A DNA stretch of 64,000 bases, taken from positions 1,488,001 to 1,552,000 of the forward strand of contig NZ_JAJEJV010000004.1 in NCBI RefSeq assembly GCF_021390675.1. Reading direction: 5' to 3'. Of the stretch, positions 1 through 64,000 are shown one piece after another (the stretch's first letter is position 1; every line of letters begins with the position of its first letter). A program made the translations under genes and the position numbers. Source of the DNA: Dyella sp. 2HG41-7 (GTDB lineage: Bacteria; Pseudomonadota; Gammaproteobacteria; Xanthomonadales; Rhodanobacteraceae). The notes below the pieces were generated by a model. That model saw only the letters and a program-made list of their open reading frames with translations, was not told the DNA's origin and did not search any database.

Positions 1-971
1 ATCAGCAGCGCAAGATTCAAATTTTCAGAATCGCCCGCTTCGTGCCCTGCCGTTTGCGCGCGCGTAAGCGCTAGCAATTGGCTGGACGTGCGGTTGGCGC
101 GCAGGATCAATCGTTGGATGTGATTGAGTGCATCGGTAATTGTTTCCGGATCGGATGTGGCCTGCGCGCGCTCGGCATGCACGCTCAAGCCAGCCAGCGG
201 CGTGCGTAATTGATGCGCGGCGTCGGCGATAAAACGTTCGTGCAAGGCAAGCATGCTGCGCAGGCGCGCAAACAGTCCGTCGATGGTTCGCGTGAGTGGC
301 AGAATTTCCGCCGGCACATCCGCCGCGCCGATCGGCGCCAGATCGTGTTCACGGTTCGCTAGCTGATTGGTGAGCGGTTCGAGTTGGCGTAAACCGGTGC
401 GCACGCCCATCCATACCAAGAGAAACGCGGCGATGATCAGCAAGGCTTGTGCGGGAATACTGAGTAGCAGAATTTGCCGCGCTTCCAGATGCCGATCGCG
501 CAGCGTTTCGGCAACGGTTACTTCCAGTTGGTCGTCCGGTTCGCGCGGATTGAGCATTTGAATGCTCGTCGCGCGCATGGAGTGTTTTTCGATTTGAATG
601 TTGTAGAGCTGCGGTTTGACGCCGTCGATAAAAAGACCGCCCGCCGGTTTGAGCGCTGGATTGCCCGCAACCAAACCGTGTTTCGCGCTGAACACGCTGA
701 AGTAGTTTCGGCCTTCCGGTTCGTATTCCAACAAGAACTGCGCTTGCGGCGTGACGCGACCGTCGGGGCTTTTGTTCGCCATCATTTGCACGAGCGTCAA
801 CGTATCGTTGACCAGGTTCACGTCATGCACGTGGTTGGCGTAAATCAGCGCGCCCACATACGTGATAAGGCTGTTCAACAGCAACAGCGCAGTGAGCGGC
901 ACCAGCAGCGTGGTCAACAGACGCCTGCGCAGGCTCTGGCGACCTTCGCGCCACAGCAGGCGCTGGCTCAT
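1..971 (-). CDS. Sensor histidine kinase, TctE/QseC-like (partial, C-terminus beyond window)
   Basis: This is the membrane sensor kinase of a two-component system. The frame is open to the window edge, so only about 323 residues are seen and the ATP-binding domain is missing. From the ATG at 971 it reads MSQRLLWREG, a basic start, then a first membrane helix (about residues 20-42). A roughly 120-residue periplasmic domain of the 2CSK_N/TctE type follows, then a second helix (about 165-190), a HAMP-like linker, and a phosphoacceptor box HQLRTPL near residue 251. Its start overlaps the stop of the upstream response regulator by four bases (ATGA), so the pair is translationally coupled. Family placement is good; the stimulus is unknown. 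Confidence 0.9.
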   Translation of the reverse strand, partial: MSQRLLWREGRQSLRRRLLTTLLVPLTALLLLNSLITYVGALIYANHVHDVNLVNDTLTLVQMMANKSPDGRVTPQAQFLLEYEPEGRNYFSVFSAKHGLVAGNPALKPAGGLFIDGVKPQLYNIQIEKHSMRATSIQMLNPREPDDQLEVTVAETLRDRHLEARQILLLSIPAQALLIIAAFLLVWMGVRTGLRQLEPLTNQLANREHDLAPIGAADVPAEILPLTRTIDGLFARLRSMLALHERFIADAAHQLRTPLAGLSVHAERAQATSDPETITDALNHIQRLILRANRTSSQLLALTRAQTAGHEAGDSENLNLALL

Positions 972-1642
972 GCGGTTTTCACTTCTTCGAGCAAATAGCC
1001 CAATCCGCGAATGGTGCGTACTTGCGTGCCCGAGTCGGTGAGTTTGCGGCGCAGACGATAAATGGCGATATCCAGGCCGTTATCGGTGAGCTCCTGATCC
1101 CAGCTGCACAGCGCTTCGATCAGTTGCGCGCGACTTGTGACGCGATCGGGACGCGCGGCGAGCGCTTCCAATAAGCCGAATTCGCGTGCGGTGAGTTCAA
1201 GCGGCTTGTCGTCGACCCAGGCGCGATGTCCGGGAAGATCGAGGCGCAGTCGACCCAACGTAATTTCCGGTGCCCCTTGCGTGGTGTAGCGTCGCAACAA
1301 CGCACGAACACGCGCTTCGAATTCCGCCAGCGCGAACGGTTTGACCAGATAGTCGTCGGCGCCGAGATCCAACACGCGCACACGTTCGCGCAGACCCTCG
1401 CGTGCAGTGATCACCAGCACCGGCAATCCGCTGCCGCGACGGCGCACGCGTTGCAGCACTTCGCTGCCATCCAGTCCCGGTAGCCCGAGATCGAGCACCA
1501 GCAAATCGTACGGCGTGTCTTTAAGCGCCGCATCGGCGCGCATGCCGTCGGCGACATGATCGACGGCGTGACCACCCTGACGCAGGGCCGCGCTCACGCC
1601 TGCAGCAATGGAAGGATCGTCTTCGGCAATCAGAATGCGCAT
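968..1642 (-). CDS. OmpR/QseB-family response regulator
   Basis: A 224-residue DNA-binding response regulator, partner of the kinase that follows it. The receiver domain (1-115) has the acidic pair in IAEDD (residues 7-9), the phosphoacceptor D51 in LDLGLPGLDG, T79 in VITARE and K101 in YLVKPF. The C-terminal half is a winged helix of the OmpR type ending in TIRGLGYLLEE. Length is normal for the family. It is transcribed first in the operon and divergently from the M1 peptidase gene. Sequence type resembles TctD/QseB/PmrA regulators. Target genes cannot be read from the sequence. Confidence 0.95.
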   Translation of the reverse strand: MRILIAEDDPSIAAGVSAALRQGGHAVDHVADGMRADAALKDTPYDLLVLDLGLPGLDGSEVLQRVRRRGSGLPVLVITAREGLRERVRVLDLGADDYLVKPFALAEFEARVRALLRRYTTQGAPEITLGRLRLDLPGHRAWVDDKPLELTAREFGLLEALAARPDRVTSRAQLIEALCSWDQELTDNGLDIAIYRLRRKLTDSGTQVRTIRGLGYLLEEVKTA

Positions 1643-1864
1643 GATCGAATGACTCCCTCAGACCTGAGGCATTGCGGTATTTCTATGATTTTCAGCGGTT
1701 TCCACATCGATGAAGCTTAGCGCGTGCGGCGCAGTCCGCACAGCTTTGCCATGTCAGATCGGCGAAAGGGAGCTCGGTTGCCGATGGCAGCACATCATGA
1801 CCTCTGGCGGATGTCAGCCCTGTATGCTTGGGTCAGGCTCGACGGATCATCGGAAGGGGAGACC

Positions 1865-4090
1865 ATGATGAGGTTGTCAATCGGTAGAGGCGGGCCCTGG
1901 CTCGCAGCGTGCGTGGTGTTGTGGTCGTGTCAGGCGCTGGCGCAGACCACGCCAGCAGGAAAGGTGGAAACGGCCAATGCGGCCCCCGTTGTCCCAGCGG
2001 AGATTCCCTTCGCACCCGCGCACGACACCATGATCACCACGCAAAGCGCAGCGAATGCGTGGGGCGGCGAGCGCACGGGCAACGAAGCGACGCTGTCCGA
2101 TCGCGTGGTGAGCTACACCATCGATGCGGATCTCGATGCCGACAAGCATGCCGTCGCCGGCAAAGAACATATGACCTGGCGCAATCGCAGTGATCGCGAA
2201 GTGCGCAGCGTCTATTTCCATCTTTATCTCAATGCGTTCCAGAACGAAGGCAGCACGTTCTTTACCGAGCGCAAAGTACAGACAGCGCATGGTCGTTCGC
2301 GCGGCAACGCGGTGCTTGAGAAGGGTCAGTGGGGTGGTATTCGCCTGCAGAACGTGCAGCAGAATGGCGCCGTGCTGAAGTGGAGCTTCGTACATCCCGA
2401 CGGTGGTCCGGCAACCGACGAAACCGTGGTGCGCATCGATCTGGCGCAACCCGTGGCGCCCGGCGCTACGCTGGCGCTCGATATCGACTTTCTCAGTCAA
2501 TTGCCGCGCGTGGTTGAGCGCACCGGTTGGTGGGGCGATTTCAATCTTGTCGGCCAGTGGTTTCCGAAGATCGGCGTGCTTGAGTTGCCCGGCGAGCGCG
2601 GCGCGACGCAAGTGCGTTGGAATGTCCACGAATTCCACTTCAGCAGCGAGTTTTACGCGGACTTCGGTTTGTACGACGTACATCTGACGGTTCCCAGTGA
2701 TTACACCGTTGGCGCGGTCGGCAAGCTGGAAGGCGCGCCCGAGCAAAAGAACGGTAAAACGACGTATCACTTTGTGCAGGGCGATGTGCACGATTTCGCC
2801 TGGGTAGCCGCGAAAGGTTTCAAGACCATGGACGGTTCGTACGAAGGTCCAGGCAGTCCGAAAGTGGCGGTGCGTGTGATCTACCCGGCGGAGTACGAAG
2901 CCAGCGCCGCGCCGACATTAAAGTCGAGCATCGACGCGATCGGCTATTTCTCCAAAACGCTAGGCGCCTATCCGTACGAAACGCTGACGGCGGTGATTCC
3001 GCCTTACAACGCGCAAGAAGCGGGCGGCATGGAGTACCCCACGTTCTTTACCTCCGAAGGTTATAAAGAGGTCGAGCCCGATACGATGGCTCAAATGGCC
3101 AGCGACTTCGTGAACATCCACGAATTCGGCCACGGCTACTTCTACGGCATTCTTGCGTCCAACGAATTCGAAGAGCCTATGCTGGACGAAGGCCTCAACG
3201 AATATTGGGATAACCGCATGCTGCGCGAGCGCAAGCAGGATTTGGTGCTCGCCACGCCGTTCACCAAATGGCTGGGCATCACGCCGCATCTCACCGGATT
3301 CGCCTTCGAACGCGTCACGGCGATGTTGTTCCAACCGAACGATCCGCTGGCGCAAAACAGCTGGGATCGCCTATCGGGTACCAGCTACGGCACGGTCTAT
3401 TCGCGCACGTCGACGGCGATGCACGATTTGGAAGAACGCCTCGGCAGGCCCGCACTCGAACGCGCTTTCCACCTCTACTACCAACGGTGGCATTTCCGTC
3501 ATCCCTCCGTCGCCGATTTCCGCGCTGCGCTGATCGATAGTTCGGGCGACGCCAAGGATGTGGACGCCATATTCAGTCAGTACGTCTACGGCACCTCGTT
3601 CACCGACGACCAAGTGACCGATATCGATTCGTACGAGGTCACGCCGCAGTCGGGCGTCACCTGGAAGGATGGCAAACGCGAAGAAGTCGTAGCCGCCGAC
3701 CTCGACAAACAGATCGACAAAACGCGCAGCGATTGGAAGAAAGCGCACCCCGATGCAAAGCCTGGTGCGCCCGGTCCTTTCCCCTGGCACAGCACCGTAA
3801 CGGTTACGCGCGATGGCGTAGCTGCGCCGGAGTTGCTGCGCGTGACGTTCGAAGATGGCTCGCACGAAGATGTAACGTGGAACGACGACCGTCGCTGGGC
3901 GCGTTTTGTATTCGACAAGCCCAGCAAAGTCGTATCGGCGGAACTCGATCCGGATCAGCACAACTATCTGGATCGCAATCGGCTCAACAACAGCGTGACG
4001 ACCGAACCGAACGGTGCGGCGTCGAAACGCTGGACCGCCGATGTGGCAGCGCTGCTGCAGACCTTCTACTCCCTGCTCGCGACCATGTGA
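1865..4090 (+). CDS. Secreted M1-family metallopeptidase
   Basis: A zinc aminopeptidase-like enzyme of the gluzincin M1 family, probably periplasmic. The zinc site is HEFGH followed by the third ligand region LDEGLNEYW, and QEAGGMEYP stands in the place of the GAMEN substrate motif. I start it at the ATG pair 1865/1868, which has GGAAGGGGAG just upstream and gives a signal peptide (MMRLSIGRGG...CQALAQ). The longer frame from 1724 has no signal or Shine-Dalgarno. The C-terminal 200 residues form a separate region rich in charged residues. The next gene starts 11 bases after its stop and is probably co-transcribed. Substrate is unknown. Confidence 0.9.
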   Translation: MMRLSIGRGGPWLAACVVLWSCQALAQTTPAGKVETANAAPVVPAEIPFAPAHDTMITTQSAANAWGGERTGNEATLSDRVVSYTIDADLDADKHAVAGKEHMTWRNRSDREVRSVYFHLYLNAFQNEGSTFFTERKVQTAHGRSRGNAVLEKGQWGGIRLQNVQQNGAVLKWSFVHPDGGPATDETVVRIDLAQPVAPGATLALDIDFLSQLPRVVERTGWWGDFNLVGQWFPKIGVLELPGERGATQVRWNVHEFHFSSEFYADFGLYDVHLTVPSDYTVGAVGKLEGAPEQKNGKTTYHFVQGDVHDFAWVAAKGFKTMDGSYEGPGSPKVAVRVIYPAEYEASAAPTLKSSIDAIGYFSKTLGAYPYETLTAVIPPYNAQEAGGMEYPTFFTSEGYKEVEPDTMAQMASDFVNIHEFGHGYFYGILASNEFEEPMLDEGLNEYWDNRMLRERKQDLVLATPFTKWLGITPHLTGFAFERVTAMLFQPNDPLAQNSWDRLSGTSYGTVYSRTSTAMHDLEERLGRPALERAFHLYYQRWHFRHPSVADFRAALIDSSGDAKDVDAIFSQYVYGTSFTDDQVTDIDSYEVTPQSGVTWKDGKREEVVAADLDKQIDKTRSDWKKAHPDAKPGAPGPFPWHSTVTVTRDGVAAPELLRVTFEDGSHEDVTWNDDRRWARFVFDKPSKVVSAELDPDQHNYLDRNRLNNSVTTEPNGAASKRWTADVAALLQTFYSLLATM

Positions 4091-4101
4091 GGGCCGATAC
4101 C

Positions 4102-4977
4102 ATGTCTCGTTCCGCAAGTTTTGGGTCTGTGTTTTCCAGCATGCGCGCCGCTATTCAATGGCGCCTGTTGCTGCTGTGGCTGTTGATCATGTTGATCCCG
4201 GCGACGATCGTGGCGCTGCCGTTTTGGCGCATGCTCGCCGGGCTGCTCGATACGTCGGTGCATGCCACCGAATGGGCGCAGCATTTCAACGATCTTATGT
4301 TCAGCGACGTCATCGACAGCTTCGCCGACCATCCGCAGTGGTTGGGGACGACCATGGCGATTGGGCAAGCGACGACCTTGCTGCTGTCGCCCTTTTTGGC
4401 CGGCATGATTGTCGGTAGCGGCCGGGCCGGGCGTGTGCTCGGGTTTGGTCCGCTGCTGCAAAACGGATTTGTCGAATACGGACGCATGTTTCGTTTGAAG
4501 CTGTGGGCGCTGCTGCCTTATGCACTGGTTCTGGTCGTCGCAATCGGCGGATCGCATATGGTCGACAAAAGCGCCGAGAAGGCGGTGCTGGAGTCGCAAG
4601 TCGATCACGCGATGAGCGTGGTGCATTGGGTGCTGCTGATCGTCTTTGTGCTGGTGCAGTCGATCGTCGAGTCGGCACGTGCCGCGTTTATCGCCGATAC
4701 CTCGTTGCGCTCCGCAACGCGTGCATTGGGACGCGGCTTCAAGCAATTGTTCCGGCAGCCGGTGAAGACGCTGTTGTTCTATCTGATCGTGACGGTTGTG
4801 GGTCTCGCAGTCGCCTTTGTGTTTGGCTTCTGGCGCATTCGCGTCACGCCGGTAGGCGCGTTCGACTTCTTGCTTGCGCTGATATTGAGTCAGCTGATCG
4901 TGCTGGCGATCGGCTGGATGCGTACGGCGCGGTTGTTTGCGCTGGCGGAAGTTGCGCGTAGCGTAGTGTCGAAGTAA
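4102..4977 (+). CDS. Multi-pass membrane protein of unknown function
   Basis: A 291-residue integral membrane protein I do not recognise as a named family. The ATG at 4102 is the first plausible start after the M1 peptidase stop at 4090. Upstream codons of the same open frame lie inside the peptidase gene. About six hydrophobic helices are visible, for example IQWRLLLLWLLIMLIPATIV near the N-terminus and a pair near the C-terminus (FDFLLALILSQLIVLAIGW). The layout of long helices with a central cytoplasmic segment is of the type annotated as an uncharacterised transporter-like or DUF4013-like protein, but no motif decides it. It is followed by a clear terminator at 4987-5021. Confidence 0.75.
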   Translation: MSRSASFGSVFSSMRAAIQWRLLLLWLLIMLIPATIVALPFWRMLAGLLDTSVHATEWAQHFNDLMFSDVIDSFADHPQWLGTTMAIGQATTLLLSPFLAGMIVGSGRAGRVLGFGPLLQNGFVEYGRMFRLKLWALLPYALVLVVAIGGSHMVDKSAEKAVLESQVDHAMSVVHWVLLIVFVLVQSIVESARAAFIADTSLRSATRALGRGFKQLFRQPVKTLLFYLIVTVVGLAVAFVFGFWRIRVTPVGAFDFLLALILSQLIVLAIGWMRTARLFALAEVARSVVSK

Positions 4978-4986
4978 GCGTGCTAG

Positions 4987-5021
4987 AGGTTGGGGCTCAT
5001 CGCGAGCCCCAACCTACTTTT
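4987..5021 (+). terminator. Rho-independent terminator after the M1/membrane-protein operon
   Basis: A 12-bp perfect stem AGGTTGGGGCTC/GAGCCCCAACCT with a five-base loop (ATCGC), followed by ACTTTT. It lies ten bases after the stop of the membrane protein gene and just before the end of the convergent HutD-like gene. It could act on both transcripts, although the T-run is only on the plus strand. Confidence 0.8.
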
Positions 5022-5030
5022 CGATGGAAT

Positions 5031-5597
5031 TCAGCGCGCGGCGAGTTGCACCAGAATCAACTCGCCGCCACCTTCGATACGCACGCGTTCGCCGGGTTGC
5101 GCATCGATCCACAGATTCGCGCCACTGCTCACTTCGATGCTTTCGTGGTCGGTTTTCACTTCCGCGCGACCGCTCAAAACATGCACGAACCAGCGCCACG
5201 ATGCGCGCGCGGGCAACCACATGCTACCGTTCAATGGCCGCGCGATCAGTTCGCCTTGCGCGTCGCCACGCAGCATCAAGTTGAAGGCGCGCGTCGGGCC
5301 ATCTGGAAGCGTGACGCGTGGCGCATCGGCGCCGTTGAAGCGCTCGATTTGCAGGCGTAGCAGCGACAGCTCTCGACCGTTCTCGAAATGCAACTGCACC
5401 GGTGCGTCGAGCGCGACGAACTGACGTTGCGTATCGGGATAAGCGGAGAAATCACACGCCTGCGCGATGTCGGCAATGCTCAATCGCCATGCCCAATCGG
5501 TGTCTGGGCCGCTCGCGATCACCGTCGTCGTGCCCGCGCCATTCGCCCATGCCTGCGATATCAAGGCATCGTCGGGCACCTGGCGCAGCGTGGTCAT
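5031..5597 (-). CDS. HutD/Ves-family protein
   Basis: A 188-residue cupin-fold protein of the HutD/Ves family. Recognisable family segments are the N-terminal WANGAGTTTVIA, WAWRLSIADI, DFSAYPDTQRQFVAL, and a C-terminal beta-strand region ending VRIEGGGELILVQL. Members are linked to histidine utilisation (HutD) or cold response (Ves) in other bacteria, but the biochemical role is not established and no hut genes lie nearby. Its start overlaps the end of the upstream GNAT gene by four bases, suggesting translational coupling. Confidence 0.85.
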   Translation of the reverse strand: MTTLRQVPDDALISQAWANGAGTTTVIASGPDTDWAWRLSIADIAQACDFSAYPDTQRQFVALDAPVQLHFENGRELSLLRLQIERFNGADAPRVTLPDGPTRAFNLMLRGDAQGELIARPLNGSMWLPARASWRWFVHVLSGRAEVKTDHESIEVSSGANLWIDAQPGERVRIEGGGELILVQLAAR

Positions 5598-6133
5598 GCG
5601 ATAGCGCGGCGAATTTCGCGATGCGGCGGGTAGTAGGCGAAGACGTGGTTGTCGCTGCCGAAGAAATCGATATCTTCGATGTGCTCACCGCCCAGACGTT
5701 CGGCGACGCGATCGGAGGCTTCATTGCCCACGCGAACCAGGCTGATCACGCGTTGCAGATGCAGATGGTTCCAGGCGAAATCCAAGACCGCTTGGCCTGC
5801 TTCGGTAGCGTAACCGTGATGGCGATAATCGGGCTTGAGCATCCAGCCCATTTCGATATCGGGCCACCCTTCGGGGTGAAGCAATCCCGCGCGGCCGATA
5901 AATTCACCGGTCGATTTCAGCTCCAGCGCCCACATGCCGTAACCGCGCAATTGCCAGTGGCCGATCAGCATGGCGAGCGAACGCCAGGCATTGGTGCGGT
6001 CGAGCGGTAAACCGTCGCCGATCCAGCGTGTGCTCTCCGGATCGGCGAGCATGGCGGCGTAGTCGTTGAAATGACGCTCGGTCAACGCCGTGAGGCGCAG
6101 ACGTTCGGTTTGGAAGGTAGGAATATCGATCAT
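5594..6133 (-). CDS. GNAT-family N-acetyltransferase (RimJ/RimL type)
   Basis: A 179-residue acetyltransferase of the RimJ/RimL subgroup. It begins FQTERLRLTALTERHF, has the acetyl-CoA binding region around GWMLKPDYRHHGYATEA, and continues with the family segment VISLVRVGNEASDRVAERLGG. The acceptor could be a ribosomal protein N-terminus or a small molecule; nothing in the context decides. It lies between the SET-domain gene upstream (a short intergenic gap) and the HutD-like gene, which it overlaps. Confidence 0.85.
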   Translation of the reverse strand: MIDIPTFQTERLRLTALTERHFNDYAAMLADPESTRWIGDGLPLDRTNAWRSLAMLIGHWQLRGYGMWALELKSTGEFIGRAGLLHPEGWPDIEMGWMLKPDYRHHGYATEAGQAVLDFAWNHLHLQRVISLVRVGNEASDRVAERLGGEHIEDIDFFGSDNHVFAYYPPHREIRRAIA

Positions 6134-6139
6134 CGCCGA

Positions 6140-6604
6140 TCAGTTGCTTGCACTGTCCAACACTCTGGCCAGGGCGCGAGTCGTCGTCATCAGACTCTCG
6201 TCCCAGGACAGCCCCACGATTTTCTCACCAGTAGCCGTGTCGATAAAGTCCTCTTCCTGGCCCGGAGGCAGCAGGTGGCGGTAATCGACGGTGATTTCGG
6301 TGCCGACTGGCAGATCGTGCTGTGCGAAGACAAAGCCCAGGTGCCACAAACCGGTCGGCGCGAAGCTGTGGTTGATGTAGCACTCGTCCGGCCAGTCAGG
6401 CGAGAAGGTGTAGCGATCTTCGAACCAGCGGGCGCTGGCGTACATCTGGTCGGGCTTGGCGAGCAGGTCGTTCAAGCGGAAGGTCTGCTCGATGGCGTCC
6501 GGCGCCGTAATAATCCGGCCTGCTTCAACGGCTTCTTCCAGAAAAAGTCCCTTGCCGGCGCCACGAATCGTGGAAGCGTCGATACGGTAGCGCGGAAGAA
6601 TCAT
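6140..6604 (-). CDS. SET-domain protein
   Basis: A compact SET-domain protein of about 154 residues, a protein-lysine methyltransferase fold. Start is placed at the ATG at 6604 (MILPRYRIDAS), because the 17 codons before it are not conserved-looking. Visible SET features are AGKGLFLEEAVEAGRII at the N-terminus, CYINHSFAPTGLWHLGFVFA for the NHS-type motif, and the pseudoknot segment LPVGTEITVDYRHL. Cysteines of a post-SET zinc site are absent. Substrate is unknown. Bacterial members are usually single-domain and of unclear function. It probably heads the three-gene minus-strand operon with the GNAT and HutD-like genes. Confidence 0.85.
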   Translation of the reverse strand: MILPRYRIDASTIRGAGKGLFLEEAVEAGRIITAPDAIEQTFRLNDLLAKPDQMYASARWFEDRYTFSPDWPDECYINHSFAPTGLWHLGFVFAQHDLPVGTEITVDYRHLLPPGQEEDFIDTATGEKIVGLSWDESLMTTTRALARVLDSASN

Positions 6605-6706
6605 GAAGAATGGCGACAGTGGTGGATTCGGATTAGCGCGCGGAGTGTAGCGCAAGCGGCGGGCGACGATACGGCCGTTGACGGCCGTATCGTGCGATTC
6701 GCCAGG

Positions 6707-7060
6707 TTACTCGGCAGCGGCCTGCGCTTTGGCGGCTTTTGCCTTTTTGGCGTGCTTGGGCTTGTCCGGCGCATCCGCGTTCGGTTTTGCGCCTTCGCCG
6801 GACAGCAGGATGGCGTCGTGATTGCGTTGCAGCGTGGCCTGACCGATGCCTTTGACCTGGGTCAGGTCGTCCACGCTCTTGAACGGGCCATGCTCTTCGC
6901 GAAACGCCACGATGGCTTTCGCCTTGGCGAGGCCGACGCCGTCCAGCGCTTTGGCGATGGTGTCGGCGTCGGCGGTGTTGACGTTGACGGGCGTGGCGGC
7001 GAATGCGGGCAAGGCGAAGGCGAGCATCAGGCCGGCCGTGGCGACGAGCTTTTTAAACAT
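6707..7060 (-). CDS. Secreted ComEA-like helix-hairpin-helix protein
   Basis: A 117-residue exported DNA-binding protein. Start is set at the ATG at 7060 (MFKKLVATAGLMLAFALPAFA), which gives a clean signal peptide cut after AFA. The longer frame to 7237 lacks one. The mature part begins TPVNVNTADADTIAKAL and holds two HhH motifs (LDGVGLAKAKAIVAF and LTQVKGIGQATLQR), as in ComEA proteins that bind incoming DNA in the periplasm. The tail after residue 85 is a lysine/alanine-rich extension (KPKHAKKAKAAKAQ). A role in natural transformation is inferred from family only, although a type IV pilus operon lies about 9 kb away. Confidence 0.9.
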   Translation of the reverse strand: MFKKLVATAGLMLAFALPAFAATPVNVNTADADTIAKALDGVGLAKAKAIVAFREEHGPFKSVDDLTQVKGIGQATLQRNHDAILLSGEGAKPNADAPDKPKHAKKAKAAKAQAAAE

Positions 7061-7284
7061 GAAGTTTCTCCATAGATGACGTAAGCGGCGCGTCCACGCC
7101 GCTTCGTCACTTTGCGCTGCCGCCGGCACGCCAGCCCAGTGGGCGGAGCGCGTGGTTAAGCGACTGGATTGCGCCAGCGTTGCGTCGGGGAGAAACCAGC
7201 GCGGCTGTGGGAACAGACCCTGAGGTCTGCCTTCCAAACACAGACTGTTAGAATCGTCTTCTCACCTTTTTCGATGGAGTCCGC

Positions 7285-8709
7285 ATGGATACCGCACGCA
7301 TCACCCGCTACGTCAGCGACCTTTGGGATGCCGAGATCGTCCCGCAGTTGATGGAGTACATCCGGATTCCTAACAAGTCGCCGATGTTCGATAAGGATTG
7401 GGTCACGCACGGTCACATGGATGCCGCCGTGAAGCTGATGGAAACCTGGGCGCGCAGCAAGCTTTCGTCGCTGCCCGGCGCCACGCTGGAAGTCGTGAGG
7501 TTGGAAGGCCGCACACCGCTGATCTACATCGAAGTGCCGGGACAGAACAGCGATACCGTCGTGCTCTACGGCCATCTCGACAAGCAACCGGAAATGACCG
7601 GCTGGTCGGAAGGCTTGGGACCTTGGACGCCGGTGCTCAAAGGCGACAAGCTTTACGGCCGCGGCGGCGCGGATGACGGCTACGCGATTTTCGGTTCGCT
7701 CGCCGCACTGCTTGCGCTGCAAGAGCAGGGCGTTCCGCACGCACGTTGCGTGATTCTGATCGAAGCCTGCGAAGAGTCCGGCAGCTACGACCTTCCGTAT
7801 TACGTGGATCATCTCGCGCCGCGCATCGGCAACCCGTCGCTGGTGGTGTGCCTCGATTCGGGTTGCGGCAATTACGATCAGTTGTGGCTGACGACATCGC
7901 TGCGCGGCATGACCGGCGGCGAACTCACCGTGCAGGTGCTGGAAGAAGGCGTGCATTCGGGCGATGCGTCCGGCGTCGTGCCGTCCAGTTTCCGCATCCT
8001 GCGCGAACTGCTTTCGCGTCTGGAAGATCCACAAACCGGACGTATCAAGCCGAACGAGTTGTATGCGGAGATTCCGCAGCAGCGCATCGATCAAGCCAAG
8101 GCCGCGTCGGGCATTTTGGGGAAGGAAATCTACGCAAAATTCCCGTTTGTGGCGGGCATGCATCCGGTGACGGAAGATCTCACCGAGTTGGTGCTCAATC
8201 GCACGTGGCGTCCGCAATTGGCCGTGACGGGCGCAGACGGCATGCCGCCGCTGGAAAGCGCGGGTAATGTGTTGCGTCCGAAAACGTCCGTGAAACTCAG
8301 CCTGCGCGTTCCGCCCACGCTGGACGGGGCCAAGGCGGGCGATTTCGTCAAGCAGTTGCTGGAAAAAGATCCGCCGTATGGCGCGAAGGTCAGCTTTAAG
8401 CTGGAGAAGGACGGCAGCGGCTGGAATGCGCCGCAGCTTTCTCCGTGGTTGGAGCACGCCGTGGCCGAAGCGTCGCTGCACTACTTCGGCGCGCCCGCCG
8501 CGTATATGGGCGAGGGCGGTTCCATTCCGTTTATGGGCATGCTGGGCGCGAAGTTTCCGCAGGCGCAGTTCCTGATTACCGGCGTGCTGGGGCCGCATTC
8601 CAACGCGCATGGTCCCAACGAATTCATCCACATTCCGACTGGCAAAAAGGTGTCGATGGTGGTGGCCGAGGTGGTGGCGCGTCATTTCGAGCAGAGCAGC
8701 CGGAGCTGA
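7285..8709 (+). CDS. M20-family dipeptidase
   Basis: A 474-residue cytosolic metallopeptidase of the M20 (carnosinase/CNDP-like) group. Zinc and catalytic residues are visible in order: H and D in VVLYGHLDKQP, D in GRGGADDGY, the catalytic pair in EACEESGS, D in VVCLDSGCGNYD, and a late histidine in the segment PHSNAHGPNEF. A dimerisation domain lies in the middle (about 210-370). It probably hydrolyses dipeptides or related amides. The yggS gene begins directly after its stop, so the two are likely co-transcribed. Confidence 0.9.
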   Translation: MDTARITRYVSDLWDAEIVPQLMEYIRIPNKSPMFDKDWVTHGHMDAAVKLMETWARSKLSSLPGATLEVVRLEGRTPLIYIEVPGQNSDTVVLYGHLDKQPEMTGWSEGLGPWTPVLKGDKLYGRGGADDGYAIFGSLAALLALQEQGVPHARCVILIEACEESGSYDLPYYVDHLAPRIGNPSLVVCLDSGCGNYDQLWLTTSLRGMTGGELTVQVLEEGVHSGDASGVVPSSFRILRELLSRLEDPQTGRIKPNELYAEIPQQRIDQAKAASGILGKEIYAKFPFVAGMHPVTEDLTELVLNRTWRPQLAVTGADGMPPLESAGNVLRPKTSVKLSLRVPPTLDGAKAGDFVKQLLEKDPPYGAKVSFKLEKDGSGWNAPQLSPWLEHAVAEASLHYFGAPAAYMGEGGSIPFMGMLGAKFPQAQFLITGVLGPHSNAHGPNEFIHIPTGKKVSMVVAEVVARHFEQSSRS

Positions 8710-9417
8710 TTGGTGATCGATACTTCGTCCTTGGCGGCGAACTGGGCCGACGTTCGGCGCCGCGTGGATGACGCATGCCGCGCGGCCGGACGCGATCCGG
8801 CTGAGGTGTCGGTGTTGCCAGTCAGCAAAACGTTTGGTCCCGACGTGGTGCGCTCCGCGCTCTCCTTGGGGCTACATCGTTTCGGCGAGAACAAGGTGCA
8901 GGAGATCCGCGAAAAAGCGGCTGCGCTTGCGGGTGAGGCTATCGAATGGGTGGTCATCGGCCACCTGCAAACCAACAAAGCCAAAGACGTGGCGCGGCTG
9001 GCCAGCGAGGTGCAATCGCTGGATCGGCTGGAACTGGCCGAAGCGCTACATCACCGTCTCGATATAGAAGGGCGCCAGATCGACGTGTTGATCCAGGTGA
9101 AAACTGCCAGCGAGGAAACGAAACAAGGTTTGGCCGAGGAGGACTTGCCAGGTTTCCTTGAGCGCTTGCAGGCTTTCCCGTCGCTGCGCGTAAGGGGTTT
9201 GATGACGCTGGCCACCCTTTCAGATGATCCGGAGGAGGTGCGAGCCTGTTTTCGTCGGTTGCGCGAGCTGCGTGACCGTTGTGTTGCCGAAGGCCATGAC
9301 ATGCCACGGTTATCCATGGGCATGAGCGGCGATTTCCCGCTGGCCATCGCCGAAGGCGCCACCGAAGTTCGGATCGGCAGCGCGATTTTTGGTAGGCGTT
9401 CTTACCCTGGAGTGTGA
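8710..9417 (+). CDS. yggS: YggS-family pyridoxal 5'-phosphate homeostasis protein
   Basis: A 235-residue PLP-binding protein of the YggS/PLPBP family, which buffers cellular PLP and affects amino- and keto-acid pools. The PLP lysine lies in PVSKTFG. Other family marks are HRFGENKVQEI, HLQTNK, RGLMTL, and the phosphate-binding end segment LSMGMSGDFPLAIAEGATEVRIGSAIFG. The start is TTG 8710 or GTG 8713. Both directly follow the dipeptidase stop, and the sequence does not choose between them. Soluble, cytosolic, no catalytic activity known in the family. Confidence 0.93.
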   Translation: MVIDTSSLAANWADVRRRVDDACRAAGRDPAEVSVLPVSKTFGPDVVRSALSLGLHRFGENKVQEIREKAAALAGEAIEWVVIGHLQTNKAKDVARLASEVQSLDRLELAEALHHRLDIEGRQIDVLIQVKTASEETKQGLAEEDLPGFLERLQAFPSLRVRGLMTLATLSDDPEEVRACFRRLRELRDRCVAEGHDMPRLSMGMSGDFPLAIAEGATEVRIGSAIFGRRSYPGV

Positions 9418-9672
9418 GCGTTCGCCCAATTTCACGCATCAGGTTGTGAAGGAATGTCAGGCGTTAACCCGCCCAAATGCCTGGATCGCCAGATAATATT
9501 TAATTAATTCATGCGGTTATAAAAGTCTCGGGGCCAAAACGGACTTTCCGAACGACAGGGTTCAGTTAACCTCATCCGAACATGTCAGCGGCGTTGCTTT
9601 GTTACTTTCACTGCTTCGTCACGGTCGCCGCAGGGGGCGACGGCCGGATCGGTAACCGCCCGAGATCTACTA
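9418..9672. other. Intergenic leader region upstream of the NlpC/P60 gene
   Basis: A 255-base gene-free stretch with an AT-rich patch at 9491-9524 (TAATATTTAATTAATTC then TTATAA), a plausible promoter zone without a convincing -35. A small hairpin GTCGCC/GGCGAC (9624-9641) lies 32 bases before the start codon. I could not match this to any known riboswitch class. Confidence 0.35.
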
Positions 9673-10392
9673 ATGCCCAATACGCGACTTGTACTTGCCG
9701 CGCTTGCCACGGCGTTGTGCTTTTCAGGCTCTGCCTACGCCGCCACCACCGACAGTAACGTTCAGGCCCAGGTTTCCGCCAAGCTTTCCTCTGCGTTGTT
9801 GAGCCCTCTGGCCGCCTTTGCACCCGCGCCGTCCCTGGCTCAATCCGTGGTTCCCACTCAGTTGCCGATCGCTGCGCTGGCTCCCGCCAAGAGCGCATCG
9901 ACCGATGCGTCCGACAACGCCGATGCCGCCCCGGACGCTGCTCAGTTCAGCGACGCCAAGACCAGCCAGGATTTGCGCGACATGCTGATCGGTCTGGCCA
10001 TGCAGTTGCGCCACGTGCGCTACGTACGCGGCGGCCGCGATCCTTCCACAGGCTTCGATTGCAGCGGTTTCGTTCGCTATGTCTTCGAGCGTGCGCTGGG
10101 TCTGCAGCTGCCGAACAACTCGGCTTCGCAATATCTGATTGGTCACATCGTTCGTCGGGACGACATGCAGCCGGGCGATCTGGTGTTTTTCCGCACCGCG
10201 GGCCGTCATGGCCAGGGCCGCATTTCGCACGTCGGCATCTATCTCAACGACGGACGCTTCATCCATTCGCCGCGTCGTGGCGAGTCGGTGCGCGTGGACA
10301 ACCTCAGCGACAGCTACTGGTCCAAGCATTTCGCGGGCGCTCGCCGCCCGGATGCGATGGCCCAAATCGATTCGACCACGCATAACGGTTGA
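9673..10392 (+). CDS. Secreted NlpC/P60-family peptidoglycan hydrolase
   Basis: A 239-residue exported cysteine peptidase, predicted to cut peptide cross-links of cell-wall murein (gamma-D-Glu-diamino acid bond in the family). A signal peptide (ALATALCFSGSAYA) is followed by an alanine/proline-rich linker of about 80 residues and then the NlpC/P60 domain. Catalytic Cys is in GFDCSGFVRYVF, His in RISHVGIYL, and the third polar residue around RFIHSPRRG. It is a single-gene unit ended by a strong terminator at 10418. Similar to Spr/MepS in domain type but without a lipobox. Confidence 0.93.
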   Translation: MPNTRLVLAALATALCFSGSAYAATTDSNVQAQVSAKLSSALLSPLAAFAPAPSLAQSVVPTQLPIAALAPAKSASTDASDNADAAPDAAQFSDAKTSQDLRDMLIGLAMQLRHVRYVRGGRDPSTGFDCSGFVRYVFERALGLQLPNNSASQYLIGHIVRRDDMQPGDLVFFRTAGRHGQGRISHVGIYLNDGRFIHSPRRGESVRVDNLSDSYWSKHFAGARRPDAMAQIDSTTHNG

Positions 10393-10417
10393 TTTTTTCA
10401 GCAATGACGACTTTAAA

Positions 10418-10440
10418 GGCCACCTTTGGTGGCCTTTTTT
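10418..10440 (+). terminator. Rho-independent terminator after the NlpC/P60 gene
   Basis: Perfect 7-bp stem GGCCACC/GGTGGCC with a TTT loop, followed by six T. It lies 26 bases past the stop codon. Confidence 0.92.
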
Positions 10441-10490
10441 ATTGGGCCGGGCGTAGCCGATACTAGGCGCGGTTTTCCCCGAGCGCTTTC

Positions 10491-11144
10491 ATGCCCACCC
10501 GCCTTCCTCCCGTCACGCTCTATTTGCTTATCGCCAACATCGCCGTATTCGTGTTGCAGCGGATGGTGGGCGAAGTGATCGTGGCGCATTTCGCGCTTTG
10601 GCCATGGGGGCCGGACCGCTTGGAGCAATTGTCGGATGGCAGCGTCGTCGCGGTGGGTTTTCGAGTGTGGCAGCTTGTTACCTACGCCTTTATGCATGGC
10701 GGCTATCAGCACATTTTCTTCAACATGTTCGCGTTGTACATGTTCGGCGGTCAGATCGAAGACACGTTGGGCCCGCGCAACTTCACGCTTTACTACTTCG
10801 TGTGCCTTTTGACGGCTGCGCTGACGCAATTGTTGGTGGTGAATTACTTCACGCATGGCTTCGAGCCGACGCTCGGTGCATCCGGCGCCATCTTCGGCGT
10901 GCTGCTGGCGTTCGGTATGCTTTATCCGAACGAGAAACTGTTGCCGTTCTTTCTGCCGATTCCGATTCCGGCGTGGTTGTTCGTGATTGGCTACGGCGTG
11001 GTGGAATTGGTGTTGGGCGTCGGCGGATGGCAGGCGAACGTCGCGCATTTCGCCCATCTTGGCGGTATGCTCGGCGGCTTCCTGATGATCGAGTACTGGC
11101 GCGGCAAGTTTCCGATCAAACCCCGGCGCAGGTTGATGCGCTGA
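10491..11144 (+). CDS. Rhomboid-family intramembrane serine protease
   Basis: A 217-residue membrane protease with about six helices. The nucleophile serine is in LGASGAIFGVLLAFGM and the catalytic histidine in ANVAHFAHLGGMLGG. The helix-2 family segment is MHGGYQHIFFNMFALYMFG, and an L1-loop region lies between helices 1 and 2. Rhomboids cut single-pass membrane proteins within the bilayer; the substrate here is unknown. The permease gene follows after 25 bases and may share the transcript. Confidence 0.93.
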   Translation: MPTRLPPVTLYLLIANIAVFVLQRMVGEVIVAHFALWPWGPDRLEQLSDGSVVAVGFRVWQLVTYAFMHGGYQHIFFNMFALYMFGGQIEDTLGPRNFTLYYFVCLLTAALTQLLVVNYFTHGFEPTLGASGAIFGVLLAFGMLYPNEKLLPFFLPIPIPAWLFVIGYGVVELVLGVGGWQANVAHFAHLGGMLGGFLMIEYWRGKFPIKPRRRLMR

Positions 11145-11169
11145 ACCTTATCCACTGACGAGCCACCTT

Positions 11170-12549
11170 ATGTCGCACCATTTGCAGCGCCGACTGACTT
11201 CGCGCCTTATCACCTTCATGGCGCTGGGCATGGCCATTGGCGCGGGCCTATTTCTCGGCTCGGCCAACTCGATCCAAATGGCGGGACCATCCGTGGTCTT
11301 CGCCTACCTGTTTGGCGGTTTGATGATTTTCATCATCATGCGCGCGCTGGGCGAAATGGCGGTGCATGACCCGGTCGCCGGCTCGTTCAGCAGTTACGCG
11401 CATCGCTACCTCGGGCCGTTCGCCGGTTACCTCACGGGCTGGAATTACTGGTTGCTGATGGTGGGCGTGGGCATGGCCGAGAGCACGGCGGTCGGCGTCT
11501 ATATGAAGCAATGGTTGCTGGAGACATGGCACCTCGATTGGCCGCAATGGATCTGGGTGTTCGGCAGCGCGGCGATGATCGGCGCGCTCAACCTGATGGC
11601 GGTGCGCGTCTACGGTGAAATGGAATTCTGGTTCACCATGATCAAAGTGGTGACGGTGGTTCTAATGATCCTAGGTGGCGCAGCCATGATCTGGTTCGGT
11701 TGGGGCAACGGTGGTCATCCCGTTGGATTCAGCAATTTGTGGAGCCATGGCGGATGGTTCCCCAAGGGATTCGAGGGCATGGTGCTTGCGCTGCCAATTG
11801 TGGTGTTCGCGTTCGGCGGCATCGAGACCATCGGCATGGCGGCGGGCGAGGCGGCGAATCCGGAGCGCAATATTCCGCGCGCGGTCAATTCCGTGCTCTG
11901 GCGCATCATGATTTTCTACGTCGGCGCGCTGCTGGTGATCATGGCGATTTATCCGTGGGATCAGCTCGGTACGCAGGGTAGTCCGTTCGTCACCACGTTC
12001 GCCAAACTGGGTATTCACCAAGCGGCGGCGGTGATTAATTTCGTGGTGATCACGGCGGCGCTCTCAGGCTTCAACAGCACCATGTTCAGTGGCAGTCGCA
12101 TGCTCTACAGCCTGTCGCACAAAGGGCAGGCGCCTGCGTTGCTGGGCAAAGTGAACGAGCATGGCGTGCCGACGCGCAGTGTGCTCGCGTGCCTGGCATG
12201 CATGATCATCGGCGTATTGCTCAATTATCTGGTGCCAGGACGCATCTTCGCGATGATGATGTCGATCCTCTCGTTCAACACGGTGTGGACGTGGAGCATG
12301 GTGTTGATCGCGCATTTCAGCTTCCGCCGACGCTTTGGCAAGACTAAGTTTCCGCTGCGCGTCTGGCCGCTCAGCAGCGCGGTGTGCTTGGCGTTTCTGA
12401 TGTTTGTGCTGGTGATGCTCGGCTACAGCCCCGATACGCGTGTGGCACTGTATGTGGGCGCGGCGTGGGTGCTGCTGTTGAGTGTGGCGTATTGGGGGTT
12501 CGGCATCGGCAGGCGCATGTCGGTCGCCGCCGATGCCAGCATGGTGTGA
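11170..12549 (+). CDS. Amino-acid permease, APC superfamily (AAT family)
   Basis: A 459-residue permease with twelve predicted helices. It begins RRLTSRLITFMALGMAIGAGLFLGS, where the GxGLF-type helix-1 break binds the amino acid, and continues GPSVVFAYLFGGLMIFIIMRALGEMAV, the classic AAT-family segment. A second mark is VFAFGGIETIGMAAGEAANPERNIPRAV. The likely role is proton-coupled uptake of a neutral or aromatic amino acid. Specificity (proline, D-serine/alanine/glycine or GABA type) cannot be decided from the sequence. It is convergent with rapA, with only five bases between stops. Confidence 0.9.
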   Translation: MSHHLQRRLTSRLITFMALGMAIGAGLFLGSANSIQMAGPSVVFAYLFGGLMIFIIMRALGEMAVHDPVAGSFSSYAHRYLGPFAGYLTGWNYWLLMVGVGMAESTAVGVYMKQWLLETWHLDWPQWIWVFGSAAMIGALNLMAVRVYGEMEFWFTMIKVVTVVLMILGGAAMIWFGWGNGGHPVGFSNLWSHGGWFPKGFEGMVLALPIVVFAFGGIETIGMAAGEAANPERNIPRAVNSVLWRIMIFYVGALLVIMAIYPWDQLGTQGSPFVTTFAKLGIHQAAAVINFVVITAALSGFNSTMFSGSRMLYSLSHKGQAPALLGKVNEHGVPTRSVLACLACMIIGVLLNYLVPGRIFAMMMSILSFNTVWTWSMVLIAHFSFRRRFGKTKFPLRVWPLSSAVCLAFLMFVLVMLGYSPDTRVALYVGAAWVLLLSVAYWGFGIGRRMSVAADASMV

Positions 12550-12554
12550 TGGCT

Positions 12555-15395
12555 CTAGCGTAAGGCGAGGAAGTCCGGGCTTACGACAAATCGAACAGCG
12601 TCCAGCCGCAGGCGCGCCTGCGGCAAGGTGTTGAGCAGGGCGGAACGCTCTTCTTCGACGCTAGCGATTTCCGATTCGCTGATCGATGGGTTGACTGCAC
12701 GCAATGCATGCAGGCGGGCGATTTCGGCATCCAGTGTTTCTCGTGCATCCGTAATCGCGTCGGCGATGCTGCCCTGCGCGCGAAGCGCCGCAATTGCCTC
12801 GGCTTTTTCGAGCATCGGCGGAACGAGCTTGTTGAGAAATTTGCGATAACGCGGCACTTCGATATTGCGTTCGCCGGCTCGGCGTAGCGCAGGCTCGCTC
12901 GGTTGAAAGTTTTCGCGCTCCACAAGTTTGGTGTCGATGGTGGCGACGATCGGTTGCGTCGGCAGAAAACGCTCGGCATCCAGACTGCGGTCGGCTACGC
13001 ATTCCAGTACGTACACGGCTTGCAGCAATGCGCTACGCGGCGGCAACCCATCGTCGACCATAAAGGCCGCATTGCCGCGTTCGCTGGAAAGCGTCAGATC
13101 AATGGCGCTGGCCATCATCGGATGATCCAGGCGCAACAACGGCAAATCTTCGCGGGCGAGCGCCGTGTCGCGGGAGAACGTCACAGATACGGGGCCTTCC
13201 GCAAAACCGGGCAGGGCGTCGGTGGAAAGGTATTGAGGATCGAGCAGCAAGACGTTGGCGCTGAGTTCTTCGGTGTGAATGCCGAACGATTCGAGCAATC
13301 GCTGCTGAAAAACATCGCGCGATGGATCGTTATCTTCGCGACGGAATGCTTGCGCGAGTTCGTCGGTATGCGGATCGCGGCTGGCGGCAAGCTCAAGCAG
13401 ATGATCGCGGCCAGCGCGTATCAATTCGGCCATTTGCTCGTGAGCCGCGCGCGTTTCGGCAAGTAGCACTTCCAGTTCTTGATCGCGCTGATCGTCGCTG
13501 CGTGCGTGCTCTTCGGCCAGCTGCGCCAGCGTATCGCCAAAGCGCCGCAACAATTCGCGACCATCGGCGGGGCTGGTACGGAAAGCGTCTACGCCCTGGT
13601 CGTACCAGCGCGCAAGCACATGCTGTGCGCTATCGACGGCCGCGATGATGTGGATGCTGATGTCGCGCTTTTGACCAATGCGATCGAGGCGTCCGATGCG
13701 CTGTTCGAGCAGATCCGGGTCCAGCGGCAGATCCCAAAGCACCAATCGATGCGCGAATTGGAAGTTGCGACCTTCCGAACCGATCTCCGAGCAGATAAGC
13801 AAGCGCGCGCCATCCGGCTGGGCAAAGTAGGCTGCGTTGCGGTCGCGTTGCACGATGCCGAGGCCTTCATGAAAGCGTGCGATGCCGGCCCCTGTGCGTG
13901 TGCGCAGTGCTTCTTCCAACGCCAGAACTTTCGCCTGGCTGCGGCAGATCAGCAGGAATTTATCTTGCGGGTAACGATCGAGCAGGGCGACAAGCGTGTC
14001 GATGCGCGGATCGTTGGCGTAATCCATTTCCAGCACCGGCAAGGGTTGCTGAATATCGGCATGGAATTCCGCGAGCAATGCCTGGCGCGTGATTTCGTCC
14101 ACGCGGTCCGTATCGATCAATTCCCATTCGGGAATACGCTTAGGAAAACCACCGATGCTCGCGCGACGATTGCGGAACATCGAGCGGCCGGTGCCGTGAC
14201 GATCGATCAGCGCAGCAAGCAATTCGCGACTGTGTTCGGGTTTGGTCGTGTCGGCGAGGCACGCCTGCAACGAACTGTCGCCTTCGAACGCCTGCTGCAA
14301 GGACGCCAACTCAGAAGCGTCGAGCGGCGCGCGTTCCAGCAACTTGTCGGCGATGTGCGACAGCGCCTGGAAGCGTTCCGACTCGGCCAGATAGGTATTC
14401 AAATCGTGGTAGCGCTGCGGATCGAGCAAGCGCAAACGCGCGAAGTGACCACTGCGACCCAGCTGCTCTGGCGTGGCCGTAAGAAGAATGACGCCGGGCG
14501 TGGCGGCTGCCAGCGCTTCCACCAGGGCATAGCGCGGACTGGATGCTTCGGGCGTCCATGCCAAGTGATGGGCTTCGTCCACCACCAGCAAATCCCACGG
14601 AGCCTCCAGCAATTGCTCGGCGCGCTTGGGGTTGTGTTCCAGAAATCCGAAGTCGGCGATGACCAGTTGTTCGTCTTCGAACGGGTTGCTGGCGCCGCCG
14701 GATTGCTCCAGCGCCTCGCAACGCTCCTCGTCATAGATCGCAAAGCTGAGGTTGAAGCGGCGCAGCAGCTCCACGAACCATTGATACACCAACGTATCGG
14801 GCAGCAGCACAAGCACACGCGATGCACGACCCGTCGCGATCTGTCGCGCGATGATCATGCCCGCTTCGATGGTTTTGCCCAGACCCACTTCATCGGCAAG
14901 CAATACGCGCGGCGGATGCCGCGACGCGGCAATGCCCGCCACGCGCAACTGATGCGGCACCAGGCCGATACGCGAGGAGCTCAAGCCCCAGCTTGCGGAA
15001 CGTCGTGCATCGGCGCGCCGCTTGAGACTCTCCAGGCGCAGTTCAAAGTGATGAACCGGATCGGTGCGGCCGCCGATCAACCGGTCGTCTGCCTGGCTGA
15101 CGCTCTGCTCGTCGTCCAGCTGCCCCTCGTGCAGTTCACGGCCTTCGCCGCGATAGACAAAAAGCCCTTCGCGCTCCTCGACACGCTCAACCAGGAACGC
15201 GAGGCCTTTGCCGGCCACACGCTGCCCCGCCCGAAATTCGGCACGCACCAACGGCGCCGAATCCATCGCATAAGGGCGCAATACCCCAGACTTGGCGAAC
15301 AGGACCTGCACCCCACGCCCTTCGACGCGCAGCACGGTGCCGAGGCCAAGCTCAGGCTCGGCGGTGGATATCCAACGTTGACCGGGTAGAAACAT
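12555..15395 (-). CDS. rapA: RNA polymerase-associated Swi2/Snf2 ATPase RapA
   Basis: A 946-residue protein of the RapA/HepA family, which recycles RNA polymerase stalled after transcription. Start is the ATG at 15395 (MFLPGQRWISTAEPELGLG), the normal family N-terminus; the longer frame upstream is not expected. In order: two Tudor-like N-terminal domains; helicase motif I ADEVGLGKTIEAGMI; Ia LVLLPDTLVYQW; the Walker B box DEAH in VVDEAHHLAW; motif III LLTATPEQLG; then the second RecA domain with SEIGSEGRNFQFAH and QRIGRLDRIGQ. The C-terminal RapA-specific domain completes it. All motifs are intact. The upstream region is shared with the divergent pilin operon. Confidence 0.96.
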   Translation of the reverse strand: MFLPGQRWISTAEPELGLGTVLRVEGRGVQVLFAKSGVLRPYAMDSAPLVRAEFRAGQRVAGKGLAFLVERVEEREGLFVYRGEGRELHEGQLDDEQSVSQADDRLIGGRTDPVHHFELRLESLKRRADARRSASWGLSSSRIGLVPHQLRVAGIAASRHPPRVLLADEVGLGKTIEAGMIIARQIATGRASRVLVLLPDTLVYQWFVELLRRFNLSFAIYDEERCEALEQSGGASNPFEDEQLVIADFGFLEHNPKRAEQLLEAPWDLLVVDEAHHLAWTPEASSPRYALVEALAAATPGVILLTATPEQLGRSGHFARLRLLDPQRYHDLNTYLAESERFQALSHIADKLLERAPLDASELASLQQAFEGDSSLQACLADTTKPEHSRELLAALIDRHGTGRSMFRNRRASIGGFPKRIPEWELIDTDRVDEITRQALLAEFHADIQQPLPVLEMDYANDPRIDTLVALLDRYPQDKFLLICRSQAKVLALEEALRTRTGAGIARFHEGLGIVQRDRNAAYFAQPDGARLLICSEIGSEGRNFQFAHRLVLWDLPLDPDLLEQRIGRLDRIGQKRDISIHIIAAVDSAQHVLARWYDQGVDAFRTSPADGRELLRRFGDTLAQLAEEHARSDDQRDQELEVLLAETRAAHEQMAELIRAGRDHLLELAASRDPHTDELAQAFRREDNDPSRDVFQQRLLESFGIHTEELSANVLLLDPQYLSTDALPGFAEGPVSVTFSRDTALAREDLPLLRLDHPMMASAIDLTLSSERGNAAFMVDDGLPPRSALLQAVYVLECVADRSLDAERFLPTQPIVATIDTKLVERENFQPSEPALRRAGERNIEVPRYRKFLNKLVPPMLEKAEAIAALRAQGSIADAITDARETLDAEIARLHALRAVNPSISESEIASVEEERSALLNTLPQARLRLDAVRFVVSPDFLALR

Positions 15396-15600
15396 CAGTT
15401 CTTGAGCAACCGCATCGATACAAGGGGGTCGATTATCCGCTTCCCGCAAAGCGGAAGAAACCTTGACGGCTGCGTCGCCGCGCATTCGCAGCCGCCGCGT
15501 GTTGTTTGCCCGCCCACGTCGCTCACCTAGAACGCGTTTCGGGGCGACGAAATGCGTGCGAGGCAGGCCACCGACCACGTCCCTGCAAGGCACGCGTCAG

Positions 15601-15616
15601 TGTGATCGCTTTCACA
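15601..15616. promoter_or_regulatory. CRP/Clp-type binding site
   Basis: TGTGA-TCGCTT-TCACA is an exact match to the TGTGA-N6-TCACA consensus of CRP, which the xanthomonad homologue Clp also recognises. Both flanking bases also pair (AGTGTGA...TCACACT). The centre lies 131 bases before the fimT start and about 213 bases before the rapA start, so it could act on either gene. The orientation and position relative to a real transcription start are unknown. Confidence 0.7.
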
Positions 15617-15671
15617 CTGCCTGGCCGTTTGTCAGAAAAAACGTACCATTTGTCGGAAATGCCTGGTTTTA

Positions 15672-15700
15672 TTGACGTAATAGACTGGCACGGTGATAGG
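15672..15700 (+). promoter_or_regulatory. Candidate sigma-70 promoter of the minor pilin operon
   Basis: TTGACG and GATAGG are spaced by 17 bases. The -35 is good and the -10 weak, which fits an activator-dependent promoter. A start near 15707 would give a leader of about 33 bases. The CRP/Clp site would then be centred near -98, further upstream than the usual class I positions. Confidence 0.4.
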
Positions 15701-15739
15701 GCAAGAGTAGACTTGCCTCCAAGTGCAGGGGGAAATTTC

Positions 15740-16333
15740 ATGCGAATGTCGCAACGACGCGGGCCGGCGAGGCCCGTCGACGGGTTTACGACTGTCGAGC
15801 TGATGATCACGGTGGCTGTGGCCGCGGTCCTGTTTGTGATCGCCATACCCAGCTTCAACAACATCATCAACACGAACCGGCTTACGACTGTCGCCAACGA
15901 ATTGGTTGGTTCGCTGAATGCCGCGCGCATGGAAGCGATCAAGCGCAATGCCGATACCCAGTTTTGCAGCGATCTCGCTACCAACAACACTACTGGAACG
16001 ACCGACGCGCTTGGCAACGCGTGCACCACGGCCAGCGGCGCTGTCTTTGTGCTGACCAATACGGTCACGGGGGCCACGTCGCAAGTGATGGCCACCCCGT
16101 CGGACCTGGCGACGCCCGTGGTATTGCACGGCGACATCGTCGCCGTCCGTTTCCACGGCGATGGACTGGCCTATCTGCCAAGCACGCCGACCACGATTTA
16201 CGACAGCAGCACCGCCAACGTTCCGCTGGCAGACATTTGCGTTGCTGCGCTGAAAAGCAACAACCACGTTCAAATTTGGATGGCGACCGGTTCGATTATC
16301 ACGACCACGTCCACCACCGGGACTTGCCCATGA
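15740..16333 (+). CDS. fimT: Minor pseudopilin of the FimT/GspH family
   Basis: A 197-residue type IV minor pilin. Start is ATG 15740, preceded by GGGGGAAATTTC; the frame is open further up but lacks a signal there. The prepilin leader ends in G and is followed by FTTVELMITVAVAAVLFVIA. PilD would cut before F and methylate it, and E5 is present. The globular part carries a C-terminal region with two pairs of cysteines as in GspH/FimT proteins. FimT homologues have been shown to bind DNA in natural transformation, so a role in DNA uptake or pilus priming is possible. First gene of the fimT-pilV-pilW-pilX-pilY1-pilE operon. Confidence 0.9.
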   Translation: MRMSQRRGPARPVDGFTTVELMITVAVAAVLFVIAIPSFNNIINTNRLTTVANELVGSLNAARMEAIKRNADTQFCSDLATNNTTGTTDALGNACTTASGAVFVLTNTVTGATSQVMATPSDLATPVVLHGDIVAVRFHGDGLAYLPSTPTTIYDSSTANVPLADICVAALKSNNHVQIWMATGSIITTTSTTGTCP

Positions 16334-16833
16334 CGACCCACCGGAAGCAACGCTCGTCCGCACGCCACGGCCGTCGTTACGAGGCCGGCGTCGGCCTTAT
16401 CGAAGTCATGATCGCCGTGCTGATTCTTTCCATCGGCTTTTTGGCGATCGCGGCCTTGCAGGCGCGCTCGTTGTCCACCAACAACAGCGCGATGGTGCGC
16501 AGCATGGCCACGGTAGCCAGCTACTCGATTCTCGACGCGATGCGCGCCGATATCGCCAACGCCGTTGCAGGCAACTACAACACAGGCACTGCCATCGCGG
16601 CGAACAACTGTCCGGCGGCGGGTTCCACGTTGGCGACCGCGCAGCTCAATACCTGGTGCAAAACCGAACTTGCGCCGATCGGCAGCATCGCCAGCACCAC
16701 GGGCAAAATCTCGTGCACGGCCGCGCCGGGTACGTACACCGCGTACTGCACTGTCACGATCCAGTTCGATGACAGTCGTGGCGGCGACAGCGGCAGCAAT
16801 ACGCAGCAAGTTGTTACCCAGGCCATGCTATGA
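16330..16833 (+). CDS. pilV: Type IV pilus minor pilin PilV
   Basis: A 167-residue minor pilin. The ATG at 16330 overlaps the stop of fimT (ATGA). The leader ends G at VG and the mature helix reads LIEVMIAVLILSIGFLAIAALQ, with Glu at position 5 counted from the preceding residue and the typical PilV segment LQARSLSTNNSAM. The C-terminal part has four cysteines that can form disulfides. PilV belongs to the priming complex with PilW, PilX and PilE that starts pilus assembly and recruits PilY1. Confidence 0.9.
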   Translation: MTTHRKQRSSARHGRRYEAGVGLIEVMIAVLILSIGFLAIAALQARSLSTNNSAMVRSMATVASYSILDAMRADIANAVAGNYNTGTAIAANNCPAAGSTLATAQLNTWCKTELAPIGSIASTTGKISCTAAPGTYTAYCTVTIQFDDSRGGDSGSNTQQVVTQAML

Positions 16834-17876
16834 GCGAGCGCCCCATGATTGGCAAGCAACGAAAAAATCGCACGACGCGTTCTTCGGGACGTCCGCTCGG
16901 CTTTACGCTGATAGAACTGATGGTGGCGATGCTGCTGGGCTTGATCGTGATCGGTGGTGTGACCAGCGTGTTTCTCGCCGGACAACAAACCTACCGCACG
17001 AACGAATCGCTGGGCGAAGTGGGCGATGAATCGCGCACTGCGTTCGAAATGCTGGCGCGCGATATCCGCGATGCCGGCAATACCGGTTGCGATACCAGCA
17101 GCGGACGCGTCGCCAACGTCGTCAATCCGCCGGACCCTTGGTACGCCAATTGGAATGACGCGTTGCTGGGGTACGACGACGCCACCACCGATCCGGCGCT
17201 GACGGGTATTACCGGCGCCGGCGCGCCGACCAAAAACAGTTCGGTGCATGTGCTCAGCACCGCCAATACCGACATTGTCGTGTCGAAGGTGCCATCGGGC
17301 AGCGCCGCCAGTTTTGAAATCAATGCCGCAACCACCGAGTTGGCCACGGGCGATCTGATCATGGTCTGCGATTTCGATCACGCCACGATCATGCAGATCA
17401 CCAAGTACAACTCCGACCAAAACGTGGTCCACGATTCCGGCGGTAACGCCACCCCCGGCAACTGTTCGAAGGGGTTGGGTTACCCGACCATTTGCACCGG
17501 TCCGGCAACCGGCAACCAATACACGTTTCCAGCCAATTCGCGCGTTGCCGTGCTCACGTCCGTGGTTTGGTACATCGGCAAGAATGGGGCCAACACCAAT
17601 TCGCTCTATCGACTCGACACAACGGCTAGCGCCGGCGGCGTGACGGCGACGCCGCAGGAAATGGTGCGTAACGTCAACAGCATGAAGATTGCGTACTTGC
17701 AGCCCCCTGGCACGTCGTTCACCACGGCAACGAACGTGACCAATTGGGCCATCGTCAATTCGGCGCAAATCACGCTTCAAATGCTGAGCACCAACACGCG
17801 CGTCGACACCACTGGAACGAATGCGCTCAATCGGTCGTTCACATCCACCACCACGGTGCGCAATCGAGTGCAATGA
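16830..17876 (+). CDS. pilW: Type IV pilus minor pilin PilW
   Basis: A 348-residue protein of the PilW family. It starts in a four-base overlap with pilV. The prepilin helix reads GFTLIELMVAMLLGLIVIGGV, with cleavage expected after G and Glu at +5. The segment VTSVFLAGQQTYRTNESLGEVGDESRTAFEMLARDIRDAG, which I cite by its ends, is the usual PilW continuation. The large C-terminal domain is typical. It works with PilV and PilX to place PilY1 at the pilus tip or in the priming complex. Confidence 0.93.
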   Translation: MSERPMIGKQRKNRTTRSSGRPLGFTLIELMVAMLLGLIVIGGVTSVFLAGQQTYRTNESLGEVGDESRTAFEMLARDIRDAGNTGCDTSSGRVANVVNPPDPWYANWNDALLGYDDATTDPALTGITGAGAPTKNSSVHVLSTANTDIVVSKVPSGSAASFEINAATTELATGDLIMVCDFDHATIMQITKYNSDQNVVHDSGGNATPGNCSKGLGYPTICTGPATGNQYTFPANSRVAVLTSVVWYIGKNGANTNSLYRLDTTASAGGVTATPQEMVRNVNSMKIAYLQPPGTSFTTATNVTNWAIVNSAQITLQMLSTNTRVDTTGTNALNRSFTSTTTVRNRVQ

Positions 17877-17877
17877 C

Positions 17878-18480
17878 ATGAAAACGTCAATCACTTTTTA
17901 TTCGTCGCCTATTCATTTCCGTTCGTCCGGTGCGCGCTCGCAACGTGGCATGGCGCTCGTGGTGGCATTGCTTCTGCTGATATTGATTTCTCTGGTCGGA
18001 CTTGCCGCGATGCGAGGGACGATCATGCAGCAGAAAATGTCGTCCAATCTTTACGATCGCGAAGTGGCGTTCCAAAGCGCCGAAGCGGCGATTCGCGCGG
18101 CGAGCGCGGTGATTTCCACGACGCCGACGCTTATTTGGCACAACTGTCAGGCTGGTGGCGTTACGTGCCTGCCCAATCCGTTTACTGATTCGACGTTGCC
18201 CGCAACGGCCATTCACACCGTTACCACCGGTCAAACTGCCGGCAGTTACACCGCCAGCACGGTGTCCGCCAGCCAGCCTCAGTATGTGGTGGAGAACATG
18301 GGCAACTGGATCAACCAGAAAACCAGCACCGGCTTTGGCGACACCGCCAATTCGCGCAATTACGGTGTACAGGGCAATTCGGGCACGAATGTGTATTACC
18401 GCATTACCGCGCGCAGTGGCGACCCCGCTGTGGTGGGTGACCGTGCGGTCGTCACGCTCCAGGCCGTCATCAAGCAGTGA
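17878..18480 (+). CDS. pilX: Type IV pilus assembly protein PilX
   Basis: A 200-residue PilX-type protein. Start is ATG 17878, one base after the pilW stop. The hydrophobic helix reads RGMALVVALLLLILISLVGLAAM. It is preceded by QRG and lacks the usual Glu at +5, as normal for PilX. The following DREVAFQSAEAAIRAA is a conserved PilX segment. Part of the minor pilin priming complex. About 65 bases separate it from pilY1. Confidence 0.92.
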   Translation: MKTSITFYSSPIHFRSSGARSQRGMALVVALLLLILISLVGLAAMRGTIMQQKMSSNLYDREVAFQSAEAAIRAASAVISTTPTLIWHNCQAGGVTCLPNPFTDSTLPATAIHTVTTGQTAGSYTASTVSASQPQYVVENMGNWINQKTSTGFGDTANSRNYGVQGNSGTNVYYRITARSGDPAVVGDRAVVTLQAVIKQ

Positions 18481-18545
18481 TAGCACCACGCTCCATGCAT
18501 GTCGCCGAACGGCGACGAGCTGTCCAATTTCAGGGTTAAACCGCG

Positions 18546-21500
18546 ATGAACACGAATCGACAAACCGTTCGCCGTTGGAGTGCCGCAGCCCGCAAGTTGC
18601 TGGGCACGGTGTTGGTTGTATGGACGCTCGGCGTGGTTTACACGCCGGCAGCTTCCGCCACCACGCCCACGGTGACCGTAGATCAGCAGCCGGTGACTTT
18701 GCAGCCGGTGATTCCACCCAACGTGACGCTGATGCTCGACGACTCGGGTTCGATGAACTGGGACGTCATGCCGGATTATTCCTATCTCGGCGCGACACCG
18801 GGTTCGCCTACTGCCGCCGAATTGACCAGCTCCAGCGTCAACGGTGCTTACTACAACCCGACCATCACGTACTCGCCGCCGCCGCAGGTTAACGGAACCT
18901 TGTATCCCGCATCGAGCTTTAACGCCGCACCGATCGATGGTTTCCATACGAGCAACGGCACGGTGGATTTGTCTTCGTACACGGGTGCAAACGATTCAAG
19001 CAACAACAACACCTGCTACGCGGCGAACGCGTTTTGCGCGCCGAGCAACATCACCTATTCGCAATCGTTCAACGTACAGACGGCCGGCACCCCATATGCG
19101 CCGATCAATTGCCAGGCTGGATATACGCTGACCAATGGCACCTGTGTGGAGCAGCCGTATACGGCCAGTTGCCCCTTTAACTACACGCTGCAAACCAGCG
19201 GCAAGAACTCTGGCCTCTGTGTCTCCAACAAGAACAAGAATACGACCGCAACACCTACTTGTCAGGGTAAAGACACCTATAGCTCCACTACGTTTCTTTG
19301 CACGCCGAATCCGGTCCTGACCGCAGCGCCAACGTGCAACGGTTCGGACAAGCTCAATTCAAGCACCGGACTTTGCACGCCGCCGTCGACAACGACCACG
19401 TATTCCTTCTTTACCTATACGGTGAAAAACTCGGATGGCACTTTCACGAGTCACTATGTAGGCAACAGCGGCACCTGCCTGTTGGCGGCATCAGCCGGAA
19501 TGACATCGAGCAACTGCGACGACAGTGCCACCACTGAGACGAACGTCGCCAATTGGTACTCGTACTATCACACCCGTATTCTGATGGCCAAGAGCGGCTT
19601 GATTACGGCCTTTAACACCGTAGGCACGACATTCCGCGTGGGCTTCGCCTCGATCAACGGCAACAACACCTCCGGCCTGCCATCGCTGCAATATGCGTTC
19701 AACGATTCTGGCGCTGGCGGTGGTAACAGCAAAAACGCCTTGGCCGAAGTGCAACCCTTTGGCGACGGCACCAGTGGCACCCAAAAGGCATCGTTTTGGA
19801 CCTGGATCCTTGGCGAGAGCGCGGGCGGCGGTACGCCCTTGCGCACAGCCTTGGATCGCGTCGGCCAGTATTACCAGACATCGCAGCCTTGGACGGTGAT
19901 GAAAAACGATCCCCTTTATGGGACGACCAACCAACCGAGCACGATCGCCTGTCGTCAGTCGTACACCATTTTGACCACCGATGGTTTCTGGAACGACAGC
20001 TACTCATCGTCATCCGAAGCGGGCGCCAGCAGCGCCGCGTGGCCGACGATAAACGGACCCAACGGTCTGACATGGCCCACGGTTGCCGGCAGCTCGCCCG
20101 CAGCGCCTTACTCTGGTGGCGCGACGAGCGATAGCAGTCCGTCGCTCGCCGACGTGGCGATGTACTACTGGGAAAACGACTTGCAAACCGGGACGGGCTA
20201 TCCGAACGAAGTGCCGACCAATTCGGAAGATCCGGCGTTCTGGCAGCATATGACCACGTTCACCATGGGCTTGGGCTTTACTCCGCAGGGCATTTCCGGC
20301 AAGGCATCGAATAACGATTCGCCACCCACCGTCAGTGACGTCTTCAGTGCTGCCGACGGTGGCCTTACGCTCACCAACTTCAAGTGGCCGACACCTGCGG
20401 CGAATTCGATCTACAACATCGCCGATCTGGAACATGCGGGTGTCAACGGACACGGCGGTTTCTATTCCGCAACCAGCCCAGCGACGTTTATCAGCGGTCT
20501 GACCGATGCCTTGCAACGCGCTTCAGAGCGCGCCGGTACGGGCGCCAGCCTGGCGGCCAACTCCACCCAGCTCACCAGCGGTACGGTGGCGTATCAGGCG
20601 AATTACTTCACCGTCAAATGGACCGGCGATCTGAAGGCGCTTGCGATCAACTCGACTACCGGTGCGATTTCCACCACGCCAACATGGAGCGCGGCCGCTC
20701 AGTTGACCGACAGCAGCAACACCGTCAACACCTATTCGAGTCGTACGATCGAGACTTACGTGCCGTCGACGTCTGGCGCTGGTACGTTCGTGGCATTCCA
20801 GAACAACGGCACCACCGGCGCGCCCCCCGCGTTGTCGAGCGCGCAGCTTGCCTCGCTTGGCAGTTCGGCAGCGGCACAAGCAACGATGGTGAGTTATCTG
20901 CGTGGCGACAACACGCTTGAGCAGAAAAACAACGGCAACTACCGCGACCGCACCTCCGTGCTGGGCGATATCGTCGACTCGCAGCCCGTGTATGCCGGCG
21001 CACCCAATCCGAATGAGTTCGAGGGTCAGTCGTTTACCGGCATCAGCAGCACCGCGACGACTGGCGACAATTCGTTCGGAGCCTGGGCGCAAAGCACGGT
21101 CGACGCCAGCGGCAACGCCGTGACCAACTCACCTTCCGCGCGCGAGACTCTCGTGTTCGTGGCGGCCAACGACGGCATGTTGCACGCGTTCGACGCCACC
21201 ACGGGCGCTGAGAAGTTTGCCTACTTGCCGGGTGCGGTGATCGCGGCGGGCGGCACGACCACGCCAGGAAACAATATTGCGAGCCTGGCTGATCCCAACT
21301 ACGGAACCACCACCTTGCCGCACGTGTATTTCAATGACGGCGAATTGACGATCGCGGACGCCTATCTGCCTGGCCTTGCGACGATCAATGGTTATGCTTG
21401 GCACACCATCCTCGTCGGCACCACCGGCCGCGGCCCTGCCGAAGCCGTTTACGCGTTGGACATTACCGATCCGTCCAACATCACGCCTTTGTGGGAGCGT

Positions 21501-22661
21501 TCGGCCGGCGACGGGTTAGCCAACAGCAACTACATCGGCCAGATGGTCGGCAAGCCAACGATCGCCAAGGTGCAAGACGGCACCAATTCCGATTGGCAGG
21601 TGTTAATCGGCAACGGCTACAACAGCGCCGCCGGCTCGGCGGGATTGCTGGAGTTCGATCTGGCCACAGGCACGCTCAGCGTGCACTCGGCGAGCAGCCG
21701 TATCAGCACCGCGGCGAATGGCCTCGCCGCGCCGGTTGCTTGGATGGATTCCCCAAGCAATGGCATCAGCACCGAGGCTTATGCAGGCGATCTTCAGGGA
21801 CAGGTGTGGCGGTTCCCGCTGGGCGCCACCAAGGGCAATAACTACAATCCCGACCCGTCTGTCCTCGGTACCGTGAGTACGACGGGCACCGTGGTGTTCG
21901 ACACGCCCCTGGATTCCAGCGGCAACCCACAACCGATCACGGCCGGTATGTTGGCGGGCGAAGATCCCAACACCGCCAACGTGTGGGTGTTCTTCGGCAC
22001 GGGTCAATACCTCAGCAGCAACGACCTTAGCAATCAGCAAATTGAAAGCTGGTATGGCGTGATTGCTCAGCCGGGTGGCTCTTCCTCGCCGACGAGCAAT
22101 GCAACGGTGAGCAGCTTGGTGCAGCGTTCGATCATTTATCAGGTGAACGGCGATCCAACCGCGACCCCACCGACCTTGGGTCAGCGCGCCGTAACACCGA
22201 TGCCGACACCGAGCGATATGAGCGGCAAGCTTGGCTGGTATATGAACCTGGAGGCGCCGACCGGAACGAATGGCGCATTGGTTGCGCAGGGCGAGCGCAT
22301 GGTCACGCCCAACCAGTTCCAAGGCAATGTTCTGTTGGGCACCACGCGCATTCCAGTGGTAACCGATATCTGCAACCCGTCCGGTAGTGGTTGGGTGATG
22401 GCGGTCGATCCCTTCACTGGCACCGATCCAGCGAACCCATTCTTCCTGGGCGGCGGCGGCACCGTGACGTTCACTTATGGCGGCAAGACGGTAACCATGG
22501 CGTCAGCGGGCGTAGGCTTCAGCGCGCTGCCGAACAATCCGATCTTCGTCGGCGGTGACATGTTGATGAGCTTCGACAACGGCAGTACGTCCAGTCTGAT
22601 GACGTCGGGTTCGACCGCCAACGGCACGCGTGTATCCTGGCAAGAAGTGGTGAACCAATGA
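18546..22661 (+). CDS. pilY1: PilY1-type pilus tip adhesin/assembly factor
   Basis: A 1371-residue exported protein of the PilY1 family, involved in pilus extension, adhesion and surface sensing. A long signal peptide ends VYTPAASA. A von Willebrand A-like domain starts with the metal-binding DDSGSM (residues 65-70) and continues with GGTPLRTAL and LTTDGFWND. Between these lies an unusual cysteine-rich insert (residues 189-277) with four C-X10-15-C units. The C-terminal half is the PilY1 beta-propeller: VFVAANDGMLHAFDATTG, AVYALDITDPSN, LLEFDLATG and YAGDLQGQVWRF are blade segments. It lies inside the minor pilin operon; the stop overlaps an ATG at 22658. Confidence 0.95.
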   Translation: MNTNRQTVRRWSAAARKLLGTVLVVWTLGVVYTPAASATTPTVTVDQQPVTLQPVIPPNVTLMLDDSGSMNWDVMPDYSYLGATPGSPTAAELTSSSVNGAYYNPTITYSPPPQVNGTLYPASSFNAAPIDGFHTSNGTVDLSSYTGANDSSNNNTCYAANAFCAPSNITYSQSFNVQTAGTPYAPINCQAGYTLTNGTCVEQPYTASCPFNYTLQTSGKNSGLCVSNKNKNTTATPTCQGKDTYSSTTFLCTPNPVLTAAPTCNGSDKLNSSTGLCTPPSTTTTYSFFTYTVKNSDGTFTSHYVGNSGTCLLAASAGMTSSNCDDSATTETNVANWYSYYHTRILMAKSGLITAFNTVGTTFRVGFASINGNNTSGLPSLQYAFNDSGAGGGNSKNALAEVQPFGDGTSGTQKASFWTWILGESAGGGTPLRTALDRVGQYYQTSQPWTVMKNDPLYGTTNQPSTIACRQSYTILTTDGFWNDSYSSSSEAGASSAAWPTINGPNGLTWPTVAGSSPAAPYSGGATSDSSPSLADVAMYYWENDLQTGTGYPNEVPTNSEDPAFWQHMTTFTMGLGFTPQGISGKASNNDSPPTVSDVFSAADGGLTLTNFKWPTPAANSIYNIADLEHAGVNGHGGFYSATSPATFISGLTDALQRASERAGTGASLAANSTQLTSGTVAYQANYFTVKWTGDLKALAINSTTGAISTTPTWSAAAQLTDSSNTVNTYSSRTIETYVPSTSGAGTFVAFQNNGTTGAPPALSSAQLASLGSSAAAQATMVSYLRGDNTLEQKNNGNYRDRTSVLGDIVDSQPVYAGAPNPNEFEGQSFTGISSTATTGDNSFGAWAQSTVDASGNAVTNSPSARETLVFVAANDGMLHAFDATTGAEKFAYLPGAVIAAGGTTTPGNNIASLADPNYGTTTLPHVYFNDGELTIADAYLPGLATINGYAWHTILVGTTGRGPAEAVYALDITDPSNITPLWERSAGDGLANSNYIGQMVGKPTIAKVQDGTNSDWQVLIGNGYNSAAGSAGLLEFDLATGTLSVHSASSRISTAANGLAAPVAWMDSPSNGISTEAYAGDLQGQVWRFPLGATKGNNYNPDPSVLGTVSTTGTVVFDTPLDSSGNPQPITAGMLAGEDPNTANVWVFFGTGQYLSSNDLSNQQIESWYGVIAQPGGSSSPTSNATVSSLVQRSIIYQVNGDPTATPPTLGQRAVTPMPTPSDMSGKLGWYMNLEAPTGTNGALVAQGERMVTPNQFQGNVLLGTTRIPVVTDICNPSGSGWVMAVDPFTGTDPANPFFLGGGGTVTFTYGGKTVTMASAGVGFSALPNNPIFVGGDMLMSFDNGSTSSLMTSGSTANGTRVSWQEVVNQ

Positions 22662-22672
22662 GGGGCGGAGCG

Positions 22673-23185
22673 ATGAATCCAAGTAACGGCGGCAAGGAAT
22701 TGCGCGATCTGTCATTCGATTCGTTGCATCGGCGTGAGCGTATGCGCGGCGCTGATACGGAGATCGGTTTCAGTTTGATCGAGTTGATGATCGTGGTGGC
22801 GATCATCGCGATTCTCGCGGCGATCGCGTATCCGTCGTATATGCAGCACGTGATCAAAACCAATCGCGTTGCGGCTGAAGGGTGTTTGACGGAGCACTCC
22901 AATTACATGGAGCGCTTCTACACCACCAACTTGAGCTATAACCAAGTCCAACCTGCATCGGGATCTACGGCTGCGGCGACGGCGCTTACTGCGTTGCCGA
23001 CGCTTGGCTGCGACTCAACCAGTGAAAGCGGCGCCAATTACACCATTCAATTTCAAGCGGCGCCCTCTGCGACTAGCTACGTCGTCGAGGCGATACCCCT
23101 CTCAACGTTGCAGAAGAAAGATACTTGCGGAACGGTCACGCTCGATCAGAAGGGGAATCGCAATCCCGCATCACCGTGCTGGTGA
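22673..23185 (+). CDS. pilE: Type IV minor pilin PilE
   Basis: A 170-residue pilin that closes the operon. The prepilin helix is GFSLIELMIVVAIIAILAAIAYPSY, with cleavage after G and Glu at +5. Start choice is uncertain: ATG 22658 overlaps the pilY1 stop, ATG 22673 has GGGGCGGAG in front (chosen), and ATG 22742 would give a normal short nine-residue leader. Four cysteines and the end segment VTLDQKGNRNPASPCW are typical of the PilE minor pilin of the fimU-pilE cluster. It is convergent with piuC, 24 bases away. Confidence 0.9.
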   Translation: MNPSNGGKELRDLSFDSLHRRERMRGADTEIGFSLIELMIVVAIIAILAAIAYPSYMQHVIKTNRVAAEGCLTEHSNYMERFYTTNLSYNQVQPASGSTAAATALTALPTLGCDSTSESGANYTIQFQAAPSATSYVVEAIPLSTLQKKDTCGTVTLDQKGNRNPASPCW

Positions 23186-23209
23186 GAGAATCCGGAACGT
23201 GGCGGATAG

Positions 23210-23896
23210 TCAAACTTCCGACCACATCCTCAAAAGGTTGTGATACACGCCGGTAAGCTTTACGCGCGCAGCTTCGTCTGCGTTCGTTGCAGTAAGCCGC
23301 TGAATCGCGTTGTCGAGATCGAACAACATGGTGCGTTGCCCATCGTCGCGCACCATGCTTTGCACCCAGAAGAAACAGGCTAGACGCGCGCCGCGCGTCA
23401 CCGGATTCACGCGATGCAGGCTGCTGGCGGGGTAGAGGATCATGTCGCCCGCCGCAAGTTTCACGGTTTGCGTACCGTACGTATCTTCGATCAGCAGTTC
23501 ACCGCCGTCGTAGCTTTCCGGCGGGGCCAGAAAAAGCGTAGCGGAAAGGTCGGTGCGAATTTTGTCGCCGGTACCCGGCAACAATCGCACGGAACCATCG
23601 ACGTGACTGCCGAAATGCATGCCGCCTTGATAGCGATTGAACATCGGCGGATACACGCGATGTGGCAGCGCCGCGCTGATAAACAACGGATGTCGTTCCA
23701 GCGCGGCTAGCACTGTGTTGCCAAGCTCGACCGCCAGCGGCGAGCCTTCGGCGATTTGCTGGTTTTGCTTGACGTGAATACCTTGGTGCCCCGCCGTCAC
23801 GCGCCCGTCGACCCATGGTGCGTTGTCAGCATCGAGCTGTCGACGGAAGTGCGCCAGTTGCTCGGCATGGAGTAAACCGGGAATGTGAACCAGCAT
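23210..23896 (-). CDS. piuC: Fe(II)/2-oxoglutarate-dependent PKHD-type hydroxylase PiuC/YbiX
   Basis: A 228-residue dioxygenase of the PiuC/YbiX group, usually found beside a siderophore receptor. Iron ligands are visible as HVDGSVR (the HxD pair) and the distal H in [19 protein letters not shown], where the arginine binds 2-oxoglutarate. It begins [21 protein letters not shown], typical of the family. It starts 24 bases after the TonB-receptor stop on the same strand and is probably in one operon under the Fur box. The substrate in the cell is unknown; it may modify a siderophore or protein under iron limitation. Confidence 0.93.
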
Positions 23897-23920
23897 ACGG
23901 AGTCCTCGCGTGATCCGATG

Positions 23921-26095
23921 TCAGAACTTATATGCGAATGTCGCCATCGCCGTTCGTCCAATACCCGGCACCGAACGGCCACCATCCGACTGAATAAGTG
24001 CGTCGAAATAATGCTTGTTGGTGAGGTTCAATACGTTCAGACGGATGTCGTAACGCGGTTGATGATAAGCCAGCGTCGCATCCCAACGCGTATAACCGCC
24101 GACGCTCACGGCGTTGGTATTGGCGGCGAAGCGCTGCGACATATAGGTCGGACCGCCGCCCACGTCCCAGTGTTCGGAGAACGTATACGTGCTCCACGTG
24201 GTGAACGTATTGCGCGGGGTATTGGCCGGCACGTTGCCTTGCGTGCCGTCCAGCGCTTTCACGATACGGCCGTCCATATAACCGTAACCGGAAAAGATCT
24301 GCCAGTTTTTGGTGAGATGCCCGACAACGCCCAGCTCGGCGCCGCGCACGCGGATATTGCCGTCCAACGTGTATTCGCCCGAAGATGTTTGCGTGCGTGC
24401 ATTGGTCTGTTCGAGGTTGTAGAGCGCGGCATTGATGGCGAGCGTGTCTTCCAGCAGATTCCACTTGCCGCCGATTTCATAGGAGTAGTCTTTCGACGGC
24501 GCGAGGTTCTGCGTGCCGTTCGTCAGCGTGAGCTGTTCGAGCGAAGGATTGAACGACGTGCCGTACGACACGTAATACGACTGCTTTTCGCTCGGCTGAT
24601 AGATCACGCCGCCACGTACGCTGGTGAACGACACTGTCTGCTGCGCATACGACGGCAGCGATACGGTGTTGCTGATATGCGCATCGAATCGATCGCGGCG
24701 GACGCCGGCAACCACCATCCACTGATCGTTGAGCTTGATGGTGTCGTTGGCATACACGCCGATGGTGTTGGCGGTGGACTGCGCATAATTGCCGCGCGTC
24801 GTCTTGACGTTGGCGGGCGTGCTTTCCTCGACGGGATCGAGCAGCGATAGCAACGGCAAGCCGGTGCGTGTGTAAGCCTGGTTGTTGTAGGTTTCGCGCG
24901 CAAGCTCAACGCCAGTGACCAGGGTGTGCTGCAGGTTTCCCGTGTCGAACTTGGAAACCAGATCGGTTTGACTGTCCAGCGTCGTGTCGTGAATCACGCG
25001 ATCGTGGCTGGCGAGTTGCGCATACAAATCCTGCAGTGGCAGGTTGGTCGGATTGCCCAGCGTTTTATTGAGCGTGACGCCATTGGCCGTAACGACGCTG
25101 TTGGCAGCCGTCTCGCGCGCATCCGTGGTGTATTGGCTGTATTCGAGCCGTGTGCGCACACTCAAATGGTCCGAGAACACATGCTCCAGGCGCGCGTTGA
25201 ATTCGTTCACGCTTTGATTGGTGCGATCGTCGGTCAAGCCGTACCAGTTCTTGGGATTCACGTCGGCGGGGTGACCGTTGACGGGCGGCAAACCGTAATC
25301 GGGCATGTCGTGATTGCGTTGAATCAACGCGGATAAGGTGATTTGCGTCGGCGTGCCGATGCCGAAGCGTATCGATGGCGCAATGCCGCCATCCTGATTC
25401 TTCAACACATCGCGCGTGGTTTGCATGCTTTGACCGTAGATGTTCACGCGCGCCGCGGCGGTATCCGAAATCGGCTGATTGATATCCGCGGTCATGCGAT
25501 AGCGATCGCTGGTGCCCACGGTAGCGGTGATTTCGCCGAAGGGTTTCAGTTCCGGTTCCTTGGTTACCTGATTGATCACGCCGCCGGTGGAGCCGCGTCC
25601 GAACAACATGGAAGAGGGGCCTTTCAATACTTCGATCGCATCCAGATCGAACACGTCGCGATAGTACTGACCGGGATCACGAAAGCCGTCCAGATAAATA
25701 TCCGTGCGCGCCGTAAAGCCGCGCAGATTGATGTTGTTGCCGATCTGTCCGCCTTCCGCGCCACCGATGGTGATGCCGGGGACGTTGCGCAACGCATCTT
25801 GCAAGGATGTCGCGCCTTGCGCGTCGAGCAGATCGCGATTCACCACGACTACGGTCTGCGGAATATCGCGTAGCGACGTGGGCACTTTGGCGCCCACGGA
25901 GGAGGTGTCGGTTTGGTAGTCGTTGCCGACAACGCTGCCGGTGACATGTACCGAGCTCAACGTGGTTGGGGTGGTTTGCGGCGGAGGCGTGTCGTCGGAG
26001 GATGCCCCTACCGACTGCGCCTGAGCGGCGGCGGGAAGCGCGAGAGCAAGAAGCAGGGCGGTTTGCAGGGGCGAGGCACGGAAGTTGGCGGGCAT
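23921..26095 (-). CDS. TonB-dependent siderophore receptor (PiuA/Fiu-like)
   Basis: A 724-residue outer-membrane receptor. The signal peptide ends LPAAAQAQ. A TonB-box-like stretch is followed by the plug domain: VPTSLRDIPQTVVVVNRDLL, DALRNVPGITIGGAEGGQIG and IEVLKGPSSMLFGRGSTGGVINQVTK are the standard catecholate-receptor segments. The rest is a 22-strand barrel ending in MATFAYKF, with the terminal Phe needed for Bam insertion. Partner piuC and the Fur box suggest catecholate-type iron-siderophore import under iron limitation. Exact ligand is unknown. Confidence 0.94.
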   Translation of the reverse strand: MPANFRASPLQTALLLALALPAAAQAQSVGASSDDTPPPQTTPTTLSSVHVTGSVVGNDYQTDTSSVGAKVPTSLRDIPQTVVVVNRDLLDAQGATSLQDALRNVPGITIGGAEGGQIGNNINLRGFTARTDIYLDGFRDPGQYYRDVFDLDAIEVLKGPSSMLFGRGSTGGVINQVTKEPELKPFGEITATVGTSDRYRMTADINQPISDTAAARVNIYGQSMQTTRDVLKNQDGGIAPSIRFGIGTPTQITLSALIQRNHDMPDYGLPPVNGHPADVNPKNWYGLTDDRTNQSVNEFNARLEHVFSDHLSVRTRLEYSQYTTDARETAANSVVTANGVTLNKTLGNPTNLPLQDLYAQLASHDRVIHDTTLDSQTDLVSKFDTGNLQHTLVTGVELARETYNNQAYTRTGLPLLSLLDPVEESTPANVKTTRGNYAQSTANTIGVYANDTIKLNDQWMVVAGVRRDRFDAHISNTVSLPSYAQQTVSFTSVRGGVIYQPSEKQSYYVSYGTSFNPSLEQLTLTNGTQNLAPSKDYSYEIGGKWNLLEDTLAINAALYNLEQTNARTQTSSGEYTLDGNIRVRGAELGVVGHLTKNWQIFSGYGYMDGRIVKALDGTQGNVPANTPRNTFTTWSTYTFSEHWDVGGGPTYMSQRFAANTNAVSVGGYTRWDATLAYHQPRYDIRLNVLNLTNKHYFDALIQSDGGRSVPGIGRTAMATFAYKF

Positions 26096-26206
26096 AGGTA
26101 GCGTGTCGGCAAGTGGGGAGGGACCAGAACGGGTTGTTGGCTGGCTCCTTGGGATGCGCGATGCGTCCCAATCCCGCTTGCCGCCTCAACTGGCGTGGTA
26201 GTAAAT

Positions 26207-26225
26207 GCGAATCGTTGTCATTATC
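26207..26225 (-). promoter_or_regulatory. Fur box upstream of the TonB receptor-piuC operon
   Basis: On the minus strand the site reads GATAATGACAACGATTCGC. It matches the 19-bp Fur consensus GATAATGATAATCATTATC at 14 positions, including the first eight. It lies about 110 bases before the receptor start codon. Iron-dependent repression is inferred from the match and from the two downstream genes. Confidence 0.75.
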
Positions 26226-26265
26226 ACACGCTATTGCGACAATGTGAAGCTCAATCCCGGGGCAT

Positions 26266-26296
26266 AAAAAAAGCCCCGCACAGATGTGCGGGGCTT
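26266..26296 (-). terminator. Rho-independent terminator of the M13 peptidase gene
   Basis: Stem AAGCCCCGCACA/TGTGCGGGGCTT around a two-base centre. On the minus strand it is followed by a run of seven T (A-run 26266-26272 on plus). It lies about 40 bases after the M13 stop codon. Confidence 0.92.
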
Positions 26297-26337
26297 CGGG
26301 TTTTGCATCGCGGCCTGTCAGACCGCGACCGTGGGAC

Positions 26338-28458
26338 TTACCAGATCTTCACCTGCTTATCGCCAGCGCGAACCATCGGATCGGTTGTCTTGCACTGGAA
26401 CGCGTCGGCGAAGGCCGGCATGTTGGACGGCGCACCGATGGCGCGCAGCGATGCCGGTGCGTGCGGATCGATGTTGAGATAGAGCTCCGCCTGCTTCTCG
26501 CGGGTGCTGTTGCGCCATACGCGCGCCCAGCTCAGGAAGAAGCGCTGATCCTGCGTATAACCGTCGATCTTCTGCTGCGCTTCGGTCGCGTTCTTCTTCA
26601 GCGCGTCTTGCAGCGCGTCGTAAGCCACATTGAGGCCGCCCAGGTCGGCGATGTTCTCGCCCAAGGTCAGCTGACCATTGACGTGCAGATCGGGCTTGTC
26701 CTTCAGCGGCGCATAGCCGTTGAACTGATCCACCAGCTTGCCGGAGCGCGCCTTGAACTGCGACTTGTCCTGCGCCGTCCACCAGTCGGCCTTGTTGCCG
26801 TCGCCATCGAACTGCGCGCCCTGGTCGTCGAAGCCGTGGCTGGATTCGTGACCGATCACCGCGCCGATGCCGCCGTAGTTGATCGCGTCATCGCCGTTGG
26901 CATAGAAGAACGGCGGTTGCAGGATCGCGGCCGGGAAGTTGATGGTGTTGGTGCTGGGGTCGTAGTAGGCGTTAACCGTTTGCGGCGTCATGCCCCATTC
27001 GGTGCGGTCGGTTTTCTTGCCGATATGGCCGATATCCCACTGATAGTTGAACTTGGCGGCGGCCATCACGTCGCCGTAGTAATCGCCCTGCTTGATGGTG
27101 AGGTCGTCCCAGCTACGCCAGTGATCGGGATAGCCGATCTTGGGCAGGAACTTGTTCCACTTGTCGAGCGCCTTCTGCTTGGTGGCGTCGCTCATCCAAT
27201 CCAGATGCTGGATGCGATCCTTCAACGCTTCGCGCACGTTGGTGACCAATTCCTGCGCACGCTGCTTGGCTTCCGGCGTGAATTCCTTGGCGACATAAAG
27301 CTGACCGAGCGCCTGACCCATCGACACGTTCACGGTGCCCAGCACGCGCTTCCACAGCGGCTTTTGCTCAGGCTGACCGGAAAGCGTCTTGCCGAAGAAA
27401 TCGAAACGGTTGTCCTGGAACGCGGTGCTAAGGTACGGCGACGCGTCGTCGATCGTGTGGAAGCGCAGATACGCCTGCCATTGCGAAACCGGCGCCGACG
27501 CCAGCAGTTTGTCGAATCCGGTAAAGAACTTCGGCTGCGACAGCGAGAAGCCGTTGTCGATCGTTACGCCCTGCGCCTTGAAGAAATCTTCCCACTTGAA
27601 GTGCGGGGTGACTTTGTCCGCTTCGGCCACGGTGACGAAGTGATATTCGTTGTCCGTGTCGCGCAATTGCGTCGGCGAGAGCGACGAACCAGCGAGCTTG
27701 GTTTCAAACGCCAGCACGTCATCGGCCTGCTTCTTGGCGTCGGCATCCGACACGCCAGCGAGCGTCAGCGACTTGGCGATATACGCCTTGTACGCCGTGC
27801 GCAGATCGGCGTATTTCGCATCGGTGTAATAGTCGGGCGTGGGCAAGCCAAGGCCGGCCTGGTTGGCGAAGCCGATCTGATTGCTGGCGTCCTTGAAATC
27901 GGCGCCGGAGCCGAAGTTGAACACTTGCTGGTCGCCCTCGGCGAATGCGTCGGTAATGTACTTGGCGACATCCGACGACGACTTCAGCGCAGCGATCTTA
28001 TCGAGCTTCGGCTTGATCGGGTCGTAGCCGAGCTTGTTGATGGCGTCCTGATCCATGCCGGCCTGATACAGGTAGCCGATCTTCTGCTCGATCGAGCCAG
28101 CCTTCGCCTGCGCGACGTTCTTGGACGCGTCGTCGACAATGTCATGCTGCGTGTTGAGGCTCTTCTCGGCCAACTGATGGAACGCGCCCCAGCTGGTGCG
28201 ATCGTTCGGAATCGGGTTGGCGGCGACCCACTTCGCGTTCACGAAACCGTTGAAGTCCTGACAGGCATTGATGCCGCTATCGAGCTCGCTGGCGTCGAAT
28301 ACGCTGGTGGGCTTGGCAGCGCTGGCTGTGGTGGCAGCCGGAGCGGGTGCGGTGGATGCGGGGGCGGGCGCGGCGGCTTGTTCCTGCTTGCCGCAGGCGG
28401 CCAAGGCGAAGGTCACGCTCGCCGCCAGCAGCAGCGGCTTCAAATGCTTGTTGGTCAT
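26338..28458 (-). CDS. M13-family metallopeptidase lipoprotein (PepO/neprilysin-like)
   Basis: A 706-residue zinc endopeptidase. The signal ends in a lipobox LAAC followed by GKQEQ, so it is probably a lipoprotein, and a short Ala/Pro linker follows. The zinc motif HESSH lies in VIGHESSHGFDDQGAQFD, with the third ligand in GENIADLGGL. The upstream substrate motif NAYYDPSTNTINFPAAILQ is standard for M13. The start has AGAGGGAAATAC in front of ATG 28458. It likely degrades peptides in the periplasm or at the surface. Single gene with its own terminator. Confidence 0.95.
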   Translation of the reverse strand: MTNKHLKPLLLAASVTFALAACGKQEQAAAPAPASTAPAPAATTASAAKPTSVFDASELDSGINACQDFNGFVNAKWVAANPIPNDRTSWGAFHQLAEKSLNTQHDIVDDASKNVAQAKAGSIEQKIGYLYQAGMDQDAINKLGYDPIKPKLDKIAALKSSSDVAKYITDAFAEGDQQVFNFGSGADFKDASNQIGFANQAGLGLPTPDYYTDAKYADLRTAYKAYIAKSLTLAGVSDADAKKQADDVLAFETKLAGSSLSPTQLRDTDNEYHFVTVAEADKVTPHFKWEDFFKAQGVTIDNGFSLSQPKFFTGFDKLLASAPVSQWQAYLRFHTIDDASPYLSTAFQDNRFDFFGKTLSGQPEQKPLWKRVLGTVNVSMGQALGQLYVAKEFTPEAKQRAQELVTNVREALKDRIQHLDWMSDATKQKALDKWNKFLPKIGYPDHWRSWDDLTIKQGDYYGDVMAAAKFNYQWDIGHIGKKTDRTEWGMTPQTVNAYYDPSTNTINFPAAILQPPFFYANGDDAINYGGIGAVIGHESSHGFDDQGAQFDGDGNKADWWTAQDKSQFKARSGKLVDQFNGYAPLKDKPDLHVNGQLTLGENIADLGGLNVAYDALQDALKKNATEAQQKIDGYTQDQRFFLSWARVWRNSTREKQAELYLNIDPHAPASLRAIGAPSNMPAFADAFQCKTTDPMVRAGDKQVKIW

Positions 28459-28666
28459 GTATTTCCCTCTGGATGAGTCATTGAATCGCCCGTAGGCGCC
28501 CCTTAGTCATGCTGGCCGTCGCGTGGATTGCCCCATAGCGGCCATGACCTCCCACGCTATGCCATTGGTCATGGAAGGACCCAGTGTCAAAGGTCAGGGG
28601 TGGGGTAGGCGGCGGGGAAGGCCGTCTGTGCGGCATTCCCGATATTTCTGACGGCTCGTCGCATGG

Positions 28667-28684
28667 CTGTTATGAGGGTGTCAT
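28667..28684 (+). promoter_or_regulatory. Pho-box-like direct repeat
   Basis: CTGTTAT-GAGG-GTGTCAT fits the PhoB box layout of two CTGTCAT heptamers with a four-base spacer. Each heptamer matches at six of seven positions. It lies 74 bases before the start of a secreted phosphatase-like gene. The surrounding 299-base gap (28459-28757) holds nothing else I recognise. Confidence 0.55.
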
Positions 28685-28757
28685 CGCCAGTTCGTACCGT
28701 TCCGATGATCACGCTATCAGGGGAAGCGTGCCCATCGACTGTCCACCGGAGACTGCC

Positions 28758-30398
28758 ATGCGCACCCGTCTTGCTGTTGGCCTTGCCGCTTGTCTGCTTA
28801 CCCTGTCTGTCGCGTCTTCTGCTCAAGACCCTGCTTTTAACGACGCCCATAATCATGGGCACAACCACGATCGAACGGCGACGCCGATCAAGCATCTGGT
28901 GGTGATCTTCCAAGAGAATGTTTCGTTCGATCACTACTTCGGCACCTATCCTTATGCGGCGAACGCCTCGGGTGAACCGCCGTTCTACGCCTCGCCGTTT
29001 ACGCCGAAGGTCAACGGCTTGAACCGCGAGTTGCTGACGAACAATCCCAATGCGGCCAATTCGGCGAACGGCACGGGCGCTATCAATCCGTTCCGTCTGT
29101 CGCGCGCGCAAGCGGCCACTGCCGATCAGGATCACGATTACCAGCCGGAGCAACAGGCGTTCGACAACGGCGCCATGGATCTGTTTCCGGCATTCACCGG
29201 TACGGGCGAAACGCTGCCGGGCGGCACCACTGCGCAAGACAGCAACGGTCAAGTGATGGGTTACTACGACGGCAACACCGTCACTGCGTTGTGGCACTAC
29301 GCGCAGCATTTTGCGATGAGCGACAACAGCTACGGCACTACCTTCGGTCCGTCGACGCCGGGCGCGATCAATCTGATTTCGGGCCAGACCAACGGCATCA
29401 CCGAATCGCTCGCTGCCGGTGGCGATGAAGTGGCTGACGGACAAGGCGGCTACACGCTAGTGAGCGATGCCGATCCGACCGACGACGTGTGCTCCACGTC
29501 GAGCGGTGCGCGCGTGCATCTGGGCGGCAAAAACGTGGGCGATCTGCTCAACGCCAAAGGCATCACCTGGGGTTTCTTTGAAGGCGGCTTCGATCTGAGC
29601 ACCGTCAACGCCAACGGCACCACCGGCTGCAAACGCACCACGTTGTCGACGGTCACGCAGACGGTGAAGGCCGACTACATTCCGCACCATCAGCCGTTCC
29701 AGTACTACACAAGTACCGCCAACCCGACGCATGCGCGCCCCACGTCGGTGGCGATGATCGGTCACAACGGCGATGCGGCGAATCATCAATACGACCTTAG
29801 CGATTTCTACGCGGCGGTCGAGGCGGGCAATATGCCGGCGGTGAGCTTCCTCAAGGCGCCGGGTTATCAGGACGGTCACGCCGGCTACTCCGATCCGCTC
29901 GACGAACAGCAATTTATCGTGCACGTGATCAACTTCTTGCAGAAACAGCCGGAATGGCGCGACACGGCCGTTGTGATCGCCTATGACGACTCCGATGGCT
30001 GGTACGACCATCAGCAAGGTCCGCAGGCGAACGCATCGCAAACCGATCAGGATGCGCTCAACGCCACGGGCGTCTGCAACGGACGCGGCATGCTGCCTGG
30101 TGTGAATTCGAACGGTAAATCGGTGCAAGGTCGCTGCGGTTACGGTCCGCGTCTGCCGATGATGGTGGTGTCGCCGTGGGCGCGCCATAACTACGTCGAT
30201 CACGGCGTGAGCGATCAGAGTTCCGTTACGCGCTTTATCGAAGACAACTGGTTGGACGGCCAGCGTCTGGGCGGCGGTTCCTTCGATGCCTTGGCGGGCA
30301 CGTTGAATCGCATGTTCGACTTCGACGATCCGCACCCGGAAAACCGTCGCTTGTTCTTGGATGAAAGCACCGGCGAGCCCGTTGGCAAAAAGTGGTAA
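28758..30398 (+). CDS. Secreted phosphoesterase, AcpA/phospholipase C family
   Basis: A 546-residue exported enzyme of the alkaline-phosphatase-like phosphoesterase family (Pfam Phosphoesterase; acid phosphatase AcpA and phospholipase C). Start is ATG 28758, which begins the signal peptide MRTRLAVGLAACLLTLSVASSAQ. Family marks are IKHLVVIFQENVSFDHYFGTYP (first metal and nucleophile region), FGPSTPGAINLISGQ, and late motifs AYDDSDGWYDH and RLPMMVVSPWARHNYVDH. It could cleave phosphate monoesters or phospholipids. The Pho-box-like repeat upstream fits phosphate scavenging. A terminator follows. Confidence 0.9.
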   Translation: MRTRLAVGLAACLLTLSVASSAQDPAFNDAHNHGHNHDRTATPIKHLVVIFQENVSFDHYFGTYPYAANASGEPPFYASPFTPKVNGLNRELLTNNPNAANSANGTGAINPFRLSRAQAATADQDHDYQPEQQAFDNGAMDLFPAFTGTGETLPGGTTAQDSNGQVMGYYDGNTVTALWHYAQHFAMSDNSYGTTFGPSTPGAINLISGQTNGITESLAAGGDEVADGQGGYTLVSDADPTDDVCSTSSGARVHLGGKNVGDLLNAKGITWGFFEGGFDLSTVNANGTTGCKRTTLSTVTQTVKADYIPHHQPFQYYTSTANPTHARPTSVAMIGHNGDAANHQYDLSDFYAAVEAGNMPAVSFLKAPGYQDGHAGYSDPLDEQQFIVHVINFLQKQPEWRDTAVVIAYDDSDGWYDHQQGPQANASQTDQDALNATGVCNGRGMLPGVNSNGKSVQGRCGYGPRLPMMVVSPWARHNYVDHGVSDQSSVTRFIEDNWLDGQRLGGGSFDALAGTLNRMFDFDDPHPENRRLFLDESTGEPVGKKW

Positions 30399-30438
30399 TG
30401 CCACGTTGCGTCATCCGTTAGCCTTCGCGTACTGCGAA

Positions 30439-30470
30439 GCATCGCCCCATACCTTGGGGCGATGCTTTTT
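30439..30470 (+). terminator. Rho-independent terminator after the phosphoesterase gene
   Basis: Perfect 10-bp stem GCATCGCCCC/GGGGCGATGC with a seven-base loop and five T after it. It ends just before the multicopper oxidase frame, so that gene should have its own promoter or rely on read-through. Confidence 0.9.
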
Positions 30471-30514
30471 GCTGAGCCATGCTACGGCGATGTTTCTTTG
30501 CGAGAGAGCGTGAC

Positions 30515-32122
30515 GTGCCTTCTTCCCGCCGCGATTTTCTGAAATGGTCCGCATTAGGTCTCGGCGCAGGCGTCACACGCTTGCGTGCGCACGATATGCA
30601 AGCCATGCCCAAGATGGGCGGTGGTGCGCTGTGCAAACACATGGTGGCCGATCAAGCGAAAGTGCCGCGCTTGCTCGATCCGAATCAACTTAAACTCTTC
30701 GTCGATCCGTTGCCGATACCGCCTGTGTTGCGCGCAGGTGGCGACGTGCTACGCGTCGACATGCGCGAAACCGAACAGCGCCTGCATCGCGAATTACCGC
30801 CGACGCGTGTCTGGACGTACGGCGGCTGCATGCCGGGGCCGACGATCGAAACGCAAAGCGGCAAGGCGTTTCGCGTCGACTGGCTCAATGCGCTGCCGAC
30901 GAAACACTTTCTGCCGATCGATCACCGTATTCACGGTGCGGAGAAAGACAAGCCCGAGGTGCGCGCGATCGTGCATGTGCATGGTGCGTGCGTGCCGACC
31001 GCAAGCGATGGCTATCCTGAAGATTGGTATGTGCCCGGGAAATCGCGATTACACACCTATCCAAATAAGCAGGATGCCGCAGCGCTCTGGTATCACGATC
31101 ATGCGATGGGCATCAATCGCCTGAATATTTATGCGGGCATGTTCGGAAATGTGGTCGTTCGCGACGAGCACGAACAATCGCTCGGCTTGCCGCGAGGCGA
31201 GCAAGAAATTCCGCTAACGTTGAGTGATCGTTTGCTGACGCCGGATGGGCAGCTTTATTACCCCGTTTCAGGCAATAGCGAAGCGCCGTGGGTCTCGGAA
31301 GTATTCGGCAACGCCATGCTGGTCAATGGCGCGCTGTCGCCGTATCTCGACGTACAACCGCGTCGTTATCGATTCCGCGTACTCAATGCCTCCAATGCGC
31401 GCTTCTTCAATTTGAAGTTGCGCAATGCGCAATCGTTTGTGCAAATTGGCAGCGATCAGGGATTGTTGGCAGCTCCAGTGACGCAGCGCAACGTGTTTAT
31501 CGCGCCGGGTGAGCGTGCGGATATCGTTATCGATTTCGCCGCGCTGGCGGGGCAGCAGATCGAGTTGATGAACGACGCGCTTCCGATTCTGCAGTTTCGT
31601 ATCGGCAATGGACGCGTCCAAGACACCAGCGTGGTGCCCGCGGTATTGCGCGACGTGCCGCGCACGGCCGAATCCTCGGCCACCAATCAACGCTTATTGA
31701 CGCTGGATTCTTACGCCGATTGCGTCGCCGAGCCGATGCTGATGTTGCTCAACGGCAAGCGCTGGCACGAGCCGGTGACGGAAAAGCCGGTGCTTGGCAG
31801 TACGGAAATCTGGAGCCTGATCAATCTCACCGACGATTCGCATCCGATCCATTTGCATATGGTGCGGTTTCAGATTTTGGATCGTCAGCCGTTCGACCAG
31901 GGCGCTTGGCTGGATTCGCAAACCGTGCGTCACACGGGTCCGGCGCAACCGCCGACTGCGGGCGAGGCCGGATGGAAGGACGTGGTGCAGGCGTGGCCCG
32001 GGATGATCACGCGCATCATTGTGCGTTTCGACGGCTACGCTGGCCGCTACGCATGGCACTGCCACCTGCTCGAACACGAAGCGAACGAGATGATGCGTCC
32101 CTTTGAGGTAGTAACAGCCTAG
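30515..32122 (+). CDS. Tat-exported multicopper oxidase (CotA/bilirubin-oxidase-like)
   Basis: A three-domain multicopper oxidase of about 535 residues. I prefer the GTG at 30515, which has GAGAGAG in front and puts the Tat motif SRRDFLKWSALGLGAG at the N-terminus. An in-frame ATG at 30479 adds 12 residues and overlaps the terminator context. All four copper motifs are intact: HVHGACVPTASDG, WYHDHAMG, HPIHLHMVRF and HCHLLEHEANEM, the last with the axial Met. The DG-PE-W pattern after the first motif is typical of CotA/PhsA. It may oxidise phenols, bilirubin-like compounds or metals. No copper-resistance genes adjoin it. Confidence 0.92.
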   Translation: MPSSRRDFLKWSALGLGAGVTRLRAHDMQAMPKMGGGALCKHMVADQAKVPRLLDPNQLKLFVDPLPIPPVLRAGGDVLRVDMRETEQRLHRELPPTRVWTYGGCMPGPTIETQSGKAFRVDWLNALPTKHFLPIDHRIHGAEKDKPEVRAIVHVHGACVPTASDGYPEDWYVPGKSRLHTYPNKQDAAALWYHDHAMGINRLNIYAGMFGNVVVRDEHEQSLGLPRGEQEIPLTLSDRLLTPDGQLYYPVSGNSEAPWVSEVFGNAMLVNGALSPYLDVQPRRYRFRVLNASNARFFNLKLRNAQSFVQIGSDQGLLAAPVTQRNVFIAPGERADIVIDFAALAGQQIELMNDALPILQFRIGNGRVQDTSVVPAVLRDVPRTAESSATNQRLLTLDSYADCVAEPMLMLLNGKRWHEPVTEKPVLGSTEIWSLINLTDDSHPIHLHMVRFQILDRQPFDQGAWLDSQTVRHTGPAQPPTAGEAGWKDVVQAWPGMITRIIVRFDGYAGRYAWHCHLLEHEANEMMRPFEVVTA

Positions 32123-32132
32123 CCAATTCTGG

Positions 32133-32246
32133 CTCCCTCCCCTGCTTGCAGGGGAGGGCTGGGGTGGGGTTGTCTGAGCTTGCCGCGAGGTTGACTTCAC
32201 CCCACCCTGACCCTCCCCTTACTACACGTATGGGAGGGGACCCACG
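32133..32246. repeat. GC-rich intergenic palindromic repeat (REP-like)
   Basis: Contains the hairpin CCCTCCCCTGC/GCAGGGGAGGG (32135-32158). A larger imperfect inverted repeat pairs CAGGGGAGGGCTGGGGTGGGG with the CCCCACCCTGACCCTCCCC stretch at about 32198-32219. The same hairpin sequence recurs at 41087. It lies between the convergent multicopper oxidase and M14 genes. No T-run follows it, so it looks like a dispersed repeat rather than a simple terminator. Confidence 0.75.
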
Positions 32247-32268
32247 GTGTTACTTTTGCGAGGAGCTT

Positions 32269-34077
32269 TTACTTGGTCGCAATATTCGCCATCTGCGCGG
32301 CATCGACGCGCAGCACAGGATAAACGCCGATACGTTGCACCGTGTACCAAGGCGATCGGTCGTAAAAGAAACTCAAACGCGCACGGCTGTTGGCAGCGAA
32401 GCTCGGATCGTCATGCAGCTTCTTCTCGAACTCGGCTTTCAGCGCGGGATCCTTCGCCAGCATATCGCGCGCGAGTTTTTCCAAGACACGCTGCTCGCCG
32501 TATTCTTTTTGTTCGAAGATGGCGTTGAGATAGCCCCAGCGCAGCAATGAATCTGGCGCTTGTGGCTCCAATAATTCGATAGCGACATTCGCGGCGCGCT
32601 GATTCATCGGCACGATCACCGAACCAGGTGATAACGTAATCTCGACCGGCTGCGCATGCAGATTGAAGCTCTGCAGCATCAGGTGACTCTCAAACGGCTC
32701 GTTTGCCCACTTGGGTTGATCGAGCTGATAGGCCGTCGCGTCCACCTCTTTCATCGGGTGGCCAATGCGCCGATAGGCGATGCCATGCGCGTCTAACTTT
32801 TCGATGATCGTTTTCCATTCGCCAGGCACGACGTATGCGGCCGGCGGCGTGAACGAAATATCCGGCAGAAGACCGTTCCAGTTATCGATGCGATAGGTAA
32901 CGGGTTTAGTCGGATCGTATTGAATCCAGGTGTCGTTGGAGACATCGCTATGCGTTTGCGCGAAGGCGTAACCCTTCAATTCGAACGGCGTGGCATGGGG
33001 ATCGAGCTTGAAGGTAAGTGGTACTTGCGCCTGCGCATTTCCAGCGCGAGCCACGGTATTGGCGTCGGCTTGGCTCGTTGCGGCGAGCAACGATGCCGGC
33101 TCGCTGTCGATATCGCCGAGCACGACACGCAGCAGGTCGTAAACGGCATGCACGCGCACCGCGTACGATTTCAGCATATGCGTTTCGATCAGTAACCCCG
33201 GACGGTTTTGCAACGCGGCGTAGCCGGTGGAAAAACGCGGACCGGAGCCGAAATTCTCGATGCCTTTGCGCGGGTCTCGGCCGTCCTTGAACTCCAGATA
33301 GATCGAAGCGAGATGCCCGAGTTTTTCGTAAGTCGGTATCGCGCGATCCACCAGCAATGTGTGCTGCCAGTTGGCGATGACTGGATCGAGCTTATGCGGA
33401 TCCTCGGTATACCAGGTCAGGTCGTATTGGTAATCCGCGCCATCGGTGGTGTGCACGTCGATCAGAAAATCCGGCAGCCATGTCTGCCAGAGCTTCAACC
33501 ACGCAAGCATTTCCGGCGCATCGGCCTTGATGTAGTCGCGGTTGAGGTTGAGGTATTGCGCCTGGCCGCGAAAGCCCATGCTGTCTGGACCGTTTTGATT
33601 GATGCGGTTGTACGGCGATGTGTGTTCGTGTCCATCCACGCTGAAGACCGGAATGTAGACGAGCACGACATGATCGAGTAGATGCGGATATTTACCGGTG
33701 ACGGCGATATCGCGCAGCAACATCAAACCCGCGTCTTTGCCTTCGATCTCGCCCGGATGAATGCCGGCTTGCACCAGTACGACCGGTTTGTGCGCTGCGC
33801 GCGCGGCATCGGGCGACAAGTCGCCATCGGTGCTCGCAATCACCACGGTCATCGGCAGGCCTTGCGGCGTGATGCCGAAGGTTTCCAGTTTGATCTTGTC
33901 GGGCGCGGCTTTCTGCAAACGCTGCAAATACGCGAGTGTATCGGCGTAACTTGGCGTCGTGCGGAAGTGGGACGATTCGGCCGGCGTGATCCAGTCGCTG
34001 TCGTGCAATCCGGCGGCGTGTACGTTGAGGGCGAAAAACCCTAGGCACATCGCGAACCATGCACGACGCGCGATCAT
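32269..34077 (-). CDS. Secreted M14-family zinc carboxypeptidase
   Basis: A 602-residue exported peptidase. Signal peptide: AWFAMCLGFFALNVHAA. The zinc site is HPGE in VLVQAGIHPGEIEGKDAG, and the third ligand His is in FLIDVHTTDGADYQYD. The family's catalytic Glu is likely in GLLIETHMLKSY. An additional C-terminal region of about 230 residues is probably beta-rich. M14 members remove C-terminal residues or cut cell-wall or other peptides; the precise activity is unclear. Its start overlaps the DUF502 gene stop by four bases, so the two form an operon. Confidence 0.9.
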   Translation of the reverse strand: MIARRAWFAMCLGFFALNVHAAGLHDSDWITPAESSHFRTTPSYADTLAYLQRLQKAAPDKIKLETFGITPQGLPMTVVIASTDGDLSPDAARAAHKPVVLVQAGIHPGEIEGKDAGLMLLRDIAVTGKYPHLLDHVVLVYIPVFSVDGHEHTSPYNRINQNGPDSMGFRGQAQYLNLNRDYIKADAPEMLAWLKLWQTWLPDFLIDVHTTDGADYQYDLTWYTEDPHKLDPVIANWQHTLLVDRAIPTYEKLGHLASIYLEFKDGRDPRKGIENFGSGPRFSTGYAALQNRPGLLIETHMLKSYAVRVHAVYDLLRVVLGDIDSEPASLLAATSQADANTVARAGNAQAQVPLTFKLDPHATPFELKGYAFAQTHSDVSNDTWIQYDPTKPVTYRIDNWNGLLPDISFTPPAAYVVPGEWKTIIEKLDAHGIAYRRIGHPMKEVDATAYQLDQPKWANEPFESHLMLQSFNLHAQPVEITLSPGSVIVPMNQRAANVAIELLEPQAPDSLLRWGYLNAIFEQKEYGEQRVLEKLARDMLAKDPALKAEFEKKLHDDPSFAANSRARLSFFYDRSPWYTVQRIGVYPVLRVDAAQMANIATK

Positions 34078-34751
34078 GCGCCTTCCTCCGATGATGGTGA
34101 CGACAGCGAAGCGGGCGACGCTGGCAGCGTATCGGGCGCAACCGCACCGCCGGAGATGATGAAGGCCATGGCCTGATCCATGGTCCAGTCGGTGGGCGTC
34201 ACTTCATCGATGGGAACCACTTCCAGGTAGCCGCCGGTAGGGTTCGGCGTGGTGGGAATGTAGACCGCGGCCATCTCGCGGCCGGTGCTTTCTTCGGTCA
34301 TCACGCGTGTAACGAAACCGACCACTTTCATGCCCTTGCGCGGAAAGTCCACCAGCACCACGCGCTGCACGCCGCTTGGTTTGTTTTGCAGCACGGTCGT
34401 CAGTTTCTTGGTGCCGCCGTAAATGGTCTGCACCAGTGGAATGCGCTGCAGAAGATTGTCGAACGCGTGCAGCAGTCGCTGGCCGATGACACGGGTGGCG
34501 AGAAATCCGAGCACATACAGCGCGATCAGCGTAAGCACCAGCGCAAGGACGTAAGTGATCCAGCCATGGCTCAGCTGCTCGGCCGCTTGTGGCGATACCC
34601 AGCCCACGGCGCCCATAAAGGCTGCCACGAGCGGGGCGCCCAGGTCGGCCAGAAAGCCGACAATAAACTTGAACACCAACCAGGTTACCCACAACGGCAG
34701 GAAGGTAAGCAAGCCGGTAATGAGATAGCGTTTAAGGCGCAGGGGAGCCAT
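34074..34751 (-). CDS. DUF502-family membrane protein
   Basis: A 225-residue inner-membrane protein of the DUF502 family. Two hydrophobic helices near the N-terminus (LKRYLITGLLTFLPLWVTWLVF and ITYVLALVLTLIALYVLGFLA) are followed by the conserved soluble part PLVQTIYGGTKKL, VVLVDFPRKGMKVVGFVT and VYIPTTPNPTGGYLEVVP. Function is not established. The last 25 residues are Ser/Ala/Pro-rich and poorly conserved in look. It is upstream of, and coupled to, the M14 gene. Confidence 0.93.
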   Translation of the reverse strand: MAPLRLKRYLITGLLTFLPLWVTWLVFKFIVGFLADLGAPLVAAFMGAVGWVSPQAAEQLSHGWITYVLALVLTLIALYVLGFLATRVIGQRLLHAFDNLLQRIPLVQTIYGGTKKLTTVLQNKPSGVQRVVLVDFPRKGMKVVGFVTRVMTEESTGREMAAVYIPTTPNPTGGYLEVVPIDEVTPTDWTMDQAMAFIISGGAVAPDTLPASPASLSSPSSEEGA

Positions 34752-34860
34752 GGCAAAGCCGAACAGGGAAGGGTGCCCCTATTGTAGGGGAGCGGTTGAA
34801 GCCCGGCCTGTGATTTTTATTTGCGATCTGCGAATCATGGAATAACCACGGGGAACAGCC

Positions 34861-35385
34861 ATGCGCGGACGGCAACAACAGCAAGCCTTCGAGATATTGC
34901 TGCGGGAACACCAGCGGATCGTGCTGAAGGTGGTGTCCATGTATGCCCGCCACCCGGACGACCGCAACGACCTCGCGCAGGAAATCTGCGTGCAGCTCTG
35001 GCGCTCGTTCGGCAGCTTCGACGAAACGCGCGCGCGGTTTTCGACCTGGATGTATCGCGTGGCGCTCAATGTCGCGATCTCGCATGTGCGGCGCACGCCG
35101 CGCCATGAAGAGCGCTTCGAGCCATTGGAGTCCAGTCACTTGGACACCATCGGCGGCAGCGAAGGCATTCCCGAGGCGGACGAGCGCCTGATCGCCTTGC
35201 ACGGATTTATCGATCAACTCGATTCGCTCAATCGCGCGCTGATTCTTTTGTATTTGGAAGATCGCAGCTACAGCGATATCGCCGACATTCTCGGCATTAG
35301 CGAAACCAATGTGGCGACCAAGATCAGTCGCATCAAACAGAAATTACGCCAACAAATGACGGGCGTCGTGCCCGCAGGAGCATGA
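34861..35385 (+). CDS. ECF-type RNA polymerase sigma factor
   Basis: A 174-residue sigma factor with region 2 (FEILLREHQRIVLKVVSMYA, then DRNDLAQEICVQLWRSFGSFD and FSTWMYRVALNVAISHVRR) and region 4 (LIALHGFIDQLDSLNRALILLYLEDRSYSDIADILGISETNVATKISRIKQKL, cited by its ends). GGGGAA precedes the ATG. The next gene starts in a four-base overlap with its stop, so the product of that gene is a candidate regulator. Neither a zinc-type nor an NrsF-type anti-sigma is seen. Confidence 0.92.
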   Translation: MRGRQQQQAFEILLREHQRIVLKVVSMYARHPDDRNDLAQEICVQLWRSFGSFDETRARFSTWMYRVALNVAISHVRRTPRHEERFEPLESSHLDTIGGSEGIPEADERLIALHGFIDQLDSLNRALILLYLEDRSYSDIADILGISETNVATKISRIKQKLRQQMTGVVPAGA

Positions 35386-36038
35386 CCATGGAACTCGACG
35401 ACATGAAGCTTGCTTGGCAGACCATGCATCGCCAATTGGAACAGCAGCAGGCGTTGAATCTGCGGCTGCTGACGGAGAGTCGTTTGGATAAGGTGCGGCA
35501 CGGACTGCAGTCGCTGTTTTGGGGGCAGGCGGTACAGATTCTTGCGGGCGCGATGTTGGCGTTTATCGCGGTGTCGTTCTGGATCCCGCGCGTGGCGGTG
35601 CCCCATTTCCTTATGTGGGGTTTGGCGGTGCATGCGTTTGGCATCCTGATGATCGTCACGGCCGCGCGAAATATGTATCTGATCAAGCGCATCGACTTCG
35701 CGGCGCCCGTGCTGGACATTCAGCAGCGCATCGCGAGCCTCCGCGACTGGCGCGTACGCGTCGAAGCGCCGCTCTACGCCGTGACGTGGTCGTTCGCGTG
35801 GATACCGATGGTGTTGATGGCGATCGCTTCGGCCGGCGTCGATCCCACTGTCGTCGCGCCCAATTTGACGGGCTATCTGCTGCTTTCCGGCGTCGCGTCG
35901 GTGGGCTTGGTCGCGCTCGCCGCATGGCTGATTCGCCGTACGCGATATCGGCGTTTTCTGGACAACAGTCTCGCCGGCGGCAGCGTGCAAAAAGCGGAAT
36001 CGATGCTCGAACAGATTGCGCGCTTTCAGCAGGAGTGA
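35382..36038 (+). CDS. Four-helix membrane protein coupled to an ECF sigma factor
   Basis: A 218-residue protein of unknown family. The ATG overlaps the sigma stop (ATGA). The N-terminal 50 residues are soluble (MTMELDDMKLAWQTMHRQL, a short amphipathic start). Four membrane helices come in two pairs: 55-70 and 75-95, then about 135-155 and 165-185. The C-terminus is cytoplasmic, ending KAESMLEQIARFQQE. A soluble N-terminal stretch ahead of membrane helices is the layout of membrane-bound anti-sigma factors, so it may hold the sigma factor inactive. This is an inference from position and topology only. Confidence 0.7.
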   Translation: MTMELDDMKLAWQTMHRQLEQQQALNLRLLTESRLDKVRHGLQSLFWGQAVQILAGAMLAFIAVSFWIPRVAVPHFLMWGLAVHAFGILMIVTAARNMYLIKRIDFAAPVLDIQQRIASLRDWRVRVEAPLYAVTWSFAWIPMVLMAIASAGVDPTVVAPNLTGYLLLSGVASVGLVALAAWLIRRTRYRRFLDNSLAGGSVQKAESMLEQIARFQQE

Positions 36039-36041
36039 TCG

Positions 36042-36494
36042 TCAGCGATGCCGTGGTTTCAGTCGCACGTAGATCTGCTTGCGTACCACGGCAACGACTT
36101 CGCCTGCGGCCGTTTGGATCGATACATCGAACCAACGCAAAACTTTCTCGCCGTTGGCGGCGGCCGCGCGAAGTTCGTCCAGCATGCTTTGTTCGAGTTT
36201 GAAGTGTGCGTAGACGTCTTCGCGGCCGGGCGCCACGAAATCGATGCTACCGGCTTTGTCCCACACGAAATGGTCGCCGCCCAGATGGTGAAGAATCAGC
36301 AGCATCCAGAAAGGATCGGCCATCGCGAACAGACTGCCGCCGAATTGCGTGCGCACGTAGTTGCGGTTCCACGGGCGCAGTCGCAGCACCACGCGCGCTT
36401 CGGTGTAATCGTCGTCTAGGCAGAGCAGGCGAATCCCGCTGAACAAAAACGGCGGCCACAGATTGAGCAGTCGCCGGAAAGTGGATGCGCGCAT
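36042..36494 (-). CDS. DUF4442 hotdog-fold protein
   Basis: A 150-residue protein of the DUF4442 family (hotdog fold, related to PaaI-type thioesterases). Marks are LLNLWPPFLFSGIRLLCLDDDYTEARVVL, cited by its ends, and NRNYVRTQFGGSLFAMADPF, which resembles the central helix of hotdog thioesterases. Activity on acyl-CoA is possible but untested for the group. It is convergent with the membrane protein gene at 36038 with three bases between, and has no clear operon partner. Confidence 0.88.
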   Translation of the reverse strand: MRASTFRRLLNLWPPFLFSGIRLLCLDDDYTEARVVLRLRPWNRNYVRTQFGGSLFAMADPFWMLLILHHLGGDHFVWDKAGSIDFVAPGREDVYAHFKLEQSMLDELRAAAANGEKVLRWFDVSIQTAAGEVVAVVRKQIYVRLKPRHR

Positions 36495-36567
36495 GAAGGC
36501 CCCTCAGAAGGAGCCGGCAGGCTACCATACTTATGCGTATGGATGTGTTGGGCCTAAACGCCCGACG

Positions 36568-37437
36568 TCAGAACAGCAGCGACGTCATCCTCCGGCGATA
36601 GCGGCTGACCAATTCCGCGTCATCGAGCGTATTGAACGCAGCCAGCAGACGCTTCTTGGCCTGACCTTCGCGCCAATCGCGCGCTTTTTCGAGGATCAGC
36701 AACCAGTGTTCCAGGCCGGCGGACGGATCGTCGCCGAGCAACAAGCGCAAGCCGAGCAAATCGTGCGCTTCCCAATCCTGGGCGTTGGCGTGGATGCGCT
36801 GCTCCAGCACATCCGAAGAAGGCGTGCCTTCGAGCGAGCGCGCCAAGTCGAGCTGGCTGCGCAAACGCACGGCGCGCGTATCGGTAGCGAGGTTCGCCGG
36901 CAAGCTGTTGAGTTCGGTTTCCGCCGCGGCGACGTGACCGGCATGCGCGAGTGCGGTCGCCAGATCGAGTTTCAATTCGGCGCGGTCGGGCTGTGCGGCG
37001 ATTTCCTGTTGCAGACGATTGATCGCCTGCTCCGGCGATTCGGATGGGAGATCTTCCGCGACGTCCTCTTCCTCGATCTCGCCTTCCTGCGGTTGCAGGT
37101 GACGTGAAAGAAATTCGCGCAATTGACCCTCCGGCAAGGCGCCGGCGAAACCATCGAGAATCTGGCCGTCTTTCACCAGCATCACGGTAGGAATGCTGCG
37201 GATGCCGAAGACGCCGGCCAATTCCTGGTTCTTGTCGACGTCGACCTTGCCCAGTCGGAACGCGCCGTTGTATTCGGTCGCCAGTTTTTCCAGCATCGGG
37301 CCCAGCGTCTTGCAGGGGCCGCACCAGGTGGCCCAGAAATCCACCAGCACCGGCGTCTTGAGCGAGGCCTGGAGCACTTCGGCTTCGAAGTTATCTTGAT
37401 CGACGTCGAAAATGTGCGGGGAAACAGCTGCGTTCAC
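36568..37437 (-). CDS. Thioredoxin-domain co-chaperone CnoX/YbbN-like
   Basis: A 289-residue protein with an N-terminal thioredoxin domain (VLVDFWATWCGPCKTLGPML, with WCGPC intact; then FGIRSIPTVMLVKDG) and a C-terminal TPR-like helical part from about residue 120 (PEQAINRLQQEIAAQPDRAELKLDLATALAHAG, cited by its ends). Length and layout match CnoX, a holdase that works with GroEL and DnaK. The GTG start at 37437 has GGAG seven bases upstream. An ATG at 37488 has none. E. coli CnoX lacks the active CXXC, so this protein may keep redox activity. Divergent from pqiA. Confidence 0.9.
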   Translation of the reverse strand: MNAAVSPHIFDVDQDNFEAEVLQASLKTPVLVDFWATWCGPCKTLGPMLEKLATEYNGAFRLGKVDVDKNQELAGVFGIRSIPTVMLVKDGQILDGFAGALPEGQLREFLSRHLQPQEGEIEEEDVAEDLPSESPEQAINRLQQEIAAQPDRAELKLDLATALAHAGHVAAAETELNSLPANLATDTRAVRLRSQLDLARSLEGTPSSDVLEQRIHANAQDWEAHDLLGLRLLLGDDPSAGLEHWLLILEKARDWREGQAKKRLLAAFNTLDDAELVSRYRRRMTSLLF

Positions 37438-37533
37438 AGTGGGCTCCGGAATATTTAACCCCTCAGAAATCGGGGCTGTACGGAGCATATCAAGTGCGCG
37501 CACGCCGCTTAAGGATTTGCGAGAATTGTTCGC

Positions 37534-38181
37534 ATGAGCACGCCCCCCGCCAGCATGGATCACACGCACCAGGCACCCACGTCGACGTTGCTGATCTGTG
37601 AGCATTGCGACACGGTGTATCGCCGCCGGCGGCTGAGGCGCGGCGAGGCCGCGCGTTGCGCACGCTGCCAGGCGGTGCTGGAGCGCCATCAGCCGATCAG
37701 TCTCAACGCGATGCTTGCGTTGGTGGTGACGGTGATGGTGGTGTTCGTGCAGGCGAATGTGTGGCCAATCATCACCTTGGGGCTCAATGGCGAAGAAATT
37801 CACGCCACGCTCTGGGGCATCATCATCATGATGTGGCACGAGCACTCGCAGGTGGTCGCCGTGTTGGCGGCGGGTACGCTGTTCTTCTTTCCCTTGGTGA
37901 AAATGCTGGTGCTCGGCTGGCTGCTCGTTTATGGGCGCTTGGGCCGACGTGCGCCGGGGTTTCGTCGGTTGATGGTGCTGTTGCATTACATCGGCCCTTG
38001 GACGATGAGCGAAGTGTTTGTACTGGGGGTGCTGGTGTCGATCGTCAAAGCGCACCTGTATTTCGATGTGAACCCTGATGCAGGCGTATTCGCTTACGCG
38101 GTGCTGGCGATCTTGATCACCGTTTTTGCGGGCATCGACGTGCGCCAGCTGTGGGACAAGATTCCGGAGTCTTCGCCGTGA
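37534..38181 (+). CDS. pqiA: Paraquat-inducible protein A, first copy
   Basis: A 215-residue inner-membrane protein of the PqiA family. A zinc-ribbon-like N-terminus has CEHCDTVY and CARCQ pairs, followed by four membrane helices (for example ISLNAMLALVVTVMVVFVQANVWPI). PqiA works with the MCE protein PqiB and the lipoprotein PqiC in lipid transport between membranes. In E. coli PqiA is one long fused protein with two such units; here the two halves are separate overlapping genes. First gene of the pqiA-pqiA-pqiB-pqiC operon. Confidence 0.92.
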   Translation: MSTPPASMDHTHQAPTSTLLICEHCDTVYRRRRLRRGEAARCARCQAVLERHQPISLNAMLALVVTVMVVFVQANVWPIITLGLNGEEIHATLWGIIIMMWHEHSQVVAVLAAGTLFFFPLVKMLVLGWLLVYGRLGRRAPGFRRLMVLLHYIGPWTMSEVFVLGVLVSIVKAHLYFDVNPDAGVFAYAVLAILITVFAGIDVRQLWDKIPESSP

Positions 38182-38801
38182 GTTCCTTACCGCGTGCGCA
38201 CGAACTCGGCGTGATCGGCTGCCATGTGTGCGGCCTGGTGTGCCGCGACACGCACCTGGAGCATGCGGCGTGTCCACGTTGCGAAAGTCCGCTGCATCGG
38301 CGCAAACCCAACAGCTGTGTGAAGACGTGGGCGCTGTTGATCGCCGCGTTTATCTTCTACATTCCCGCCAACCTGCTGCCGATCATGCGCACCGTGAGCC
38401 TGGGCGATGTGGACGACAACACCATTCTCAGCGGTGTGATCGAGCTGTGGGTGAAGGGATCGCCGGATCTTGCGGTGATCGTCTTCACGGCCAGCATCGT
38501 GGTGCCCATGATGAAATTCCTGGTCTTGAGCACGCTGCTGCTGAGCGTCCATCGCGGCACCAATTGGGCGCGTCGACAACGGTCCATGCTATACCGGCTG
38601 GTGGAATTTATCGGCTATTGGTCCATGCTGGACGTGTTTGTGGTGTCGCTGCTTACCGCGTTGGTGCAGTTCGGTTTCTTCAGCCAGGTGGAGCCTCTGC
38701 CTGGGGTGGTGTATTTCGGTCTCACGGTGGTGCTGACGATGTTGGCCTCCATGAGTTTCGATCCGCGAATGATCTGGGATTGCAAGGACGAGGATGACTG
38801 A
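38178..38801 (+). CDS. pqiA: Paraquat-inducible protein A, second copy
   Basis: A 207-residue PqiA-type protein and second half of the split PqiA. The GTG at 38178 overlaps the previous stop (GTGA), a better start than the ATG at 38151 inside the first gene. The cysteine pairs are CHVCGLVC and CPRCESPL, followed by HRRKPNSCVKTWALLIAAFIFYIPANLLP, cited by its ends, with the first helix, and a conserved DLAVIVFTASIVVPMMKF segment. Four helices are visible. The stop overlaps pqiB by eight bases. Confidence 0.92.
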   Translation: MSSLPRAHELGVIGCHVCGLVCRDTHLEHAACPRCESPLHRRKPNSCVKTWALLIAAFIFYIPANLLPIMRTVSLGDVDDNTILSGVIELWVKGSPDLAVIVFTASIVVPMMKFLVLSTLLLSVHRGTNWARRQRSMLYRLVEFIGYWSMLDVFVVSLLTALVQFGFFSQVEPLPGVVYFGLTVVLTMLASMSFDPRMIWDCKDEDD

Positions 38802-40473
38802 TCAAAACCAACCCAACGTAGGTGGCGATCTACCCGAACCGGTGGTGCGGCGGCGTCGCGTCAGCGCGTCGTGGATCTGGCTGGTGCCGGTGATCGCGGC
38901 GCTGGTCGGGTTGTCGCTGGTCGTCAACGCCTGGATGGAAAAAGGGCCGACTATCAGCATCAGCTTCGAATCGGCACAAGGGTTGGAGCCGGGCAAGACG
39001 ATCGTGAAATACAAGGATGTGGTGATCGGCAAGGTCACGCGCATTCATCTGAGTTCCGATCACAGCAAGGTGATCATCAAGGTCGAACTGGAAAAGAGCG
39101 CCGAAAACATCGCGGTATCCGACACGCGTTTCTGGGTGGTGCGCCCGCGCATCGGTCTGGGCGGCGTGTCAGGCATCGATACGTTGTTGTCGGGTTCGTT
39201 TATCGGCGTGGACGTGGGCAAGTCCAACCAGCCGCAAACCGATTTTGTCGGATTGGAAACGCCGCCGTCCGTCACGCACGACTCGCGCGGCAAAAGTTTT
39301 TACCTGCACTCGGCCGACTTGGGCTCGCTGGATATCGGATCGCCGGTCTACTTCCGCCGCATTCAAGTGGGGCGCGTGGCGTCGTACAAGCTCAATGACG
39401 ACGGCAAGGCCGTGTCGGTGCAGATTTTTATCGAGAAGCCGTACGATAAATTTGTGACGACGGAATCGCGCTTCTGGAATGCCAGCGGCGTGGATGTGTC
39501 GCTGAGCGCCGACGGTTTGAAACTCAACACGCAATCGCTGGCGACGGTGCTTGCCGGCGGCGTGGCTTTTCTTGATGCGCCGGGTCCGCATCCGGATGAG
39601 AAGACCGCTGACGAGAATGCAGCCTTTACGCTGTTCGATACCCAGGGCGCCGCGATGGCGCCGCCGGATGGCGAGCCGCATTACATCCGCATGCGTTTCG
39701 ATCAACCGCTGCGCGGCTTGTCGGTGAATGCGCCGGTGGAATTCCGCGGTATCAATTTCGGCAATGTCGTATCCATCCATATGGACTACGACGAAAAGAC
39801 TGGCAAATTCCCGATCTACGTCGGCGCCGTGGTCTACCCGGACCGCCTCGGTCATGCGCACGTGAAGCTGGAGGCGCTCGCCAAAGCCAAGGGCGACAAC
39901 GACGACATGTCGCACATGATCGGCGTGCTGGTCGCGCAAGGTCTGCGTGCGCAAGCTAAGGTCGGCAATCTGTTGACGGGGCAGCTCTATATTTCGATGG
40001 ATATCGTGCCTAAGGCGCCGAAGGTCGAGTACAACCCGGATGCGCGCCCGCTCGAAATTCCCACCATGCCGGGCAGCTTCGACAAATTGCAGGAGCAGGT
40101 GGCGGAGATGGTCGACAAGCTCGACAAGATTCCGTTCGACGCCATCGGCAACAACCTCAATCACACGCTGGCCGACCTTGATGCGACGATCAAGCAGGTC
40201 AACGGCAATGTGTTGCCGGCCTTCCAGGAAACGCTGAAAGGCGCCAATCAAACCCTGGGTGTTGCGAACAACGCGCTGTCGGCCGATTCGCCGCTGCAGC
40301 AGAACCTGGCCGGTACGCTGGAGGAATTGCAGCGCATGGCGCGCTCGTTGCGCACGTTGACCGATTACCTCAATACCCATCCCAGTGCGCTGATCCGCGG
40401 ACGCGGCAAAGATGCACCGCCGCCGAATGCCAGCCCCGCTACCAACCCGCCGCAGCAAGGGAGCCATCCATGA
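38794..40473 (+). CDS. pqiB: Intermembrane transport protein PqiB (MCE domains)
   Basis: A 559-residue protein anchored by one N-terminal helix (ASWIWLVPVIAALVGLSLVVNAW) with three MCE domains in the periplasm. The MCE starts are GPTISISFESAQGLEPGKTIVKYKDV, SFYLHSADLGSLDIGSPVYFR and HYIRMRFDQPLRGLSVNAPVEF, all with the GxPVxF/RG pattern. A helical C-terminal part (about 430-530) forms the needle-like channel in PqiB. It moves lipids across the periplasm with PqiA and PqiC. Last residues are a Pro/Asn-rich tail. Confidence 0.95.
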   Translation: MTDQNQPNVGGDLPEPVVRRRRVSASWIWLVPVIAALVGLSLVVNAWMEKGPTISISFESAQGLEPGKTIVKYKDVVIGKVTRIHLSSDHSKVIIKVELEKSAENIAVSDTRFWVVRPRIGLGGVSGIDTLLSGSFIGVDVGKSNQPQTDFVGLETPPSVTHDSRGKSFYLHSADLGSLDIGSPVYFRRIQVGRVASYKLNDDGKAVSVQIFIEKPYDKFVTTESRFWNASGVDVSLSADGLKLNTQSLATVLAGGVAFLDAPGPHPDEKTADENAAFTLFDTQGAAMAPPDGEPHYIRMRFDQPLRGLSVNAPVEFRGINFGNVVSIHMDYDEKTGKFPIYVGAVVYPDRLGHAHVKLEALAKAKGDNDDMSHMIGVLVAQGLRAQAKVGNLLTGQLYISMDIVPKAPKVEYNPDARPLEIPTMPGSFDKLQEQVAEMVDKLDKIPFDAIGNNLNHTLADLDATIKQVNGNVLPAFQETLKGANQTLGVANNALSADSPLQQNLAGTLEELQRMARSLRTLTDYLNTHPSALIRGRGKDAPPPNASPATNPPQQGSHP

Positions 40474-41084
40474 TTCGTATGCGAACTCTGATGGCGACCT
40501 GCGCGGCGGCTGCGTTGGCGGCGTGCTCATCCGCGCCCGTGCATTACTACACGTTGATTCCGCCGCCCGATAATGTGCAAACGACGAACGTCGGGCCGGT
40601 CGCGAACTTTCAGTTCGAGTTGATGCCGGTGGGCGTTCCCGCGCAGGACGACGTGCCGCAGCTGGTGGTGCGCCAGGGCGGCCAGTCGGTCGCCATGCTG
40701 GATGGCGAGCGTTGGATCGCGCCGCTTGCCGATGAAGTGCGCGGCGCGCTGTCGGTCGACCTGTCGCGCCAGATGAATGCGCAAGACATCAGCAGCGGCA
40801 TCGGCGTGGACGGCAAGCCAGTGCTGCGCATCAAGGTCGATCTGCGCCGATTCGATTCGTCGCCGGGCAATTACGCGCTGGTCGAGGCGACCTGGACCGT
40901 GCGTGCGCTGAAAGGGCAGACGGTGCTCACCTGCAACAGCCGCATCAATCAAAGCGTGGGGCAGGGCTACGAGGGCTTGGTGGCGGCTCACCAACACGCC
41001 TTGTCGACACTGGCGGGGCAAATCGCGACCGTCGCCCCGGCCATTGCGACTGGCAATGTACCGACAACTTGCCCTGCTCCGTAG
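40470..41084 (+). CDS. pqiC: Outer-membrane lipoprotein PqiC
   Basis: A 204-residue lipoprotein of the PqiC/ABC-type transport auxiliary family. The lipobox is LAAC, followed by SSAPVHYYTLIPP, the usual YYTL start of the family. GGERWIAPLADEVRGAL-like sequence (here LDGERWIAPLADEVRGALSV) is also typical. Start overlaps pqiB by four bases. PqiC caps the PqiB needle at the outer membrane. A GC-rich hairpin (41087) follows immediately. Confidence 0.93.
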   Translation: MIRMRTLMATCAAAALAACSSAPVHYYTLIPPPDNVQTTNVGPVANFQFELMPVGVPAQDDVPQLVVRQGGQSVAMLDGERWIAPLADEVRGALSVDLSRQMNAQDISSGIGVDGKPVLRIKVDLRRFDSSPGNYALVEATWTVRALKGQTVLTCNSRINQSVGQGYEGLVAAHQHALSTLAGQIATVAPAIATGNVPTTCPAP

Positions 41085-41086
41085 CG

Positions 41087-41117
41087 ACTCCCTCCCCTGC
41101 GAAGCAGGGGAGGGAGT
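41087..41117. repeat. GC-rich palindrome after pqiC
   Basis: A 14-bp perfect stem ACTCCCTCCCCTGC/GCAGGGGAGGGAGT with a GAA loop. The core CCCTCCCCTGC is identical to the hairpin at 32135. It lies three bases after the pqiC stop and could help end transcription, although there is no T-run. It fits a dispersed repeat. Confidence 0.75.
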
Positions 41118-41149
41118 CCTGCGTCCAAGCGTCGGCTCGTTTCTGCTAG

Positions 41150-43855
<2,706 letters not shown>

Positions 43856-43859
43856 TTTC

Positions 43860-44447
43860 ATGAACCACCGCATGCTGAAACTGATCGCGCTGTTTCCCGT
43901 GCTTGCTCTGGCGGCCTGCGGTTTTCACCTGCGTGGGAGCGCCGCGTTGCCACAAGGCATGGACCGCGTGCATCTCACGGTAAGCGGCAACGGCGATTTC
44001 CAGCGCAAATTGGCGCGTGCACTGTTGGCATCCAACGTAACGCTGGAAGACAACAGCGGCCCCGGCATCGCCGAACTGCGCGTGCCGGCGCAAAACTTCA
44101 ACGTGCAGATGTTGACCGTCAACGGCGTTGCTCAGGTGACCGAATTCGCCGTGCGCTTCCATGTGGTGTTTACGGCGTCGGATTCGGAGGGCAAGGTCAT
44201 CATGCCGAATCAGTCCATCGATCTGCAGCGCGAATTCAGCTACGACGCCGGCCAGCCGATCGGTACGCAGTCGCAGATGGAACAGATCCAGACCAGCTTG
44301 ATCGACGATGCCGTGCAGGCCGTGTTGTTCCGCCTGCAGGCCGTCAGAAAACATGGCGAAACGGCAGCGGCGAAGGCGGTTGGGCCGTTGCCGGCGAATG
44401 CGAGCACCACGCAACAGCCGACGCAGTACCCGTCGCCGATCGACTGA
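43860..44447 (+). CDS. lptE: LPS-assembly lipoprotein LptE
   Basis: A 195-residue outer-membrane lipoprotein that plugs the LptD barrel during LPS export. The lipobox is LAAC, followed by GFHLRGSAALPQGMDRV, the family's conserved start. The C-terminal tail (after about 165) is Ala/Thr/Pro-rich. It starts four bases after leuS and precedes holA, the normal gene order. Confidence 0.95.
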   Translation: MNHRMLKLIALFPVLALAACGFHLRGSAALPQGMDRVHLTVSGNGDFQRKLARALLASNVTLEDNSGPGIAELRVPAQNFNVQMLTVNGVAQVTEFAVRFHVVFTASDSEGKVIMPNQSIDLQREFSYDAGQPIGTQSQMEQIQTSLIDDAVQAVLFRLQAVRKHGETAAAKAVGPLPANASTTQQPTQYPSPID

Positions 44448-44453
44448 TTTCAC

Positions 44454-45464
44454 ATGCCGCTTAACCAAGCACAGTGGCAGAAGGCGCTCGCCGCAGACAG
44501 CCTGCGCCCCGTCTACCTTCTGGCTGGCGAAGAACTGCTGGTGCTGGAAGCCGCCGATGCGCTGCGCGCGCAGGCGCGCAAACTCGGTTACGCCGAACGC
44601 CAGGTGCTCGACGTTGGCGCGCATTTCGATTGGGACGAACTGGCCCGCTCCGCGGCCGGCATGTCGCTGTTCGCCACGCGTCGCTTGCTTGATCTGCGCC
44701 TGCCGACCGGTCGCCCTGGCGTCGAAGGCGCAAAAGCGATCATCGAGTTCTGCGCCAATCCGCCTTCCGATGTGACCTTGCTCATCACCGCCGTGGAGTG
44801 GAGCAACAAGCACGAGGGTGCATGGACGAAGCACGTCGATAGCGCCGGATGCGTGGTGATTTTCAATGCGCCGCGACCGAACGAATGGGAAGCGTGGATC
44901 GGCGCGCGTCTGGCGTCCCGCGGACTTTCCGCAACACCCGATGCCCTGGGTTTGTTGGCCGAGCGTGTGGAAGGCAATCTGCTCGCCGCCGCGCAGGAAA
45001 TCGACAAACTCGTCGTGTTGCATGGTCAGGGCAAAATCAGCGCGGACGAGATGGAACATCTGGTCGCCGACAGCGCCCGCTACGACGCTTTCAAACTCTC
45101 CGATGCCGCGTTGGGCGGCGACGGTGCGCGCGCGCTGCGTATTCTTGAAGGCTTGCGCGCGGAAGGCGACGAATTGATCGCGCTGATGGGTTGGCTGGTC
45201 AATCAATTGCAGCTCGCCATGCGTCTTGCCAACGCGCAGGACTTCGGCGCGCAAGCGCGTGCAGAGCGTTTGTGGCCCGCTCGCGAGCAACTGTTTCGCA
45301 AGGCCCTGCGTCGCGCGCCGCGCGAACATTGGATGCAATGCCTGGCGCGAGCCGGACGCATCGATCGCATCGCCAAAGGTCGTGAAACCGGCGATGCCTG
45401 GTTGGAGGCGCAGCGCTTGATCGCCGCGATGGCCGAACCGCGCGCCGCGCAGGCGCTGACATGA
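44454..45464 (+). CDS. holA: DNA polymerase III delta subunit
   Basis: A 336-residue clamp-loader subunit. It begins MPLNQAQWQKALAADSLRPVYLLAGEELLVLEAADALR, cited by its ends, the normal delta N-terminus. The three-domain fold has an AAA+-like core without a functional P-loop, and the typical VEGNLLAAAQEIDKL segment near residue 173. Start follows lptE by six bases, and the stop overlaps nadD by four. Confidence 0.96.
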   Translation: MPLNQAQWQKALAADSLRPVYLLAGEELLVLEAADALRAQARKLGYAERQVLDVGAHFDWDELARSAAGMSLFATRRLLDLRLPTGRPGVEGAKAIIEFCANPPSDVTLLITAVEWSNKHEGAWTKHVDSAGCVVIFNAPRPNEWEAWIGARLASRGLSATPDALGLLAERVEGNLLAAAQEIDKLVVLHGQGKISADEMEHLVADSARYDAFKLSDAALGGDGARALRILEGLRAEGDELIALMGWLVNQLQLAMRLANAQDFGAQARAERLWPAREQLFRKALRRAPREHWMQCLARAGRIDRIAKGRETGDAWLEAQRLIAAMAEPRAAQALT

Positions 45465-46099
45465 AACCGTTGGGCCTTTTTGGCGGAACCTTCGACCCGA
45501 TTCATATCGGTCATTTGAGCGTGGCATGGGAAGCCGCCGAGCTGCTCGATGCCGAAGTGCGGTTGATGCCGGCGAATGTGCCGCCGCATCGCGCGGCGCC
45601 CACGGCCACGGCGACACAACGCGTCGACATGCTGCGCGCCGCATTGCGCGGACAATCGCGACTTGCGCTGGATACACGCGAACTGGATCGCAGCGGGCCG
45701 TCTTACACCATCGATACATTGGGCGAGTTTCGCCGCGAATTCGGCGAGCGGCCGCTGGTGCTGTTGCTCGGCGCGGATGCCTTTGCAGGACTGCGCAGTT
45801 GGCATCGCTGGCGCGATCTGTTCGATCTCACGCACATCGGCGTTATCAATCGCCCAGGCGTCGACGCGTGCATTCCTGTGGAACTCGAACGCGCAGTTGC
45901 CGCGCGTCGTACCGATGATCCCTCCGTGATCCGTGCGCAATCCGCCGGTCGCGTGATCGAGCTGGCGGTAACGCCATTGGAAGTATCTGCGACACGCATT
46001 CGCGAGTTGCTCGCCGAAGGGCGCGATCCGCGTTATCTGTTGCCGGGGGGATTGTTCGACGATCCGGCGTTATTGGCGCCGTATCGTGCAACGCCGTAG
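45461..46099 (+). CDS. nadD: Nicotinate-mononucleotide adenylyltransferase
   Basis: A 212-residue nucleotidyltransferase that makes deamido-NAD from NaMN and ATP. The nucleotide motif is GGTFDPIHIGHL; other marks are LLLGADAFAGLRSWHRW and the C-terminal SATRIRELLAEG. Start overlaps holA (ATGA). In most relatives rsfS would follow directly, but here a minus-strand msrB-dipZ pair and an ECF sigma operon come in between. Convergent with msrB, 14 bases apart. Confidence 0.97.
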   Translation: MKPLGLFGGTFDPIHIGHLSVAWEAAELLDAEVRLMPANVPPHRAAPTATATQRVDMLRAALRGQSRLALDTRELDRSGPSYTIDTLGEFRREFGERPLVLLLGADAFAGLRSWHRWRDLFDLTHIGVINRPGVDACIPVELERAVAARRTDDPSVIRAQSAGRVIELAVTPLEVSATRIRELLAEGRDPRYLLPGGLFDDPALLAPYRATP

Positions 46100-46113
46100 A
46101 CGACAGAACGTTT

Positions 46114-46743
46114 TCAACTCACCCGAAACGCCACAAACCGCATCGCCACCGAATTCATGCAGTAACGCAAACCTGTCGGTTCCGGGCCGTCGTCGAAGAC
46201 GTGACCAAGATGGCTATCGCAACCCGCGCACGTAACGGCGGTGCGTACCATGCCGAAGCTCGTATCGTGGCTCTCGATCACGTTTTCAGGTGCGATCGGC
46301 CGGAAAAAGCTCGGCCAGCCCGTGCCGGAATCAAACTGCGTCGACGATTTAAACAAAGCGGTATCGCACCCGGCGCAGCGGTACAAGCCTTTGCTCTGCG
46401 GCCTTTCGTGTGGGCCGCTGAAGGCGCGTTCGGTGCCTGCGCGACGCATCACGTTGAATGCCTCGTCGGAAAGGCGTTGGTGCCATTGCTCATCGGTGAG
46501 CACCAGCTTGCGCACATCGCACGTTCCAAGACGATGGCCGTCATCGTCCGCGAAACAAGCAAGCTGCACCATTTGAACGCGGTTGTCGGCAGCGGGTGTT
46601 GCGGCTGCCGCGGGGTCGCTTCCGTTGCGTCCCATTAGTCGCAAGGCCGACACGCTGCCGACGGCGATCGCCGCGCCGCCGCCCAAGGCGGTGATCAGAA
46701 ATCGGCGACGATCCATGCTTTTGCTGTCGAATGCGGATGTCAT
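46114..46743 (-). CDS. msrB: Tat-exported peptide-methionine (R)-S-oxide reductase
   Basis: A 209-residue MsrB with a Tat signal. ATG 46743 is preceded by AGGAG six bases upstream, and the twin-arginine stretch DRRRFLITALGGGAAIAVG gives a periplasmic location. The catalytic Cys is C195 in GLRYCMNSVAMRF. The zinc cysteines are C123/C126 (YRCAGCD) and C172/C175 (VTCAGCD). The linker after the signal holds two further cysteines (C63 and C75). It reduces Met-R-sulfoxide in exported proteins. It starts 29 bases after dipZ on the same strand, so DipZ is the likely electron donor. Predicted to be driven by the ECF promoter at 48529. Confidence 0.93.
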   Translation of the reverse strand: MTSAFDSKSMDRRRFLITALGGGAAIAVGSVSALRLMGRNGSDPAAAATPAADNRVQMVQLACFADDDGHRLGTCDVRKLVLTDEQWHQRLSDEAFNVMRRAGTERAFSGPHERPQSKGLYRCAGCDTALFKSSTQFDSGTGWPSFFRPIAPENVIESHDTSFGMVRTAVTCAGCDSHLGHVFDDGPEPTGLRYCMNSVAMRFVAFRVS

Positions 46744-46772
46744 GCTCATCTCCTGCGTATGCATCGTTGCGC

Positions 46773-48497
46773 TCAACCAAACGTAAACGCGTAAACGCGC
46801 GCGTTCGGATCGAGGAAGGTGATTTCGAAAGTGCGCTCGCCGGTTCCATGCGCTTGGCGCACGAGTTGATAGAGGCGTTGTCCATCGATCGTGCCGTTGC
46901 CGTCGGCATCGATATCGCTGCCGTGATCGTCGCCGGGCGCTTTGCCGTCGAGCGTGACGCGGAATCGCACGGGTTTGCCGTCTTCGCCAGGTCCAAGCAC
47001 CAAATGCAAATCGCGGCCGCGGAAGCGATATACGACGCTGCCGTTCGATGCATCGAGCGTTGCGTAATGCGGCATCACTGTCCAACTACCGTCGAGCGAC
47101 CACTGATTCGCTGCAAGCGTGCTGGGTGCTTTGTAGCGAAAGCTGTCGTCGTGCGCGATCTGCCCGCCTGCAAAGCCGTCGCTGCGCTCGTACCCGACAT
47201 AGGTTTCCGGCGAGCGGCTCATATCGTTGGACCCCGCCGCTTCCGCGCCGGATGCGCCGGGCTGCACATGGCCGCCGGGTAGATCTTTGTAGCCCGCGTC
47301 GCTCAGTAAACGACGGATCACATCTTCGCTTTCGGCGTATTGGCCTTCGCCAAAATGATGCGCGCGGATTTGGCCATGCGCATCGATAAAGTAATGCGCC
47401 GGCCAATATTCATTGTTGAAACCTTTCCAGATGGCGTAGTCGTTATCCATCGCCACGGGATAAGTCAGTTTGAAATCCTTGATTGCCTTGGCGACGTTGG
47501 CGGGATCTTTTTCGAACGCGAATTCCGGCGCATGCACGCCGATGACCACAAGGCCGTGATCGCGATATTTCTGAGCCCACGCATTCACGTACGGCAGCGA
47601 GCGAATGCAATTGATGCAGGAATACGTCCAGAAATCGACCAGCACCACCTTGCCGCGTAGCGACTCCGGCGTTAGCGGTGCGCTGTTGAACCATTGCGTG
47701 GCGCCGGCGAGCGACGGAAGTTCGCCTTCCACCGGTAGCGGCGCATCCGTTTTTGGCGCGGGTTCCGCTTGCACGGGCGCAGGGCGCACCGCGTCGATCA
47801 GCTTTTGTTCGATGCCGCCGGTGCTCGCTAGCGATACGCGCGTCAGCAAGCCGGTGTCCACGCCCAACGCAATCGCCGCCACGCCGCACAACACAAGCAC
47901 ACCCAAGGCGCGACGTACCCATTCGCCTGCGCCCAACGAGCGCTTCATCGCGGCGAACACGCGACCGCCGATCACCAATGCCAGCGCGAGCGACACGGCC
48001 GCGCCGCTCGCATAGGTGAGCAGCAGCAAGGTTGTCTGCACGCTTGCGCCTTGTATCGCCGCGCCGGTCAGCAGCAAGCCGAGGATCGGCCCTGCGCACG
48101 GCGCCCAAAGCAAGCCAGTCGCCACGCCCAAACCTGCGGCGGACCATGGCGAATCCTGCTGTGCTTCGGCTCGCTCGCTCAGCCGATTTCCCAGTTTCAC
48201 GAACGGGCGGCTGATCCATTCGGCGACATGCGCAGAGAGCAAAGTCAAACCCAACACCGCCAGTACGGCCAACGCGATGTAGCGTCCGAATTGGTTGGCA
48301 CGCACCGCCCAGCCGCCGCCCACGGCCGCCAACGTCGCGACCAACGCAAACGTAAGCGCCATGCCGATCAACATCGGTAGCCCGTTGCGTGCAAAAGGCC
48401 GGTCGGCGCGCGCGAAAACGAAGGGCAGCACCGGCAGGATGCAGGGGCTGAGAATGGTGAGGACGCCACCGAGGAAAGCGAGGGTCAACAGGATCAT
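46773..48497 (-). CDS. dipZ: DipZ: CcdA membrane domain, periplasmic thioredoxin domain and C-terminal Thioredoxin_10 domain
   Basis: A 574-residue fusion that carries electrons across the membrane. The CcdA/DsbD-beta part (residues 1-215) has the paired cysteines C19 (LSPCILPVLP) and C134 (WAPCAGPILG). An Ala/Pro linker leads to a TlpA-like thioredoxin domain with SCINC (C294/C297) in VDFWTYSCINCIRSLPYVN. The C-terminal region (about 415-574) is the carbohydrate-module-like DipZ end domain and contains DIDADGNGTIDG, a calcium-loop-like stretch. ATG 48497 is the family-like start but has no Shine-Dalgarno; ACCTCCT lies directly before it instead. Operon with msrB. Confidence 0.92.
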   Translation of the reverse strand: MILLTLAFLGGVLTILSPCILPVLPFVFARADRPFARNGLPMLIGMALTFALVATLAAVGGGWAVRANQFGRYIALAVLAVLGLTLLSAHVAEWISRPFVKLGNRLSERAEAQQDSPWSAAGLGVATGLLWAPCAGPILGLLLTGAAIQGASVQTTLLLLTYASGAAVSLALALVIGGRVFAAMKRSLGAGEWVRRALGVLVLCGVAAIALGVDTGLLTRVSLASTGGIEQKLIDAVRPAPVQAEPAPKTDAPLPVEGELPSLAGATQWFNSAPLTPESLRGKVVLVDFWTYSCINCIRSLPYVNAWAQKYRDHGLVVIGVHAPEFAFEKDPANVAKAIKDFKLTYPVAMDNDYAIWKGFNNEYWPAHYFIDAHGQIRAHHFGEGQYAESEDVIRRLLSDAGYKDLPGGHVQPGASGAEAAGSNDMSRSPETYVGYERSDGFAGGQIAHDDSFRYKAPSTLAANQWSLDGSWTVMPHYATLDASNGSVVYRFRGRDLHLVLGPGEDGKPVRFRVTLDGKAPGDDHGSDIDADGNGTIDGQRLYQLVRQAHGTGERTFEITFLDPNARVYAFTFG

Positions 48498-48528
48498 AGG
48501 AGGTATCGAGTTCCGTGTTGGTGAGATA

Positions 48529-48554
48529 TTCGCTGCGGCGCACGGGGCGGTTAC
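48529..48554 (-). promoter_or_regulatory. Predicted ECF promoter for dipZ-msrB
   Basis: On the minus strand GTAACC (48549-48554) and CGAA (48529-48532) are separated by exactly 16 bases. From memory this is the form reported for the SigF-type ECF factor of Caulobacter, whose anti-sigma is NrsF. A start near 48522 would leave a leader of about 25 bases before dipZ. Confidence 0.72.
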
Positions 48555-48556
48555 AA

Positions 48557-48582
48557 GTAACCGGCGGCGCGGTTCGGGCGAA
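48557..48582 (+). promoter_or_regulatory. Predicted ECF promoter for the sigma/NrsF operon
   Basis: On the plus strand GTAACC (48557-48562) and CGAA (48579-48582) are again 16 bases apart. Its -35 box is two bases from the -35 box of the oppositely facing promoter, making the palindrome GGTTAC-AA-GTAACC. It predicts autoregulation of the sigma factor, with a leader of about 100 bases or more. Confidence 0.72.
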
Positions 48583-48708
48583 TCGCCTTTTAGATAACTG
48601 ACGCCGGCCATCATGCACCCAGTCTTGACCTTTGACGGCCCGTGGGTACTACTACGCCAGCTTCCGCCGAGGAGCGTAGGTAGCCGTAGGACCGTGTCGA
48701 CCGAATCC

Positions 48709-49275
48709 ATGAGTGCCAGCGATCAAGCTGACCGTCAGCGGGCAGCATGGATGGCCGCCGCGCAAGCGGGCGACCAGCGCGCCTACACGCGCGTGCTGAA
48801 CGCTTCGGTGGCGCTGATCCGCGCCGTTGCGCGCCGGCAGGGCGTGGCGGTGGATACGCTGGACGATGTGGTGCAGGAAACTCTGCTCACCGTACACCGC
48901 GTGCGGCATACCTTCGATCCGTCGCGTTCGTATGACGCGTGGCTGTCCGCCATCGCGGCGCGTCGTGCGATCGACACCTTGCGCGGTTATGGACGGCGCG
49001 AGCGACGCGAGGTACATGACGAGTTCGCGCTCGACACACATGCCGAACGCGACGACGCCAGCGCCGGCGCGGAGCGCGAGCAGGAAGCACAGCGTCTGCG
49101 CAAAGCCATCGAGACGCTGCCGCCGGGGCAGCGCGAGGCCGTGGAGCAGCTTGGCCTGAAAGAACGCTCGCTGGCCGAAGCCGCCGAGCAAACCGGGCGC
49201 AATACCGGCGCGCTCAAAGTAAACCTGCATCGCGCGCTGAAAACGCTGCGCGATCGCCTGCATGGAGAATCCTGA
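48709..49275 (+). CDS. ECF sigma factor (SigF-like, NrsF-linked)
   Basis: A 188-residue sigma factor. Region 2 has VVQETLLTVHRVRHTFDPSRSYDAWLSAIAARRAIDTLR (cited by its ends), and region 4 has ETLPPGQREAVEQLGLKERSLAEAAEQTGRN followed by LKVNLHRALKTLRDRL. Start is uncertain: ATG 48709 is used here; GTG 48694 adds five residues and the open frame reaches 48613. The partner at 49282 is an NrsF-type anti-sigma, six bases downstream. This pairing and the promoter motif point to the SigF-like ECF group, which responds to metals or oxidants in other bacteria. Confidence 0.92.
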   Translation: MSASDQADRQRAAWMAAAQAGDQRAYTRVLNASVALIRAVARRQGVAVDTLDDVVQETLLTVHRVRHTFDPSRSYDAWLSAIAARRAIDTLRGYGRRERREVHDEFALDTHAERDDASAGAEREQEAQRLRKAIETLPPGQREAVEQLGLKERSLAEAAEQTGRNTGALKVNLHRALKTLRDRLHGES

Positions 49276-49281
49276 ACCGTC

Positions 49282-49932
49282 ATGTCCGATGCTGCACGCC
49301 ATGAATCCCTGATCGACGCGCTTGGCGCGGAGCTGACGCCCGTGCGGCGTCTGCTGCCGCCGTGGCGGCGTGCGATGGGCTGGCTGCTGGTGGTGGCGGT
49401 GGTGGCGGCGGTGTTGTTCATGCGCAACGGCGCCGCCACGATGTTGCATCGCTGGCACGCCGCGCCCGATCTGGGTGTGGCCGCATGCGCCGCCGTCGTC
49501 ACGGCGATCACCGCGGCGCTGGCCTCGTTCGTGCTCGCCGTGCCGGGGCGTTCCATCGCCTGGGCTTGGGTGCCGGTGCCGAGCGCGTTGGTCTGGATCG
49601 GCGCCAGCGGTTTGGGTTGCCTCAGGGCGCATATTCCAGGCATGCCGGTGCTGAATCTGCACGAGGCCAACGACTGCCTGATTTTCATCATCAGCTTCTC
49701 GGTTCCGCTTTCCGGGCTGATGATCTGGCTGATCCGGCGCGCCTGTCCGCTGCGGCCCGTGCTTACCGCCGTGATGATCGGCCTCGCCAGCGCCGCCGCC
49801 TCGGCGAGCCTGCTGGAGATCATTCACAACTTCGACGCCGCCGCGTCCGACCTGCTGATGCACGCGCTCGCCGTGGCGATCGTAATCATCGCGAACATGG
49901 TGATGGGCGGGCGGCTGCTGTCCCGCACCTAA
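49282..49932 (+). CDS. nrsF: NrsF-family (DUF1109) membrane anti-sigma factor
   Basis: A 216-residue protein with six hydrophobic helices and a short cytoplasmic N-terminus (MSDAARHESLIDALGAELTPVRRLLPPW), the DUF1109/NrsF layout. Typical inner segments are AWAWVPVPSALVWIGASGLGCL and a late NFDAAASDLLMHALAVAIVI. NrsF proteins hold the ECF factor at the membrane and release it on stress, a function shown for Caulobacter NrsF and inferred here. Two cysteines, near the GLGCL segment and in ANDCL, are candidate sensing residues. A further one lies in RRACPLRP. Confidence 0.9.
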   Translation: MSDAARHESLIDALGAELTPVRRLLPPWRRAMGWLLVVAVVAAVLFMRNGAATMLHRWHAAPDLGVAACAAVVTAITAALASFVLAVPGRSIAWAWVPVPSALVWIGASGLGCLRAHIPGMPVLNLHEANDCLIFIISFSVPLSGLMIWLIRRACPLRPVLTAVMIGLASAAASASLLEIIHNFDAAASDLLMHALAVAIVIIANMVMGGRLLSRT

Positions 49933-49939
49933 CCTTTTT

Positions 49940-50072
49940 CCCTCTCCCCTCTGGGAGATGGCCAGGGTGAGGGATCAAGGCTTGCCCCAGACTCCAAAAA
50001 AATCGGCGCTTTGGATGCGGACCGAATGCAAGATTCATCCCTCACCCCAACCCTTTCCCCGGAGGGAGAGGG
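49940..50072. repeat. Inverted pair of REP-like repeats
   Basis: Two related 34-base units in opposite orientation, 49940-49973 and 50039-50072. The first begins CCCTCTCCCCT and ends GGGTGAGGG; the second begins CCCTCACCCC and ends GGGAGAGGG. About 65 bases lie between. This is the layout of a BIME-like dispersed element. It sits at the right border of the msrB-dipZ-sigma-nrsF module, before rsfS. Confidence 0.75.
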
Positions 50073-50084
50073 AGCAAACATCGC

Positions 50085-50116
50085 TTGACTTGTCGTCACA
50101 ACAAGGCGGATATACT
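50085..50116 (+). promoter_or_regulatory. Candidate promoter of rsfS
   Basis: A good -10 (TATACT, 50111-50116) with TTGACT 20 bases upstream, or TTGTCG 15 bases upstream. Neither spacing is ideal. It lies 32 bases before the rsfS start and just after the repeat pair. Confidence 0.45.
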
Positions 50117-50148
50117 GCACTCGCGCACTCCTGCGCTGCAGATACGCC

Positions 50149-50553
50149 ATGAGGCCCCAACTCTTGACCACCGTTCGACATTCCAAGGCCGTCAACACGG
50201 CCACCCTGCGCAAGACCGTCATCGCCGCCCTTGAAGACCTTAAGGCCAAGGACATCCGAGAAATCGATGTACGCGGCAAAACCTCTATCGCCGACCTGCT
50301 CGTGATTGCTTCCGGCACCTCGGCACGCCACGTGAAATCCATCGCCGACGAAGTCGTCAAGTTCGCCAAACAGGCGGGCGTGATGCCGCTGGGTGTCGAA
50401 GGCGAACAGGAAGCCGAGTGGGTGCTGGTGGATCTGGGCGATGTGATCGTGCACGTCATGCTGCCGCGCATTCGCGAGTTCTACGGGCTGGAACGCTTGT
50501 GGACCGTCGGCGATCGCGACGCTGCGGGCGAGGCCGCCCTGGCGACAGGTTAA
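50149..50553 (+). CDS. rsfS: Ribosomal silencing factor RsfS
   Basis: A 134-residue RsfS (Iojap) protein that binds L14 and blocks subunit joining in starved cells. Marks are [56 protein letters not shown] (cited by its ends). ATG 50149 is used; TTG 50164 is another option. Next is rlmH, the normal order. Confidence 0.96.
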
Positions 50554-50563
50554 AAAAATCGGC

Positions 50564-51034
50564 ATGCGCGCCCGCCTGATCGCCATCGGCGAACGCATGC
50601 CCGCATGGGTTGCAGAGGGGTTTGCCGAATACCGTAAACGGCTCTCCCACGATTTGCCCCTCGAATTGATCGAACTGAAGCCCGGCCTACGCGGCAAAGG
50701 CCGCGACGATGCGCGCGCGATGCTCGACGAAGGCGCCGCCATCCTCGCCGCATTGCCGCGCGATATCCATGTGATTGCACTGGATGGTCGCGGCAAAACA
50801 TGGTCCAGCGAAGAACTCGCCGAACAACTCGCAAAATGGCGCATGGCCGGACGCGATCTGGCTTTTCTGATTGGCGGTCCCGATGGCCACGCACCGGAAG
50901 TGTTAGCCCGGGCAGATCAAAAGTGGTCATTGGGCCCGCTTACGCTGCCGCATATGCTGGTGCGGCTGGTGCTTGTCGAACAACTTTATCGCGCTACCAC
51001 GTTGCTGGCCGGTCATCCGTACCATCGCGCGTAG
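50564..51034 (+). CDS. rlmH: 23S rRNA pseudouridine1915-N3-methyltransferase
   Basis: A 156-residue SPOUT methyltransferase that modifies pseudouridine 1915 in helix 69 of 23S rRNA. It starts MRARLIAIGERMPAWVAEGF. The SAM-binding knot is FLIGGPDGHAPEVLARA, followed by WSLGPLTLPHMLVRLVLVEQLYRA. The C-terminus ends HPYHRA as expected. It lies ten bases after rsfS, the normal neighbour. Confidence 0.97.
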   Translation: MRARLIAIGERMPAWVAEGFAEYRKRLSHDLPLELIELKPGLRGKGRDDARAMLDEGAAILAALPRDIHVIALDGRGKTWSSEELAEQLAKWRMAGRDLAFLIGGPDGHAPEVLARADQKWSLGPLTLPHMLVRLVLVEQLYRATTLLAGHPYHRA

Positions 51035-51084
51035 TGCGGTTGTTGACGCGTCGCTGGCGTTACGATCTGGTCACGGGAGTTGTC

Positions 51085-51534
51085 ATGCGTTTTGAGGTTC
51101 GCCAGGCGAGCATTCGCGATCTGGATGCGTTGGTGCCGTTGTTCGACGGATACCGACAGTTCTACAAACAGCCGGAAGATTTAGCGCGCTCGCGTGCGTT
51201 TCTTGCGGAGCGGTTCGCGAACAACGAGTCGATCGTTCTTCTCGCATGCGACGACAAGGGTAACGGCCTGGGATTCACCCAGCTGTTTCCGATGTTTTCG
51301 TCGGTGCGCGCGGTGCGCATTTATCTGCTCAACGACTTGTTCGTGGCGTCCGAAGCGCGTCGATTCGGCGTCGCAAAAGCCTTGCTCGCTGCGGCAGCCG
51401 AGCATGCCCGCACGCTCGGCGCCGTGAGCTTGTGGTTGCAGACGGCGCAGAGCAATGCGCCTGCGCAAGCGCTGTATGAATCGCTCGGCTGGAAACGCGA
51501 TCCGGAGTTTTGCGATTATTACCTGACGCTGTAG
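51085..51534 (+). CDS. GNAT-family N-acetyltransferase
   Basis: A 149-residue acetyltransferase. ATG 51085 with GGGAG upstream begins MRFEVRQASIRDLDALVPLF. The acetyl-CoA loop is VASEARRFGVAKALLAAAAEHA, then LWLQTAQSNAPAQALYESLGW, a usual GNAT motif B. Substrate is unknown. It lies between rlmH and maf and is probably co-transcribed with them. Confidence 0.9.
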   Translation: MRFEVRQASIRDLDALVPLFDGYRQFYKQPEDLARSRAFLAERFANNESIVLLACDDKGNGLGFTQLFPMFSSVRAVRIYLLNDLFVASEARRFGVAKALLAAAAEHARTLGAVSLWLQTAQSNAPAQALYESLGWKRDPEFCDYYLTL

Positions 51535-51575
51535 AAGCGAACACGCCGTGTCGCAGGCAGCGAAGGGCAAACACG

Positions 51576-52151
51576 ATGCTTTATCTGGCCTCCCAATCGC
51601 CGCGACGGCGCGAGCTGCTAGGGCAACTCGGCGTGACGTTTTCCGTGCTCGATGTGGATGTGGAAGAGGTTCCGCTTCCGGACGAGGCGCCTGTCGATTA
51701 CGTGCGACGTGTGGCGCGTGACAAAGCGCAGGCGGGATGGCAATCGTTTGCTTCCAAAGCAAGTGCCGATGCGTTGGTGATTGCCTCGGATACGGAGGTC
51801 GTTCTGGATCATCGCGTCTTCGGCAAACCCAGAGATGCCGACGATGCCGTCGAGATGCTGCAAACCCTTTCCGGCCGCACGCACGATGTGATGTCGTCGG
51901 TCTGGATGGTTTCCGCGAGGCAAGAGCAGGGCGACGTCTGTATTTCGCGTGTGCGTTTCGCTGCATTGAGCGAAGCGACGATCGCAGCCTATGTAGCCAC
52001 CGGCGAACCCTTCGGCAAAGCTGGTGCCTATGCGATCCAGGGCAGGGGCGCTACCTTGATCGAACATTTGGAAGGCAGCTATTCCGGTGTGGTGGGCTTG
52101 CCGTTGTTCGAGACGGCTCGTTTGCTGCGAGCGTTCGGCGTTTCCGTTTAA
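51576..52151 (+). CDS. maf: Maf-family nucleotide pyrophosphatase
   Basis: A 191-residue Maf protein that hydrolyses non-canonical or pyrimidine nucleoside triphosphates to monophosphates (dTTP/UTPase or m7GTPase subgroup not decided). Start MLYLASQSPRRRELLGQLG is the family signature, with the SxxR motif. SDTEVVLDHRVFGKPRDADDAVEML and GAYAIQGRGATLIEHLEGSYSGVVGLPLFET (cited by their ends) complete it. Convergent with the CPBP gene, three bases apart. Confidence 0.95.
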   Translation: MLYLASQSPRRRELLGQLGVTFSVLDVDVEEVPLPDEAPVDYVRRVARDKAQAGWQSFASKASADALVIASDTEVVLDHRVFGKPRDADDAVEMLQTLSGRTHDVMSSVWMVSARQEQGDVCISRVRFAALSEATIAAYVATGEPFGKAGAYAIQGRGATLIEHLEGSYSGVVGLPLFETARLLRAFGVSV

Positions 52152-52154
52152 ACC

Positions 52155-52964
52155 TTACGTTGCGGTGGAAAACAACGCCACCAGCGCGAACAGGTTGTAC
52201 ATCCCGTGAGCCAGAATCGCCGGCCACAGCGAGCCGGATTTCAGCCGCAGCCAGCACAGCAGCGCGGCTAGCAGCGTCAAATTGGGCAAGGCGTACCACT
52301 GAAAATTTAATCCGCCCAAGTGCACGGCACTAAATAACAGGGCGCAGATGGCGATGGACGCCCACATCGAAAGACGGCGCATCAGCGCCGAAAGCAGCAC
52401 GCCGCGAAACATCAGCTCCTCGATCATCGGACCGATCGTCACCGCAACCAGCGCAAGCGGCAAGCGCAATTGACTGGACGCATGGCGACTGAGTTCTTCG
52501 ACGTTCTGCGAGACTTCGTGACCGTTCGCAAGCAGCTGCGTCATAAGCGCACCCAGCGGCGGCGTGACGAGCCCCACGATCAATGCGGTGATATACCAAC
52601 GTGCAGATACAGGTGCGGTGAGTCCGAAGCCCGGTGGTGTCGCGCGCGACCACAATGTAGGCCACATACGACGCACCAACCAAAACATCGCGAGCGCAAT
52701 CAGCGGCAATCCGATCACCACCAGCATGGCGTTGTTGTCGGGTTGTTGAAACGCATCCATCACATGCTTGCTGATGTCGGCGTGCGACAGGCCGGGGTTA
52801 TGCAGTTTCTCCAGCAAGCCCGCGATAAAACCCACCAGCACGCCGGCCACGAGTTGCAGCAGAAAATAGAGCGCGACCAAACCCAGCGCTTGCAGCACGC
52901 CCGGCGCTTTGGGCAGCGGTGGCGGCGCGATCGGTTGATCCGGTGCGAGCGGTGACTCGGTCAT
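52155..52964 (-). CDS. CPBP-family intramembrane glutamic endopeptidase
   Basis: A 269-residue membrane protein of the CPBP (Abi/CAAX-protease-like) family. The first motif is IEELMFRGVLLSAL (EExxxR), the second FSAVHLGG (FxxxH), and the third a late conserved N (AHGMYNLFAL). About seven helices are seen. The proline-rich N-terminus (PIAPPPLPKAPG) is cytoplasmic. Bacterial members act in prenyl-protein-like cleavage, bacteriocin immunity or unknown roles; none can be chosen here. Followed 3' by the convergent maf; the MAPEG gene lies upstream. Confidence 0.88.
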   Translation of the reverse strand: MTESPLAPDQPIAPPPLPKAPGVLQALGLVALYFLLQLVAGVLVGFIAGLLEKLHNPGLSHADISKHVMDAFQQPDNNAMLVVIGLPLIALAMFWLVRRMWPTLWSRATPPGFGLTAPVSARWYITALIVGLVTPPLGALMTQLLANGHEVSQNVEELSRHASSQLRLPLALVAVTIGPMIEELMFRGVLLSALMRRLSMWASIAICALLFSAVHLGGLNFQWYALPNLTLLAALLCWLRLKSGSLWPAILAHGMYNLFALVALFSTAT

Positions 52965-52977
52965 CGAAGCCTTTGCG

Positions 52978-53373
52978 TCAACCGGCGATCAATGCGCGGC
53001 CAAAACCGAGCGCGCCCATGACCATCAATGCGGCCCAACCCACCATGCCGACCATATAACCTCCCCCTCGCTTGCTCGCGTCGCCGAGGTATGCGAACGC
53101 GTACCACACGCGCCCCGCAATCCAAACCAAACCGGCGACGCCCGCCCACAACACGTAGCCGTAATGCGTGGCCAGCCACAGTGCGGGTAGAAACATGACA
53201 GTGCTTTCCAGCGTATTGAGCTGCACGCGATAGGCGCGGTCGAAAGCCGGATGTCCGCTCGTCGCAGGCGCTTCGATACGGTATTTGCCGCGCGCGTGGC
53301 CGACCGCGTACATCGTTCCAAACTGCAGCAGGACGGTAAGTAGCACGACCAGGGCGGGCAGGTTCTGAATCAT
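52978..53373 (-). CDS. MAPEG-family membrane protein
   Basis: A 131-residue four-helix protein of the MAPEG family (membrane-associated eicosanoid and glutathione metabolism). ATG 53373 is preceded by GAGAG. Segments are RVQLNTLESTVMFLPALWLA, with the conserved N-x-x-E, and then WAGVAGLVWIAGRVWYAFAYLGD. A glutathione-dependent activity is possible but untested in bacteria of this group. It lies 13 bases upstream of the CPBP gene and is likely in one operon. Confidence 0.88.
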   Translation of the reverse strand: MIQNLPALVVLLTVLLQFGTMYAVGHARGKYRIEAPATSGHPAFDRAYRVQLNTLESTVMFLPALWLATHYGYVLWAGVAGLVWIAGRVWYAFAYLGDASKRGGGYMVGMVGWAALMVMGALGFGRALIAG

Positions 53374-53471
53374 GTGTCTCTCGGGCGGAAAAGTGATGCC
53401 ACTGTAGCGGTTTGGTGCGATGCTGTGGGGGTTGGTCGGCCCACACGGCGACGCCATGAGTCGGGGGATGT

Positions 53472-54329
53472 ATGGACTGGCAGAAGGGTGAAGAAAGCCA
53501 AAATGTCGAAGTCGACAGCGGCGGTGGCGGCGGCCGCGGTTTTGGCGGCGGGCGCATGGGCATCGGCGGCATTTTGATCCTGGCGCTGCTGGGCTGGATC
53601 TTCTTCAAGAATCCACTGGCGTTGCTCGATCAATCGGGTGGCCAACCGGGTGCTAACGCGCCCACAAGTCAGCCGGTACAGGTCGATCCGCAGCAGAAAG
53701 AGTTTGTCAGTCGCGTGCTGGGCTCCACGGAAAAAACCTGGGGCGATATTTTTTCCGGCATGGGGCAAACCTATACCGATCCCAAGCTCGAACTTTTCAG
53801 CGGTGGCGTGAATACCGCGTGCGGCGCCGCGTCGACGGCGGTGGGACCGTTCTATTGCCCCGGCGATCAGAAGGTGTATCTGGATCTGGATTTCTTCCGC
53901 GAGCTAGGCACGCGTTTTCATTCCAGCGGCGATTTCGCGCGCGCGTATGTGATTGCGCATGAAGTGGGGCATCACGTGCAAAACCAGCTTGGTATTTTCG
54001 CCAAGGTGAGCCAGATGCAACGTCAAGGCGCTCCGATGGAAGGTGCGAACGGTTTGTCGGTGCGACAGGAGCTGCAAGCCGATTGCTTTGCCGGCGTGTG
54101 GGCGAATCGTACGCAACAACGTCTGCAGTGGTTGCAACCGGGTGATGTGGAATCGGCGCTCAATGCAGCCAGCCAGATCGGCGACGACACCTTGCAGCGC
54201 GAAGCGCGCGGAACCGTGGTGCCGGATTCGTTTACGCACGGCACGTCGGCACAGCGCGTCAAATGGTTCAAGACCGGCCTGCAAAGCGGCGACCTCAATC
54301 AGTGCGATACGTTTAGCGGCGACCTGTGA
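53472..54329 (+). CDS. YpfJ-family zinc metallopeptidase
   Basis: A 285-residue protein of the putative neutral zinc metallopeptidase family (COG2321, YpfJ). A glycine-rich N-terminus (VDSGGGGGRGFGGGRMGIGG) leads to one membrane helix (GILILALLGWIFF), then an extracytoplasmic domain with VIAHEVGHHVQNQLG (HExxH) and ELQADCFAGVWAN (third ligand region). The end DQCDTF-like segment is also typical. Activity is unproven in the family. GGGGGATG precedes the start. Confidence 0.93.
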   Translation: MDWQKGEESQNVEVDSGGGGGRGFGGGRMGIGGILILALLGWIFFKNPLALLDQSGGQPGANAPTSQPVQVDPQQKEFVSRVLGSTEKTWGDIFSGMGQTYTDPKLELFSGGVNTACGAASTAVGPFYCPGDQKVYLDLDFFRELGTRFHSSGDFARAYVIAHEVGHHVQNQLGIFAKVSQMQRQGAPMEGANGLSVRQELQADCFAGVWANRTQQRLQWLQPGDVESALNAASQIGDDTLQREARGTVVPDSFTHGTSAQRVKWFKTGLQSGDLNQCDTFSGDL

Positions 54330-54360
54330 GGTTTGATTGCTTCGGCGTAAGCGGTAACCG

Positions 54361-55140
54361 CTAGCGTATCTGTGGCGACGCCGCATCGTTCTGGAATGCG
54401 AGGACGAACTGCTTCAGATCGTCCTCGCTTACATCGGAAACCGCGACAAAGCGCATGCGATCGCTCGTCCAACGGATGACGGTGTAACCGTGCCACTGCG
54501 TCGCTTCCTGCTCGGCGGCGGTAGTTGTGGGCCATTGGTAAAGATTGACTACATGCAGGCGACGCTTGTAGATCAACGCGGCGACGGTGTGGCCGTCCAA
54601 TGCATCCAGCCGACCACCCACCAGCGGAAAACCTTCGCTCGCAAGGTCTTTTACGCGCGGTGAGAAATCGAGCTTGCCGGCAAACCATGGCTTGACGGTG
54701 TGCTGATCGGTCGACACCACGTCCATCAGATGCTGCGGCTGCATCGAACGGATATGGCTGGAAATGGCATCGTCCACCAGCGCTGTCGTGTCGTCGGAAG
54801 GATGTTGCTGGCTGTAGAACCAAAGCGGCGCGGCGAGCAGCAACGCCGCCGCAAATCCTGCGGCCATGGCGAGCGGAACGGATAGACGTCGTGCCTGAGT
54901 GGGTGGCTTTGCGACGACGGATGCGGGCGTCTCGCTGGACCATTGCTTGCGCAAGGCATCGGGCGCGCGCCGATAGAGCGAAGCTTGGGCGAGCCCTTTG
55001 CGAATTTGCGTGTAGTCGGCATAGCGCGCCGTGCACGCCGGGCAGTTTTGCATATGCCGGGTAATCGCCACGCTTTGCGCGGCATCCAGTTCGTCGTCGA
55101 GATAGGCGTGCAGAAGCAGCCTGGCGTCATTGCACATCAT
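54361..55140 (-). CDS. Zinc-finger (ZAS) anti-sigma factor
   Basis: A 259-residue membrane-anchored anti-sigma factor. The N-terminal cytoplasmic domain has the ZAS motif HMQNCPAC (HxxxCxxC) and begins CNDARLLLHAYLDDELDAAQ. One membrane helix lies at about residues 90-110 (PLAMAAGFAAALLLAAPLWF). The periplasmic part is about 150 residues. Translation starts inside the sigma gene (14-base overlap). It is predicted to hold the ECF sigma encoded just upstream. Confidence 0.92.
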   Translation of the reverse strand: MMCNDARLLLHAYLDDELDAAQSVAITRHMQNCPACTARYADYTQIRKGLAQASLYRRAPDALRKQWSSETPASVVAKPPTQARRLSVPLAMAAGFAAALLLAAPLWFYSQQHPSDDTTALVDDAISSHIRSMQPQHLMDVVSTDQHTVKPWFAGKLDFSPRVKDLASEGFPLVGGRLDALDGHTVAALIYKRRLHVVNLYQWPTTTAAEQEATQWHGYTVIRWTSDRMRFVAVSDVSEDDLKQFVLAFQNDAASPQIR

Positions 55141-55690
55141 GACGGCGTGCCTCCGTGGAATGGCGGGTCAGTTCGACTTTCAGGCGTTCGCGGGCGCGCG
55201 CGAGCCGCGACATCACCGTGCCGATTTTCTGTCCGGTAATCGATGCGATTTCTTTGTACGAGCATTCTTCCAGTTCGCGCAGCACGATCGCTTCGCGCAG
55301 CGGATGCGGCAAATTTTCCAGCGCTGTCTGCAATGAGCTGACGTCGATCGAAAGGAGCGCGCGCGTTTCCGGCGAGGGTGTTTCGTCGATTAGCGCGTGA
55401 ACATCGTCGTCGAACGCTTCGTGCAGGTCGTCAGGCCCTGCGTTCGTCCGCAGCGAATAGAACGTGTTGCGCACAATCGCGAGGAGCCACACGCGTGCGT
55501 CGCCGCCATGAAAGCTGTGGAAGTAGCGAAAGGCTCGCAGCATCGCCTCCTGTGCCACGTCTTGCGCATCCGCATCGTTGCGCGCCAACCAGTGCGCCAG
55601 GTTATAGGCGGCGTCCAGATGCGGTAGCACGCACGCTTCGAAGCGCGCGTTTTGGGTGCCTGGCAGGGTGGCGTGGGTTTCGGACGGCAT
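55127..55690 (-). CDS. ECF-type RNA polymerase sigma factor
   Basis: A 187-residue sigma factor. Region 2: FEACVLPHLDAAYNLAHWLARNDADAQDVAQEAMLRAF (cited by its ends) and ARVWLLAIVRNTFYSL. Region 4: ALENLPHPLREAIVLRELEECSYKEIASITGQKIGTVMSRLARARERL. Paired with the zinc anti-sigma. The predicted ECF promoter at 55700 places the start of the transcript about at its ATG, so the mRNA may be leaderless or the true start lies downstream. Divergent from the metallophosphoesterase operon. Confidence 0.93.
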   Translation of the reverse strand: MPSETHATLPGTQNARFEACVLPHLDAAYNLAHWLARNDADAQDVAQEAMLRAFRYFHSFHGGDARVWLLAIVRNTFYSLRTNAGPDDLHEAFDDDVHALIDETPSPETRALLSIDVSSLQTALENLPHPLREAIVLRELEECSYKEIASITGQKIGTVMSRLARARERLKVELTRHSTEARRHDVQ

Positions 55691-55699
55691 AAGAAGTAG

Positions 55700-55725
55700 T
55701 ACCGCGATGGCCGCGACTTTATTCC
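55700..55725 (-). promoter_or_regulatory. Predicted ECF promoter of the sigma/anti-sigma operon
   Basis: On the minus strand GGAATA (55720-55725) and GTA (55700-55702) are 17 bases apart, and the full -10 region reads GTACTAC. The same layout faces the other way at 55741. The match is found by symmetry, not from a known consensus I can name. Confidence 0.55.
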
Positions 55726-55740
55726 CAACGCGAAAAACAC

Positions 55741-55767
55741 GGAATAGGCCGGTCGCCGTGCCGGTAA
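55741..55767 (+). promoter_or_regulatory. Predicted ECF promoter of the metallophosphoesterase-cupredoxin operon
   Basis: GGAATA (55741-55746) and GTA (from 55764, in GTAATGC) are 17 bases apart, as in the opposite promoter. A transcript start near 55777 would give a leader of about 38 bases before the ATG at 55815. Confidence 0.55.
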
Positions 55768-55814
55768 TGCAGGTGAGGGCGGCCGTGGGCGGCCCCTACC
55801 ACGTGGAGCGACCG

Positions 55815-56756
55815 ATGACACACGAAACCGATGACAGCCACGCCGACGGCCGGCGCCAATTTCTTAAATGCATGGCTTGGGCCGGGGCAGGCACGTTGTG
55901 GCTGATGAAGAGCGGGGTGCTCCACGCGCATCCGCTGGGCGATGCCATGCCCAATGTAAAAGACGCTACTTTCAGCTTTGTGCAGATCAGCGATTCGCAT
56001 ATCGGTTTTCACAAAGCGCCCAATCCGGATGTCGCCGCAACGCTTCGCCGTTCGTTGGCGTTGATCAATACACAAAACGAGCGGCCCACCTTTTTGCTGC
56101 ATACCGGCGACCTGACGCATCTTTCCAAGCCGGAGGAATTCGACACGCTGGCCGGCTTGATGCAGCAGGCGCGCGTCAGTCGCACGTTCTACGTACCCGG
56201 CGAACACGATGTGATCGGCGACAACGGCGCGGAGTTTTTCCGCCGCTTCGGCGAAAAGCAGCACGAGGGCGGCTGGTACAGCTTCGATCAGAACGGCGTG
56301 CACTTTGTCGCCTTGATCAACGTGCTCAATCTCAAAGCGGGAGGCTTGGGTTCGCTAGGTACCGACCAGTTGGCGTGGCTGAAGAGCGACCTCGCGGGCC
56401 TATCCGCCGAAACGCCTGTCGTGGTGTTTGCGCATATGCCGCTGTGGTCGCTTTATCCGCAGTGGGGATGGGGCACGGACGACAGTGCGGAAGCGATATC
56501 GTATTTGCGTCGGTTCGGTTCCGTCACGGTATTGAACGGACATATCCATCAGATCCAGCAGAAAGTGGAAGGCACGATTACCTTCTACACCGCGCGTTCG
56601 ACCGCTTATCCGCAACCCGCACCCGGCGATGGGCCTGCGCCTGGACCGCTGCAAAGCGTGAAGCCGGATGCGCTGCATCGCTATCTGGGCATTCGCGATG
56701 TGCGGCATGTGCAGGCCAGCAGCGCGCTCGCCGTGACGGATGAGGCGCTGTCATGA
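55815..56756 (+). CDS. Exported metallophosphoesterase
   Basis: A 313-residue calcineurin-like phosphoesterase. ATG 55815 has GGAGCG upstream. A Tat-like start (GRRQFLKCMAWAGAGTLWLM) suggests periplasmic location. Metal motifs in order: QISDSHIGFH (DxH), HTGDLTHL (GD), VPGEHDVI (GEHD in place of GNHD), FAHMPLW (H) and LNGHIHQIQQ (GHxH). All are intact. The substrate is unknown. The stop overlaps the cupredoxin gene (ATGA), and both are divergent from an ECF sigma pair. Confidence 0.92.
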   Translation: MTHETDDSHADGRRQFLKCMAWAGAGTLWLMKSGVLHAHPLGDAMPNVKDATFSFVQISDSHIGFHKAPNPDVAATLRRSLALINTQNERPTFLLHTGDLTHLSKPEEFDTLAGLMQQARVSRTFYVPGEHDVIGDNGAEFFRRFGEKQHEGGWYSFDQNGVHFVALINVLNLKAGGLGSLGTDQLAWLKSDLAGLSAETPVVVFAHMPLWSLYPQWGWGTDDSAEAISYLRRFGSVTVLNGHIHQIQQKVEGTITFYTARSTAYPQPAPGDGPAPGPLQSVKPDALHRYLGIRDVRHVQASSALAVTDEALS

Positions 56757-57106
56757 GCGCGATACCTCGTTCCGGATTTACGCTGTCGATCGCGCTGATG
56801 CTGGGTTGTCTCACGCATTCCGGCGCCGCCGCGGACGCCACGCCGCCGAACGCCAAAGCATACGCAATCGCCATTCAAAATTTCGCGTTTGCGCCGAAGA
56901 TGCTTACGATTCCCGTCGGCACGCGCGTGACGTGGACCAATCGCGACGAGGAGCCGCACGTGATCACCAGCGCTGGCGCGCAGTTCGTATCGTCCAAAGC
57001 GCTGGATACTGGCGACACTTATGGCGTGACTTTTTCAAAGCCCGGCACTTACGCTTACTACTGTTCGATCCACCCGATGATGGTGGGCACGATCACCGTG
57101 CAGTGA
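56753..57106 (+). CDS. Secreted cupredoxin-domain protein
   Basis: A 117-residue blue-copper-like protein. The signal is LSIALMLGCLTHSGAAADA. The copper site is seen in EPHVIT (His) and YYCSIHPMM (Cys, His, Met), the plastocyanin/pseudoazurin pattern. It may carry electrons in the periplasm or bind copper. It overlaps the metallophosphoesterase gene by four bases. Its 3' end overlaps the end of the convergent DODA-type gene by 14 bases. Confidence 0.92.
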   Translation: MSAIPRSGFTLSIALMLGCLTHSGAAADATPPNAKAYAIAIQNFAFAPKMLTIPVGTRVTWTNRDEEPHVITSAGAQFVSSKALDTGDTYGVTFSKPGTYAYYCSIHPMMVGTITVQ

Positions 57107-57902
57107 CGGCGGCCTGCGTGGTATCGAAACGATAGATGTCCATGGCGAGAAAGCCGAGATCGATGCCGGCATCGATGCGTTGTCCTTCGGCATGTTCGCC
57201 GGCAGCGCCGAGCGCCACGTAAAGCGGCAGCAGATGCTCGTCGGTGGGATGCGCGCGTTCGGCGAACGGCGCTTGACGGCGATAGTCGAGCAGGGCGTCG
57301 ATATCGCCGGCTTTGATCTGTTGTTCGATCCAGTCGATAAACGGGCGCACATACGGCGCTTCGTTCGCATCGCTGTAACCCGCGCGAAAATCGTGCAGGT
57401 TGTGCGTGATGCTGCCGGAACCGATTACCAGCACGCCTTGGTTGCGCAACGGCGCAAGCGCACGGCCGACCGCATACTGATGCGTCGGTCCAAGATGCGG
57501 TTGGATCGACAGCGGCACGACTGGGATGTCCGCGTGCGTATACAGCAGACGCAGCGGCACCCACGCGCCATGATCGAGACCATGCTGGTTGTCGAGCTGA
57601 GGCGAAAGACCCGCCTGGTCGAGCAGCCGCATCACCTGCGCCGCCACGTCGGGATCGCCGGGCGCTGGATACCGAATGTCGAACAATTCCTGCGGAAAAC
57701 CGTAGAAGTCGTGCACGGTTTCCGGATGCGCCGCGCCACCTACATGGGGATGGCGCGCCAGCCAGTGCGCGCTGGCGATCACGATTGCTTTCGGTCGCGG
57801 TAGGTTGGCCGCGATCTCGGCTAAGCGGTCTCCCACTTGGCCCGGATGCAAGGCGGTCATCGGCGAGCCGTGGGAAATGTAGAGGCTGGGCAACGTGTTC
57901 AT
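57093..57902 (-). CDS. ygiD: YgiD/DODA-type extradiol dioxygenase
   Basis: A 269-residue non-haem dioxygenase of the 4,5-DOPA extradiol type (class III). The first metal ligand region is LYISHGSPMTAL; then VIASAHW, with its His, and GSGSITHNLHDFR. The DHGAWVPL segment is typical. In bacteria the physiological substrate is unknown. Convergent with the cupredoxin gene. Confidence 0.92.
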   Translation of the reverse strand: MNTLPSLYISHGSPMTALHPGQVGDRLAEIAANLPRPKAIVIASAHWLARHPHVGGAAHPETVHDFYGFPQELFDIRYPAPGDPDVAAQVMRLLDQAGLSPQLDNQHGLDHGAWVPLRLLYTHADIPVVPLSIQPHLGPTHQYAVGRALAPLRNQGVLVIGSGSITHNLHDFRAGYSDANEAPYVRPFIDWIEQQIKAGDIDALLDYRRQAPFAERAHPTDEHLLPLYVALGAAGEHAEGQRIDAGIDLGFLAMDIYRFDTTQAAVTAR

Positions 57903-58035
57903 GGCTGTACAAGTATGGCCCGATAAATCAGTTTCTAACGGCGATGGCGGGAAACGGACTGTTGCGCATTGTGAAACGATTTATCGTTCGAGGCGAGTTA
58001 GCCAAACATTGCCGGCAGGTATGAACAAGGCTCAC

Positions 58036-58154
58036 GTCATTCCGGCGAAGGCCGGAATCCAGTGCAAATTACGGAGTGCGAAGCACTCAACATAAAAGGT
58101 TTTGTGTGCTTCGCACGAGTATCCAAACTGGATTCCGGCCTTCGCCGGAATGAC
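58036..58154. repeat. 119-bp element with perfect 28-bp terminal inverted repeats
   Basis: The ends 58036-58063 and 58127-58154 are exact inverted copies (GTCATTCCGGCGAAGGCCGG...). A second, nested inverted repeat GTGCGAAGCA/TGCTTCGCAC lies at 58076-58085 and 58107-58116. It translates by chance to the well-known IPAKAGIQ/IPAFAGMT-like strings seen in many genomes. It is a non-coding MITE-like or paired REP element between the DODA-type and helicase genes. The rest of the 289-base gap shows nothing else. Confidence 0.88.
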
Positions 58155-58191
58155 ATTTGGGTAAGGTGAACGTGACGGCAAGTTCAACCTA

Positions 58192-60051
<1,860 letters not shown>

Positions 60052-60159
60052 GGGGGAACCTCGAGGTGGCACGCGCGCGGGCATGCGTAGGAAGGCGCCT
60101 ATTGTAACAGCCCGGAGCCGCCATACTGTTTATGGAATGGATAACCATCGGGAGCCCGC

Positions 60160-60909
60160 ATGAAAAACCGTCTGAAAGATCGCATTGCGTTGGTTACGGG
60201 GGCGTCGTCGGGCATCGGCGAAGCGACCGCGCTGGCCCTCGCCGAACAAGGCGCCAAGGTGGCGATCGCGGCGCGGCGCAAGGATCGCCTTGATCAGCTC
60301 GCTACCAAGCTGGCTGGACTGGGTGCGGACCCTTTGGTGCTGGTGGCGGACCTTGCTTTGGAAGCCGAGGCCCAACGCATCGTGCGAGAAACGGAGACGC
60401 ATTACGGCCGACTCGATATCCTCGTCAACAACGCCGGCGTGATGTATCTGGAGCCAGTCGCCGAGGCGGATCTAGGGCGCTGGCGCCGAATGTTGGAGTT
60501 GAATGTGCTCAGCCTTATCGCTTCCACGCAGGCCGCGCTCGCCGGCATGCGCGCGCGGCGCGAGGGGCATATCGTCAATATCTCTTCGGTGGCCGGGCGT
60601 GTCGCCAATCCCAATTCGGCGGCTTACGCGGCGACCAAGTTCGGCGTAGTGGGTTTTTCCGAATCGCTGCGACGCGAGGTTTATAAAGACAATATTCGTG
60701 TCAGCGTGATCGAGCCGGGTTTAGTGGATACAGAATTGCGCGATCACATCGGCCACGCGTCCGTGAAACAGGCACTCAACACCGTCGCGAGCGGCATGCG
60801 TCAATTGCAGTCTGAAGATATCGCCGACGTGATTTTGTTCTGCGTGACGCGACCGGACTATGTGTGCATCAACGAAGTACTGATGCGTCCCACCGATCAA
60901 GAGCGCTAA
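60160..60909 (+). CDS. Short-chain dehydrogenase/reductase
   Basis: A 249-residue classical SDR. The cofactor loop is VTGASSGIGEATAL, then VNNAGVMYLEP, NISSVAGR, and the catalytic YAATK. R38-R39 after the second strand (AARRKDRL) suggests NADPH. GGGAG lies before the ATG. Substrate is unknown. The GNAT gene follows 12 bases after the stop. Confidence 0.93.
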   Translation: MKNRLKDRIALVTGASSGIGEATALALAEQGAKVAIAARRKDRLDQLATKLAGLGADPLVLVADLALEAEAQRIVRETETHYGRLDILVNNAGVMYLEPVAEADLGRWRRMLELNVLSLIASTQAALAGMRARREGHIVNISSVAGRVANPNSAAYAATKFGVVGFSESLRREVYKDNIRVSVIEPGLVDTELRDHIGHASVKQALNTVASGMRQLQSEDIADVILFCVTRPDYVCINEVLMRPTDQER

Positions 60910-60921
60910 GGTGGAATCGTC

Positions 60922-61476
60922 GTGATCGAACCGCCGTATCTGGAAACACCACGTGCACGTATTCGTATCGCCGACGAAGCTGATGCGCCGAAACTGCTGC
61001 ATTATCGCCTGGAAAATCGCGCTCATTTGTCCCCGTGGGAACCGTTGCGCGAAAACGAGTACTACACGCTGGAACATTGCGCGAGAACGATCGCGGACAG
61101 TCGCGAGCTCGCTCGGCAGGATCGCGGCTATCTGCTGATGGCGTTCGATCATGCCGAGCAATCGATCCTTGCAACGTGCAACTTCGCCCACCTCGTGCGC
61201 GGCGCGTTTCAGGCATGTCACGTCGGATACGGCGTGGCCGCGCGCATGCAAGGACAAGGTTTGATGCGGGAGATTCTGGAGCCGAGTACCGCCTGGGCGT
61301 TCGGCGCGTTGAATCTGCATCGCGTCATGGCGAACTATCTGCCGCGCAACGAACGCAGCGCAAGGTTACTGGCCTCGCTGGGATTCGAACGCGAAGGTTA
61401 CGCCAAGCGTTATCTGCAGATCGCCGGCGTGTGGGAGGACCACATCCTCACCGCACGTATTCGACCGGATGCGTGA
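60922..61476 (+). CDS. rimJ: RimJ-like GNAT acetyltransferase
   Basis: A 184-residue acetyltransferase of the RimJ type. Start is GTG 60922 with AAGGTGG upstream, reading M(V)IEPPYLETPRARIRI. RimJ marks are ENRAHLSPWEP, HVGYGVAARMQGQGLMREI, the acetyl-CoA binding region, and LNLHRVMANYLPRNERSARLLASLGF (cited by its ends). RimJ acetylates ribosomal protein S5 in E. coli; the orthology is likely but not certain. Confidence 0.88.
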   Translation: MIEPPYLETPRARIRIADEADAPKLLHYRLENRAHLSPWEPLRENEYYTLEHCARTIADSRELARQDRGYLLMAFDHAEQSILATCNFAHLVRGAFQACHVGYGVAARMQGQGLMREILEPSTAWAFGALNLHRVMANYLPRNERSARLLASLGFEREGYAKRYLQIAGVWEDHILTARIRPDA

Positions 61477-61513
61477 CGCCTATCGTTCACGCGTCGACGC
61501 GAACGATAGGCGT
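61476..61513. terminator. Long palindrome between convergent genes
   Basis: A 13-bp perfect stem ACGCCTATCGTTC/GAACGATAGGCGT with a 12-base loop that itself contains the palindrome GCGTCGACGC. There is no T-run on either side. It begins at the stop of the GNAT gene and ends 15 bases before the rhlE stop. Likely a bidirectional transcript end. Confidence 0.6.
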
Positions 61514-61527
61514 AAGAACGCAATCGA

Positions 61528-62868
61528 TTAGCGTTGCGTTCCCGTCGCAGGTTTGCCGCCGCGCGGGCGGCGGCGTTTGCGATTGCCCATCGCATGTTCG
61601 CCAGCGCCGTTGTTTTTGCCTTGCTGCGCATGGCCGTGCGGACGATGCCCGTTATTGCCTTGACGCGGCGAACGCGATTGCGGTTGACGCTGACCCGGTT
61701 TCGGGCGCGGTGCGTGTGCATCCAGCCGCAGCGGCGCGGACAGCTCGAAACCGGGCACTTCGTTGATCGCGATTTCCTGGTTCAACAGCTTGCGGATATC
61801 GCGTAGCAAGCCCGATTCTTCGTGGCTGACCAGCGAAAGCGCCAGGCCGTTGGCGCCTGCGCGACCGGTGCGGCCAATGCGATGCACGTAGTCTTCCGCC
61901 ACCATCGGCAGATCGAAATTGATCACGATGGGAAGCTGATCGATATCGATGCCGCGTGCGGCGATGTCCGTTGCGACCAGCACGGTGATGCGGCCGCTCT
62001 TGAAATCGGCCAGCGCACGCGTGCGGGCGTTCTGACTCTTGTTGCCGTGAATCGCCGCGGCGCGCAGGCCGAATTGTTCCAGATGACGCACGAGCTTGTC
62101 GGCGCCGTGCTTGGTGCGGCTAAACACGAGCGATTGGCGGCGACTGTCCTGGCTAAGCACGTGCAGCAGCAGGTCGCGCTTGCGCGATGCGTCGACCGGA
62201 TGCACCTGATGGCTCACCGTGCTTGCGACCGTGTTGGCCGGCGTGACCGATACTTCATGCGGCGATTGCATGAACTGCATGGCCAGCGATTTGATTTCCG
62301 GCGCGAAGGTGGCCGAAAACAGCAGCGTCTGACGTTTTTTCGGCAGCGCGCCGACGATGCGCTTGAGCGACGGCAGAAAGCCCATGTCGAGCATGCGGTC
62401 GGCTTCGTCCAGCACCAGTACGTCGATCTGGGAAAGATCGATCGTGCGCTGCTGCATGTGATCCACCAATCGACCCGGCGTGGCGATGACGATATCGGTG
62501 CCGCGACGCAGCGCCTGAATTTGCGGGCCCATGCCGACGCCGCCGAAGATCGTGGTGCTGCTCACGTGCAAGTGTTTGCCGTAGTCGCGCACGTTGTCGT
62601 TAATTTGCGCGGCGAGTTCGCGCGTGGGCGTGAGCACCAGCGCACGCGGCTTGCGCGGACCCTTGGTTTGCACACTCGACAAACGCTGCAGCAAGGGCAG
62701 CGAAAAGGCGGCCGTCTTGCCGGTGCCGGTTTGCGCGGCAGCCATAAGATCGTGGCCTTCCAGCACCACCGGAATGGCGCCGGCCTGGATCGGAGTGGGT
62801 TCGGCGTAGCCCTGTTCGGCAAGCGCGCGCAACAACGCAGGGGCTAAGCCCAGCGATTCGAAAGACAT
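61528..62868 (-). CDS. rhlE: DEAD-box RNA helicase RhlE
   Basis: A 446-residue RNA helicase of the RhlE group. ATG 62868 follows AGGAGC. Start [21 protein letters not shown] is the family N-terminus. Motifs: [36 protein letters not shown] (the RhlE-type DEADRML), FSATFAPEI, and [10 protein letters not shown]. The C-terminus is a basic Pro/Gln/Arg-rich tail ([17 protein letters not shown]...). It acts in rRNA maturation or RNA decay in relatives. Confidence 0.95.
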
Positions 62869-63079
62869 GAAATTGCTCCTGTGCAACCCGGAGCTTTCAT
62901 GCAGAACCGCGTTGCTGTTGAGAAGTGAAAGTGCGCCATGTGGGCGCGGTCAACTTGCTAAGTATACATGAAGAAAGCGCTCGTCGCCTCGGTGTTTGCG
63001 GGTCGTATGCCGGGAATTCAGCCCTTTTTGGCCTACCGCCCCGTGTTAGCCTCCCGCAGTCGCCAACCGGGAGTGCTGC

Positions 63080-64000
63080 ATGTCCGTTCTGTCCGCCTTG
63101 CGTGAGTTGAATCACGAGCAACGGCATACCGTGCTGGCGAGCTTCCTGGGATGGACGCTGGACGCGTTCGATTATTTCCTCTTTACCTTCGTCATCGTCG
63201 GCATTGCGAAGGAATTTCATGTCGACCGCACCGAAGTGACGCTAGGTGTGTTTCTCACCCTGGCGGCGCGCCCCGTAGGCGCTTTGCTGTTCGGTCGATT
63301 GGCAGATCGCTTCGGTCGTCGTCCAATCCTGATGATCGATGTGATTCTGTTTTCGCTGTTCGAATTGACCACGGCGTTTGCGCCCACGATTACGTTGTTG
63401 TTGGCGTCGCGCTTTTTGTTTGGCGTGGCGATGGGCGGCGAGTGGGGCATCGGCGCGTCGTTGGCGATGGAGTCGATTCCGCCGAAATCGCGCGGGCTGG
63501 TGTCGGGGTTATTGCAGAGCGGCTATCCCTGCGGGTTTTTCCTGGGCGCGCTGGTGAATTGGTTGCTGATCGATCACATCGGTTGGCGCGGTTTGTTCGT
63601 AGTGGGCGCGCTGCCGGCGTTGATGGTGTTGTACATCCGTCGCAACGTGCCCGAATCGCCGGCGTGGGAAGCCACGCAAGCCACGCATGGCAAACGCAGC
63701 CTCGGCGAGGCGATGCGCGGTCACTGGAAGCTCGCGATTTATCTGATGTGCCTGATGGCGGCATTCAATATGTTCAGCCACGGCTCGCAGGACATGTATC
63801 ACACGTTCGAAGAAGTGAATCTGCATTTGCCGACCGGATCGGGCGCGGCGTTTGTGCTGGTGGCGATGCTCAATCTGGGCGCATTGGTGGGCGGGATCTA
63901 TTTCGGTGCATGGTCGGAGCGTATCGGTCGTCGTCGCGCGATGATCATCGCCGCCTTGCTGGCCATTCCGGTGATTCCGCTATGGACGTATGGCGGCTCG
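63080..64000 (+). CDS. MFS transporter, SHS (lactate/carboxylate) family (partial, 3' end beyond window)
   Basis: The first 307 residues of a major facilitator permease, open to the window edge. ATG 63080 has GGGAG upstream. It begins MSVLSALRELNHEQRH, then SFLGWTLDAFDYFLFTFVI, the D-x-x-D/F motif typical of SHS/AAHS carboxylate symporters. The A motif GRLADRFGRRP is complete, and GGEWGIGASLAMESIPPKSRG follows. Probable proton-coupled uptake of lactate, pyruvate or a similar acid. Confidence 0.88.
   Translation, partial: MSVLSALRELNHEQRHTVLASFLGWTLDAFDYFLFTFVIVGIAKEFHVDRTEVTLGVFLTLAARPVGALLFGRLADRFGRRPILMIDVILFSLFELTTAFAPTITLLLASRFLFGVAMGGEWGIGASLAMESIPPKSRGLVSGLLQSGYPCGFFLGALVNWLLIDHIGWRGLFVVGALPALMVLYIRRNVPESPAWEATQATHGKRSLGEAMRGHWKLAIYLMCLMAAFNMFSHGSQDMYHTFEEVNLHLPTGSGAAFVLVAMLNLGALVGGIYFGAWSERIGRRRAMIIAALLAIPVIPLWTYGGS

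Follow-up and report, generated by a model that had tools for sequence, protein, structure and literature searches.

Divergent ECF16 promoters serving a sigma factor operon on one side and a methionine sulfoxide (MetSO) repair operon on the other are already known from Brucella. According to the accessible parts of the published account, the BcrS-AbcS system is induced by HOCl and autoregulated, and its sigma/anti-sigma genes lie opposite a divergent Msr operon, bcrXQP, the promoters carrying GTAACC and CGAA boxes. The targets are an MsrPQ-like pair and a methionine-rich peptide rather than DipZ and MsrB, and the two -35 boxes are 38 bp apart (coordinates from Table 1 of that paper), as against 2 bp in the DNA described here. 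In Bradyrhizobium, the available text describes EcfF-OsrA, another ECF16 system, as autoregulated, with a membrane DUF1109 anti-sigma factor and a measured regulon comprising three MetSO reductases, a DsbD-like membrane protein and a periplasmic thioredoxin; its motif is GTAAC(g,a)-N14-15, and back-to-back pairing is not described in that text. The prototype of the group, SigF-NrsF of Caulobacter, responds to chromate and cadmium and shares with the Dyella locus the motif, a sigF-nrsF operon and a DoxX gene among the targets, whereas its other reported targets are two DUF2282-DUF692-DUF2063 (bufferin-type) operons and YedY. More distant parallels, again from partly accessible sources, are provided by Haemophilus RpoE2-HrsE, in which an ECF sigma factor drives periplasmic MsrAB under oxidant stress, and by Neisseria SigE-MseR, in which a MetSO reductase is controlled by an ECF sigma factor; both, however, belong to ECF group 13 and have a small anti-sigma factor (in Haemophilus, a cytoplasmic protein of 67 aa).

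The locus described here, from Dyella sp. 2HG41-7, is very probably an ECF16-like sigma/NrsF stress switch driving its own operon and dipZ-msrB from back-to-back promoters. It would bring a gammaproteobacterial family, with a regulon that is clearly predicted, into the range of the ECF16 oxidant-repair circuit, and among the relatives the distance separating two promoters of a single sigma factor varies naturally between one helical turn and hundreds of bases. A search of the open literature, which took in few subscription papers, found the arrangement described neither for Dyella nor for its family, and no account of helical phasing in such pairs.

Promoter pair, flanking genes and start of sigF

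The window, the whole stretch of 64,000 nucleotides that was analysed, contains only two exact copies of GTAACC-N16-CGAA, one on each strand. The first-pass annotation had pointed to both, and its statement that the motif is that of Caulobacter SigF-NrsF agrees with the published consensus. The plus-strand promoter (48557..48582; -35 box GTAACC at 48557-48562, -10 box CGAA at 48579-48582) faces sigF and nrsF, and the minus-strand promoter (48529..48554; -35 box GTAACC at 48554-48549, -10 box CGAA at 48532-48529) faces dipZ and msrB, as had been proposed. The -35 boxes are separated by two bases (AA) and together build a perfect 14-bp palindrome without strand, GGTTAC-AA-GTAACC (GGTTACAAGTAACC, 48549..48562), also as first described.

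The sigF gene (48625..49275, plus strand) encodes an ECF sigma factor of 216 aa with Sigma70_r2 and Sigma70_r4_2 domains, and nrsF (49282..49932, plus strand) a predicted membrane anti-sigma factor, likewise of 216 aa (PF06532, 8.2e-21). On the minus strand, dipZ (46773..48497) encodes a 574-aa protein with CcdA/DsbD-type membrane, thioredoxin-like and C-terminal Thioredoxin_10 domains (PF02683, PF08534 and PF17991), and msrB (46114..46743) a peptide methionine-(R)-S-oxide reductase of 209 aa (SelR; TIGR00357, 2.1e-51) in which a twin-arginine-like signal, RRRFL, can be read by eye. The module has a nadD-like gene (CTP_transf_like) on one side and rsfS on the other. The distance of about 25 bases originally given between the start of dipZ and its promoter holds, ATG 48497 lying 31 bases from the -10 box and the transcription start being taken 5–7 nt after CGAA.

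To judge from conservation among relatives, sigF most likely starts at TTG 48625, 42 bases past the -10 box of the plus-strand promoter, and not at ATG 48613, from which the frame is also open, or at ATG 48709. The sequence CTTGAC lies 72–90 bp 5' of the equivalent of ATG 48709 in 108 of 113 loci and is in frame with it (at a multiple of 3) in all 108, so the block is read as a conserved TTG coding start. The block CTTGACC...TAGAT, which is conserved in the leader of sigF and resembles a sigma70 promoter, is for this reason taken as the coding start. A CTAGAT-like block among the N-terminal codons of sigF is also conserved in many relatives, and could be a hidden internal housekeeping promoter. 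A weak third site with one mismatch, GTAGCC-N16-CGAA (48680..48705, plus strand), directly precedes ATG 48709; the corresponding position is occupied by an exact match at two other loci (L064 and L069) and by one with a single mismatch at a third (L056), and the site is probably a coincidence. The interval between nrsF and rsfS contains a REP-like inverted repeat (49939-50073), with 40-nt arms that are 78% complementary and 55 nt apart, the core of which is present in a single copy in the window; no Rfam family was found at the gathering threshold between 46000 and 51000.

Conservation and predicted regulon

With up to one mismatch, the window contains eight matches to the motif, against 2.5 expected from shuffles. 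The genome from which it comes has 11 exact matches against 9 for a reversed control, a difference that is not significant. Genome-wide counts of single motifs were therefore dropped as evidence, and the case is built on pairing, position and conservation; exact matches inside ORFs, at L003, L008 and L009, were set aside as chance, and two more, L002 and L006, were counted neither as chance nor as targets. The strict pair pattern (gap 0–30) has one match in the window and none in 100 shuffles. In larger samples, which overlap, it was found in 50 of 233 genomes of the family, 35 of 398 from the order, 2 of 398 from the phylum and 15 of 347 from a family of another class, and the reversed control pair pattern was absent from all genome rows listed for these four samples.

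NrsF was found in 138 of the 233 family genomes, and 116 NrsF neighbourhoods (60 + 40 + 16 from 20 regions), selected by hand and thus non-random, were examined. In 112 of these, SigF is at least 60% identical to that of the window, giving 113 loci with the window itself; the remaining four (L070, L071, L111 and L115) were excluded for having other sigma factors. Sites were called with up to two penalties (a mismatch, or a spacer of 15 or 17) and GTAA fixed, and dipZ or msrB was considered adjacent when within 900 bp. A promoter faces sigF in 113/113 loci (71 exact) and a promoter faces dipZ or msrB in all 104 loci with that gene within 900 bp (89 exact), so that the scan of related genomes suggested in the first-pass annotation came out as expected on both sides. 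In the other nine loci, all from one genus (g6), neither dipZ nor msrB lies within 900 bp, and no opposing motif was found. The distance from the -10 box to the start codon on the dipZ/msrB side is 29–37 bp in 94 of the 104 loci. One letter-shuffle of each intergenic region of the 113 loci gave no exact motif. That the sites are chance matches in GC-rich intergenic DNA, a view to which the near-equality of the genome-wide count and its control lends itself, is extremely improbable given this conservation, the empty shuffles and the recurrence of pairs in the family.

Elsewhere in the window's genome, a second back-to-back pair, with a gap of 4, separates the genes for a DsbD-type membrane protein (ccdA) and a periplasmic thioredoxin (trx). 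The trx site is present in 16/16 genomes of the genus (12 exact), with an opposing site each time. A single site precedes the gene for a lipoprotein-like MsrA in all 16 genomes (15 exact), a paralogous MsrA having the site at only one of the 14 loci given (17 found), and a site precedes the DoxX gene in 5/5 genus genomes that possess this gene. The identities of the ccdA, trx, MsrA and DoxX targets are supported by Pfam. Motif and orthologue conservation alone yield the MetSO reductases, thioredoxin/DsbD-like proteins and DoxX expected of an ECF16 regulon, and the regulon predicted in this way is one of coherent periplasmic methionine repair and electron supply, EcfF-like (Bradyrhizobium) and close to that of BcrS (Brucella). 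The sigma factor thus predicted to be in command probably controls its own operon together with this periplasmic MetSO-repair regulon, as do EcfF and BcrS of ECF16.

NrsF subtype and proposed mechanism

An ECF sigma gene is followed here by an NrsF/DUF1109 (PF06532) gene, with the motif before their own operon and before the targets, as in ECF16 SigF-NrsF. The NrsF is of a divergent subtype: the window type scores 75 bits with PF06532, versus 226–248 for the NrsF of genus g16, and the window sigma factor is 32–36% identical to the sigma factors encoded beside the canonical-type NrsF of that genus. Among the 25 NCBIfam models listed, of 74 matched, only the general sigma70-ECF superfamily model is above its cut-off. 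In two genomes of the same genus as the window, three canonical-type NrsF genes (>200 bits) lie clustered within about 7 kb, at L070 (G079 C1:474000-487000) and L071 (G074 C15:51000-64000); only one NrsF match is present in the genome of the window.

Residue C132 of the window NrsF falls in a column where all 107 rows of the window type, and 15 of the 18 rows from other NrsF proteins, have cysteine, a few genomes being counted twice in this alignment, and it would correspond to C131 of Caulobacter NrsF (C129 of OsrA), one of the two cysteines, Cys131 and Cys181, given for that protein in the accessible text. C113 is, like C132, invariant in the 107 window-type rows, and both are kept in the window. 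At the later position (C179/C181), 95 of the 107 window-type rows have cysteine, whereas the window has isoleucine, and this column adjoins columns with cysteine in 13/18 and 14/18 of the other NrsF rows. The system is therefore filed as ECF16-like and not as a strict member. The peroxide response of OsrA is reported, in the part of the account that is available, to require a cysteine close to this position, so stress sensing by the window NrsF may differ.

In the proposed mechanism, NrsF in the inner membrane would keep the sigma factor inactive until a periplasmic oxidant or a thiol-reactive metal, the signal suggested by homology, inactivates NrsF. The freed sigma factor, with RNA polymerase, would then transcribe the two units, sigF-nrsF and dipZ-msrB. 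DipZ would pass electrons across the membrane to MsrB, presumably as known for these protein families, and MsrB would repair oxidised methionine outside the cytoplasm. The same sigma factor is predicted to drive ccdA|trx, the lipoprotein-like MsrA and the DoxX protein elsewhere in the genome. Transcription of its own operon would yield more sigma factor and also more NrsF, and hence amplification and a brake together. We infer a self-amplifying switch from this layout; the report, in its accessible part, that sigF of Caulobacter is not strongly autoregulated counts against self-amplification, and Haemophilus rpoE2 is described, in a source available in part, as barely autoregulated.

Two holoenzymes bound at such close -35 boxes would probably meet on one face of the DNA. 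From the footprints of RNA polymerase, a gap of 2 bp should preclude the binding of two polymerases at once. Simultaneous binding is thus probably barred, in which case only one of the two directions would be transcribed from each copy of the 54-bp region at any moment. Competition between the two polymerases, as suggested in the first-pass annotation, is plausible from this geometry and is a candidate feature of the switch.

Gap lengths and possible helical phasing

The shared palindrome and its 2-bp gap had also been presented as a functional design, a claim that comparison with relatives does not support. Among the 104 sigma loci with both promoters, a gap of 2 is found in the window only, the remaining 103 gaps ranging from -16 (at L059, an ambiguous assignment excluded from the phase counts) to 294 bp, a variation on the strength of which the palindrome was rejected as an operator conserved at the sigma locus. 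The promoters keep their own spacing and their distance from the start on the dipZ/msrB side, so the promoter, rather than the palindrome, is the unit under selection. It is very unlikely that GGTTACAAGTAACC is the operator of a separate dimeric regulator acting on both genes, with incidental -10 matches: the perfection of the 14-bp palindrome and the near-adjacent inverted -35 boxes at ccdA|trx would fit such an operator, but the boxes of relatives, however far apart, each keep a CGAA partner at 15–17 bp, and upstream of MsrA and of DoxX a box stands alone, again with this -10 partner.

Closely abutting -35 boxes are found again at ccdA|trx, where a gap of 2–5 bp is common (11 of the 16 genomes). 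When 84,980 species genomes were scanned for pairs with a gap of 0–8, ten stretches were returned, with gaps of 1, 3, 3, 3, 3, 3, 4, 4, 4 and 5 and none of 6–8; three are Dyella ccdA|trx pairs, one comes from Humitalea, at a sigF-nrsF locus, and chance may account for some of the others. In Humitalea rosea (L050:1892-1947), the pair, with a gap of 4, faces a 154-aa membrane-like ORF, and the NrsF of its sigma/NrsF pair groups with the window type.

Gaps of 0–30 bp account for 70 of the 104 at the sigma locus, and 67 of these 70 measure 2–5, 12–16 or 22–26 bp, the others being 20, 28 and 29; none lies at 6–11 or 17–19 bp. The third class was recorded as either 20–26 or 22–26, and the narrower bounds are used here. 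The first loci both suggested these classes and served to test them. All 21 gaps of 0–30 bp among the 40 loci added afterwards, nearly all of these gaps coming from two genera, fall within the classes; the 40 loci were taken from NrsF genomes that almost all lack a strict pair (G183 being the exception). Nine of the 16 sigF loci of the last batch are strict-pair matches, of which the first 60 loci also include many. The gaps at ccdA|trx are 2, 2, 2, 3, 4, 4, 4, 5, 5, 5, 5, 13, 15, 15, 16 and 16, and 11 of these 16 were first observed after the classes had been noted. For sigma-locus values collapsed by hand (n=19), the best period within the range of 7–15 tested is 10.5 (R=0.64), and R falls to 0.49 once the nine canonical-type pairs of g16 are included (gaps 12, 18, 21, 22, 24, 24, 25, 26 and 30; six in the classes).

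Relatedness was taken into account by simulation on a SigF+NrsF tree, with 400 simulations per setting, only some null settings fitting the observed spread. In the two settings that match it best, p is 0.013–0.022 for the sigma locus and 0.005 for the sigma locus and ccdA|trx jointly (2/400 simulations in each); ccdA|trx by itself gives a p of about 0.2, and slower or smaller-step nulls raise the sigma-locus value to as much as 0.18. The G081 ccdA|trx gap of 16 is outside the tree used. Outside the genus, only one further ccdA|trx pair was found (G089, gap 48), and the spacing test is not extendable to the family; the other 23 thioredoxin loci there, which are weaker matches, have no pair, and nine have a site facing trx.

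There is an even chance that the two promoters, though real, are independent of one another, with genome compaction alone behind the short distances and shared ancestry behind the quantised gaps. This would suit the 34 sigma-locus gaps outside 0–30 bp, the lack of phase in gaps longer than 40 bp, the partial agreement of the gap classes with clades and the p value for ccdA|trx, where the two classes may derive from one switch, as well as the exceptions in g16 and in the family of another class. It is harder to reconcile with the empty intervals among the 70 short gaps, with the p values for the sigma locus and for both loci in the best-matching settings, and with the repetition of the classes at a separate locus, largely in gaps seen afterwards.

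A quantisation of the short gaps that points to helical phasing is moderately supported; it is partly post hoc, and there are exceptions. Tentatively, and with more doubt than confidence, we suggest that, where promoters of a single ECF sigma factor stand back to back less than about 30 bp apart, they are held in helical register, their -35 boxes being near integral turns of DNA (centre-to-centre distances of about 8–11, 18–22 and 28–32 bp), so that two sigma4 domains or holoenzymes would share a DNA face and interact, either excluding or assisting each other. The one-turn state, resembling the half-sites of a dimeric repressor, would be represented by the window (2 bp) and by the majority of the ccdA|trx pairs (2–5 bp). 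If phasing is true, polymerase cooperation versus exclusion, and the balance between self-activation and target activation, become testable.

Among the 15 pairs in the family of another class, 11 show a gap of 22–25, several having an A/T tract in mid-gap as judged by eye, and the exceptions are three related pairs with a gap of 17 and one msrA|msrB pair with a gap of 10. At L177, one of the pairs with a gap of 22–25, one small flanking protein is DUF2282 (bufferin-type) and the other is without a Pfam match. The three pairs with a gap of 17 (L170-L172:1501-1569), from one genus, have on one side an ORF that by eye resembles a pyridine-nucleotide-disulfide oxidoreductase, unlike the other targets. 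The pair with a gap of 10 (L179:1501-1562) is directed towards msrA on one strand and towards msrB on the opposite one, and both stereospecific repair enzymes could thus share one control point.
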